A stretch of 44,576 nucleotides of DNA from contig JACOYH010000002.1 of assembly GCA_016181965.1 (NCBI GenBank), positions 1-44,576 on the forward strand. The letters are read 5' to 3'. Under the pieces are notes generated by a model, which made no database searches, was not told where the DNA came from, and was given only the letters and a program-made list of their open reading frames with translations. Positions 1-44,576 of this stretch are shown piece after piece. The stretch comes from Candidatus Nealsoniibacteriota bacterium. Its GTDB lineage: Bacteria > Patescibacteriota > Minisyncoccia > Minisyncoccales > MHMH01. Within the stretch, counting starts at the first letter, position 1. Every line of letters starts with the position of its first letter. The translations under genes were made by a program, and so were the position numbers.

Positions 1-1529
1 TCTTTATCTGCGTCTAAAATCGCTACCAAGCCCACCTCGGGCAAGTCGAGCCCTTCCCTCAATAAATTGATGCCCACCAAAACATCGCACTTGCCTTCGC
101 GCAGATCTTTTAATATTTGAGGCCTTTTTAATGTTTTAACTTCAGCGTGCAGCCATTGGGCTTTAATACCTTCGTCTCCGAGAAAGTCAGTCAGCGCTTC
201 GGCCAATCTTTTGGTCAAGGTAACCACCAGAACCCTCTGATTTTCTTTCACCCGCTTTTTGATTTCAATAATCAGGTCTTTAATTTGGTTATGGGTTGGC
301 CTAATCTCAATTGAGGGCTCCAAAAGTCCGGTCGGCCTGATAAGTTGTTCGACTATATTTTTATTTCCCGACTTTTGTTTTTCAAGGTCGGCGGGAGTAG
401 CCGAAACGTAGACAATTTGGCGAACTCTTTCTTGAAATTCTTTGAAAGTCAAGGGCCTGTTATCTACGGCCGAGGGCAGGCGAAAGCCGTATTCAATGAG
501 AATTTCTTTTCTGGCGCGGTCTTGCGTTGACATGGCCTTTATTTGGGGCAAGGTCATATGCGATTCGTCAACGAAAACAAGAAAATCCTTGCCGAAATAT
601 TCCAATAGCGCATTGGGCGCTTGGCCGGACTTTCTGAATTCCAGCTGTCTTGAATAATTTTCTACGCCGTGGCAGGAGCCGGTTTCTTTGAGTATTTCTA
701 TGTCATAATTAGTTCTTCTTTCTAATCGCTGCGCTTCCAAGAGTTTGCCCTGTTTTTGTAATTTAGCCAGTTGCTCTTGAAGTTCCAGTTTTATATTTTC
801 AATGGCGATGTCTATCTTGCTCTGCGGTGTCGCCCAAAACTTTGCCGGAAAAATTCTGCATGAATTATCGAAAGATCCAACGAGAGTATTATTTTTGAGC
901 TCGAGTTTTAATTGTTGACCAGTAACTAAATAAACCTCCACAAGGTCGCCCCGGACGCGAAAAGCGCCGGGCTTAAAATCAATGTCATTGCGTTCGTACT
1001 GTAAAGAGATGAGGCGCGAAATTAAATTCCTTCTCGTGATTTTTTGCCCTTTCTTTAATTCCAAAGAAACCTGTTGATAGCCCTCGGGCGAACCGATATT
1101 GTAAATACAGGAAACCGAAGCTACCACAATAACATCGTTTCTGCTTAAGAGATCTTGGGTGGCCGCGTGTCTTAGCCGGTCTATTTGTTCATTGATTCGG
1201 GCGTCCTTTTCTATGTAGGTATCGGACTGGGGGATGTAGGCCTCGGGCTGATAGTAGTCGTAGTAGGAAACGAAATAGTGAACGGCGTTGTCGGGAAAAT
1301 ATTCCTTGAACTCCTGATAGAGTTGGGCAGCTAATGTCTTGTTGTGAGAAATAATCAGCGTTGGCTTCTGCGCTTTTTCTATCACCTTGGCCATGGTAAA
1401 GGTCTTGCCACTGCCAGTCACGCCCAAGAGCACCTGATGCCCGATGCCTGCTTTCAGGTTTTTAGTCAATTTTTCAATGGCCTTTGGCTGGTCGCCCTTG
1501 GGTTCGTAGCTTGAAACCAATTTAAACAT
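1..1529 (-). CDS. uvrB: Excinuclease ABC subunit B, N-terminal part; runs off the left edge
   Basis: Reverse-strand reading from 1529: MFKLVSSYEPKGDQPKAIEKLTKNLKAGIGHQVLLGVTGSGKTFTMAKV..., typical UvrB N-terminus with Walker A. Absent from the ORF track because it is open at the edge. Confidence 0.95.
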   Translation of the reverse strand, partial: MFKLVSSYEPKGDQPKAIEKLTKNLKAGIGHQVLLGVTGSGKTFTMAKVIEKAQKPTLIISHNKTLAAQLYQEFKEYFPDNAVHYFVSYYDYYQPEAYIPQSDTYIEKDARINEQIDRLRHAATQDLLSRNDVIVVASVSCIYNIGSPEGYQQVSLELKKGQKITRRNLISRLISLQYERNDIDFKPGAFRVRGDLVEVYLVTGQQLKLELKNNTLVGSFDNSCRIFPAKFWATPQSKIDIAIENIKLELQEQLAKLQKQGKLLEAQRLERRTNYDIEILKETGSCHGVENYSRQLEFRKSGQAPNALLEYFGKDFLVFVDESHMTLPQIKAMSTQDRARKEILIEYGFRLPSAVDNRPLTFKEFQERVRQIVYVSATPADLEKQKSGNKNIVEQLIRPTGLLEPSIEIRPTHNQIKDLIIEIKKRVKENQRVLVVTLTKRLAEALTDFLGDEGIKAQWLHAEVKTLKRPQILKDLREGKCDVLVGINLLREGLDLPEVGLVAILDADK

Positions 1530-1550
1530 ACGGCTTATTATACATATAGT

Positions 1551-1573
1551 TGTTAGACATTCAATGTCTAACA
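1551..1573. repeat. 23-bp perfect palindrome, 10-3-10 (TGTTAGACAT-TCA-ATGTCTAACA)
   Basis: Read directly; related copies at 34618 and 35595. Confidence 0.9.
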
Positions 1574-1635
1574 CTTTTACAATAAGGTTGACAGGGGTTA
1601 GTTTTTATACTACTGCTAACCCAAGGAGGAGATGC

Positions 1636-2085
1636 GTGTCTGGTTTAATTCGGTTCGTTTGCGCATTAAAAAAAATTGATGAGTTGGTCTTCGGGAAGCG
1701 GATAAGGATAAAGTTTGTTTTCTACGGAAAGCCCCAATATAACGCCAGGTATTGCGGAGACAGAATAATAGGAGAGTATTATACGGTGCCAATCTTCTAT
1801 CCCTATACGTGCCCGTATTATGGCCCAGAGAGTATAGCTGTTCATGAGGTGCGGCACCGGGTGCAGCTTAACTATCCGGAGATTCGCTTAATGCTACCGG
1901 CAGATAATGTTTTACCCAACTGGCTCAGGGCGTACCTTTGCTCGCTCCAGCCAGAAGAGACAACTCCGCGAGAGATCGACGCTTTAATTTGCGAATGGTT
2001 TGCCCGTCCCGTGCTTGCCAATTTCAATACTAACGGACTCCTTGAGATTCTATTCCGCGGAGTCGATCGCAAAAGCCCTAAATGA
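1636..2085 (+). CDS. Hypothetical protein with HExxH (HEVRHRVQ) metallopeptidase-like motif; probable GTG start
   Basis: The ORF track begins at 1564 inside the palindrome; AAGGAGGA at 1623-1630 precedes an in-frame GTG at 1636. Contains AVHEVRHRVQ and a downstream Glu (PREIDALICEW). Confidence 0.65.
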   Translation: MSGLIRFVCALKKIDELVFGKRIRIKFVFYGKPQYNARYCGDRIIGEYYTVPIFYPYTCPYYGPESIAVHEVRHRVQLNYPEIRLMLPADNVLPNWLRAYLCSLQPEETTPREIDALICEWFARPVLANFNTNGLLEILFRGVDRKSPK

Positions 2086-2100
2086 TATTTAGGGCTTTTT
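2071..2100 (+). terminator. Intrinsic terminator overlapping the stop codon
   Basis: AAAAGCCCTAAAT-GAT-ATTTAGGGCTTTTT. Confidence 0.9.
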
Positions 2101-2104
2101 CTTT

Positions 2105-2127
2105 ATTGCTTAGCTAAGCTAAGCAAT
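2105..2127. repeat. 23-bp palindrome, 10-3-10 (ATTGCTTAGC-TAA-GCTAAGCAAT)
   Basis: Read directly; same geometry as 1551-1573, different sequence. Confidence 0.85.
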
Positions 2128-2175
2128 TTCCTAAATAGCGTTGAAGAAAGAAAAAGGAAAGGGTAAGATAAATTA

Positions 2176-2718
2176 ATGATTTATTATCTTAAAGGAAGGT
2201 TGGGGCTTAAGGATGATAAAGTGGCTGTGGTTGAGGTAGGCGGGGTAGGTTATAAAGTGTTTTGTTCTCCGGTTACTTTGTCTAAGATTTCTGGCGGGCA
2301 GGAAATCAGCGTATTTACCTATTTGCATTTGAGGGAAAATGCGGCCGAACTTTACGGCTTTTTGACGCAGAATGAGCTGGGACTTTTTGAAGTTCTTAAT
2401 GATATTTCCGGGGTGGGTCCCAAGACGGCTATGATGCTCGCTTCTCTTGGGTCTTTGACGAAACTAAAAGAAGTGATAGAAAAAGGAGAACTGCCTCACG
2501 AAATCAAGGGAATCGGCCAGAAAAGAGCCCAGAAAATCTTATTGGAACTCACCGGCAAAATTAAAGAAATCGATGCGACAGATGACGCGCTCGACGCGCT
2601 GATTACCTTGGGATTTCCTCGGCCCAGGGCTAAGAACGCGCTGTCACAAGTGCCCGGCGACGTCGGTAATATGGAAGACAGAATTAAAAAGGCATTAGAA
2701 TATTTAGGGAAAAGGTGA
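2176..2718 (+). CDS. ruvA: Holliday junction branch migration protein RuvA
   Basis: MIYYLKGRLGLKDDKVAVVEVGGVGYKVF..., HhH motifs (ISGVGPKTA, IKGIGQKRAQKI). Confidence 0.93.
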   Translation: MIYYLKGRLGLKDDKVAVVEVGGVGYKVFCSPVTLSKISGGQEISVFTYLHLRENAAELYGFLTQNELGLFEVLNDISGVGPKTAMMLASLGSLTKLKEVIEKGELPHEIKGIGQKRAQKILLELTGKIKEIDATDDALDALITLGFPRPRAKNALSQVPGDVGNMEDRIKKALEYLGKR

Positions 2719-3872
2719 ACCGCTATACCATAAAAAAATTTTTACCATCTTTTCTGATGAGCTGGTATCATTTTTTACTGGCCTTTTTCGGCGCCGTAAT
2801 TTACGGTTTTCCATCGAAAGAGATTAGAGTTATCGGCGTTACCGGCACCAACGGCAAAACCACGGTCGTCACTATGATAACTAATGTCTTGGAAGAAGGC
2901 GGCTACAAGGTTGCCTCTCTTTCTTCTATTAAATTCAAGATAGCCCAGAAAGAATGGCCCAATGCTTTAAAAGGCAGGCAGTGACAGCCGGCTGTCGGTA
3001 CGCGGTTTTAGAAGTAAGCTCGGAAGGAATAAAACAGCACCGCCACGAGTTTATTGATTTTTCCGCGGCTGTTTTCACCAACTTAACGCCGGAGCATATT
3101 GAAGCGCACGGCGGTTTTGAAAAATACCGCGCCGCTAAGGCTAAGTTTTTTGCGGCAACCAAAAACATCCATATTATTAATATAGATGATAAAAACGCGG
3201 AATATTTTCTAAAGTTTCCGGCAAACGCAAAATACGGTTACTCGAACGACCGAGGACAGTCCTCGGATAGCCGAGGACTGTCCTCGGTTATTAAGGGCGA
3301 AAAGCTTAATTTAAAACTCTCCCTGATGGGCGATTTCAATATATATAACGCCTTGGCCGCGATTGCTGTCGGCCTGTCGCAGGATATTCCCCTAGAAATA
3401 TGTCAAAAAGCAGTGGAGAAGATTAAGAACGTGCCCGGCAGAATGGAAATAGTCCTAAAAGAACCATTTAAGGCCGTAGTTGATTATGCCGTTACTCCCG
3501 ATGCTTTGGAGGGCTTATATAAAACGCTCAAAAAAGAATTTTCTCCCAGCGCTTTAATTTGTGTCTTTGGAGCTTGCGGCGGGGGCAGGGACAAATGGAA
3601 AAGGCCCGAGCTCGGCAAAATTGCCGGTAATTATTGCAACAAAATTATTTTAACCAACGAAGATCCTTACGACGAGGAGCCTATTCAAATCATACAAGAC
3701 ATTGAGCGGGGCGTAATAAATACGCAGGCGCAGAATCTTTACACTATTTTAGACAGGCGAGAAAATATCGGGAAAGGGGTCGGAACCGCAAATGGCTTTA
3801 GCTCGCGGCCAAAAAATTCCTTGGGACGACAGAAAAATTATTATAGAAGAATTTCAAAAATTAAAACAATGA
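2715..3872 (+). pseudogene. MurE-like Mur ligase, disrupted by apparent frameshifts near 2970 and 3776-3779 (pseudogene, recoded gene or sequence error)
   Basis: Frame 1 holds the P-loop (GVTGTNGKTT) and ends at 2984; a second frame continues RQAVTAGCRYAVLEVSSEGIKQHRHEF...FTNLTPEHIEAHGG; the first frame resumes as GKGSEPQMALARGQKIPWDDRKIIIEEFQKLKQ* ending 3872. Confidence 0.75.
3249..3288. repeat. 18-bp-arm palindrome inside the murE-like gene
   Basis: ACCGAGGACAGTCCTCGG-ATAG-CCGAGGACTGTCCTCGGT; encodes DRGQSSDSRGLSS in the middle frame. Confidence 0.93.
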
Positions 3873-4270
3873 AGTCATACGAAGCGCTTCCGCACCGAGC
3901 CGATTTGAAAATTAAAGTTCACGGCCGAAATAAAAAAGAACTTTTCTCAAACGCGCTTTTGGGCATGGCAGAAAGCATGAAAACAGAAAGCGGAGACAAA
4001 GCAATACGAAGAAATATTAAAATAAAGTCCATCGACTTTAACGCCCTGCTAGTGGATTTTTTAAGCGAAGCCCTGTATTTAAGCCAAGTCAACAAAGAAA
4101 TATATTTTCAGGTTAATTTCAGCGAGTTTTCCGATACCGAAATTAAAGCCGAACTTGCCGGCAGGAAAGTAAAATTTTTCGGCGAGGATATTAAGGCCGT
4201 CACGCACCATGGCTTGACGATTAAAGAAAAAAACGGCCATTGGGAAGCAGAAATACTTTTCGATATTTAA
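3869..4270 (+). CDS. Archease
   Basis: ATG overlaps the murE-like TGA (ATGA). MKSYEALPHRADLKIKVHGRNKKELFSNALLGMAESM...KAVTHHGLTIKEKNGHWEAEILFDI matches archease; next gene is rtcB. Confidence 0.85.
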   Translation: MKSYEALPHRADLKIKVHGRNKKELFSNALLGMAESMKTESGDKAIRRNIKIKSIDFNALLVDFLSEALYLSQVNKEIYFQVNFSEFSDTEIKAELAGRKVKFFGEDIKAVTHHGLTIKEKNGHWEAEILFDI

Positions 4271-4277
4271 TAAAAGC

Positions 4278-5699
4278 ATGGTTTCCAAAAAGGATTTTAA
4301 AAAAATCAGCGATTATCTTTGGGAAATACCAAAGAGTTTCAGGCCGGATATGAAGGTGCCGGCCCGGGCTTATTTATCTTCGGAAATGCTGGAAGACGCC
4401 CTTGGGGACAGGTCTATTGGACAGTTGATTAATGTGGCCACCCTGCCCGGAATTGTAAAATACAGCATAGCGATGCCCGATATGCATGAGGGCTATGGTT
4501 TTCCTATTGGAGGCGTAGCAGCTATGAGAACAGAAGATGGCGTAGTATCGCCCGGCGGAGTCGGGTATGACATCAACTGCGGCATGAAGCTTTTGAGGTC
4601 GGACTACACCGAAAAAGAGATGCGGCCATACTTAGATAAGCTGGCCAGCCGCATTCAAGAAGAAGTTCCCTCTGGTTTGGGCATGGGCAGACAAAAGAAA
4701 ATGGACTTATCCTATATCGAAAAAATTATGGAAGACGGAGCCCAAGCAGTTGTTGCTGACGGCGAGGGAGAATCCGCGGATTTAGAAAACTGCGAGTCCA
4801 ACGGAAAATTGCCTCGAGCCGATGCTTCGCTTGTTTCAGACCACGCTAAGAATCGAGGAAGAGATCAGGTTGGCACTCTCGGTAGCGGCAACCATTTTTT
4901 GGAAATCCAAAAAGTAGAAGAAATTTTTGACGAAGAAATCGCCAAGGCCTTCGGCTTATTTAAGGACCAGGTTGTTATTATGATTCACACCGGCTCCCGC
5001 GGCTTGGGCCACCAAATAGCCACCGACTACATAAAAATTATGATGCGCGCCATGCCGAAGTACGGCATTAATCTCCCCGATAGAGAATTGGCCGCTTGTC
5101 CGATAAAGTCGCAAGAGGGTCAGAATTATCTTTTAGCCATGTCCTGCGGCGCCAATTACGCCTGGGCGAACCGTCAAAGAATAGCGCACTTTATTAGAAA
5201 ATCATGGCAGCATGTTTTAGGGGAAAAGGCATCTGCCTTAAAAGCGGTTTATGACGTTGCCCATAATATCGCAAAAATAGAAAATCAACTTTTAGTGCAC
5301 CGCAAAGGAGCAACCCGCGCCTTTCCGCCCGGTCACGATGAAATTCCCATGGCCTATCAAAATTCCGGCCAACCGGTTTTAATTCCCGGTTCCATGGGCA
5401 CAGCTTCTTATATCTTGGCTGGCGTTGAAAGCGGAAAAGAGGCCTTTTATTCCGCGAACCATGGCGCCGGAAGAGCGATGTCCCGGCACGAAGCCATGAG
5501 AAGAATTCGGGGCGAAGAAGTGGTTAAACAACTCGAAGCTAAGGGGATTATCGTTAAATGCCGGAGTTATCGGGGCGTCGCCGAAGAGGCCCCTCTGGCA
5601 TACAAAAATATAGACAATGTTGTGGAAGTTGTTCGCCAAGCCGGCCTCGCAAAGAAAGTAGCTAAAGTCGTTCCCATAGCTGTCGTAAAGGGGGAATAG
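4278..5699 (+). CDS. rtcB: RtcB RNA-splicing ligase
   Basis: MPDMHEGYGFPIGG, VGYDINCGMKL, GTLGSGNHFLEIQ, HRKGATRAFPPGH. Confidence 0.97.
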   Translation: MVSKKDFKKISDYLWEIPKSFRPDMKVPARAYLSSEMLEDALGDRSIGQLINVATLPGIVKYSIAMPDMHEGYGFPIGGVAAMRTEDGVVSPGGVGYDINCGMKLLRSDYTEKEMRPYLDKLASRIQEEVPSGLGMGRQKKMDLSYIEKIMEDGAQAVVADGEGESADLENCESNGKLPRADASLVSDHAKNRGRDQVGTLGSGNHFLEIQKVEEIFDEEIAKAFGLFKDQVVIMIHTGSRGLGHQIATDYIKIMMRAMPKYGINLPDRELAACPIKSQEGQNYLLAMSCGANYAWANRQRIAHFIRKSWQHVLGEKASALKAVYDVAHNIAKIENQLLVHRKGATRAFPPGHDEIPMAYQNSGQPVLIPGSMGTASYILAGVESGKEAFYSANHGAGRAMSRHEAMRRIRGEEVVKQLEAKGIIVKCRSYRGVAEEAPLAYKNIDNVVEVVRQAGLAKKVAKVVPIAVVKGE

Positions 5700-5737
5700 C
5701 TTGTCAAAAATATAGAAGAGTGATTAAATAAAGCATT

Positions 5738-6676
5738 ATGAATATCCAAGACATCTATAATCTGGCGATAAAAATGGGGATTGACGCCGATTTCCGGGAT
5801 AACGGCAGCGTTGAAAAAATGCTGGCGCGCAAGAAGACACAATACGACAATCTTTCGATTGACAAGAAAACGGAATTTGACGAGGAGGCATTAATTAATC
5901 CTTATCTTGATTCCCGTATTTTGCATATTGCCGAAGATAAGGAAATTAAGAAAATTTTAGTTGGTATTGACATTGATACAGCCGAATTGCTTTTAGCTAA
6001 AGACCTCGGCGTTGACTTGGTTATCGCCCACCATCCGCGAGGCAAGGCGCTGGCCACTTTGCATGAAGTGATGGAAATGCAGTGCGATGTTTTGAGTCAG
6101 CACGGCGTACCCATTAACGTGGCCGAAGGCCTAATGAGGCCGAAAATTTCTGAAGTAGCGAGGGGAGTTAGCGCGGCCAACCACCAAAGAGCAGTTGATT
6201 CGGCAAAACTTTTGGGGATGAATTTTATCAATTGCCATACACCTTGCGACAATTTAGCCGCCAGGTTTTTGAAAGACAAAATAGACGAAGCCAACCCCGA
6301 AAGAATAGAGGATTTACTGAAGGTTTTGAAAAATATTCAGGAATATAGCGAGGCAATCAAAATCGGCTCGGGCCCGAAAATTTTCGTAGGCGCTCTTGAA
6401 AATAGATGCGGCAAAATCGCCATGACCGAAATTACCGGCGGCACAGAGGGGTCGCCCAAAATCTATGCAAAGATGGCGCAAGCTGGCATAGGCACTGTGG
6501 TTTCAATGCACCAGTCAGAAGAGCACCGAAAAGAAGCCGAAGCGGCGCACATTAATGTGGTAATCGCGGGCCACATGTCTTCTGATTCCTTGGGAGTTAA
6601 TTTGTTTTTAGACGAATTGGAAAAGCAGGGCATAGAAATAATTCCCTGTTCCGGCCTCATCCGCATCAAGCGCTAA
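5738..6676 (+). CDS. NIF3-like (NGG1p-interacting factor 3) protein
   Basis: VDLVIAHHP and VVIAGHMSSDSLGVNLFLDELEKQGIEIIPCSG resemble NIF3-type metal-binding motifs. Confidence 0.7.
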   Translation: MNIQDIYNLAIKMGIDADFRDNGSVEKMLARKKTQYDNLSIDKKTEFDEEALINPYLDSRILHIAEDKEIKKILVGIDIDTAELLLAKDLGVDLVIAHHPRGKALATLHEVMEMQCDVLSQHGVPINVAEGLMRPKISEVARGVSAANHQRAVDSAKLLGMNFINCHTPCDNLAARFLKDKIDEANPERIEDLLKVLKNIQEYSEAIKIGSGPKIFVGALENRCGKIAMTEITGGTEGSPKIYAKMAQAGIGTVVSMHQSEEHRKEAEAAHINVVIAGHMSSDSLGVNLFLDELEKQGIEIIPCSGLIRIKR

Positions 6677-8231
6677 GGAACTTAGTCATGTAGGTCTTCT
6701 CTAGTTTATAACCAAGTTTGCGGTAATAGCCCCTTACCCCCACTCCTGAAATAATCTCAATTTTATTTACTCCCGAGAGTAGGGATATTTTTTCTGCTTC
6801 TTGAAGTAGTTTCTTACCTAAACCCTTATGTTGAGGAGAAGCGGGAGAAGTCCGACCTTCAGCTGGAAGCCGGGCTTTTAACGGCCGGACCTCCAGCGAT
6901 TGGCCAAAAGTGTGCACTTCTCTAATCATGGCAAACGGTCGAGAACCGTTCTCGACACAAACGCGCAGACGGAGAAGAGAGTAGAGTTTACTCTGGTTTT
7001 TATTCTCAAAAGTGAGGAATATTTCTTTGCCGCCAGATGCTTGATAGTCGCGGCGGAATAAGAACAATTTTTCTTTAGCATTATAATCCCCCTTAACCTC
7101 GCGACATCTAATGCACTTGCAATGCCCGGTTATCATTTGTCTAAGGTTAGACAGTTTGGCGGGTCCGGCGATGATGCTTTGGCTCGGAATGTCTCGGGTG
7201 ATTCTTTGGATTCTCACATAGGGAGGCACTGATTTTTTTATTGCTTTCACCAATGCAATTAACTGGTGCTTTGTATAGGGTTTATATTTTTTATTTTTCC
7301 ACCAGCGATAAAGCGGAGCTTCCTTTAAAAGCGCGCAAGGGTATATTTTAAGCATATCCGGCTGAAAATCGCCATTAGAAAAAAGCTCTCTAAACATTTT
7401 TTTATCTCTTAGTGTATTTGCGCCGGGAAGATTCGGCATCATTTGATAGCAAACCTTAAAGCCAGCGTCTTTTAGTAATTTTGTTGCTCGAATCGTCTCA
7501 TTTCGACCGTGGCCTCTTTTAATCAGCTTCAGCGCATCGTCATAAATGCTTTGAACCCCGAGTTCTGCCATGGTCGCCCCAAGCTCTCTGAGTCGTTGGA
7601 TTTCTTTTTCTGTGATGAAGTCGGGCCTGGTTTCAATCGATAGACCGACTATGCGGTGTCGCGCCGTTTCATTGCACTTCTGGGCTTTAGAGATGTCCGA
7701 CCTCCCGCGGGCGTTGCAGGCGTCAAAGCAACGCTTAACAAACCAGGTCTGATAATTTTTTGGATAAAACGACCAGGTTCCCCCAATAATTCTTAGCTCT
7801 ATTTTGTCTGTGGGATGCCCGGTCATTTCGAGCGCCCGCAAGCGCATTTTCACCTGATCATAGGGGTCATATTTATTGAGAATAGCCCGCATAACTGCCG
7901 GTTCGTTATTGAGATAGCTTTTCGGACTGCCTTTTTGCGACGGGCAGTAGATGCACTTGCCCGGGCAGGGGTATGGCTTGGTTAACACCGAAATATTGAC
8001 TATGCCCGAAAGAGATCTGACCGGCCTTGTTATTAAAAGATTTTTTACAAGGGGCGAGGCCTGAAGAGTTTTATTTTCGACTAATTTATGATAAGTTCTT
8101 AATAAGCTTATATTGGTCGGGCAGGGCGCCTTGTATTTCTTGGCCACTCTTCTTTTAACCATACTTAAATCCGCGCCGGACTTGCCCGCGTCGTTAATTA
8201 ATTCCCTAATGATAGTTTCCAAAATATCCAT
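6666..8231 (-). CDS. elp3: Elp3-family tRNA uridine(34) modification enzyme (radical SAM + GNAT)
   Basis: KPYPCPGKCIYCPSQKGSPKSYLNNEPAVMRA, LRIIGGTWSFYP, C-terminal GNAT KGLGKKLLQEAEKI...GVRGYYRKLGY. Confidence 0.93.
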   Translation of the reverse strand: MDILETIIRELINDAGKSGADLSMVKRRVAKKYKAPCPTNISLLRTYHKLVENKTLQASPLVKNLLITRPVRSLSGIVNISVLTKPYPCPGKCIYCPSQKGSPKSYLNNEPAVMRAILNKYDPYDQVKMRLRALEMTGHPTDKIELRIIGGTWSFYPKNYQTWFVKRCFDACNARGRSDISKAQKCNETARHRIVGLSIETRPDFITEKEIQRLRELGATMAELGVQSIYDDALKLIKRGHGRNETIRATKLLKDAGFKVCYQMMPNLPGANTLRDKKMFRELFSNGDFQPDMLKIYPCALLKEAPLYRWWKNKKYKPYTKHQLIALVKAIKKSVPPYVRIQRITRDIPSQSIIAGPAKLSNLRQMITGHCKCIRCREVKGDYNAKEKLFLFRRDYQASGGKEIFLTFENKNQSKLYSLLRLRVCVENGSRPFAMIREVHTFGQSLEVRPLKARLPAEGRTSPASPQHKGLGKKLLQEAEKISLLSGVNKIEIISGVGVRGYYRKLGYKLEKTYMTKFLSA

Positions 8232-8928
8232 GAAAAAAGATTACGCAGAATATCTGCTCAAAAAGACAACTGAAGATTATAACCTGATTGCCAGGGATTT
8301 TTCAAGAACCCGCCGTTTTATTTGGGAGGATATCAAGCCCTTATCTGATTTTACCGTAACGGGGGAGAAGGTGTTAGATATTGGCTGCGGCAACGGCCGG
8401 CTTTTGCAAATTTTTCAAGATATTGATATTGATTATACCGGCATTGATGCGTCAAAAGAATTGATTGCCGAAGCCCAAAAATATTACCCAAATGCCAGAT
8501 TCCATGTTTACGACGCTTTGCGCATGCCTTTGCCGACCAACTATTTTGACAAGGTCTACGCTATCGCTGTTTTGCACCACATTCCTTCTCAAGAATTGCG
8601 CATTAGGTTTCTAAAAGAAGCCAAAAGGGTTTTAAGGCAGGAGGGGTTGCTGATTTTAACTGTTTGGAATTTATGGAATTGGCAGGGCCTTGGGCTGATT
8701 CTAAAACATCTTTTTCTAAAAATTACCGGCAAATCAAAATTGGATTTCAAAGATGTTTTTATCCCTTGGGCAGGCACTTGCCAAAGGTACATTCACGTTT
8801 TTAGCAAAGGGGAACTGGAGCATCTCGTGGAAGATGCCGGCTTTAAGGTAAAAGAAATCGGCGTTTTGGGCGCAAACAATAAAAAGAACAAAAATTTTTA
8901 TATTGTGGCCGAGGATATCTCGCCATAA
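8230..8928 (+). CDS. Class I SAM methyltransferase, Trm9/ALKBH8-like
   Basis: ATG at 8230 (track start at 8113 is an upstream TTG). DYNLIARDFSRTRRFIWEDI...VLDIGCGNGRLL...VLHHIPS...RYIHVFSKGELEHLVEDAGF resembles Trm9. Confidence 0.8.
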   Translation: MKKDYAEYLLKKTTEDYNLIARDFSRTRRFIWEDIKPLSDFTVTGEKVLDIGCGNGRLLQIFQDIDIDYTGIDASKELIAEAQKYYPNARFHVYDALRMPLPTNYFDKVYAIAVLHHIPSQELRIRFLKEAKRVLRQEGLLILTVWNLWNWQGLGLILKHLFLKITGKSKLDFKDVFIPWAGTCQRYIHVFSKGELEHLVEDAGFKVKEIGVLGANNKKNKNFYIVAEDISP

Positions 8929-8935
8929 AAAATAA

Positions 8936-9010
8936 GCCCTCGTAGTTTAACGGATAGAATACAGACCTCCGGAGTCTGGGATAGGGGTTCGATTCCTCTC
9001 GAGGGCACCA
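8936..9010 (+). tRNA. tRNA-Arg (anticodon CCG), CCA encoded
   Basis: Acceptor GCCCTCG/CGAGGGC, anticodon arm CAGAC-CTCCGGA-GTCTG, T-loop TTCGATT, 3' ACCA. Confidence 0.95.
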
Positions 9011-9058
9011 TTGAGGAAACATCGGTTCAAAGAAAAAGCCAAAATACCTGCCAAGAAC

Positions 9059-9109
9059 TTTGCCGAGGGCTGTCCTTGCCAGAATCTGGCAAGGACAGTC
9101 CTCGGCAAA
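9059..9109. repeat. Large hairpin, 25-bp arms and 1-nt centre, one mismatch
   Basis: TTTGCCGAGGGCTGTCCTTGCCAGA-A-TCTGGCAAGGACAGTCCTCGGCAAA; shares GGACAGTCCTCGG with 3249-3288. Confidence 0.93.
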
Positions 9110-9159
9110 CTCGGCATTCCGATGTTGCGTTTCGAAGTAAAATGCGCCCCTATTTTATT

Positions 9160-9187
9160 TTGCCAAAAGTGGAAGCTTTGGTATAAT
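9160..9187 (+). promoter_or_regulatory. Candidate promoter, possibly leaderless
   Basis: TTGCCA - 16 bp - TATAAT, with ATG at 9196, 8 nt after the -10 box. Confidence 0.55.
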
Positions 9188-9195
9188 AAAAAAAT

Positions 9196-9741
9196 ATGAA
9201 ATACAAAATTGCCGTCAGCGGGGCGGCGGAAATCGGCCACTGCGCCAAAAATGTAAAAGAAGCATCAAAAGAGATTGGCAGAGAAATCATTAAACATGGT
9301 TGCGTTTTGGTAACCGGAGCCACTACCGGCTGTCCTTATTTTGCAGCCGAAGGCGCTAAGCAGGAAGGAGGCATTAGTATCGGCTTTTCTCCGGCCGCTT
9401 CCGAAGCCGCGCATAAGAAGACCTATAAACTGCCCAATGACCAGTTTGACGTTATGGTTTATACTGGCTTTGATTATTCCGGCAGAAATCTTTTAATGAC
9501 GAGGGCGGCTGACGGAGTGATTATTGTTTGCGGTAGAATGGGCACGCTGAATGAATTCACCATTGCCTATGAAGATCGAAAGCCCGTCGGAGTTCTTTTG
9601 GGTTCGGGCGGAACAGCCGACCTTATCCAAGGGCTTACTCGGCGCCCTCACAAAAGGAGGGGAGTTATTATTTACGACACCGAGCCCAAAAATCTAGTAA
9701 AAAAACTCGTCGAAGAGATAAAGAAAACGAAAAGGTCGTAA
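9196..9741 (+). CDS. LOG/SLOG-like (TIGR00725-type) Rossmann protein
   Basis: IAVSGAAEIGH, VLVTGATTGCPYFAAEGAKQ, VIIVCGRMGTLNEFTIAYE. Confidence 0.75.
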   Translation: MKYKIAVSGAAEIGHCAKNVKEASKEIGREIIKHGCVLVTGATTGCPYFAAEGAKQEGGISIGFSPAASEAAHKKTYKLPNDQFDVMVYTGFDYSGRNLLMTRAADGVIIVCGRMGTLNEFTIAYEDRKPVGVLLGSGGTADLIQGLTRRPHKRRGVIIYDTEPKNLVKKLVEEIKKTKRS

Positions 9742-9759
9742 TTTAAATAATCAAAACTT

Positions 9760-10023
9760 ATGGCAGCAGACAAAAAAGAAGATAAATTAATAGGTAAAAT
9801 CAGCCACTATTTCGGCAATATCGGCGTGGCAGTGATTGATTTATCAGACAAACTTAAAGAAGGCGAAGAAATTAGGATTGTCGGAGGAGAAACGGATTTT
9901 ACGCAAGAAGCAAAGTCGATTGAGGTAGACCGTAAGAAAGTTAAAGAAGCTAAAAATGGCGAGTCGGTTGGACTGAAGGTGGAACAGAAGGTAAGGGAGG
10001 GGTATAAAGTTTTCAAGGTCTAA
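9760..10023 (+). CDS. Small EF-Tu domain 2-like beta-barrel protein
   Basis: IGKISHYFGNIGVAVIDLSDKLKEGEEIRIVG...SIEVDRKKVKEAKNGESVGLKVEQKVREGYKVFKV. Confidence 0.6.
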   Translation: MAADKKEDKLIGKISHYFGNIGVAVIDLSDKLKEGEEIRIVGGETDFTQEAKSIEVDRKKVKEAKNGESVGLKVEQKVREGYKVFKV

Positions 10024-10061
10024 ATTATTTTTTAGTCATCGTTTTGTTCGCCATTTAGCCA

Positions 10062-10604
10062 ATGGTTCAATATTTTCCTTTTCGAAAAGAATTAAATCAA
10101 GCGCGGGGTTATCTAAAAACACGAGGGCCAAAGTCAAAAAAGAACGAGCAGGAGTATGGGCCCGGGAAAACCGATATTCTGGTTTGCGAGCAATGCCGGG
10201 CTTTTTATTGGCACAAATCGTGGCACCGCAATCTTGAGGATTACCCCGCACTTAATCAAGAAAAAGGCCTTAAGTTCACGACCTGCCCTGCCTGCCAGAT
10301 GATAAAGGACAAGCGATACGAGGGTCAGGTTTTAGTGCAGAATGCTCCAGTCGAAATGAAAGCTGGCATCAAAAAGTTGGCGGAAACCTATGGCCAACGA
10401 GCCACAGAAAATGATGCAATGGATAGGGTGATTTCAATAGAGGAGACAGGCCCGATTATTGAAATAAAAACCACTGAAAATCAGATGGCCAAACGCTTGG
10501 CTAAAAAAATCAGCGAGGTTTACCGAGGCAAATTCGAGCTCTCTATTAGTAATTCTAAAGGAGAAGACACGGCTAGGGCAAGATTAACATTTAAAGGCAA
10601 ATGA
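10062..10604 (+). CDS. Zinc-ribbon protein, BCAM0308/NMD3-like
   Basis: VCEQCRAFYWHKSW...TTCPACQMIKDKRYEG...DRVISIEETGPIIEIKTTENQMAKRLAKKI. Confidence 0.5.
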   Translation: MVQYFPFRKELNQARGYLKTRGPKSKKNEQEYGPGKTDILVCEQCRAFYWHKSWHRNLEDYPALNQEKGLKFTTCPACQMIKDKRYEGQVLVQNAPVEMKAGIKKLAETYGQRATENDAMDRVISIEETGPIIEIKTTENQMAKRLAKKISEVYRGKFELSISNSKGEDTARARLTFKGK

Positions 10605-10891
10605 TTACAATTATTGTTGCCTCCCTTGGGGGAGGCATTTTAAGGGGCTTGGTTGGTTTTATTAAGCACCAATTTTCGTATAAAGATGTCGGCTTTCGGC
10701 TTAATTATTTTTTGGGAATGATGTTTTTATCGGGAGTCGTCGGCCTGACGACGGCCATCGCCGTTAGAGAAGCCGGTTTTACTCTTTTGGGTTCTTTTAC
10801 CCCGGCCTTGGCTTTTATTGTCGGTTACGCGGGAGGCGATTTCTTGGAAAATCTTTACAAAATAATAGTCAAAAAATTCCCATTAAGCTGA
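10601..10891 (+). CDS. Small conserved membrane protein
   Basis: Hydrophobic 96-aa ORF, 4-nt overlap with the preceding CDS. Confidence 0.55.
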   Translation: MITIIVASLGGGILRGLVGFIKHQFSYKDVGFRLNYFLGMMFLSGVVGLTTAIAVREAGFTLLGSFTPALAFIVGYAGGDFLENLYKIIVKKFPLS

Positions 10892-10892
10892 T

Positions 10893-12017
10893 ATGTGGAA
10901 TTTTATAAAAGCGCTTTCAATTTTTGTCGGCACAATCATTGGCGTGGGTATTTTTGGTTTGCCTTATGTCACTATGCAAGCCGGTTTTCCGGTAGTGCTT
11001 TTTTATTTTTTGATGCTTACCGGCGTGGCGATTGCCATTCATCTAATGTACGGAGAAATTTCTTTGGCAACAAAATCCTTGCATCGTTTACCGGGCCTAG
11101 TTGGCGAATATATGGGGCCGCGCTGGAAAAACTTCACTCTTTGGATTTTTATGCTTGGGCTTTTAGGCGCGCTTTTGGCCTATTTAATTGTCGGCGGCAA
11201 ATTTTTAAATTTATTTTTTTCTCCTTATTTCGGCGGCTCGGAGGCGATTTATACTTTGATTTTTTGGGCAATCGGCACATTGCTGATTTTTCAAGGCATA
11301 CGAAGCATTGCCATTATTGAGATTACTTTGCTTTTGGTTTTCTTTGGACTTTTGGCGCTGTTTTTTGTAAAAACGACTCCGTTTATCGCCGTGGATAATT
11401 TTCAAAATATTGATTGGAAATTTTTTGCCCTTCCCTACGGAGTAGTTCTTTTTTCTTTATGGGGCAGCGATATGATACCCGAGGTTAAGGAAGTGCTTGG
11501 AAAAGACGGCCGGGCTATGCTGAAATGGGTTTTGATTTCGGGGATATCGTTGGCCGCCCTAACTTACTTGTTTTTCATTTATATTATTTTTGGCGCTACC
11601 GGCTCACAGACATCCAAAGAAGCAATCGCCGGCTTGGTGCAGGTGGCGGGCAACGGGATCATCCGCACAGGTTTTATTTTTGGTATTATCACCTGTTTTA
11701 CGTCTTTTTTAACGCTGGGTTTAACGCTTAAAAAAGGCCTTTGGTACGATCAAGGACTCAACCCGCATTTGTCTTGGTTTATTGCCTGTTTTCTGCCTCT
11801 CTTTTTATTCTTTGCGGGCTTGCGCGCGTTTATTGATATTATTGGGTTGACGGGAGCTGTGGCCATTGGATTAGTTGGCATTATAATTGTTTTGCTTTAT
11901 AAAAAGTTTTTGTGGGTGGAGTTTAATCGTAAGATGAACCCGTTTTTTTATTTTTTCGGGTTATTTTTTGTGATAGGTATTTTTCTGGAGATTTTTTATT
12001 TCGTTTACGCAAAATGA
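10893..12017 (+). CDS. Amino acid permease (aromatic amino acid permease-like)
   Basis: VGTIIGVGIFGLPYVTMQAGFPVVL and about 10-11 hydrophobic segments. Confidence 0.75.
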   Translation: MWNFIKALSIFVGTIIGVGIFGLPYVTMQAGFPVVLFYFLMLTGVAIAIHLMYGEISLATKSLHRLPGLVGEYMGPRWKNFTLWIFMLGLLGALLAYLIVGGKFLNLFFSPYFGGSEAIYTLIFWAIGTLLIFQGIRSIAIIEITLLLVFFGLLALFFVKTTPFIAVDNFQNIDWKFFALPYGVVLFSLWGSDMIPEVKEVLGKDGRAMLKWVLISGISLAALTYLFFIYIIFGATGSQTSKEAIAGLVQVAGNGIIRTGFIFGIITCFTSFLTLGLTLKKGLWYDQGLNPHLSWFIACFLPLFLFFAGLRAFIDIIGLTGAVAIGLVGIIIVLLYKKFLWVEFNRKMNPFFYFFGLFFVIGIFLEIFYFVYAK

Positions 12018-12028
12018 TTTAATTTATT

Positions 12029-13273
12029 ATGCTGGTTGCCGATTTTCACATCCATAGTAAATACTCCCGCGCCACTTCCAAAGAAATGGATTTAGAGGTC
12101 TTAGATAAGTGGGCCGTCATCAAGGGCATTAATGTTTTGGGCACTGGCGACTTCACGCATCCGGCATGGTTTAGTAATATTAAGGAAAAATTGGAGCCCG
12201 CCGAGTCCGGTTTGTTGAAATTGAAGCAAGGAGTCAGTCAGACGCGTTTTATTCTGACTGCCGAAATCAGTTGCATTTATTCCAAAAACGGCAAGGTCAG
12301 AAAGATTCACGTTATTATTTTCGCGCCATCCTTTTTTGCGGTTGAGCAAATTAGGGCCCGGCTCGACAGTATTGGTAATTTAAAATCAGACGGCAGGCCG
12401 ATTCTCGGGCTGGATGCCAAAGAATTGGCTAAAATTGTCTTTTCCGTTTCCCCGGAATGTTTGGTTGTTCCGGCCCACGCTTGGACTCCTTGGTTTAGTA
12501 TTTTCGGATCAAAATCGGGTTTTGATTCTATCGAGGAGTGTTTTGAGGAGTACGCAAAATATATTTACGCTATCGAAACCGGTTTATCGTCGGACCCGGC
12601 TATGAATTGGCGCCTTTCCGGCCTTGATAAAATTGCCCTTATTTCAAACAGCGACAGCCACAGCCCATCCAAAATCGGCAGAGAAGCTAATGTTTTCGAT
12701 GTGGCCTTAAGCTATGCAGAAATCGCCAAGGCGATAAGGGAAAAGAATCCGCAAAAATTTTTGTACACTGTAGAATTTTTCCCCGAAGAAGGTAAGTATC
12801 ATTATGACGGACACCGCAGCTGCAATGTTCGGCTTTCTCCGCCGGAGTCAAAAAGATACAATAATATTTGTCCGACCTGCCTTCGCCCCTTAACTATCGG
12901 GGTGATGAACCGGGTAGAGCAGTTAGCCGACCGTGCCGAAGGATTTAAACCAGAAAGCGCCATTCCTTTTAGAAGATTAGTGCCTTTGATTGAAATTATA
13001 TCTGAATGTTTAGACACGGGCCCCTCCAGCCAAAAAGCTATTCTGGGGTATAATAATTTAATAGAAAAACTCGGCAGCGAATTTAATATTTTGTTGTCAG
13101 CCAGCGAGGCGGATTTAGCCGCTGCCGCTACTCCAGAAATCGCCGAGGGAATCGTTAGAGTGAGAGAAGGGAATATTCAAATTGAACCCGGTTACGACGG
13201 CGTGTATGGTAAAGTTAGTGTTTTTTCAAAATTAGAAAAAAGAGAAATAACAATGCAAAAAACCCTGCTTTAA
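12029..13273 (+). CDS. PHP-domain endonuclease Q-like protein
   Basis: VADFHIHSKYSRATS, GTGDFTHPAW, SNSDSHSPSKIGREAN, zinc motif CNVRLSPPES...CPTCLRPLTIGVMNRVEQLADR. Confidence 0.8.
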   Translation: MLVADFHIHSKYSRATSKEMDLEVLDKWAVIKGINVLGTGDFTHPAWFSNIKEKLEPAESGLLKLKQGVSQTRFILTAEISCIYSKNGKVRKIHVIIFAPSFFAVEQIRARLDSIGNLKSDGRPILGLDAKELAKIVFSVSPECLVVPAHAWTPWFSIFGSKSGFDSIEECFEEYAKYIYAIETGLSSDPAMNWRLSGLDKIALISNSDSHSPSKIGREANVFDVALSYAEIAKAIREKNPQKFLYTVEFFPEEGKYHYDGHRSCNVRLSPPESKRYNNICPTCLRPLTIGVMNRVEQLADRAEGFKPESAIPFRRLVPLIEIISECLDTGPSSQKAILGYNNLIEKLGSEFNILLSASEADLAAAATPEIAEGIVRVREGNIQIEPGYDGVYGKVSVFSKLEKREITMQKTLL

Positions 13274-13304
13274 TGAAACGATGTCCGACCTCGTTTCATT
13301 TTTA
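13272..13304 (+). terminator. Intrinsic terminator with GTCCGAC loop
   Basis: AATGAAACGA-TGTCCGACC-TCGTTTCATTTTT. Confidence 0.85.
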
Positions 13305-13307
13305 AAA

Positions 13308-13336
13308 GGAAAACCGCCGATAGCGGCGGCTTTTGA
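13308..13336 (-). terminator. Intrinsic terminator of the pilin-like gene
   Basis: CCGCCG-ATAG-CGGCGG; reverse strand continues TTTTCCTTTT. Confidence 0.75.
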
Positions 13337-13342
13337 TTTAGA

Positions 13343-13945
13343 TTAGGGGAAAATCTTTTCCCAACTCGTTCCATTTTCATTGAGCTGGTACAGTTCGACT
13401 ATTCTCCCTTCTTCGGCCTGCGTTTTCTTCAGCAAGAAGATGTACTCGTAATTGTCTGTTTCGTCTCGTTTCAGCTGCGTAGAACGGGGAAGCGACAGCA
13501 GATAATCATCGATAAAGGAAAATGTCAGGTGTCCGGTCTCGCGTCTGACTTGCGTTGTAGCGTTCCAGTCGAGCTGGGTGTAGTCAGCTAAAGCAGCATC
13601 GGTGACGGCAATTTTAGGAGTTGCCGTGGCGCCACCGCTGTTGACAGTGAAGGTGGTCGATCCGTCAACCGTAGCTCCCTTATAGGTAAAAGTGTGGGTT
13701 GAAGTGTTGAGAGAAATTGTTTCTTCCGGCCAATCCGATTTTCTGGAGTCGGTGTTGTACCGGTTAAGCGCGGTGGTAATTGCGTTGGCGTCGGCAATGG
13801 CTGCCGTTTTTTCAGCTGCCGTGCCGCTGGTGCCAATACTGGTCACGACGATCACGGCCAGAATTGTCATGATGAGCATGACCACGGTGACCTCAATCAG
13901 CGTGAAACCCTGCTCACCCTTGTGCGCGGTCTTGAGCCAGTCCAT
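13343..13945 (-). CDS. Type IV pilin/pseudopilin-like prepilin
   Basis: KGEQGFTLIEVTVVMLIMTILAVIVVTSIG class III signal; SD AAGGAGG upstream. Confidence 0.88.
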   Translation of the reverse strand: MDWLKTAHKGEQGFTLIEVTVVMLIMTILAVIVVTSIGTSGTAAEKTAAIADANAITTALNRYNTDSRKSDWPEETISLNTSTHTFTYKGATVDGSTTFTVNSGGATATPKIAVTDAALADYTQLDWNATTQVRRETGHLTFSFIDDYLLSLPRSTQLKRDETDNYEYIFLLKKTQAEEGRIVELYQLNENGTSWEKIFP

Positions 13946-13978
13946 TGATTTTCCTCCTTGGTAATAGTGCTACTTTTA

Positions 13979-14007
13979 CATATAGAGCTGTTTCTCGCGG
14001 GTGTCAA
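13979..14007 (-). promoter_or_regulatory. Sigma70-type promoter for the pilin-like gene
   Basis: Reverse strand TTGACA - 17 bp - TATATG, then AAGGAGG before ATG. Confidence 0.75.
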
Positions 14008-14046
14008 TGCTTGCGCTCGCGCGGGTGTTGGGTTAAAAATAAAAAT

Positions 14047-14709
14047 ATGGAGAGTATTTTTGGTTTAATCGTGCCTCACGCCAGCTATGAATTTTCAGGG
14101 CGAGTCGCAGCTATCGGTTATAAGGCAATTTTAGGAAAAAAATTCGATACCGTGATTGTTTTGGCCGACTCTCACTACGAGAGGTTTGACGGGGTTTCGG
14201 TATGGCCCGGCGGATTTCTCGAAACACCTCTCGGAAAAACAAAAGTTGACGATAAGCTGGCAAAAAAAATCATCGCTTTTTCGCCTAGATTTTTTAGGCG
14301 CGATTCCGCGCATTTGTTTGAGCATTCTATTGACGCGCAGCTGCCCTTTCTGCAGATAGCTCTGAAAAATTTTAAAATTTTGCCGATTATTTTTGGCTCT
14401 GAAAACAAGGACTGGGCCCAACTGGCTGAAGTTATTTTGCAAAACACGAAAATCGGTAAGAACCTCATTATCGCATCGTCCGACCTGTCCCATAATTTGC
14501 CGCAAGACGAAGCCGAAAAAATAGACAAACGAACAATCGGCAATATTTTAACCCTAAAGACCGACGGGTTAGATGTTTGCGCCCCCGACTCGCTAAAGAC
14601 GCTTTTAACTATCGCCAAAAAATACAAAGCCAAGGCCAAATTACTGAAATACGAATTCAGGAAAACTGGCTTTGGGGCGATTGCTTTCGCCGCGCCCGGC
14701 GAGTTATAA
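14047..14709 (+). CDS. MEMO1-like / AmmeMemoRadiSam system protein B
   Basis: GLIVPHASYEFSGRVAAIGYKAI, EHSIDAQLPFLQ, LIIASSDLSH; start at 14047 rather than 13945. Confidence 0.85.
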   Translation: MESIFGLIVPHASYEFSGRVAAIGYKAILGKKFDTVIVLADSHYERFDGVSVWPGGFLETPLGKTKVDDKLAKKIIAFSPRFFRRDSAHLFEHSIDAQLPFLQIALKNFKILPIIFGSENKDWAQLAEVILQNTKIGKNLIIASSDLSHNLPQDEAEKIDKRTIGNILTLKTDGLDVCAPDSLKTLLTIAKKYKAKAKLLKYEFRKTGFGAIAFAAPGEL

Positions 14710-14710
14710 T
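14681..14710 (+). promoter_or_regulatory. Candidate promoter, possibly leaderless
   Basis: TTGCTT - 18 bp - TATAAT, ATG at 14718. Confidence 0.45.
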
Positions 14711-14717
14711 AGAATAT

Positions 14718-14927
14718 ATGGCCAAAAGAGCCAGTATAACCAAAGAGATGACCATTAGTGAGGTCATCAGAAAATATCCCAGAAGCGCCATGGTCTTTAT
14801 TGAATACGGCTTTCACTGCGTGGGCTGTCCCGCCTCACAATCGGAAACGGTTGAAGAGGGCGCTCAACTCCATCGCATTAACCTACAAACCCTTTTGGAG
14901 GCCTTAAATAAAGCGGCTAAACAATGA
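14718..14927 (+). CDS. DUF1858-type protein
   Basis: ITKEMTISEVIRKYPRSAMVFIEYGFHCVGCPASQSETVEEGA. Confidence 0.8.
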   Translation: MAKRASITKEMTISEVIRKYPRSAMVFIEYGFHCVGCPASQSETVEEGAQLHRINLQTLLEALNKAAKQ

Positions 14928-15931
14928 GCAAGGTTTTGCTTTTTTTGGCTTCTCTTCTCGTTGGGGTGGCGCTTTTGATCGGAGTAATTCGTTTCATTGG
15001 CTGGCAGGAAATACAAAGCGCTTTTTATTTTTTTTCAGGATGGCAGGGCGCGGTGATAATTTTATTGACCGTGGCGGCGCTTTTTTTTGGAATGTGGAAG
15101 TGGCAGATTATTCTCAAAAATCAAGGTTATCAAATTTCTAACAAGCAGTTAATTCCGTCTTATTTGGCTGGTTTTTCTATAATTTATTTGTTTCCGATGC
15201 TGCTTTTTGGCGGAGAATTTTTTAAAGGTTATGTTTTAAGAGAAAAATTTAACATCCCGCTGCGCAAGGGAATGATTTCCATCCTGATAGATAAAATTAT
15301 AGAAGAGACCTCTTTTGTGATAAGCGTGATTGTGGGGCTCATAATTTTTTTATTTAAAATAGATGAATTGCCGCCCAGCAATACGAGTATTTTAATCGGG
15401 AGTTTTTTACTGGTTTTAATCGCGCTTTTTAGTTATTTATATTTTAAGATTTTCAAAAAACAAAGTATTGCTATTTTTTTTGCTAAACTTTTGGGAAGAA
15501 ATCATTCCCTTAACGGTCACGCGCTTGAAATAGAAAAAGAAATTTTCGATTTTTTCAAAAAGCGCGATAGGGCATTTTGGGCGGCTTTCGGTTTGGCTTT
15601 TCTAAGAATTGGCGCCACTTGGGCAAGGGCGTGGCTATTGGTTTTATTTTTGGGCAAACAAATCGGCGCTTTAACCGCTTTATCAATCCTTGGATTTTAT
15701 TATTTGGCTATTATCATACCCATTCCGGCCGCCTTGGGCACGCACGAGGTCATTCAGACATTTTCGTTTAGTTCGCTGAGTATTGGAGCGGGCACAGCCG
15801 CGGCTTTTGCGATAATTAGCAGAGGAGCGGAAATGGTTTTAGCTGTCGCCGGATTGCTGATTTTCTCTAAATTAGGCCTTGGCCTGCTTGGGGCGGCATT
15901 TTTACGCAAAATAGAAAAAATAAACATATAA
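14924..15931 (+). CDS. Lysylphosphatidylglycerol synthase TM region/UPF0104-like membrane protein
   Basis: Polytopic; FFKGYVLREKFNIPLRKGMISILIDKIIEE; ATGA overlap. Confidence 0.7.
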   Translation: MSKVLLFLASLLVGVALLIGVIRFIGWQEIQSAFYFFSGWQGAVIILLTVAALFFGMWKWQIILKNQGYQISNKQLIPSYLAGFSIIYLFPMLLFGGEFFKGYVLREKFNIPLRKGMISILIDKIIEETSFVISVIVGLIIFLFKIDELPPSNTSILIGSFLLVLIALFSYLYFKIFKKQSIAIFFAKLLGRNHSLNGHALEIEKEIFDFFKKRDRAFWAAFGLAFLRIGATWARAWLLVLFLGKQIGALTALSILGFYYLAIIIPIPAALGTHEVIQTFSFSSLSIGAGTAAAFAIISRGAEMVLAVAGLLIFSKLGLGLLGAAFLRKIEKINI

Positions 15932-15932
15932 T

Positions 15933-16550
15933 ATGTTGAAATCACTTTCAAAAGTAGTTAAAGTAATGGTTCTTTCTGATTTTTTTCTGATGTTCGGCTG
16001 GGGCTTGGTTTTCCCCATTTTGGCAATTTTCGTAACAGAAAACATAGAGGGTGGCGATGCTACCGTGGTTGGTATTGCTTTCGGCATATATTGGATATTG
16101 AAGTCGGTGGCGCAAATTCCTATCGGCAGTTATTTGGATAGAAATCATGGAGACAAAGATGATTTTTACTTTTTAATCGGGGGAACTTTTTTATCAAGCT
16201 TAACCGCCTTTGGCTTGCTCTTTTCAAGCCAGCCATGGCACATTTACGGTCTACAAGTGGTCAATGCTTTGGGAGCGGCAATGGCTCTGCCTGCGTGGTC
16301 TGGCATATTTACAAGGCATATTGGCAGAAATCAAGAAGCGCAAAGTTGGGCATTAGATAGTTCAGCATTGGGATTGGGCGCTGGAATAGCTGGCGTTCTC
16401 GGCGGATTTATCGCTAAACTTTGGGGCTTTACGCCTCTATTTTTAACGGTGGGCGCCTTGGGAATACTTGCCACGGCTGTTGCCTTCTTAATTAAAAATG
16501 ATCTAACGGATAAGAAAGAAAAAACTATTTTAATTCCCAAGCCGAAATGA
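15933..16550 (+). CDS. MFS-type transporter, half-length
   Basis: GWGLVFPILAIFVTENI...IPIGSYLDRNHGDKDDF...; about six hydrophobic segments. Confidence 0.65.
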   Translation: MLKSLSKVVKVMVLSDFFLMFGWGLVFPILAIFVTENIEGGDATVVGIAFGIYWILKSVAQIPIGSYLDRNHGDKDDFYFLIGGTFLSSLTAFGLLFSSQPWHIYGLQVVNALGAAMALPAWSGIFTRHIGRNQEAQSWALDSSALGLGAGIAGVLGGFIAKLWGFTPLFLTVGALGILATAVAFLIKNDLTDKKEKTILIPKPK

Positions 16551-18283
16551 CGCTCACAAATAAAGAAATTGCCCGCATTCTCTATGAAATTGCCGATTTA
16601 CTGGCCATACAGGAAGTAGAGTTCAAGCCGCAGGCCTATCAAAAAGCAGCCGTGATTTTAGAGAGCTTGGAAAAAGATATCGCCAAGATTTACCAAGAAG
16701 GCGGGAGAAAGGCCTTGGTTGATTTGCCCGGCATTGGCGAGAGTATTGCCGAGAAAATTGAAGAATATCTGAAGACGGGAAAAATCAAGTATTACGGCCA
16801 ACTCAAAAAACGGTTTCCCTTCGACATAGAAGAGTTAGTGAAGATAGAAGGCATGGGTCCCCAAAAAGCCAAAGCGCTTTGGCAAGAACTGGGCATCAAA
16901 AATGTGAAGGATTTAGAGAAGGCGGCTAAGGCCCATAAAATTGCCAAACTCGAGGGCTTCGGAGAAAAAACGGAAAAAAATATCTTAGAAGGCATTGCCT
17001 TTTTAAAAAGAAGCAAGGGCAGGTTTCTTCTCCATGAGATTATTCCCCGCGTCAGAGAGGTTGAAGAGAAATTAAGGGCGCTAAAAGAAGTACAAATGGT
17101 TAGCGTTGCCGGATCTGTTCGAAGAATGAAAGAGACCATCGGCGACGCCGATTTGCTGGTGGTGTCGCAGAATCCAAAAAAAGTGATGGATTTTTTCACT
17201 TCTCAACCAGAAGTGGCTAAGATTTGGGGAAAGGGCGTTACCAAGGCGTCGGTGAGGGTAAAAGAGGGCTTCGATATTGATTTAAGGGTGGTCAGGAAAG
17301 AACAATACGGCTCGGCTCTGCAGTATTTTACCGGCTCAAAAGAACATAATATCGCTGTTAGGAGAATTGCCATAAGCAAGGGGCTTAAACTTTCCGAGTA
17401 CGGACTTTTTAGGGGGAAAAAGCAAATTGCCGGAAAAACCGAAGAAGAAATTTATAAGGCCTTGGGTTTGGCGTGGATTCCTCCGGAAATGCGGGAAAAT
17501 CATGGCGAAATTGAGCTTGCGGACGCCCGTCGTCCGCAAAAGCTGTCGGATATCATTGACTATGGGGACATTCGGGGCGACCTGCATGTGCACTCGGATT
17601 GGGATGGAGGAGCTGATGCGATAAAGGCGCTGGCTGACGCCGCGCGAGTAATGGGATACGAATATATTGGCATTTCCGACCACACAAAGTTTTTAAAAAT
17701 AGAGCGCGGATTAGACGAAAAACAGCTGGAAAGGCGCAATAAAGCGATAGACGCGCTCAATTCAAAATCCCAAAATACAACCTCAAAATTCCGCATCCTT
17801 AAGGGTTGCGAAGCCAATATTATGAATGACGGGTCCATCGATCTTAAAAACGAGGCCTTATCTAAATTGGACTATGTTATTGCCGGCGTCCATTCCAATA
17901 TGAAAATCAATAAAGATGAAATGACAGCAAGAATAATTGCGGCTATGAAGAATCCGAATGTTGATATTATCTCTCATCTCACCGGGCGAATATTGAAAAA
18001 ACGGGGCGAATATGAAATTGATTTTGATAAGATTTTGCGAGCAGCCAAGCAATTTAACGCGATTTTAGAAATTAATGCCTCTCCCGAACGTTTGGATTTA
18101 AACGACGAAAACATCAGGCGAGCCAAAGAGGCCGGAGTTAAAATGATTATCAATACCGATACTCATCATAAAAATCAATTGCGTTTTATGGAGTTTGGCA
18201 TCGCTCAAGCAAGACGCGGCTGGGCCGAGAAAGAGGACATTATTAACACCCAGCCCATCGAAAAATTACTACAATATTTTTAG
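16547..18283 (+). CDS. polX: DNA polymerase/3'-5' exonuclease PolX
   Basis: HhH repeats, VAGSVRRMKETIGDADLLVVS, RVKEGFDIDLRVV, PHP DLHVHSDWDGGA...ISDHTK. Confidence 0.93.
   Translation: MTLTNKEIARILYEIADLLAIQEVEFKPQAYQKAAVILESLEKDIAKIYQEGGRKALVDLPGIGESIAEKIEEYLKTGKIKYYGQLKKRFPFDIEELVKIEGMGPQKAKALWQELGIKNVKDLEKAAKAHKIAKLEGFGEKTEKNILEGIAFLKRSKGRFLLHEIIPRVREVEEKLRALKEVQMVSVAGSVRRMKETIGDADLLVVSQNPKKVMDFFTSQPEVAKIWGKGVTKASVRVKEGFDIDLRVVRKEQYGSALQYFTGSKEHNIAVRRIAISKGLKLSEYGLFRGKKQIAGKTEEEIYKALGLAWIPPEMRENHGEIELADARRPQKLSDIIDYGDIRGDLHVHSDWDGGADAIKALADAARVMGYEYIGISDHTKFLKIERGLDEKQLERRNKAIDALNSKSQNTTSKFRILKGCEANIMNDGSIDLKNEALSKLDYVIAGVHSNMKINKDEMTARIIAAMKNPNVDIISHLTGRILKKRGEYEIDFDKILRAAKQFNAILEINASPERLDLNDENIRRAKEAGVKMIINTDTHHKNQLRFMEFGIAQARRGWAEKEDIINTQPIEKLLQYF
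17517..17539. repeat. Hairpin in the PolX inter-domain linker
   Basis: TTGCGGACG-CCCGT-CGTCCGCAA, in frame (ADARRPQ). Confidence 0.8.
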
Positions 18284-18284
18284 A

Positions 18285-18309
18285 TTGGTTAGAGCCAGGC
18301 TCTAACCAA
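18285..18309. repeat. Perfect palindrome between convergent polX and rplT
   Basis: TTGGTTAGAGCC-A-GGCTCTAACCAA; related to 36268-36311. Confidence 0.88.
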
Positions 18310-18333
18310 CTGCGGCCCAGACCCCTCCACGTC

Positions 18334-18681
18334 CTACTGAGAGATTTTCTCCATTATTTTTTTAAAAATGTCGGGGTGGTTTTCGGCCAGTTCGGCTAAA
18401 ATTTTTCTGTCCAGTTCAATATTGTTTTGCTTCAGAGCGTGAATCAGCCGACTGTAAGAAACGCCATTTGCCCGGGAAGCGGCGTTAATTTTCACTTGCC
18501 AGAGTTGGCGCTTTTCTCGCTTTTTTGCTTTTCTGTCACGGTAAGCGTATTCCCAAGCATGCGCAAGGGCATCCTTGGCCAGCTTAAATTTGCTTTTTCT
18601 GCCCCAGCGAAAACCTTTGGCATGTTTTAATAAATGCTTTTTGTGTTTTTTGGCAGCTTTTCCTCGTTTAATTCTAACCAT
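18334..18681 (-). CDS. rplT: 50S ribosomal protein L20
   Basis: MVRIKRGKAAKKHKKHLLKHAKGFRWGRKSKFKLAKDALAHAWEYAYRDRKAKKREKRQLWQVKINAA. Confidence 0.95.
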   Translation of the reverse strand: MVRIKRGKAAKKHKKHLLKHAKGFRWGRKSKFKLAKDALAHAWEYAYRDRKAKKREKRQLWQVKINAASRANGVSYSRLIHALKQNNIELDRKILAELAENHPDIFKKIMEKISQ

Positions 18682-18862
18682 AAACTAATTTCTTTATTTT
18701 TTTAGCATCGGCCTTGGGCATTTCAATCCAGCGCCTTAAGGCGCGGATTCTTCTTCCGCTCTTTTTGGCCAGCAGATGGTCTTGGCCGGTCGGCCTTCTT
18801 AATACCTTGCCGTTTTTTGTAATCTTGAACCTTTTTGTAATTGATTTTCTTGTTTTGCCCAT
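18674..18862 (-). CDS. rpmI: 50S ribosomal protein L35
   Basis: Sits between infC and rplT; MGKTRKSITKRFKITKNGKVLRRPTGQDHLLAKKS. Confidence 0.9.
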   Translation of the reverse strand: MGKTRKSITKRFKITKNGKVLRRPTGQDHLLAKKSGRRIRALRRWIEMPKADAKKIKKLVYG

Positions 18863-18866
18863 AATA

Positions 18867-19370
18867 TTATGATTTGGAGATAATCATTGAAAAGCCCCTC
18901 GGCTCCCTCTTGATTTCTCTTTCAATTTTGAGGGGAATAATGCCCTGCAGAACTTCCAAAAATTTATAAACTTTTTCTTTAGCAAAGTCGCCAAGCGCTT
19001 TCTGTCTTCCCACTAGGCGCATTTCAATTCTGATCTTGTCTCCTTCTCTCAAAAATTTCTCCGCTTGCTTCGCCCTGACCTCCATGTCGTGTTGAGATAT
19101 ATTGAAGCTCAACCTAATGCCCTTCATTTCACCGCCCTTGGGCTTCATGCTCTTTTCTTTCTTTTGCTGCTGATACACATATTTGCCATAGTCCATTATT
19201 TTACAGACCGGCGGTTCAACCCTTTCTGTCACCTGAATTAAATCTAAATTACGCTCTTTTGCTTCGCGGAGCGCATTTTCCAACGGCATCACGCCCAATT
19301 GCTGGCCGGCTTCTCCTATAACCCTAACTTCCCGCGCCCTTATTTGATTGTTGATTAATGGTTTATTCAA
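18867..19370 (-). CDS. infC: Translation initiation factor IF-3, TTG start
   Basis: NKPLINNQIRAREVRVIGEAGQQLGVMPLENAL...; start codon is TTG. Confidence 0.94.
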   Translation of the reverse strand: MNKPLINNQIRAREVRVIGEAGQQLGVMPLENALREAKERNLDLIQVTERVEPPVCKIMDYGKYVYQQQKKEKSMKPKGGEMKGIRLSFNISQHDMEVRAKQAEKFLREGDKIRIEMRLVGRQKALGDFAKEKVYKFLEVLQGIIPLKIEREIKREPRGFSMIISKS

Positions 19371-19385
19371 AAATTTTGTCCGAGG

Positions 19386-19715
19386 TGGAGATGGGGAGTT
19401 ATGAGCTCCCGTCTGAAAGATATTTTAAAATAATTCTACAGGCATAGTTGGTTTTTGCCTTCAAAGTCCCGGATATGAAACAAACAAAATTCCGAGACCT
19501 CTAGCCCCGCTTGTTTCACCGGATAGTTGGAGCAGAAAATCCGGCAATCTCGATGATATAACACCCGAATTGCCTATCGAGAGTCAGCAACTAAGATGGC
19601 TTTAAGCTACAGCTAAAGCTGGTTGTTTGAATAAGTTGGCGCTTATTTGTGTTGCCTTACGGCAAGCGGGCCTGCCTTATTTTAAAACTTCTTCCATCGA
19701 ATCGGTCTCATCCCC
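19386..19715 (-). ncRNA. ssrA: tmRNA (transfer-messenger RNA)
   Basis: Ends pair GGGGATG/CATCTCC; T-arm-like GGGAG-CTCATAA-CTCCC; internal tag frame GCAACACAAATAAGC...GCTTAA (19655-19602) encodes ATQISANLFKQPALAVA*; adjacent to smpB. Confidence 0.9.
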
Positions 19716-20157
19716 GTAATTTCAACTCTCTTTCGATTTCTTTCTCAATGTCTCTTTTTTTAAGGAGTTCTTTTTTGCCGGCCCTCTTTCTTCCCCTAGC
19801 CAGCCCGAACTCAAGTTTTATTTTGCCTCCCTTAGTATACATCCTTAATGGTATCAAAGTCAAGCCCTTTTGCTCGGATTTGCCGATTAAATACTTGATT
19901 TCCTTCTTATTCAAAAGCAGCTTTCGCAGACGGCTTGGGTCATAGTCCTTGGGCATATTCTGTGGCTGATACGGGGAAACATGCGCGTTAAGCAAATACG
20001 GCTCTTCGTCCTTGAAGACCACATAGGAGCCAGTCAGTCCTATTCTGCCCAGCTTGATGGATTTTACTTCGTAGCCGGCCAAAACTATCCCGGCTTCAAA
20101 TTTCTCCAGGATTTCGTAATCAAAATAAGCCTTTCTATTTTCAGCCAATGGTTTCAT
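19708..20157 (-). CDS. smpB: SsrA-binding protein SmpB
   Basis: MKPLAENRKAYFDYEILEKFEAGIVLAGYEVKSIKLGRIGLTGSYV...LARGRKRAGKKELLKKRDIEKEI. Confidence 0.95.
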   Translation of the reverse strand: MKPLAENRKAYFDYEILEKFEAGIVLAGYEVKSIKLGRIGLTGSYVVFKDEEPYLLNAHVSPYQPQNMPKDYDPSRLRKLLLNKKEIKYLIGKSEQKGLTLIPLRMYTKGGKIKLEFGLARGRKRAGKKELLKKRDIEKEIERELKLRG

Positions 20158-20195
20158 TCTTTAATTTTAGCGGAAATTACGCTAAACTGGAAGTG

Positions 20196-21899
20196 ATGAT
20201 CAGGGATGAACTAATACAATTAGTGGAAAGGGCGGCGAGGCAGGCCCGCCTGCCGGCTCGTCTTGACTCGGCGAGGCAGGCCCGCCTGCCGGCTCGTCTT
20301 GACTCGGCGAGGCAGGCCCGCCTGCCGGCGAGGCAGGCGAGTTTTGGCGCGCGCGAGGAAATTAGAATTGACCGGCCTGCCGAAGAAAGCCATGGCGATT
20401 ATTCAACCAACTTTGCTTTGCAAATCGCCAAGGCGGTCAAAATATCTCCTCAACAAATTGCGGCGCATCTTCAATCGCATATTTTGAGTTTGCGTCCTGA
20501 TCTTTTTGAGAAAATTGAAATAGTTGAGCCGGGCTTCATCAATTTTTTTATTTCCGCAAAATATCTGCAAAATCAGGTCGCAACCATTCTAGAGAAAAAA
20601 GAAAAATTTGGACACTTGAATTTAGGGAGAAGCAAAAAAACCAACGTTGAATTTATTTCGGCAAACCCCACTGGCCCCCTGCATGTTGGCAACGGACGGA
20701 GCGCGTTCAGCGGCGATGTTTTAGCAAACGTATTAGCCGCGGCCGGATATAAAGTTGTCAGGGAGTATTTTATTAACGACGCCAAAAACAGCAAACAAAT
20801 CATTGAGTTGGGCAAAACGGCCTTGGGCAAGGGAGAAGTTTATTTAAGCGAATATTTAAAACTTAAAATTCAATCCGTCCGCTGGCGGACAAAGTTGACG
20901 GAGGGGGATGCCGGATTTTTGCTGGCCAAAGAGGTTCAGGCCGATACCAAGGCCTTACTGGAGAAAAAGCTGAAAATAAAATTTGATAAATGGATTTCCG
21001 AGGAAAAAGACCTTTATCAAAAAAATAAAGTCAAAAAGACCCTTGAATGGCTCAAGCAAAAAAATCTGGTTTATCAAAAAGAGGGCGCATGGTGGGTTAA
21101 AAGCTCGCAGTTTGGCGACGATAAGGATTGGGTTGTTATTAGGGAAAGCGGCGAACCAACCTATCTGCTTTCAGACATTGCTTACCATAAAGATAAAATT
21201 GATCGCGGTTTTGAAATGATTATCGATATTTGGGGAGCCGACCATCAGGCCCATGTGCAAAAAATGAAAGCCGCAGTCGGTATGCTTGGTTACCAAGGTC
21301 AACTGGATATTTTAGTTCTTCAGCTGGTCACCCTAAAAGGCGGGGAGAAGCTTTCTAAAAGAAAAGGCCAAGTAATCATGCTGGAGGATTTAATTGACGA
21401 AATCGGCTTGGATGCGGCCCGATTTTTTTATCTTCAAAAATCCTTAGACACTCATATGGAAATCGACATCGGGCTTGCTAAGGAGCAATCGCAGAAAAAC
21501 CCTGTTTATTATGTTCAGTACGCTCACGCCCGCATTTGCAGTATTTTGGCCAAGGCCAACGCTAAGAATGCTAAGCCGCTTCACGATTTGCTAAACCATC
21601 CGAGCGAGCTGAGATTGATTAAGCAGCTGCTTAAATTGCCCGAGGTCATTGAAGACACGGCCAACGACTATCAATTACAACGTCTGCCCTATTACGCAGT
21701 TGAATTAGCTATGGTTTTTCATCAATTTTACCAGGACTGCCAGGTAATTTCCGAAGACAAAAAACTTACCCAAGCCCGCTTGTTCTTGGTTTTATCCGCT
21801 AAAACCGCATTGAAAAATACTCTCTCTCTGATGGGCGTCTCTGCCCCGCGTCTCTGCCCCGGAAAAAATGTAGCCGCCACTTTGATTAAAAAAACATAA
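20196..21899 (+). CDS. argS: Arginyl-tRNA synthetase with in-frame N-terminal repeats and altered C-terminus
   Basis: ESHGDYSTNFALQIAK, FISANPTGPLHVGNGRSAFSGD, IDIWGADHQAHVQKMKAA, LSKRKGQVIMLEDLIDEIGLDAARFF. Confidence 0.93.
   Translation: MIRDELIQLVERAARQARLPARLDSARQARLPARLDSARQARLPARQASFGAREEIRIDRPAEESHGDYSTNFALQIAKAVKISPQQIAAHLQSHILSLRPDLFEKIEIVEPGFINFFISAKYLQNQVATILEKKEKFGHLNLGRSKKTNVEFISANPTGPLHVGNGRSAFSGDVLANVLAAAGYKVVREYFINDAKNSKQIIELGKTALGKGEVYLSEYLKLKIQSVRWRTKLTEGDAGFLLAKEVQADTKALLEKKLKIKFDKWISEEKDLYQKNKVKKTLEWLKQKNLVYQKEGAWWVKSSQFGDDKDWVVIRESGEPTYLLSDIAYHKDKIDRGFEMIIDIWGADHQAHVQKMKAAVGMLGYQGQLDILVLQLVTLKGGEKLSKRKGQVIMLEDLIDEIGLDAARFFYLQKSLDTHMEIDIGLAKEQSQKNPVYYVQYAHARICSILAKANAKNAKPLHDLLNHPSELRLIKQLLKLPEVIEDTANDYQLQRLPYYAVELAMVFHQFYQDCQVISEDKKLTQARLFLVLSAKTALKNTLSLMGVSAPRLCPGKNVAATLIKKT
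20234..20341 (+). repeat. 36-bp in-frame tandem repeat, about 2.6 units plus a degenerate tail
   Basis: GGCGAGGCAGGCCCGCCTGCCGGCTCGTCTTGACTC repeated; encodes ARQARLPARLDS. Confidence 0.95.
21835..21860 (+). repeat. 13-bp tandem duplication at the argS 3' end
   Basis: GCGTCTCTGCCCC x2. Confidence 0.95.
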
Positions 21900-21907
21900 A
21901 ATGATAA

Positions 21908-21940
21908 TCTACTATATATAGCAGTATAGTATATAGTAGA
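21908..21940. repeat. Dyad immediately before the ileS start codon
   Basis: TCTACTATATA-TAGCAGTATAG-TATATAGTAGA, then CC, then ATG at 21943. Confidence 0.85.
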
Positions 21941-21942
21941 CC

Positions 21943-24900
21943 ATGGAGTCGAACTTCCCAAGACAGGAGGAGAAAATTCTCAAATATTGGCAAGAGAACA
22001 AGATCTTCGAAAAGAGCATTAAACAGCGCCAGAAGGCGCCGAATTTTGTATTTTACGAGGGTCCGCCGACAGCTAACGGCAAGCCGGGTATTCACCATGT
22101 GCTTGCCCGGAACTTCAAAGATATTATTTGCCGCTATAAGACAATGCGGGGCTTTAAGGTTTCAAGAAAAGCCGGCTGGGACACTCATGGTCTGCCTGTA
22201 GAGTTGGAGGTTGAAAAAAATCTGGGTTTGAAAAATAAAAAAGATATTGAAAAGTACGGCATCGCCGAGTTTAATCGGGCGTGCAAGCAATCGGTTTGGA
22301 AGTACAAAGAGGACTGGGAGAAGCTGACCGAGCGAATTGGCTTTTGGGTAGATATGGCTAATCCATACACAACCTATGAGCCGGAGTACATGGAAACCCT
22401 GTGGTGGATAATCAAACAATTCCACGAAAAGAATCTTTTGTATCAGGATTATAAGGTAGTGCCCTATTGTCCGAGATGCGGCACTTCTCTTTCTTCTCAT
22501 GAAGTGGCGCTGGGCTACAAAAAGGTGAAGGACCCCGCTATTTATGTTAAATTCAAAATTCAAAATCCAAAATTCGTAAATTCTTATCTCTTAATATGGA
22601 CGACGACGCCATGGACTTTACCGGCGAATGTGGCCGTGGCAGTCAACCCGGAATTTACTTACGCAAAAGTTAAAATAGGCGAGGAGTATTTGATTTTAGC
22701 CAAGGCAAGAATGAATGTCCTGGGCATAGAGGGAGAAATTGTTGAAGAAATTAAGGGCAGCGCCTTGGTGGGCAGTGACTACGAGCCGCCATACAAATTT
22801 GAAAAACCGGATAAAAAAGCATGGCATGTTGTTGCGGCTGATTTTGTTTCTATAGAAGACGGTACGGGCTTGGTGCATATTGCCCCTGCTTTTGGCGAAG
22901 AAGATATGCAGGTCGGCAAGCAAAATAATTTGCCCGTTATTTTAAATGTTGATAAAGAAGGGAAGTTTCAAAAAGAGGTGAAAAACTGGGCCGGTTTGCG
23001 GGTTAAAGATGCCGATCCGGCTATTATTCAGGATTTAAGTCAGCGGGGCCTTCTTTTCAAGGAAGAGTCATACGAACACGATTATCCTTTTTGCTGGCGT
23101 TGCGGCAACGCGCTTCTATACTACGCCAAGGAAAGCTGGTTTGTTAGAATGCAAAAAGTCAAAGAAGATTTATTGAAGAACAATCAGAAGATAAGCTGGG
23201 TGCCCTCGCACTTAAAAGATGGGCGCTTTGGCGGCTGGCTGAAAGAGGTGAAGGATTGGGCTTTTTCCCGAGAAAGGTATTGGGGAACTCCCTTGCCTAT
23301 TTGGCGATGCCAAAAATGCGGCCACACTAGGGCCATCGGCTCATTAAAAGAACTGGCTAGTGAAAATCCGCAAAAGAATAAGTTTTTTGTTGTGCGGCAC
23401 GGCGAATCGTGCCGGCAGAAAAATGGAAAAGCAATTTGTTGGCCTGAGAAGATCCGTTGTCCGCTTACGGCATCCGGTAAAAAGGAGGCTAAGAAAACAG
23501 CTTTTGAATTAAAGCAGGAAGGGATAAACGTTATTTACAGCTCTGATCTTTTGAGGGCCAAACAGACAGCCGAAATAATCGCCAAAGAATTAGGTCTTAA
23601 AATTATTTTTGACAAACGGCTTAGGGAATACAATGTCGGTATCTTTAATGGAAAAGAGCCCACATTGAGCTGGCGGTATTTGCGGGAAAACACCCCCGAC
23701 ATAATTTATTCAAAGCTTCCCGGAGGAGAAAGTTTGGCCGATCTAAGCGGGCGAGTGCATGATTTTCTAAAAGATATGGAAAATCGCCATAAAGACCAAA
23801 AAATACTTATGGTTAGCCACGAGCTTCCTCTTTCTTTAATGGAGGGTTTGGCCAGGGGCGATAGCATAGGACCAATTCTTGAGCGCAGGCGTAAATTTCC
23901 CGAAAAGAAAATTGCCACAGGTAAATGGAGAGAAATTGGTTTTAAAAAATTACCCCGTAACGATAAAATGGAAATTGATTTGCATCGCCCATATATTGAT
24001 GAGATTGGATTAATTTGTCGGCAATGCGGCGGCTTAATGAAAAGAGTGCCAGATTTAGTTGATGTTTGGTTTGATTCCGGTTCCATGCCCCTTGCCCAAC
24101 AGCACTATCCTTTTGAAAATTCAGGTGAATTAAGGCAGTTCCCGGCCGACTATATATCTGAAGCAGTAGACCAAACGAGGGGATGGTTTTATACCTTGTT
24201 GGCGGTCTCGACTTTATTGGGCTTTGGCCCGCCTTACAAAAATGTTATTTCTCTCGGCCATGTTCTTGATGAAAAAGGAGAGAAAATGTCCAAATCCAAG
24301 GGCAATATTGTCGAGCCATGGTACATTATCGGCAAGTACGGAGCCGATGCGGTTCGCTGGCATTTTTATACTGTCAATCAGCCGGGCGAAGCAAAGCTAT
24401 TTTCAGAAAGAGATGTTGAGCAGTCGCTTAAAAAATTCATCATGACCTTCTGGAACACCAATATTTTCTATCAAACATATGCGGCCGGCAAAAATAGCAA
24501 GGCGGAGAAGAATATTTTAGACAAGTGGATTATTTCACGATTAAACGAGCTGATTCAGGAAGCAACGGAAAGGTTAGATAAATACGACGTGACGACAGCC
24601 GCGCGAGCTATTGAATATTTTGTCATCAACGACCTTTCGCTTTGGTATATTCGAAGATCGCGTAAGCGCTTTACAGAGGCCGCGCCTACCTTGGCGCTGG
24701 TCTTGCAGACCGTTGCGAAATTAACGGCTCCTTTCATTCCTTTCCTTAGCGAAGAAATTTACATGGCTCTTCCGCAGGCCGGGCGTTCGGTGCACTTGCA
24801 GGATTGGCCAAAAGCGAATCAGAAATTAATTAATAAAAAGCTAAGTCAGGCAATGAAGAGCGTTAGAGACCTGGTGACCTTGGCTTTGGCCGCGAGAGCT

Positions 24901-25326
24901 GATGCCGGAATTAAAGTCCGCCAGCCGCTGGCTGCTTTGCAAGTTCAAGAAACAATAGATCGGGCATTAGCCGAACTAATCAAAGAAGAAGTCAATGTTA
25001 AAAAAATTGTCCTTGGCAGCGTATTTAAATTAGATACAAAAATTACCCCGGAACTTAAAGAAGAGGGCGCGGTTCGCGAAGTTATGCGCCAGATTCAGGA
25101 AATGAGAAAAAATGCCGGCTATAAGGCGAAAGATAAAATAAGGGTCCAATATAGCGGCAGTCCCCGGCTGACTGACATTTTGGCGAAGAATAAAAATGGC
25201 ATTTTAAAAGAAATTAAGGCCGAGGATTTTGTTTTGAGGCAAAAATTAAAAGATATTTTTGATATCGAAAAAGAAATAGCGATTGAGCAAGATAATCTGT
25301 GGCTGGGCATTAAAAAGCATAAATAA
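21943..25326 (+). CDS. ileS: Isoleucyl-tRNA synthetase with inserted histidine-phosphatase domain
   Basis: [55 protein letters not shown]; insertion about 23377-23970 with VVRHGES...[14 protein letters not shown]...[10 protein letters not shown]...VSHELPL. Confidence 0.95.
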   Translation: [1127 protein letters not shown]

Positions 25327-25327
25327 T

Positions 25328-25969
25328 ATGGCTACTCGTTACCGAACGCAATGCCTGATTGTCAAAAAAGACGATAAAGGCGAGTCAGATCAGATTTTTA
25401 GCGTATACACGAAGGATTTTGGCCGGCTAAACATTTTAGGAAAAGCCATTAGGAAAAATGCTTCCAAATTGCGCGGAGGAGCCGACCTTTTTTATTTTTC
25501 AGATATTGAATTTATTCAAGGGAAGGCCCAAAAAATTTTAACCGAAGCAACCGTTATAGATAGTTGTCTTAACATAAGAAAGGACTTGCGGAGAATGACC
25601 GTGGCCTATCAAATTACCGACATTTTAGACGGTATGATTCCAAAAGAAGAGCGAGACGAACAAATTTGGCATTTGATAAATGAAATTTTCTATAAACTGG
25701 ATATTTGGCAAATTGGAAAATTGGAAATTTTATATTACTATTTTTTTTGGAATTTAGCCGCTATACTCGGCTATCAGCCGGCATTGACTCATAATTCGCT
25801 CGGCGGCGAGCAAATAGACGGGGATTTAGCCAAAATACTTAAACTGCTTTTCCAAAAGGACTGGCCAATTCTTGCTAAATTAAAAATCGAGCCCAACCAC
25901 ATCGAGTTATTGAAAAATACTTCTGAATGGTATAATAAGAATACGATTACGGCAAATTATGAAAAATAA
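25328..25969 (+). CDS. recO: DNA repair protein RecO
   Basis: RYRTQCLIVKKDDKGESDQIFSVYTKDFGRLNILGKAIRKNASKLRGGADLF. Confidence 0.82.
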   Translation: MATRYRTQCLIVKKDDKGESDQIFSVYTKDFGRLNILGKAIRKNASKLRGGADLFYFSDIEFIQGKAQKILTEATVIDSCLNIRKDLRRMTVAYQITDILDGMIPKEERDEQIWHLINEIFYKLDIWQIGKLEILYYYFFWNLAAILGYQPALTHNSLGGEQIDGDLAKILKLLFQKDWPILAKLKIEPNHIELLKNTSEWYNKNTITANYEK

Positions 25970-27620
25970 AATTATCATCGCTTCCGTCATTTTAGCTGTT
26001 GTGCTTGGGGCCATCGGCTTTTGGTATTATCAGCGTAATGTTTATTCCAAAGAAATTCTTAAGTTGGAAATATTGGGGCCCGAGAAAGCCGATTTGGCGG
26101 AAGAAATCGAATATACCGTCAAATACAAAAACAACGGCGATATCAAACTTGAAGAACCAAGATTGATTTTTGAATATCCCCAATATTCTATTCCCGAGGA
26201 GAGCAAGGCATTGAGACAAGAATTAATTTTGGAAGATATTTACCCGGGGCAGGAAAAGACCTTTTATTTCAAGGGCCGGCTGGTGGGCAGCGAGGGGGAA
26301 ATCAAGAAAGCCAAGGCCTGGCTAAGTTACCGACCTAAAAACCTCAAGGCGAGGTATGAGTCGGAAACCTCGTATACCACGCAGCTTGGCAGCGTTTCTC
26401 TAACCTTGGATTTTGATCTCCCCTCAAAAATAGAAGCGGGGAAAGAAATCACTTTCAAGCTTAATTATTTCTCTAATGTTAATTATCCGCTATCAAATTT
26501 GGGAATTAAAATTGAATATCCCGTCGGTTTTGAATTCAAATCGGCTTCTCCCAAGCCCCTTGAGACGGCAGAGTGGGAGATCGGGCTCTTAAATAAAGCC
26601 GAAGGCGGTCGGCTGGAAATTAGGGGAAATATTACGGGCCAAATTGATGAAGAAAAAACTTTTAAGGCGCAGCTGGGCATCTGGCAAGAAGGCACTTTTA
26701 TTTTGTTAAAAGAGTCGATTAGGGCGGTTAAAATTGTCACCCCTTCCTTATATATTTCCCAGCAGATTAACGGCAGTCCTCAATACGTAGCTTCCCCCGG
26801 AGATACTCTGCACTACGAAATATTTTTCAAAAATATCGGCAACGAGGCCTTCACTAATTTATTTTTAGTGGCGCGCCTCGAGGGCAAGGCCTTTGATTTT
26901 TCAACTATCAAAGCCCCTTTCGGAGAATTTGAGTCGGGAGACAATTCGATTGTCTTTGATTGGCGAAGTGTCTCCGACCTTCAATTTATTGACGCGCAAG
27001 AAGAGGGGAAAATCGAGTTTTGGATTGACTTGAATGACTCTTGGCCAATATCGGGGCCGCAAGACAACAATCCGGTGATAAAAAACAAAGTTTATCTTAG
27101 CCAGGCCCGTCAGGAATTTGTAAATAAAGTGAACACTAAGATAGAAATAATTCAGAGCGGTTATCACCGCGAGGAAACCTTCGGTAATTCCGGCCCAATC
27201 CCGCCGGAAGTCGGCGAAACCACCACTTACACGATTACTTGGCAGGCCAAGAACTATTACAACGATGTCAAAAACATGCAAGTCAGGGCCAAGCTTGGCA
27301 GGGGCGTGGGCCTGACCGGCAGAATTTTCCCGGACGGCGCTAATCTAACTTTTGATTCCGCCTCTAAAGAAATTGTCTGGAAATTGGAAAATTTGGCCGC
27401 GGGCAAGGGCGTTACCGGGGCTGGGCCAAATGTGTCGTTTCAAGTTGCCTTTACGCCAAGCGAGTCGCAAAAAGGGACTGTTCCCGTAATCGTCAACCAA
27501 GCTGAAATTAAGGGAGAAGATCAGTTTACCGGCCTGACTGTTTCGGGGGCTGGCGGATCCATAGCGACGGGCCTACCCGACGATCAAACAGTTTCCGAGC
27601 AGGATGGAATTGTTAAATAA
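25959..27620 (+). CDS. Membrane-anchored surface protein with repeated beta-sandwich/DUF11-like domains
   Basis: N-terminal TM anchor, then a long extracytoplasmic region (YTVKYKNNGDIKLEEP, GDTLHYEIFFKNIGNEAFTNL, TTTYTITWQAKNYYNDVKNM). Confidence 0.6.
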   Translation: MKNKIIIASVILAVVLGAIGFWYYQRNVYSKEILKLEILGPEKADLAEEIEYTVKYKNNGDIKLEEPRLIFEYPQYSIPEESKALRQELILEDIYPGQEKTFYFKGRLVGSEGEIKKAKAWLSYRPKNLKARYESETSYTTQLGSVSLTLDFDLPSKIEAGKEITFKLNYFSNVNYPLSNLGIKIEYPVGFEFKSASPKPLETAEWEIGLLNKAEGGRLEIRGNITGQIDEEKTFKAQLGIWQEGTFILLKESIRAVKIVTPSLYISQQINGSPQYVASPGDTLHYEIFFKNIGNEAFTNLFLVARLEGKAFDFSTIKAPFGEFESGDNSIVFDWRSVSDLQFIDAQEEGKIEFWIDLNDSWPISGPQDNNPVIKNKVYLSQARQEFVNKVNTKIEIIQSGYHREETFGNSGPIPPEVGETTTYTITWQAKNYYNDVKNMQVRAKLGRGVGLTGRIFPDGANLTFDSASKEIVWKLENLAAGKGVTGAGPNVSFQVAFTPSESQKGTVPVIVNQAEIKGEDQFTGLTVSGAGGSIATGLPDDQTVSEQDGIVK

Positions 27621-28944
27621 AAGTTTTATGCAAAAAATCGTATCATTGGCTAAAAGAAGGGGTTTTGTTTTTCTCTCATCTGAAATTTACGGGGGCTTTG
27701 GCTCCTGCTATGATTTCGGGCCGTTGGGAGCTGAAATGAAAAACAACGTGAAGAACGCCTGGCGGAAAGAGATGACCAGAGCGCAGGAAGACATTGTTTT
27801 GCTGGATGCGGCTATTTTAATGTCGCCTAAAATATGGGAGGCCTCCGGCCACTTGTCGGCTGGATTTGCCGACGAGCTGGTGGAATGCAAAAAGTGCCAC
27901 CACCGTTTCCGAAAGGATTTTCTTAAAGGAGATAAATGTCCCGACTGCGGCGGCGAGACGACCTTGCCCAGAAAGTTCAACCTAATGATGAAGACATTTG
28001 TGGGCCCATTAGAAGAAAAAAGTTCGGAAACATATCTAAGGGCGGAAACCTGTCAGGGCATCTATGTTAATTTCAATAATGTTTTGAATTCAATGCGGCT
28101 GAAAATTCCTTTCGGCGTAGCGCAAATCGGCAAGGCCTTCAGAAATGAAATTACCCCCGGCAACTTTATTTTCCGAACGCGGGAATTCGAGCAAATGGAA
28201 ATGCAGTGGTTTTGCCGCCCCGAAACAGCCGATAAGTTTTTTGAATACTGGCTGAAAACGCGGCTGGAATGGTATTTTAATTTAGGCATTAAGAAAGAAA
28301 ATATCAGAACCCGGGAAGTACAAAAGGGGGATTTAGCCCATTACGCCAAAAGAGCGGTGGATATTGAGTATAAGTTTCCTTTCGGCTGGCAAGAAATCGA
28401 GGGCATCCACAATCGCGGCGACTGGGATTTATCTAATCACGCTAAATATTCCGGCCAAGACCTGCGGTATTCTGATGAGGCCAGCGGAGAGAAATATTTT
28501 CCTTATATAATAGAAACGTCAGTTGGCGCGGATAGATCTTTTCTAACCTTTTTTGTTGACGCTTATGCCGAAATAAAAGGAGGCAGAACTAAGACCACCG
28601 AGGCCACCAAAGAAGAAGAGATCATGCTTAAGTTACACAAAGATTTGGCGCCAGTAAAAATTGCCGTGTTGCCCTTAGTAAAAAACAAGCCCGAGCTCGT
28701 CAAGCAAGCCAAAGAAGTATATCAACTGCTCAAGCCGCATTTCGCGACTCAATACGACGACGCCGGTTCTATTGGCAGAAGATATAGGCGGCAAGACGAA
28801 ATAGGCACGCTTCTTGCTATAACCGTTGACTTCGACACGTCCAAAAAGAAAGATGTCACCTTGCGCGACCGCGACAGCATGAAGCAAGAAAGGGTAAAAA
28901 TCAAAGATCTTCTTAAAACAATAAGAGAGAGAATGGAAAATTAA
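27604..28944 (+). CDS. glyS: Glycyl-tRNA synthetase (alpha2 type)
   Basis: RRGFVFLSSEIYGGFGSCYDFGPLGAEMKNN, EASGHLSAGFADELVECKKC, FRTREFEQMEMQWF. Confidence 0.95.
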   Translation: MELLNKSFMQKIVSLAKRRGFVFLSSEIYGGFGSCYDFGPLGAEMKNNVKNAWRKEMTRAQEDIVLLDAAILMSPKIWEASGHLSAGFADELVECKKCHHRFRKDFLKGDKCPDCGGETTLPRKFNLMMKTFVGPLEEKSSETYLRAETCQGIYVNFNNVLNSMRLKIPFGVAQIGKAFRNEITPGNFIFRTREFEQMEMQWFCRPETADKFFEYWLKTRLEWYFNLGIKKENIRTREVQKGDLAHYAKRAVDIEYKFPFGWQEIEGIHNRGDWDLSNHAKYSGQDLRYSDEASGEKYFPYIIETSVGADRSFLTFFVDAYAEIKGGRTKTTEATKEEEIMLKLHKDLAPVKIAVLPLVKNKPELVKQAKEVYQLLKPHFATQYDDAGSIGRRYRRQDEIGTLLAITVDFDTSKKKDVTLRDRDSMKQERVKIKDLLKTIRERMEN

Positions 28945-28972
28945 AGCATTTTATTTATAATTAGTTAAGAAG

Positions 28973-30247
28973 ATGCATCAACACAAGCAAGTTACTCTTG
29001 AAAACGGCTTAAGAATAATTACTGTGCCGCAAAATTCTACGCAAGCAGTAACGGTTTTGGTTTTGGTGGCTACCGGGTCTAAATATGAAAGCAGGAAAAT
29101 CAACGGCATTTCGCATTTTTTGGAGCACATGTTTTTCAAGGGCACCGAGAAAAGGCCCGACAAGCTGGATATTGCCGAAACGCTGGATAAGATAGGCGGA
29201 ATTTATAACGCCTTTACCGGCGAGGACTATACGGGTTATTTCGCGAAAGTTGCCGCAGAAAAATTTGACTTGGCGCTCGATTGGGTTTCCGATATTTATT
29301 TGAACAGCTTACTGCCGGAGAAGGAAGCAAAAAGAGAGAAAGGCGTTATTATTGAAGAAATTAATATGCTTTATGATAACCCGATGTCGCGCGTTGGGCT
29401 TTTATGGAATCATCTTCTATACGGCGACCAGCCGGCAGGGCGGGACATAGCCGGCACTAAAGAAAGCGTCTCGGCAATCACCAGAAACGCTCTTCTTAAT
29501 TACATGGAAAGCCAGTACGTAGCGGGAAACACGGTTGTTTGCGTAGCCGGGAGAATAGACGGCGAAGAAATGATCCAAAAAATAAAAAAGTATTTCGCAA
29601 AAATCAGCGTTGCTTCTCCCATCGAAAAACCGAAGGTTATTGAAAAGCAGACAAGGCCGGCCGTTTTGCTGGATTATCGCAAAACAGATCAGACCCACTT
29701 GTGTTTTGGGGGAAGAGGGCATAATATATTCCATCCCGACAAATATGCTCAAGATGTTCTGGGAGTGATTTTGGGCGGAATGATGAGTTCGCGTCTATTT
29801 ATCGAGGTCAGGGAGAAGTTGGGCGTTGCCTACTACGTCAGAACAAGCGTGGACGCAAATCCCGATACAGGGTTTTTAATGAGCCAGGCGGGCGTAGACA
29901 ACCGCAACATCGAGAAGGCGGTTGCCACGATTATGCGCGAATACCGAAAAATTTCTAAAGAAAAAGTTCCGCCCGCGGAATTGCAAAAATCCAAAGACCA
30001 CATTAAGGGCAAGATGGCCTTGCTTTTGGAAGCGTCAGACGAGCTTGCCGCTTTTTATGGCATTCAAGAGCTTATGGAAAAACAGGTCTTAACCCTAAAA
30101 GAGGTGTATAATAAAATTGACAGTGTTTCGCAAGAAGATATTTTACGCGTTGCCAAAGATATCTTTCAGACAAAAAATATCAATCTGGCGATGGTCGGCC
30201 CATTCCGCAATAAAAAAACATTTGAGAAAATATTACTTCAAAAATGA
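28973..30247 (+). CDS. M16 (insulinase-like) peptidase
   Basis: GISHFLEHMFFKGTEKR (HxxEH), EKGVIIEEINMLYDNP. Confidence 0.92.
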   Translation: MHQHKQVTLENGLRIITVPQNSTQAVTVLVLVATGSKYESRKINGISHFLEHMFFKGTEKRPDKLDIAETLDKIGGIYNAFTGEDYTGYFAKVAAEKFDLALDWVSDIYLNSLLPEKEAKREKGVIIEEINMLYDNPMSRVGLLWNHLLYGDQPAGRDIAGTKESVSAITRNALLNYMESQYVAGNTVVCVAGRIDGEEMIQKIKKYFAKISVASPIEKPKVIEKQTRPAVLLDYRKTDQTHLCFGGRGHNIFHPDKYAQDVLGVILGGMMSSRLFIEVREKLGVAYYVRTSVDANPDTGFLMSQAGVDNRNIEKAVATIMREYRKISKEKVPPAELQKSKDHIKGKMALLLEASDELAAFYGIQELMEKQVLTLKEVYNKIDSVSQEDILRVAKDIFQTKNINLAMVGPFRNKKTFEKILLQK

Positions 30248-31269
30248 GTGAAAGCAGGGTCTTAGACATATCATTATCATCAATCATTAAGGTCGCTCTC
30301 GCCGGACTTTTCTTTTACATGCTTTATTTAATAAAAGATCTTTTGGTTTGGGTGGTTTTTGCTTTGGTAATTTCTATCTTATTCAACCCGGCCATAGATT
30401 TTCTTAAAAAGTATATTCCAAGAGTGGCTTGCGTTGCGCTGGTGTACCTTATTGTTTTTGGGGTCATTGGAGCCATGATTTACCTAATCGCTCCCTTGTT
30501 TTTCACAGAAATACAGCAGTTTTCACGGGCCTTTCCGGCATATTTTGATACAATTTCTCCGCCCCTAAGGGGCCTGGGCATCACGGCCTTTGAAAGTTTC
30601 GAGACATTCACTAAAACAATGGAAGATAATCTCAATCAGGTCTCATCCAGTATTTTCATGGCCGTTGGGGCAATTTTTGGCGGTCTTTTTTCTACTATAA
30701 CCATTTTGGCCATCGCCTTTTTTCTTTCCCTGGAAGAGAAAGGAGCCGAAAGAATGTTAAGAGTTTTGACACCAAAGCGCTACGAGGCGGTCGTGCTCAA
30801 TCTTTGGGAAAGAAGCCAGAAGAAAGTCAGCGGCTGGTTCGGCGCAAGAATTTTGGCCTCAACATTTGTGGGCGCTATGACCTTTGTCACTTGTTATGTC
30901 TTAGATATTGACTATGCGATATCTTTTTCTCTTTTTGCCGGCGTTTTTAATTTTATTCCTTTTGTCGGGCCGCTTTTGGCGGCGGCAGTGACCGGCGTCA
31001 TAGTGGCTGCCGATTCTTGGCTGAAGGCGGCTTTTTTCCTCGCCGCTACTGTTCTTATTCAGCAAATAGAGGGCAATATTTTGAGTCCGGTTTTGACAAA
31101 AAAGCTTGTGGGCCTTCCTCCTGCCTTAGTGCTGATTGCCGTCTTGGCAGGAGCGCAGCTATGGGGGCTGATGGGCGCGCTTTTAGCCATACCAATTGCC
31201 GGCATATTTTTTGAGTTTCTGCGTGATTTTCTCAAAAAGAAAAAAGAAACTTCAACGGTAGTGTTGTAG
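30244..31269 (+). CDS. AI-2E family transporter
   Basis: Polytopic; FNFIPFVGPLLAAAVTGVIVAADS, QQIEGNILSPVLTKKLVGLPPALVL. Confidence 0.88.
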   Translation: MSESRVLDISLSSIIKVALAGLFFYMLYLIKDLLVWVVFALVISILFNPAIDFLKKYIPRVACVALVYLIVFGVIGAMIYLIAPLFFTEIQQFSRAFPAYFDTISPPLRGLGITAFESFETFTKTMEDNLNQVSSSIFMAVGAIFGGLFSTITILAIAFFLSLEEKGAERMLRVLTPKRYEAVVLNLWERSQKKVSGWFGARILASTFVGAMTFVTCYVLDIDYAISFSLFAGVFNFIPFVGPLLAAAVTGVIVAADSWLKAAFFLAATVLIQQIEGNILSPVLTKKLVGLPPALVLIAVLAGAQLWGLMGALLAIPIAGIFFEFLRDFLKKKKETSTVVL

Positions 31270-31274
31270 CGGCC

Positions 31275-31958
31275 ATGGCCCTGTACATTGTCTCAACGCC
31301 AATTGGCAACCTTCAAGATATTACCTTGCGAGCGCTCGATATTTTAAAGAGCGCCGATTTAATTTTATGCGAAGATACGCGAGAAACCAAAAAGCTATTA
31401 GGCCATTACGATATTAAAACCCCGACCATTAGTTATCATCAGCATTCGCAATTCAAAAAAATTGAATATATCATTCAGCTCTTAGATGAAGGCAAAAATT
31501 TGGCCTTGGTTTCAGACGCCGGCACTCCCGGGATATCCGACCCGGGCAATCAGCTCATCGCCGAAATTGCACGGGTGTCGCCCGCGCAGATTGCGCAGGT
31601 GTCGCCAGTGCCGGGGCCTTCGGCCTTAACAGCTGCGGCCTCGGCGTCTGGTTTTCCTATGGACAAGTTTATTTTTATGGGCTTTCCGCCGGCAAAGAAA
31701 AAGAGGAGAAAATTTTTTGAAGAAGTATCCTTGGCAAAATACCCGGTTATTTTTTACGAATCGCCCTACCGGATATTAAAGACCCTCAAAGAACTCGAAG
31801 CAACTTACGATTCAAGCCATGGCCCCAAGGAAACGCTGGTGGTGGCGTGTCGAGAATTAACTAAAAAATTTGAAACAATCTATCGGGGCGCAATAGGACA
31901 GGTAGCTAAAGAAATCGTCCCGAAAGGCGAGTTTGTAGTTATAGTAAAAAATAAATAG
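31275..31958 (+). CDS. rsmI: 16S rRNA (cytidine1402-2'-O)-methyltransferase
   Basis: LYIVSTPIGNLQDITLRALDIL, LCEDTRETKKLL, VSDAGTPGISDPG, PVPGPSALTAAASASGFP. Confidence 0.95.
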   Translation: MALYIVSTPIGNLQDITLRALDILKSADLILCEDTRETKKLLGHYDIKTPTISYHQHSQFKKIEYIIQLLDEGKNLALVSDAGTPGISDPGNQLIAEIARVSPAQIAQVSPVPGPSALTAAASASGFPMDKFIFMGFPPAKKKRRKFFEEVSLAKYPVIFYESPYRILKTLKELEATYDSSHGPKETLVVACRELTKKFETIYRGAIGQVAKEIVPKGEFVVIVKNK

Positions 31959-31973
31959 CGAAAGCGGCTACAG

Positions 31974-32315
31974 CTACTTGGCTTTAGACATGAGCCGATT
32001 TTGCGGAAAAATAATATGCATCAGAGTAAGGCCGTCAGGTATTATGGCGGCAAGCGCTCCGAGGTAAGCTGTAAGATTGTTGCCCGCTATGAAGTAAATC
32101 GCCGTAAGGGCCGCAGCCATATCTAAAAGTACCTTGAAGCAGTCATAGTAGGACTTTCCCCAACGCCTTTCTTTTATATTATCGATGGAGTATTCTTTGT
32201 GGGGAGGGATGTCCAGCAGATAATGGCTTAAAAAAGCCAAAAAAATTCCCAGAATTGGATTCTGGATTCGTGTAGCCACCGCCGCGCCAGTCAAAATATG
32301 CGCCGATAAAATCAT
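31974..32315 (-). CDS. Small conserved membrane protein
   Basis: AHILTGAAVATRIQNPILGIFLAFLSHYLLDIPPHKEYS. Confidence 0.55.
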   Translation of the reverse strand: MILSAHILTGAAVATRIQNPILGIFLAFLSHYLLDIPPHKEYSIDNIKERRWGKSYYDCFKVLLDMAAALTAIYFIAGNNLTAYLGALAAIIPDGLTLMHIIFPQNRLMSKAK

Positions 32316-32323
32316 GAAAAATT

Positions 32324-32341
32324 ATGCTATCATTATAGCAT
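32324..32341. repeat. Dyad overlapping the metG start codon
   Basis: ATGCTAT-CATT-ATAGCAT; ATG at 32340. Confidence 0.7.
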
Positions 32342-33788
32342 GAAGGAAAAATTTTATCTAACAACCAGTATCGCTTACACCAATGCCCCGCCTCACGTGG
32401 GCTTTGCTTTGGAATTGATTCAGGCCGACGTAATTGCCAGGTATCAGCGGCTTTCCGGCAAAGATGTTTTCTTTTTGACAGGCACCGATGAGCACGGCCA
32501 AAAAGTGGCTAAAGCGGCTCAAAATGCCGGCAAGTCGCCTAGGGAATTTACAGACGGTCTTTCCGGAAAATATAGGGAGTTAGCGGAAGTCCTGAATATT
32601 TCCAATAATGATTTTATTAGGACAACCGATCAAAAAAAACATTGGCCATCGGTTAAGAAGGCCTGGCTGGCGTGGGAAAAGAAAGGCGACATTTATAAGA
32701 AAAACTATAAGGGAATCTATTGTGCGGGCTGCGAGGCCTTTATCACCAAAAAAGACCTGAGCAACGGCAAGTGCGGCATTCATCAGTGGGCAGAGCCGGA
32801 GATTATTGAGGAGGAGAATTACTTTTTCCGGCTTTCCCGTTATTCAAAAAAAATAGAGGAAATTTTAAAAAAGGATAAAGTTAAAATAATTCCCGAAGGC
32901 AAGAAAAACGAAATGCTGTCTTTTGCCAGACAGGGTTTGGAAGATATTAGTTTTTCCCGGCCGCGCAAGGACCTGCGGTGGGGAATACCCGTGCCCAATG
33001 ACGACAGCCAAACAGTTTATGTCTGGGGAGACGCTTTAACGAATTATATTTCTGCCCTTGGTTACGACAAAAACAGCGCCAAGTTCAAAAAATATTGGCC
33101 GGCCGACGTTCACTTTATCGGCAAAGATATTCAAAAGTTTCACTCTTTAATTTGGCCGGGCATGCTGCTTTCATTGGGCCTGCCCTTGCCAAAGAAAATC
33201 TTTGTGCATGGCTTTATAACCGTGGCCGGGCAGAAAATGTCAAAGAGTTTGGGCAATGTCATCAACCCTTTTGAGCTGGTGGAAAAATATGGCGCGGACG
33301 CCGTCAGGTATTTTTTATTGCGGGAAATACCGCCAAGCGAAGATGGCGATTTTACAACAGAGAAATTTGAAAAGCGTTACAATGCCGATTTGGCCTCTGG
33401 CCTTGGCAATCTTACCAGCCGGGTTATTACCATGGCCGAAAAGTTCAAAATCAAACGCCCTAAATTCAAGCCAACGGGGGAAAATCTAAAAGCTATCGAT
33501 GCCTGCTGGACCAAATATGAAAAAGCGCTGGCTGATTTTAGGTTTAATGAAGCGCTGTCTGCCATTTGGGAGCTGATTGGCTGGTGCGACAGATATATAG
33601 AAAAAGAGAGGCCTTGGTCATTCGACCCCGCTCACGATAAAGAGAAGCAAAATGAGGTTATGGGAAATCTTCTGTTAATGTTAGAAGAAATCGCCGAGTT
33701 GCTTATTCCTTTTTTACCAGACACATCGGCAAAAATGCTGAAACAATTAAGAAATTATAAAACAGAATCAATTTTTCCTCGAGTATGA
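32340..33788 (+). CDS. metG: Methionyl-tRNA synthetase
   Basis: [51 protein letters not shown]. Confidence 0.96.
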   Translation: [482 protein letters not shown]

Positions 33789-34609
33789 TTATAGACACTC
33801 ACGCCCATGTTAATTTCAATGCTTTCAAAGACGATGCCGACGAAGTTATTCGCCGCGCTTTAAACGAGAAAATTTGGCTGATTAATGTCGGTTCGCAATA
33901 CAGCACCAGCAAAAGAGCGGTGGAAATGGCCGCCAAATATAGTGAAGGCGTTTATGCGGCCGTTGGTTTGCATCCTATTCACTTGGAAACCGGCTTGGTG
34001 AAAATAAAAGAAGATCCGCAAGAAGTTCAGTTCCAAACAAAAGAAGAAACATTTGATTATGAAAAATATAAAGAACTGGCCAAATCAAAAAAAGTGGTGG
34101 CCATTGGCGAAGTGGGCTTTGATTATTATTGGAAACCAAAGACCCAAAAAAAATTAGCGGACTTCCAGCAAAAGCAACGCGACATCTTTCATAGCCAACT
34201 TGAATTGGCGCAAGAATTGGATTTGCCGCTAATAATTCATTGCCGCATGGCGCACGACCAATTGTTGGAAGCCATATGTTCGCATCGCGACAAATTAAGA
34301 GGTGTACTGCATTGCCATACTGCCAACTGGGAGAAGACGAAAGAATGTCTTGATACGGAGTTTTATTTTGGTTTTAATGGCTTAATTTTCAAAATGCCGT
34401 CGTCCGAAGAAGTCATTAAAAATCTCCCCTTGGAGAAGATTTTAGTGGAAACGGATGCGCCTTATTTAACGCCGCCGCAGGAAGAAGGCCGCAACGAGCC
34501 AATTTACATTAAGCATGTTGTTAGCAGGATTGCCCAAATCAAGGGTCTGTCCTACGAAAAAGTCGCCGAAGCCACCACCCAAAACGCCAAAAACCTCTTC
34601 AAAATATGA
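33785..34609 (+). CDS. tatD: TatD-family DNase/hydrolase
   Basis: IIDTHAHVNFNAF, VGLHPIH, AIGEVGFDYYW, LVETDAPYLTPP. Confidence 0.92.
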   Translation: MIIDTHAHVNFNAFKDDADEVIRRALNEKIWLINVGSQYSTSKRAVEMAAKYSEGVYAAVGLHPIHLETGLVKIKEDPQEVQFQTKEETFDYEKYKELAKSKKVVAIGEVGFDYYWKPKTQKKLADFQQKQRDIFHSQLELAQELDLPLIIHCRMAHDQLLEAICSHRDKLRGVLHCHTANWEKTKECLDTEFYFGFNGLIFKMPSSEEVIKNLPLEKILVETDAPYLTPPQEEGRNEPIYIKHVVSRIAQIKGLSYEKVAEATTQNAKNLFKI

Positions 34610-34617
34610 CACACTTT

Positions 34618-34640
34618 TGTTAAACACCGAGTGTTTAACA
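34618..34640. repeat. 23-bp palindrome, 10-3-10 (TGTTAAACAC-CGA-GTGTTTAACA)
   Basis: Read directly; same family as 1551-1573. The following CTTTTT could let it act as a tatD terminator. Confidence 0.9.
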
Positions 34641-34666
34641 CTTTTTAGGTTACCCCAGACGAGTAA

Positions 34667-34695
34667 TTGACAAGATAACCCATATTTACTATGCT
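34667..34695 (+). promoter_or_regulatory. Sigma70-type promoter of the GC-rich cassette
   Basis: TTGACA - 17 bp - TATGCT. Confidence 0.6.
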
Positions 34696-34751
34696 TAGCG
34701 ATAGCAAAATCGTACACTGAAAAGAGAGCAAATCAAAAGGAGGTTGTCACC

Positions 34752-35000
34752 ATGGCCGCAGCGAGTCCGTTTTTCGCCAACGAAGAGGTGAAGTCCAACT
34801 ACGGCTATCCCTCGGGGTACGCCGTGAAGCCGGTCTGCGAACAGCTCGTGGAGCTCTCCAAGCACTTCAACGGTTTGAACACCAGTTCGGTGCTGGCGTG
34901 TTCCAAGGAGCTTCCGGCTCTGCCCGCTGGCGCGGAAGGCTGGTTCGCCGTTCCGCGGTGGGAGAAGGTCGCGTCCTCGTACAACGAGGCCGTCGAGTGA
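34752..35000 (+). CDS. Hypothetical protein, GC-rich
   Basis: SD AAAGGAGG upstream; MAAASPFFANEEVKSNYGYPSGYAVKPVCEQLVELSKHFNGLNTSSV... Confidence 0.7.
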   Translation: MAAASPFFANEEVKSNYGYPSGYAVKPVCEQLVELSKHFNGLNTSSVLACSKELPALPAGAEGWFAVPRWEKVASSYNEAVE

Positions 35001-35449
35001 TCGGCAAGACGCGAGCCTTCTACAACTACCGCAAAGGCGCACTCGGCCCGAAGTACCTGAGGCTTTCCGAGCGCACGGCCGTCGCGCTTCAGATGATCAG
35101 CGAGAAGCAGAAGGGCGACTTTCTACTGATCCCGGCGCAGTTCGGTCTGACCCATCGGGGTCGGTCCGTCCGGCGGGTGCGCGTGGTCTACGCTCCTCAC
35201 GAGTTCGGCCTCGGGTCGTTCATCGCGGGGTGCATGATCCTGTCGCATCCCGAGCGGCTCGTTCAGTGGGAGCAGTTGCACATCGACTGCCCCGGTGACG
35301 AGTACAGTCCTGACGCCGATGGCGAGTTCTCGTGCGCGCCGGTCTTCCTCTTCCACGACGGCAAGGTCAGGTTCGACGCCCGCTGGGTCCGCCATGCCCC
35401 CGCTGCCAGCGGGGCCTCTGGCTCGGCCTCGGGGTTCGTCTCGCAGTAG
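34997..35449 (+). CDS. Hypothetical protein, GC-rich, GTG start coupled by GTGA overlap
   Basis: GTG at 34997 overlaps the upstream TGA; VIGKTRAFYNYRKGALGPKYLRLSERTAVALQM...HEFGLGSFIAGCMILSHPERLVQWEQLHIDCPGDEY. The track's 34898 start lies inside the upstream CDS. Confidence 0.7.
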   Translation: MIGKTRAFYNYRKGALGPKYLRLSERTAVALQMISEKQKGDFLLIPAQFGLTHRGRSVRRVRVVYAPHEFGLGSFIAGCMILSHPERLVQWEQLHIDCPGDEYSPDADGEFSCAPVFLFHDGKVRFDARWVRHAPAASGASGSASGFVSQ

Positions 35450-35519
35450 TCCCTTGATCGCTCGAACTCTTGGGTCTTTTGACTCCTTGTCTCTTGATCC
35501 TTGAGTTCGCCGCAAAAAT

Positions 35520-35580
35520 GGGGTTGTTCACAGCACATTCCGCCAAAGGCGGACAGGCGTGGACAGCCCCTTTTCTTTTT
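35520..35580 (+). terminator. Intrinsic terminator with nested hairpin
   Basis: GGGGTTGTTCAC...TCCGCC-AAA-GGCGGA...GTGGACAGCCCC then TTTTCTTTTT. Confidence 0.85.
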
Positions 35581-35592
35581 CAAAACAGGTAG

Positions 35593-35619
35593 GTTGTTAG
35601 ACATTCAATGTTTAACAAC
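35593..35619. repeat. Palindrome of the TGTTAGACAT family
   Basis: GTTGTTAGACAT-TCA-ATGTTTAACAAC, one wobble mismatch. Confidence 0.9.
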
Positions 35620-35686
35620 TTTCCACCCAAAACGCCAAAGCCCTATTTAGGCTGCCATAATAGTTAGTCCGCGCCGTCAATCGCGC

Positions 35687-35715
35687 TTGACGCTTCTTGG
35701 TTTGTGGTGTATACG
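35687..35715 (+). promoter_or_regulatory. Sigma70-type promoter
   Basis: TTGACG - 17 bp - TATACG. Confidence 0.65.
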
Positions 35716-35753
35716 TATAACATCGCTTAATTCATAAAAAAAAGGAGGCGAGC

Positions 35754-36116
35754 GTGAAAAAGGACGCGCCGGCAGAAAGACAAACAGATTTGACTTACGA
35801 AGAGTTAGTGTTTGCCGTCAGGGCGGGCGGCTACGGGAGGTATCCAACGTGTTTTTTCCTGAACGAATTGCTTGGATTTGTTCGAGCGGGCGATGAAAGG
35901 GTGACCCAACTTTTTTGCGAGCTTCTTGGCGATTCGCAAACACCGCGTCACGATCAATATACGGTATATGTGGGCCTATCTTCGATTCTGAACCCAACCG
36001 AAGAAGTCCAGCGAGTTCTGCGGGACTTCTGCGCCAAGCCAGAAAGTCAGGCGCTGATGCGTCAAGCAGAGTCGGTAATCCAAGAAGAAAGAAGAAGAAT
36101 TCTGGCGGCGCTCTAA
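35754..36116 (+). CDS. Hypothetical protein, GTG start
   Basis: AAAAAAAAGGAGGCGAGC-GTG; 120 aa, soluble. Confidence 0.75.
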   Translation: MKKDAPAERQTDLTYEELVFAVRAGGYGRYPTCFFLNELLGFVRAGDERVTQLFCELLGDSQTPRHDQYTVYVGLSSILNPTEEVQRVLRDFCAKPESQALMRQAESVIQEERRRILAAL

Positions 36117-36123
36117 TGCGATC

Positions 36124-36156
36124 AAACCCCGCGGCAATAGCCAAGGGGTTTTTATT
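36124..36156 (+). terminator. Intrinsic terminator
   Basis: AAACCCC-GC-GGC-AATA-GCC-AA-GGGGTTTTTATT. Confidence 0.88.
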
Positions 36157-36174
36157 AAACTTAGGCCAAGAGTG

Positions 36175-36201
36175 AAATACACCGGTGGCACCGGTGTATT
36201 T
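36175..36201. repeat. Hairpin AAATACACCGG-TGGCA-CCGGTGTATTT
   Basis: Read directly; 11-bp perfect arms. Confidence 0.85.
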
Positions 36202-36221
36202 TAGCGTTTAACTGCGAGATT

Positions 36222-36259
36222 AGGATGTCCGACATCCACGAGGATGTCCGACATCCACG
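36222..36259. repeat. Tandem 19-bp repeat, each unit palindromic (GGATGTC-C-GACATCC)
   Basis: AGGATGTCCGACATCCACG x2. Confidence 0.93.
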
Positions 36260-36267
36260 AAACTGTT

Positions 36268-36311
36268 TGGTTGAAGCCAGGCTCTAACCGGACAGAGCCT
36301 GGCTTCAACCA
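36268..36311. repeat. Hairpin with 18-bp perfect arms
   Basis: TGGTTGAAGCCAGGCTCT-AACCGGAC-AGAGCCTGGCTTCAACCA; related to 18285-18309. Confidence 0.93.
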
Positions 36312-36392
36312 TACGAGTTGCCGCCGTATTTTGAAAAGGTGATTATTTATGGTAAATTGAAGAATATCTATAGGATTATCTATAGCGTATTT

Positions 36393-38822
36393 ATGAATAA
36401 ATATAATCCGCAAAAAATTGAAGCAAAATGGCAGAAAGAGTGGGAGAAGAAAAAGCGGCACGAAACAAAAGATAGGGCAGAAGGCAAGAAGAATTTCTAT
36501 CATCTGGTGATGTTCCCCTACCCCTCGGGCGATCTCCATATTGGCCATTGGTACAACTTTGCTCCAGCCGACGTTTACGCCCGCTTTAAGAAAATGCAGG
36601 GTTTTAACGTTATGTCGCCGATTGGCTTTGACGCTTTTGGCTTGCCCGCGGAAAATGCGGCCATTAAGAGGGGCATCCATCCAAGGGACTGGACCGAAAA
36701 AAACATCAAGAAAATGCGAAAGCAGCTTCAGTCCATGGGCAATATGTATGATTGGTCGAGGGAGGTTGTTACCTGCGAGCCAGAGTATTACAAATGGACC
36801 CAATGGATGTTTTTGCAGTTATATAAAAAGGGACTTGCTTATAAGGCCAAAGTGCCGGCCAATTTTTGCCCCTCGTGTAAAACTGTTTTAGCCAACGAGC
36901 AGGTCGCGGGAGGAAAATGCGAAAGGTGCGATTCGGAGGTAATCCAAAAAGAAATTAATCAATGGATGTTTAAGATATCTGATTACGCCGAACGGCTTCT
37001 CAAAGAGATTGACGATTTGGACTGGCCAGAGACCACCAAAATAATGCAAAAAAATTGGATTGGCAAGTCAGAGGGATACAATATTAAATTCGAAATTCCT
37101 GCCTGCTCCGGCGAAATTCCCGTGTTTACAACGCGGGTCGATACGCTGTTTGGCTGCACATATTTGGTGCTCGCTCCGGAACATCCGTTTATTGAAAACC
37201 ATCAAGCCGAAATCACAAATTATAAATTTGTTGAGCAGTACATTGAATCCTCAAAGAAAAAAACTGAACGCGATAGAATTTCCGAAATGGGCGAGAAAAC
37301 CGGAGTTTGCCTTGAGGGCGTTAAAGCCGTGAATCCGGTTAATGGTCGGGAAATACCCATTTTTGTTGCCGATTATGTGCTTTTCCATTATGGCACGGGA
37401 GCCGTCATGGCAGTGCCGGCTCACGACCAGCGCGATTTTGAATTCGCCCAAAAATACAATTTGCCGATTAAAATGGTCATCTGTCCCAATTATCCCAAAA
37501 ATATTTGCCCGATTTTAGACCGGGCCTTTGAAGACGAGGGCTTTTTGGTTGATTCAGACAGGTTTACCGGCATGCCTTCAAAAGAAGCAAGGCAAAGAAT
37601 CGGCGAGTGGCTGGAAAGCCGAAAAAAGGCAGAGAAGAAAATTTACTACCGCCTGCGGGACTGGCTCATTTCTCGACAAAGGTATTGGGGAGCGCCAATT
37701 CCCATGATTCTCTGTCAGCAATGTGGCTGGCAGCCGGTTGATGAGAAAGACCTGCCTGTTCTTCTGCCTGCCCTGAAGGATTTCCGGCCTACGGGTGAGG
37801 GAAAATCACCCCTGGCCAAGGCCGATAAGTTTGTCAGCGTCGCTTGCCCGAAATGCGGAGGGCAAGCCGAACGCGAAACCGATACTATGGATACTTTTGT
37901 TTGTTCTTCTTGGTATTTTTTCCGCTACGCCGATCCGCGCAATAAAGAAATGTTTGCCAGCAAAGAAAAATTAAATGCCTGGCTGCCCGTTAATATGTAT
38001 ATCGGCGGAGCCGAGCACTCGGTTTTGCATCTGCTTTACTCAAGATTTTTCACCAAAGCCATGCAAGACCAAAATTTCATTGATTTTGCCGAGCCCTTTT
38101 TACGGCTCCGTCATCAGGGAATTATTTTGGGCCCGGACGGCCAAAAAATGTCAAAGTCGCGGGGCAATGTAGTTGATCCCGACGAGCAGGTGAAAAAGTA
38201 CGGCGCAGACGCGGTCAGAATGTATCTTTGTTTTATGGGTCCCTACAATCAAGGCGGGCCTTGGAATCCCAATGGACTGGTGGGCATTCAGAGATTTTTA
38301 CAGAGAACATGGGATATTATAAACTCAAAGACCAAAGCAAAAACTGAAAACCAATATATAGAAATAGAAAAACTTTTACATAAAACCATCAAAAAAGTCA
38401 CCGAAGACATAGAGGGGCTAAGATTTAATACAGCCGTGTCTTCTTTAATGATATTAATCAATGAAATATCAAAACAACCAGAGGCATTGAAAATCGAAAA
38501 TTGGAAGTCGATAGTTCAATTAATGGCGCCCTTTGTGCCTCATTTTGCCGAAGAATTATGGCAACAGCTTGACTTCAAGGATTCCGTTCACAGCCAGTCG
38601 TGGCCGGTTTACGACTCCGGATTAGTTAAAGAAAAAACGGCGCTCATTATTGTTCAGGTTAATGGCCGCGTCCGGGACAAAATTGAGGTGCCGGCCGATC
38701 TGCCCGAGGGGCAGATTAGAGACCTTGCTTTTTCCAGTAAAAAAGCGCAGAATTGGATAGATGGGAAAAAGCCAAAGAAGATAATATTCGTGCCAAATAA
38801 GCTCATCAATATTGTAATTTAG
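36393..38822 (+). CDS. leuS: Leucyl-tRNA synthetase
   Basis: MNKYNPQKIEAKWQKEWEK, FPYPSGDLHIGHWYNF, PADVYARFKKMQGFNVMSPIGFDAFGLPAENAA, GQKMSKSRGNVV. Confidence 0.96.
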   Translation: MNKYNPQKIEAKWQKEWEKKKRHETKDRAEGKKNFYHLVMFPYPSGDLHIGHWYNFAPADVYARFKKMQGFNVMSPIGFDAFGLPAENAAIKRGIHPRDWTEKNIKKMRKQLQSMGNMYDWSREVVTCEPEYYKWTQWMFLQLYKKGLAYKAKVPANFCPSCKTVLANEQVAGGKCERCDSEVIQKEINQWMFKISDYAERLLKEIDDLDWPETTKIMQKNWIGKSEGYNIKFEIPACSGEIPVFTTRVDTLFGCTYLVLAPEHPFIENHQAEITNYKFVEQYIESSKKKTERDRISEMGEKTGVCLEGVKAVNPVNGREIPIFVADYVLFHYGTGAVMAVPAHDQRDFEFAQKYNLPIKMVICPNYPKNICPILDRAFEDEGFLVDSDRFTGMPSKEARQRIGEWLESRKKAEKKIYYRLRDWLISRQRYWGAPIPMILCQQCGWQPVDEKDLPVLLPALKDFRPTGEGKSPLAKADKFVSVACPKCGGQAERETDTMDTFVCSSWYFFRYADPRNKEMFASKEKLNAWLPVNMYIGGAEHSVLHLLYSRFFTKAMQDQNFIDFAEPFLRLRHQGIILGPDGQKMSKSRGNVVDPDEQVKKYGADAVRMYLCFMGPYNQGGPWNPNGLVGIQRFLQRTWDIINSKTKAKTENQYIEIEKLLHKTIKKVTEDIEGLRFNTAVSSLMILINEISKQPEALKIENWKSIVQLMAPFVPHFAEELWQQLDFKDSVHSQSWPVYDSGLVKEKTALIIVQVNGRVRDKIEVPADLPEGQIRDLAFSSKKAQNWIDGKKPKKIIFVPNKLINIVI

Positions 38823-38823
38823 C

Positions 38824-40650
38824 ATGTGCGGCATAGTTGGCTATATCGGCAAGCAAAGAGATATTAAAGTTGGTTTGGCGGCCCTGAAGCGGCTGGAATA
38901 CCGAGGGTATGATTCAGCCGGGCTGGCCGTTTTTGATTCGGCCAAAAATCAAGTGCTCTGCGTTAAAACCATAGGCAGAATAGAGGCATTGGAAAATGAA
39001 ATCGCCAACAGCGGGTTGCAGCTCAACGGCAGTCCTGCTCTTTTCCATACCAGATGGGCCACTCACGGCGGCGTAACGCAGGCCAATGCCCACCCCCATC
39101 ACGACTGCAAGGGAAATATTTGGCTCGTGCATAATGGGATAATTGAAAATTATAAAGAATTGAAAGAAATGTTGGAAGGCGAGGGCCATAAATTTTTGTC
39201 AGAAACCGATACCGAAGTCGCCGCTCATTTGATAGAGAAATTTTTTAACGGCAATCTCGAGGAAGCCGTTAGAAAAGCAATTAAATTAATAAAGGGAGCT
39301 TACGCTCTGGCCGTCATTTCCCGCGACGATCCCCAAAAACTTATTGCCGCTCGTCTTTCCAGTCCCTTGATCGTTGGTATTTCTGAGCATGACGGGTATA
39401 TTGTGGCTTCCGACTCTGCGGCGGTTGCCCTGTATGCCAAGCAAATCGTTCAATTGGAGGATAATGAAATTGCCGTGATGAACTCGCATGATTTTTACAT
39501 ACTTAAAGAAAAGCAGCCCGAAGACCTAGAAATGACCGCCCAAGACATTCAAAAGGGAAACTATCCGCATTACATGCTGAAAGAAATCATGGAACAGCCG
39601 GAGGCCCTCGAAAACTCCCTAAAAGGCCGTCTGATTGTTAATGAGGGACTGGCTAAGCTTGGCGGTTTGCAAAATGTGGCCGATCAACTCTTAAAAATAA
39701 AGCGTTTGCGAATTGTTGCCTGCGGCACGGCTTTTCACGCCGCCATGATAGGCAAATATATGCTAGAGGAATATGCCGGCATTCCGACAGAAGTTGATAT
39801 TGCTTCCGAGTTTAGATACCGAAAACCGATTCTTGAAGAGAATTCGGCGTTTTTGTGCGTTTCCCAGTCGGGCGAAACAGCCGATACCTTGGCCGCTTTG
39901 CGAGAAGCGAAGAGAAGGGGCATTTTAACTTTGGGCATTGTCAACGCCGTCGGCTCGAGTATCGTTCGAGAAACGGACGCGGGAATTTATAATCACATCG
40001 GCCCGGAAATTGGAGTGGCGGCCACCAAATCATTTCTCTCGCAGCTGTCGGTTTTGGCTCTCTTGACCATCTATCTGGGCAGACAAAGAAATTTGAGCGT
40101 GATCAAGGGGCAAAGAATCGCCGGCGATCTTCAGGTATTGCCAAATCTTGTGGGAGAGATTTTACAAAAGAGCGATGAAATCAAGGCCTTGGCAGAGAAA
40201 TATTCAAAATACAATAATTTTATTTTCTTGGGCAGAAAATATAATTATCCCATTGCGCTGGAGGGAGCCCTTAAATTAAAAGAAATTGCCTATTATATCC
40301 ATGCCGAAGGTTATCCGGGCGGTGAAATGAAGCATGGCCCCTTGGCGCTGACCGACGAAAATCTCCCGTTCCTTTTTATTGTTCCCTCGGATAGCGTTTA
40401 TGAAAAAATGCTTTCCAACATCGAGGAGGTCAAGGCAAGGGGCGGTAAGACCATAGCCATAGCCACCGAAGGCGATGAAAAGATAAGAGAATTAGTTGAT
40501 GATGTTGTTTATATACCAAAAACCTCGGAAATGCTGACGCCTATTTTGAGCGCCGTGCCTCTTCAGCTCTTTGCTTATCATATGGGGGTTTTGAGGGGTT
40601 GCGATGTGGATAAGCCCAGAAATTTAGCGAAGTCAGTAACTGTAGAGTAA
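38824..40650 (+). CDS. glmS: Glutamine-fructose-6-phosphate aminotransferase (isomerizing)
   Basis: MCGIVGYIGKQRDIKVGLAALKRLEYRGYDSAG, HTRWATHGG, CVSQSGETADTLAALREAK, C-terminal KPRNLAKSVTVE. Confidence 0.97.
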   Translation: MCGIVGYIGKQRDIKVGLAALKRLEYRGYDSAGLAVFDSAKNQVLCVKTIGRIEALENEIANSGLQLNGSPALFHTRWATHGGVTQANAHPHHDCKGNIWLVHNGIIENYKELKEMLEGEGHKFLSETDTEVAAHLIEKFFNGNLEEAVRKAIKLIKGAYALAVISRDDPQKLIAARLSSPLIVGISEHDGYIVASDSAAVALYAKQIVQLEDNEIAVMNSHDFYILKEKQPEDLEMTAQDIQKGNYPHYMLKEIMEQPEALENSLKGRLIVNEGLAKLGGLQNVADQLLKIKRLRIVACGTAFHAAMIGKYMLEEYAGIPTEVDIASEFRYRKPILEENSAFLCVSQSGETADTLAALREAKRRGILTLGIVNAVGSSIVRETDAGIYNHIGPEIGVAATKSFLSQLSVLALLTIYLGRQRNLSVIKGQRIAGDLQVLPNLVGEILQKSDEIKALAEKYSKYNNFIFLGRKYNYPIALEGALKLKEIAYYIHAEGYPGGEMKHGPLALTDENLPFLFIVPSDSVYEKMLSNIEEVKARGGKTIAIATEGDEKIRELVDDVVYIPKTSEMLTPILSAVPLQLFAYHMGVLRGCDVDKPRNLAKSVTVE

Positions 40651-40657
40651 ATTTTAT

Positions 40658-42313
40658 ATGGAAGAAATTTTATCAAATCAATCGGGGAAAAAGGTAATTC
40701 TGCTTGGCAATGACGCTGTGGCACGGGGCGCTTTGGAGGCGGGAGTGCAGTTTGTTGCCACGTATCCGGGCACGCCGGCCTCGGAAATCGGCAATACTTT
40801 TTACCGCATTGCCCAAAAGGCAAAAGTGCATTTTGAGTTTTCAACTAATGAAAAGTTGGCCATGGAAGCTGGCGTGGGGGCGTCGTTTGCCGGACTGAAG
40901 ACATTAGTCGCCATGAAAAATTTTGGTTTGAATGTGGCAATCGAAGCGCTGCTGCCTTTTGTTTATACGGGGGTTAAGGGACCCACTGTTGTTATGGTTT
41001 CTGACGACCCTTCGTGCTACAGCTCGGCCCAAACAGAGGAGAATACCCGGGCTTTTTCTTATTTGGCGCGTATTCCGACCCTCGAGCCCGCAGACGTTGC
41101 AGAATGCAAAGAGTTTACTAAACTGGCGTTTGAAATTTCGGAAAAATTCAAAGTACCGGTTCTTTTGCGCCTGACAACAAGAGTGTCGCACCAAAAAATG
41201 CCGATCGTGCTTGGGCAAGTAACCACCAATACATCCCTAGTCAAGGGCAAGTTTGTAAAAGACGCGCGTCAGTTTGTGACTATGCCGCCGCGTGTTTTAG
41301 AAATGAAAGAAGAGCTTTTACAGAAAAATAAAGAGATAAGGAAATTTTTTGAAAAAAGCAAAATCAATAAATTTGAAAAGGCCGCCCCGTCTGGCGCGGG
41401 CATAATTGTTTCCGGCGTTGCTTATTTATATGTGCGCGAGGCGTTGGCGCAACTCAATCTTGCTTTGCCTGTTTTGAAAATCGGCTCTTTTTATCCCTTT
41501 CCCAAACAAACAGCGCAGAAATTTATTAAGACGCTTAAAAAGGTTTTGGTTGTTGAGGAGCTTGACCCATATTTGGCAAAAGAAGTTAAAGAGGCGGCCC
41601 AAGAGACAAAATGCAAGGCGAGAATTTTTTCTAAAGAATGGCTGCCCGAAACCGGCGAACTGAATACCGACATCGTGGCTTTGGCCGTTGCTAAGCTGGC
41701 CGGCAGACGGTATCAGCTGCCAAGCATAAAACACCAGATTCCCGATTTAAAAAGAAGGCCGCAACTTTGCCCGGGCTGTCCCTACTGGCTGGTTTTTGCC
41801 GGAGTCAAAAAGGCCGTAAATGAAAAGGAAGTTGTTTTCGGAGGCGACATCGGCTGTTATATGCTGGCCGGCGGCGCTCCCCATTTTTTGCAGGATTATC
41901 TTTCTTGTATGGGGTCGTCCATTGGCATTGCTCACGGCATAAAAAAGGCGACCGGGCAAAAGCTAATAAGTTTTATTGGCGACGGCACTTTCTTTCATGC
42001 GGGCATTCCCGCTCTGATTAATACGGTCTACAATGGCTCCAACCCTCTGATTATTATTTTGGATAACCGAACCACCGCCATGACCGGGCACCAGCCCAAT
42101 CCCAGTGTTCCCGGTTCGAATATATCTTCCAGCGTGGCGATAGAAGACGTTGCGCGAGGGTGCGGGGTAAAACATCTTAAAGTTATTGATCCGGTCATGC
42201 AAGACGAGTTTATCAAAACGATTCGGGAGTTTATTACCAAGCCCGAGGTGTCGGTAATCATTGCGCGCCGCCCTTGTATTTTTGTAAAACCAAAAGATGA
42301 ACAAAAAAATTAA
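40658..42313 (+). CDS. iorA: Indolepyruvate:ferredoxin oxidoreductase alpha subunit, apparently lacking the C-terminal ferredoxin domain
   Basis: ALEAGVQFVATYPGTPASEIGNTF, FSTNEKLAMEAGVGAS, LCPGCPYWLVF, GDIGCYML, FIGDGTFFHAGIPAL; ends IIARRPCIFVKPKDEQKN*. Confidence 0.85.
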   Translation: MEEILSNQSGKKVILLGNDAVARGALEAGVQFVATYPGTPASEIGNTFYRIAQKAKVHFEFSTNEKLAMEAGVGASFAGLKTLVAMKNFGLNVAIEALLPFVYTGVKGPTVVMVSDDPSCYSSAQTEENTRAFSYLARIPTLEPADVAECKEFTKLAFEISEKFKVPVLLRLTTRVSHQKMPIVLGQVTTNTSLVKGKFVKDARQFVTMPPRVLEMKEELLQKNKEIRKFFEKSKINKFEKAAPSGAGIIVSGVAYLYVREALAQLNLALPVLKIGSFYPFPKQTAQKFIKTLKKVLVVEELDPYLAKEVKEAAQETKCKARIFSKEWLPETGELNTDIVALAVAKLAGRRYQLPSIKHQIPDLKRRPQLCPGCPYWLVFAGVKKAVNEKEVVFGGDIGCYMLAGGAPHFLQDYLSCMGSSIGIAHGIKKATGQKLISFIGDGTFFHAGIPALINTVYNGSNPLIIILDNRTTAMTGHQPNPSVPGSNISSSVAIEDVARGCGVKHLKVIDPVMQDEFIKTIREFITKPEVSVIIARRPCIFVKPKDEQKN

Positions 42314-42890
42314 ACCATACAATATTGTCATTGTCGGAACTGGAGGACAAGGGCTGATTACTCTTTTACAGGTGCTGGCGGAGGCCGCCATGGCCGAGGG
42401 CCATGATTTTAAGACGTCAGAACTTCATGGCTTGTCCCAGCGGGGCGGTTCGGTAGAAGTGCATGTGCGCCTTGGCGCGAAGGTTCATTCGCCGATTGTG
42501 CCGCTGGCAAAGGCCGATTTGATTTTTGCATTAGAAGCGCAGGAGGCCCTGCGAGCGATAAAGTTTAGCCATCCCAAAAGCATTTTCCTGATTAATAAGC
42601 AAATCATTCCCATACCCTTGCAAAAAGCCCTGACCGGAGAAGAAATTATGAACCATGTGAAAAAAACCAGTAAAGCAGCAAAATTGGTGCCGGCTTTCGA
42701 GATTTGCAAAGAAAAGCTCGGAAAGGGCGTAACCTCCGGTATTTATTTGATAAGCTTGGCTGTCTCGAGAGGATTTTTGCCGTTGTCTCCCGAAGCAGTG
42801 TTAGGGGCCATGAAAAAAGTGATGCCCGAGAAATATTTGGCTTTAAACATTAAAACATTCGATCTGGCTAAGACCTATGAAGAAAAATAA
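42297..42890 (+). CDS. iorB: Indolepyruvate oxidoreductase beta subunit
   Basis: IVIVGTGGQGLITLLQVLAEAAMAEGHDFKTSELHGLSQRGGSVEVHVRLG. Confidence 0.88.
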   Translation: MNKKIKPYNIVIVGTGGQGLITLLQVLAEAAMAEGHDFKTSELHGLSQRGGSVEVHVRLGAKVHSPIVPLAKADLIFALEAQEALRAIKFSHPKSIFLINKQIIPIPLQKALTGEEIMNHVKKTSKAAKLVPAFEICKEKLGKGVTSGIYLISLAVSRGFLPLSPEAVLGAMKKVMPEKYLALNIKTFDLAKTYEEK

Positions 42891-43872
42891 AAAGGCCTGC
42901 CCTGAGCAAAGTCGAAGGGTTGTTTGTTTGGGAGGAGGCAACGCTATGCCCAAGGTAGTGATAGGAGGTCTCAAAAAATATCCCGTTAAAATATCGGCGA
43001 TTTCGGCAATGCTGGACAGCGGCGGTTCGGCTGGCAGGGAAAGGAAGGAGTATCAAACCCAAGTGGCTTTCGGCGATTTCCGCAGGGCGGCTCTTGCCCT
43101 ATCAGAGAGCAGTCAGAAAGACAAGGACCGTTTTGCTTATCGATATAAGTCGGGCCCTTTGGCCGGCCATGTTATGGCCAATATGTATTGCTCAACCGGC
43201 GCCATGATGACGTTTGACGGAAAATTTGAAAAGGCCATTGAAGATTTAGTAGAAGACATCAGGGATGATTTAAAAATTTCGCCGCAGCACAAGGTATTGC
43301 CATCGACATTAGATAATGCCCATTTGGCGGCTGAACTGGAAGACGGAACAATGGTTTTAGGAGAAGCGAATATTGATGTCCCAAGGCACGAGGGAGCGCT
43401 CAAAATTAAAAAGGTCTTTTTAACGCCGAAAGCCAAGGCCTATCCAAAAGCCGTTCAAGAAATTAACAAGGCGGACCTGATAGTCATCGGCCCGGGCGAC
43501 CTCTATTCTTCACTCGCCCAGATTTTACTGGTAGACGGCATAGCGGCGGCGATTAGAAAGAGTCGGGCAAAAAAGGTTTACATCTGCAACATAATGACAA
43601 AGCACGGCGAAACCAATAACTTTTCGGTTGCTGATTTCGCCGGTGAAATAGAAAAAATGCTGGGATCGGAATTGGACTACGTGCTTTACAACACCGCAGT
43701 TCCCGATAATGAGACCTTGCGAAATTCTAAACGAACACATAGGGCATTATTGGCGCCGGTTGCTTTTGCTAAAGATCTCCCCATGGCCAAGTTTCTCGGA
43801 AGGCGCTTGTTGAGCCGGGGGACAATCGAACACGACGCGGCAAAAATAGCCAAGGCCCTGCTTGTTTTATGA
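42877..43872 (+). CDS. YvcK-family protein with in-frame N-terminal palindromic-repeat insertion
   Basis: VVCLGGGNAMPKVVIGGLKKYPVKISAISAMLDSGGSAGRERKEY...AFGDFRRAALALS, DLIVIGPGDLYSSLAQILLVDGIAAAI. Confidence 0.85.
   Translation: MKKNKKACPEQSRRVVCLGGGNAMPKVVIGGLKKYPVKISAISAMLDSGGSAGRERKEYQTQVAFGDFRRAALALSESSQKDKDRFAYRYKSGPLAGHVMANMYCSTGAMMTFDGKFEKAIEDLVEDIRDDLKISPQHKVLPSTLDNAHLAAELEDGTMVLGEANIDVPRHEGALKIKKVFLTPKAKAYPKAVQEINKADLIVIGPGDLYSSLAQILLVDGIAAAIRKSRAKKVYICNIMTKHGETNNFSVADFAGEIEKMLGSELDYVLYNTAVPDNETLRNSKRTHRALLAPVAFAKDLPMAKFLGRRLLSRGTIEHDAAKIAKALLVL
42896..42919. repeat. Repeat CCTGCCCTGAGCAAAGTCGAAGGG
   Basis: Read directly; encodes ACPEQSRR in frame. Confidence 0.85.
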
Positions 43873-44576
43873 CAAAGCCGCTCAAAGCCATTATATTAGC
43901 TGCCGGAGAGAGTTCTCGTTTTTGGCCGCTTAATAGAGAACACAAATCGCTCACTCAAATTGCGGGCCAACCTTTGATTGCCCATACTATTAAAAGTTTG
44001 GAAGAGAAGGGAATATGTCATACTGTAGTGATTCAAGGAGCGCATAAAGATATTGAAGAAGCGTTGGGCGAGCGGCAAGGCGTCAGTTATCTTGTTCAGC
44101 CGAAAGCCACGGGCATGGGCGATGCCATAGCCATGGCGCAAGGAGCAGAGGCATCTTTGGTTTTCAACGCGCATAGAGTTGATGCCGGCGGCGATAGCCA
44201 AAAGATAATGGAGAAAGCAGAAACAAGCGGGGCTGGATTAATATTGCAAGGCGCCGAAACCAATCAGCCACAGCTCTACGGGATAGCGGAATTTGAGGGC
44301 GACAGGGTGAAAGGCGTTGTTGAAAAGCCGGCGCCAGAAAACGCGCCTTCAAATGTGCGCGTTGTGGGGAGCTACTTGTTGCCGCCTGATTTTCCGGAAT
44401 ATCATAAAAAGGCGGCGGCAGGCCATTATAGCTTCGAAGAAGCGCTTAATCTTTATGTCAAAGAAAAAGACGCGCGGATAGTGATGGCTGGAACAAGCGG
44501 CCATTCTCTTAAATATCCTTGGCAATTGTTTGAGATCGTAAAATATCTTCTGGACGCAAATCTCAAGGGCCAAGAA
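43869..44576 (+). CDS. Sugar-phosphate nucleotidyltransferase (GlmU N-domain-like), partial; runs off the right edge
   Basis: MTKPLKAIILAAGESSRFWPLNREHKSLTQIAGQPLIAHTIKSLEEKGI...; start overlaps the yvcK-like stop. Absent from the ORF track because open at the edge. Confidence 0.88.
   Translation, partial: MTKPLKAIILAAGESSRFWPLNREHKSLTQIAGQPLIAHTIKSLEEKGICHTVVIQGAHKDIEEALGERQGVSYLVQPKATGMGDAIAMAQGAEASLVFNAHRVDAGGDSQKIMEKAETSGAGLILQGAETNQPQLYGIAEFEGDRVKGVVEKPAPENAPSNVRVVGSYLLPPDFPEYHKKAAAGHYSFEEALNLYVKEKDARIVMAGTSGHSLKYPWQLFEIVKYLLDANLKGQE

What the first reader, a model, noticed from the sequence alone, without database searches (positions are those of the whole stretch)
19708..19715. smpB stop codon lies inside the 5' end of tmRNA: possible trans-translation feedback loop
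Seen: smpB ends ...TTA CGG GGA TGA and the predicted mature tmRNA 5' end GGGGATG (pairing with CATCTCC) starts at the second base of CGG. RNase P maturation of a co-transcript would remove the smpB stop codon and leave a non-stop smpB mRNA. Established: non-stop mRNAs are substrates of tmRNA-SmpB. Inference: tmRNA maturation could tag and destroy SmpB, coupling the two partners.
Basis: partly seen in the sequence, partly recalled or inferred. Interest (0 to 1): 0.75.

Follow-up and report, generated by a model that had tools for sequence, protein, structure and literature searches.

The report
smpB stop codon inside tmRNA gene
In this tiny-genome bacterium the gene for the ribosome-rescue protein SmpB borrows its stop signal from the first bases of the neighbouring rescue-RNA gene, so making the mature RNA should cut the stop signal off the protein's message; the same overlap recurs in about a third of its order, and the RNA gene appears to have its own promoter hidden inside the protein gene.

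Summary
Rfam places tmRNA at 19715..19383 (-) and smpB ends at 19708, so smpB's UGA is tmRNA nt 6-8. RNase P cleavage before 19715 would leave smpB mRNA without a stop codon. The idea is published: smpB-ssrA overlap with exactly this feedback reasoning is described for Carsonella and reported 'nowhere else' (PMC4131195). New here: 32 of 91 surveyed genomes of this Patescibacteria order overlap, 26 by exactly 8 nt, in 19 families; outside the order only 3 of 56 do.

Two results qualify the feedback reading. First, a sigma-70-type promoter (TTGACT-18-TATACT, 19863..19834) lies inside smpB and is conserved at synonymous positions: Leu99 is TTG in 98% of Leu cases against 25% background. It tracks with ssrA lying downstream on the same strand (34/43 versus 0/12), so ssrA probably need not come from smpB transcripts. 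Second, tRNAs of this order lend stop codons too (6/70), and the overlap turns over rapidly (at least 21 changes), as compaction predicts. The non-stop consequence is geometrically hard to avoid; a selected feedback loop is unproven.

The parts
19708..20157 (-). smpB, 149 aa, C-terminus RELKLRG*
19383..19715 (-). ssrA (tmRNA), complete match to RF00023
19708..19715 (-). 8-nt overlap GGGGATGA; smpB UGA = tmRNA nt 6-8; predicted RNase P cut between 19716 and 19715
   Evidence: cleavage inferred
19858..19863 (-). -35 element TTGACT of the promoter embedded in smpB (codons Leu99-Thr100)
19834..19839 (-). -10 element TATACT of the embedded promoter (codons Tyr107-Thr108); transcription start inferred near 19827, about 112 nt before the tmRNA 5' end
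   Evidence: start site inferred
19602..19640 (-). tmRNA tag reading frame ANLFKQPALAVA*
18867..19370 (-). infC, 12 nt downstream of the tmRNA 3' end; a homologue lies on the same strand in the flank of 89 of 91 genomes
   Evidence: gene name from own knowledge of the sequence and the infC-rpmI-rplT order
18334..18681 (-). rplT, further down the same strand
   Evidence: name from own knowledge
20148..21899 (+). argS-like ORF, divergent from smpB; true start probably inside the ORF
   Evidence: name from own knowledge

Best explanation
smpB and ssrA are packed so tightly that smpB has no stop codon of its own: it reads 8 nt into ssrA and ends on the UGA at tmRNA nt 6-8 (shown). ssrA most likely has its own sigma-70-type promoter embedded in the smpB coding sequence, TTGACT-18-TATACT at codons 99-108 (inferred from strong synonymous-site conservation and from association with ssrA lying downstream). 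Having the promoter inside smpB removes the need for an intergenic region and lets the two genes collide. A transcript from the smpB promoter must run into ssrA to reach its stop codon, so when ssrA is completed and RNase P matures it, the smpB part loses its stop codon and its last one and two-thirds sense codons (inferred). smpB can then be translated and terminated normally only before cleavage; ribosomes caught afterwards become substrates of tmRNA-SmpB itself, a built-in self-limiting effect (inferred). The evidence favours compaction and tolerance as the cause of the arrangement, with any feedback a by-product that may or may not matter quantitatively.
For: Coordinates. Recurrence: 32/91 overlaps in the order, 26 at exactly -8, 19 families, 8 of 9 genomes in the window's own family; smpB lies upstream of ssrA on the same strand in all 91. 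Outside the order 3/56. Promoter: 10/12 match in the window; Leu99 is TTG in 85 of 87 Leu cases versus 25% background, Thr108 is ACT in 99% versus 48%, the two columns of highest synonymous information among 95; codon 108 ends in T in 88 of 91 even where the amino acid changes. Outside the order the site scores at least 9/12 in 34/43 genomes with ssrA downstream within 400 nt versus 0/12 where it is not, p=7e-7. Named genomes: those inspected with the TTGAC site and enough downstream sequence have a same-strand tmRNA downstream; most of those without it have none nearby or one on the other strand. Several lineages keep the hexamer in another register, TTGACA-16-gTA TAC Tct. Compaction: CDSs ending inside 6 of 70 tRNAs of the order; at least 21 state changes on the tree. 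RNase P RNA and ClpP present.
Against: No transcript data: the embedded promoter's start site, co-transcription and the mature tmRNA 5' end are all unmeasured. A few genomes with ssrA close downstream lack the promoter at this site (G086, G096, G076, G016, G062). smpB-ssrA overlaps are more frequent than tRNA overlaps among close neighbours (32/78 versus 6/38, p=0.007), which could mean selection beyond compaction, although the adjacency is ancestral and the tRNA control relies on ORF length for most neighbours. Many branches of the tree are weakly supported.
Confidence: 0.72

Rival explanations
1. Selected autoregulation: tmRNA maturation makes smpB mRNA non-stop as a regulatory device, so SmpB is tagged and degraded when tmRNA is plentiful, holding the two partners in balance.
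For: Geometry; overlap in 8 of 9 family members and 32/91 of the order; enriched over tRNA overlaps (p=0.007); no short ArfB-like hit in this genome, so non-stop smpB would depend on tmRNA-SmpB. [quoted passage not shown]
Against: At least 21 changes of state on the tree (shuffles average 26), fitted gain rate 0.9 and loss rate 1.5 per substitution per site, i.e. rapid turnover. Sister genomes lose it (G006, +5) or change its length (G008, -29). Stop borrowing also occurs at tRNA genes. An embedded promoter can supply tmRNA without smpB.
Confidence: 0.22
2. Pure by-product with no effect: co-transcripts are rare, or ribosomes have cleared smpB before the tRNA-like domain, about 330 nt further on, is finished and cut; the overlap is neutral.
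For: Rapid turnover; general compaction and tRNA overlaps; embedded promoter.
Against: Later ribosomes on the same mRNA would still meet the cut end; the overlap is more frequent than for tRNAs.
Confidence: 0.45
3. The TTGACT-18-TATACT conservation is not a promoter but codon bias, RNA structure or protein constraint.
For: The hexamers fall on conserved residues (LTLIPLRMYT), so part of the match is forced by the protein (synonymous shuffles still average 8.6 of 12 for the best site in the region).
Against: TTG 98% against 25%; third base T of codon 108 kept across amino-acid changes; association with ssrA position; 12/12 consensus in six genomes; alternative register in other lineages.
Confidence: 0.08

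Closest known systems
smpB-ssrA overlap of Carsonella ruddii (Mao et al. 2009 as cited in Hudson, Lau and Williams 2014, PMC4131195)
   [quoted passage not shown] the same feedback reasoning was published.
   [quoted passage not shown] here SmpB matches the full-length SmpB models, the overlap is mostly exactly 8 nt using the tmRNA's own UGA, and it recurs in 19 families of one order.
[quoted passage not shown] RNase III site as cited in PMC4131195)
   Same: A ribosome-rescue gene whose mRNA is made non-stop and thereby comes under control of tmRNA.
   Different: There RNase III cleavage does it; here it would be RNase P maturing tmRNA itself. Regulation is shown for arfA, not here.
CDS-tRNA gene overlaps (Table 4 of PMC4131195)
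   Same: An upstream CDS ends inside a t(m)RNA gene on the same strand.
   Different: 250 of 115,660 t(m)RNA genes in that survey; about 9% of sampled tRNAs and 35% of ssrA genes in this order.

Membership tests
tmRNA (RF00023) | full-length covariance-model match with paired tRNA-like ends | tested here: met
   107.3 bits, model 1-374
tmRNA (RF00023) | tag reading frame ending in small hydrophobic residues | tested here: met
   ANLFKQPALAVA*, core conserved in the family
SmpB (NF003843 / TIGR00086) | score above curated cut-off over the full model | tested here: met
   173.4 vs 130 bits; 158.9 vs 119.1 bits
Carsonella-type smpB-ssrA overlap | smpB stop codon lies inside mature tmRNA | tested here: met
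Carsonella-type smpB-ssrA overlap | co-transcript is cut and smpB becomes non-stop | not testable with these tools
   needs RNA data; predicted, not shown, in Carsonella too
Sigma-70-type promoter inside smpB | -35 and -10 hexamers with 16-18 nt spacing, conserved beyond protein need | tested here: met
Sigma-70-type promoter inside smpB | drives transcription of ssrA | not testable with these tools
   association with ssrA downstream only
Autoregulatory non-stop gene (arfA-like) | tagging and degradation of the product by tmRNA in vivo | not testable with these tools
   none available

The most novel reading that the evidence does not exclude
Across an order of Patescibacteria, t(m)RNA genes serve as stop-codon donors (UGA at tmRNA 6-8, UAG at tRNA 8-10), so RNA maturation routinely makes upstream mRNAs non-stop; smpB-ssrA is the case where this closes an autoregulatory loop, with a promoter embedded in smpB setting the excess of tmRNA over SmpB.
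Probability: 0.22. Interest if true: 0.82.

Novelty: new variant of a known kind. Interest (0 to 1): 0.6.

Why it matters
The published survey concluded that the smpB-ssrA overlap exists only in half of the Carsonella strains; here it is common in an order of Patescibacteria with SmpB and tmRNA that look intact, which makes the feedback idea testable outside a degenerating symbiont. The promoter embedded in smpB, conserved mostly where ssrA follows, is a prediction about tmRNA expression across much of the phylum and explains how the genes can overlap. If RNA maturation regularly removes stop codons in these compact genomes, trans-translation would carry a built-in load.

Tried and rejected
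ARAGORN does not see this tmRNA; Rfam does. I asked whether family f1 keeps the overlap longer than order-wide turnover predicts: it spans 3.05 of 45.6 units of tree length with one outright loss, in line with at least 21 changes over the whole tree, so there is no evidence of special retention. Folding the leader plus tmRNA gave z=-1.69, not informative. A terminator-like hairpin at 19509-19493 lies within tmRNA and was not taken as a terminator. Library searches for a described promoter inside smpB, or for Patescibacteria overlaps, found none; the library lacks most subscription papers. My regular-expression tmRNA finder for named genomes missed many, so Rfam was used for 40 of them.

Full report
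Observation. On the minus strand smpB runs 20157..19708 (149 aa) and tmRNA 19715..19383 (RF00023, full length, 107.3 bits). The shared bases 19715..19708 read GGGGATGA. smpB's final codons CGG GGA TGA end on tmRNA nt 6-8, and the tmRNA 5' G is the second base of CGG. The tmRNA looks functional: G3-U pair, a tag ANLFKQPALAVA whose core is shared by the family, and a full-length model match. ARAGORN missed it. UGA is a genuine stop here.

Prior knowledge. Hudson, Lau and Williams (PMC4131195) described smpB-ssrA overlap in Carsonella, with the comment that tmRNA maturation would make smpB mRNA a non-stop substrate of its own product. They stated that it was found nowhere else, and only in half of the Carsonella strains. 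The 2025 tmRNA database paper shows no passage on such overlaps.

Survey. tmRNA was searched in the window's genome and 99 relatives; 90 loci plus the window were read. smpB lies upstream of ssrA on the same strand in all 91. In 32 the genes overlap: in 26 by exactly 8 nt, always through a TGA at tmRNA nt 6-8, in one by 1 nt and in five by 17-30 nt. The 32 belong to 19 families of the order. In the window's family it is 8 of 9. In a phylum-wide sample outside the order, 56 of 108 loci held smpB near ssrA and only 3 overlapped, one of them at -8 in the same class. Named examples with the -8 overlap are Nealsonbacteria RIFCSPLOWO2_01_FULL_43_32 (L125) and Paceibacterota STD2_131 (L119); L158 ends the same way, with its tmRNA confirmed by Rfam.

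Is it selected? On a tree of SmpB, InfC and RplT the overlap state changes at least 21 times, against a mean of 26 for shuffled labels (4 of 300 shuffles as low). Fitted gain and loss rates are 0.9 and 1.5 per substitution per site. Sister genomes G006 and G008 show the overlap lost or lengthened. As a control, all 40 tRNAs found in this genome and 30 from other members of the order were checked. Six have an upstream reading frame ending inside the tRNA, five of them on the TAG at tRNA nt 8-10; two of the three in this genome have Pfam support (cytidylyltransferase-like, GIY-YIG). None of 30 tRNAs outside the order did, but few there had a close upstream gene. Among close neighbours (60 nt or less, or overlapping), ssrA overlaps are more frequent than tRNA overlaps (32/78 versus 6/38, p=0.007). 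The picture is compaction with stop-codon borrowing; an additional preference at ssrA is possible but not shown.

A promoter inside smpB. The consensus scan gave TTGACT-18-TATACT at 19863..19834. Nearly all genomes of the order carry a good match at the same site. Codon choice there is extreme: Leu99 is TTG in 85 of 87 against 25% background, Thr108 is ACT in 99% against 48%; these are the two columns of highest synonymous information in the gene. Codon 108 ends in T in 88 of 91, also where Thr is replaced by Ser, Asp, Asn or Ala. Outside the order the site scores at least 9 of 12 in 34 of 43 genomes with ssrA downstream within 400 nt and in 0 of 12 where ssrA is far or on the other strand (p=7e-7). 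Six genomes have a perfect 12 of 12. In named genomes, three Yanofskybacteria without the site have tmRNA on the opposite strand; two Staskawiczbacteria lack the site although ssrA follows. Several lineages carry TTGACA-16-TATACT in a different codon register. This is strong comparative evidence, not proof, that ssrA has its own promoter within smpB, with a leader of about 112 nt to be removed by RNase P.

Mechanism. Shown: the overlap, its recurrence, the conserved site, and the presence of RNase P RNA and ClpP. No short ArfB-like hit was found in this genome, only two release factors of about 350 aa, while G002-G004 have short hits; ArfA was not tested. Inferred: any smpB transcript that reaches its stop codon has entered ssrA, so if ssrA is completed it is a pre-tmRNA, and cleavage before 19715 leaves ...TTA C. 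A terminating ribosome also covers the 5' acceptor strand and should delay maturation. Ribosomes arriving after the cut would stall without a full codon in the A site and be rescued by tmRNA-SmpB, which tags SmpB. Whether enough ribosomes are caught to matter is unknown; the embedded promoter means tmRNA supply need not depend on this path.

Verdict. Observation confirmed; interpretation partly supported. This is a new variant of a known arrangement, with an unexpected embedded promoter and a wider habit of borrowing stop codons from t(m)RNA genes.

Noticed in passing
L282, L293, L301 (own genome); L313, L329, L337 (order): Upstream reading frames end inside tRNA genes, five of six on the TAG at tRNA nt 8-10; RNase P maturation would make these mRNAs non-stop too.
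   Followed up: partly
window 20233-20329: A 36-bp unit repeated 2.7 times without a mismatch at the start of the argS-like ORF; its core GGCAGGCCCGCCTGCC is found exactly only here in this genome and in none of nine relatives, but a one-mismatch copy lies inside the tmRNA at 19661-19676.
   Followed up: partly
G002, G003, G004 versus G000: Some family members have a short RF-1-domain hit (about 72-116 aa, possibly ArfB); the window's genome shows only two long release factors.
   Followed up: no
window 19371-19386: ssrA does not encode a full CCA end (ACCT), and infC begins 12 nt after the tmRNA; an infC homologue lies on the same strand in 89 of 91 genomes, suggesting tmRNA is cut out of a longer operon.
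   Followed up: partly
L137, L139, L146, L148-L151, L156: Embedded smpB promoter kept in another codon register with 16-nt spacing.
   Followed up: partly
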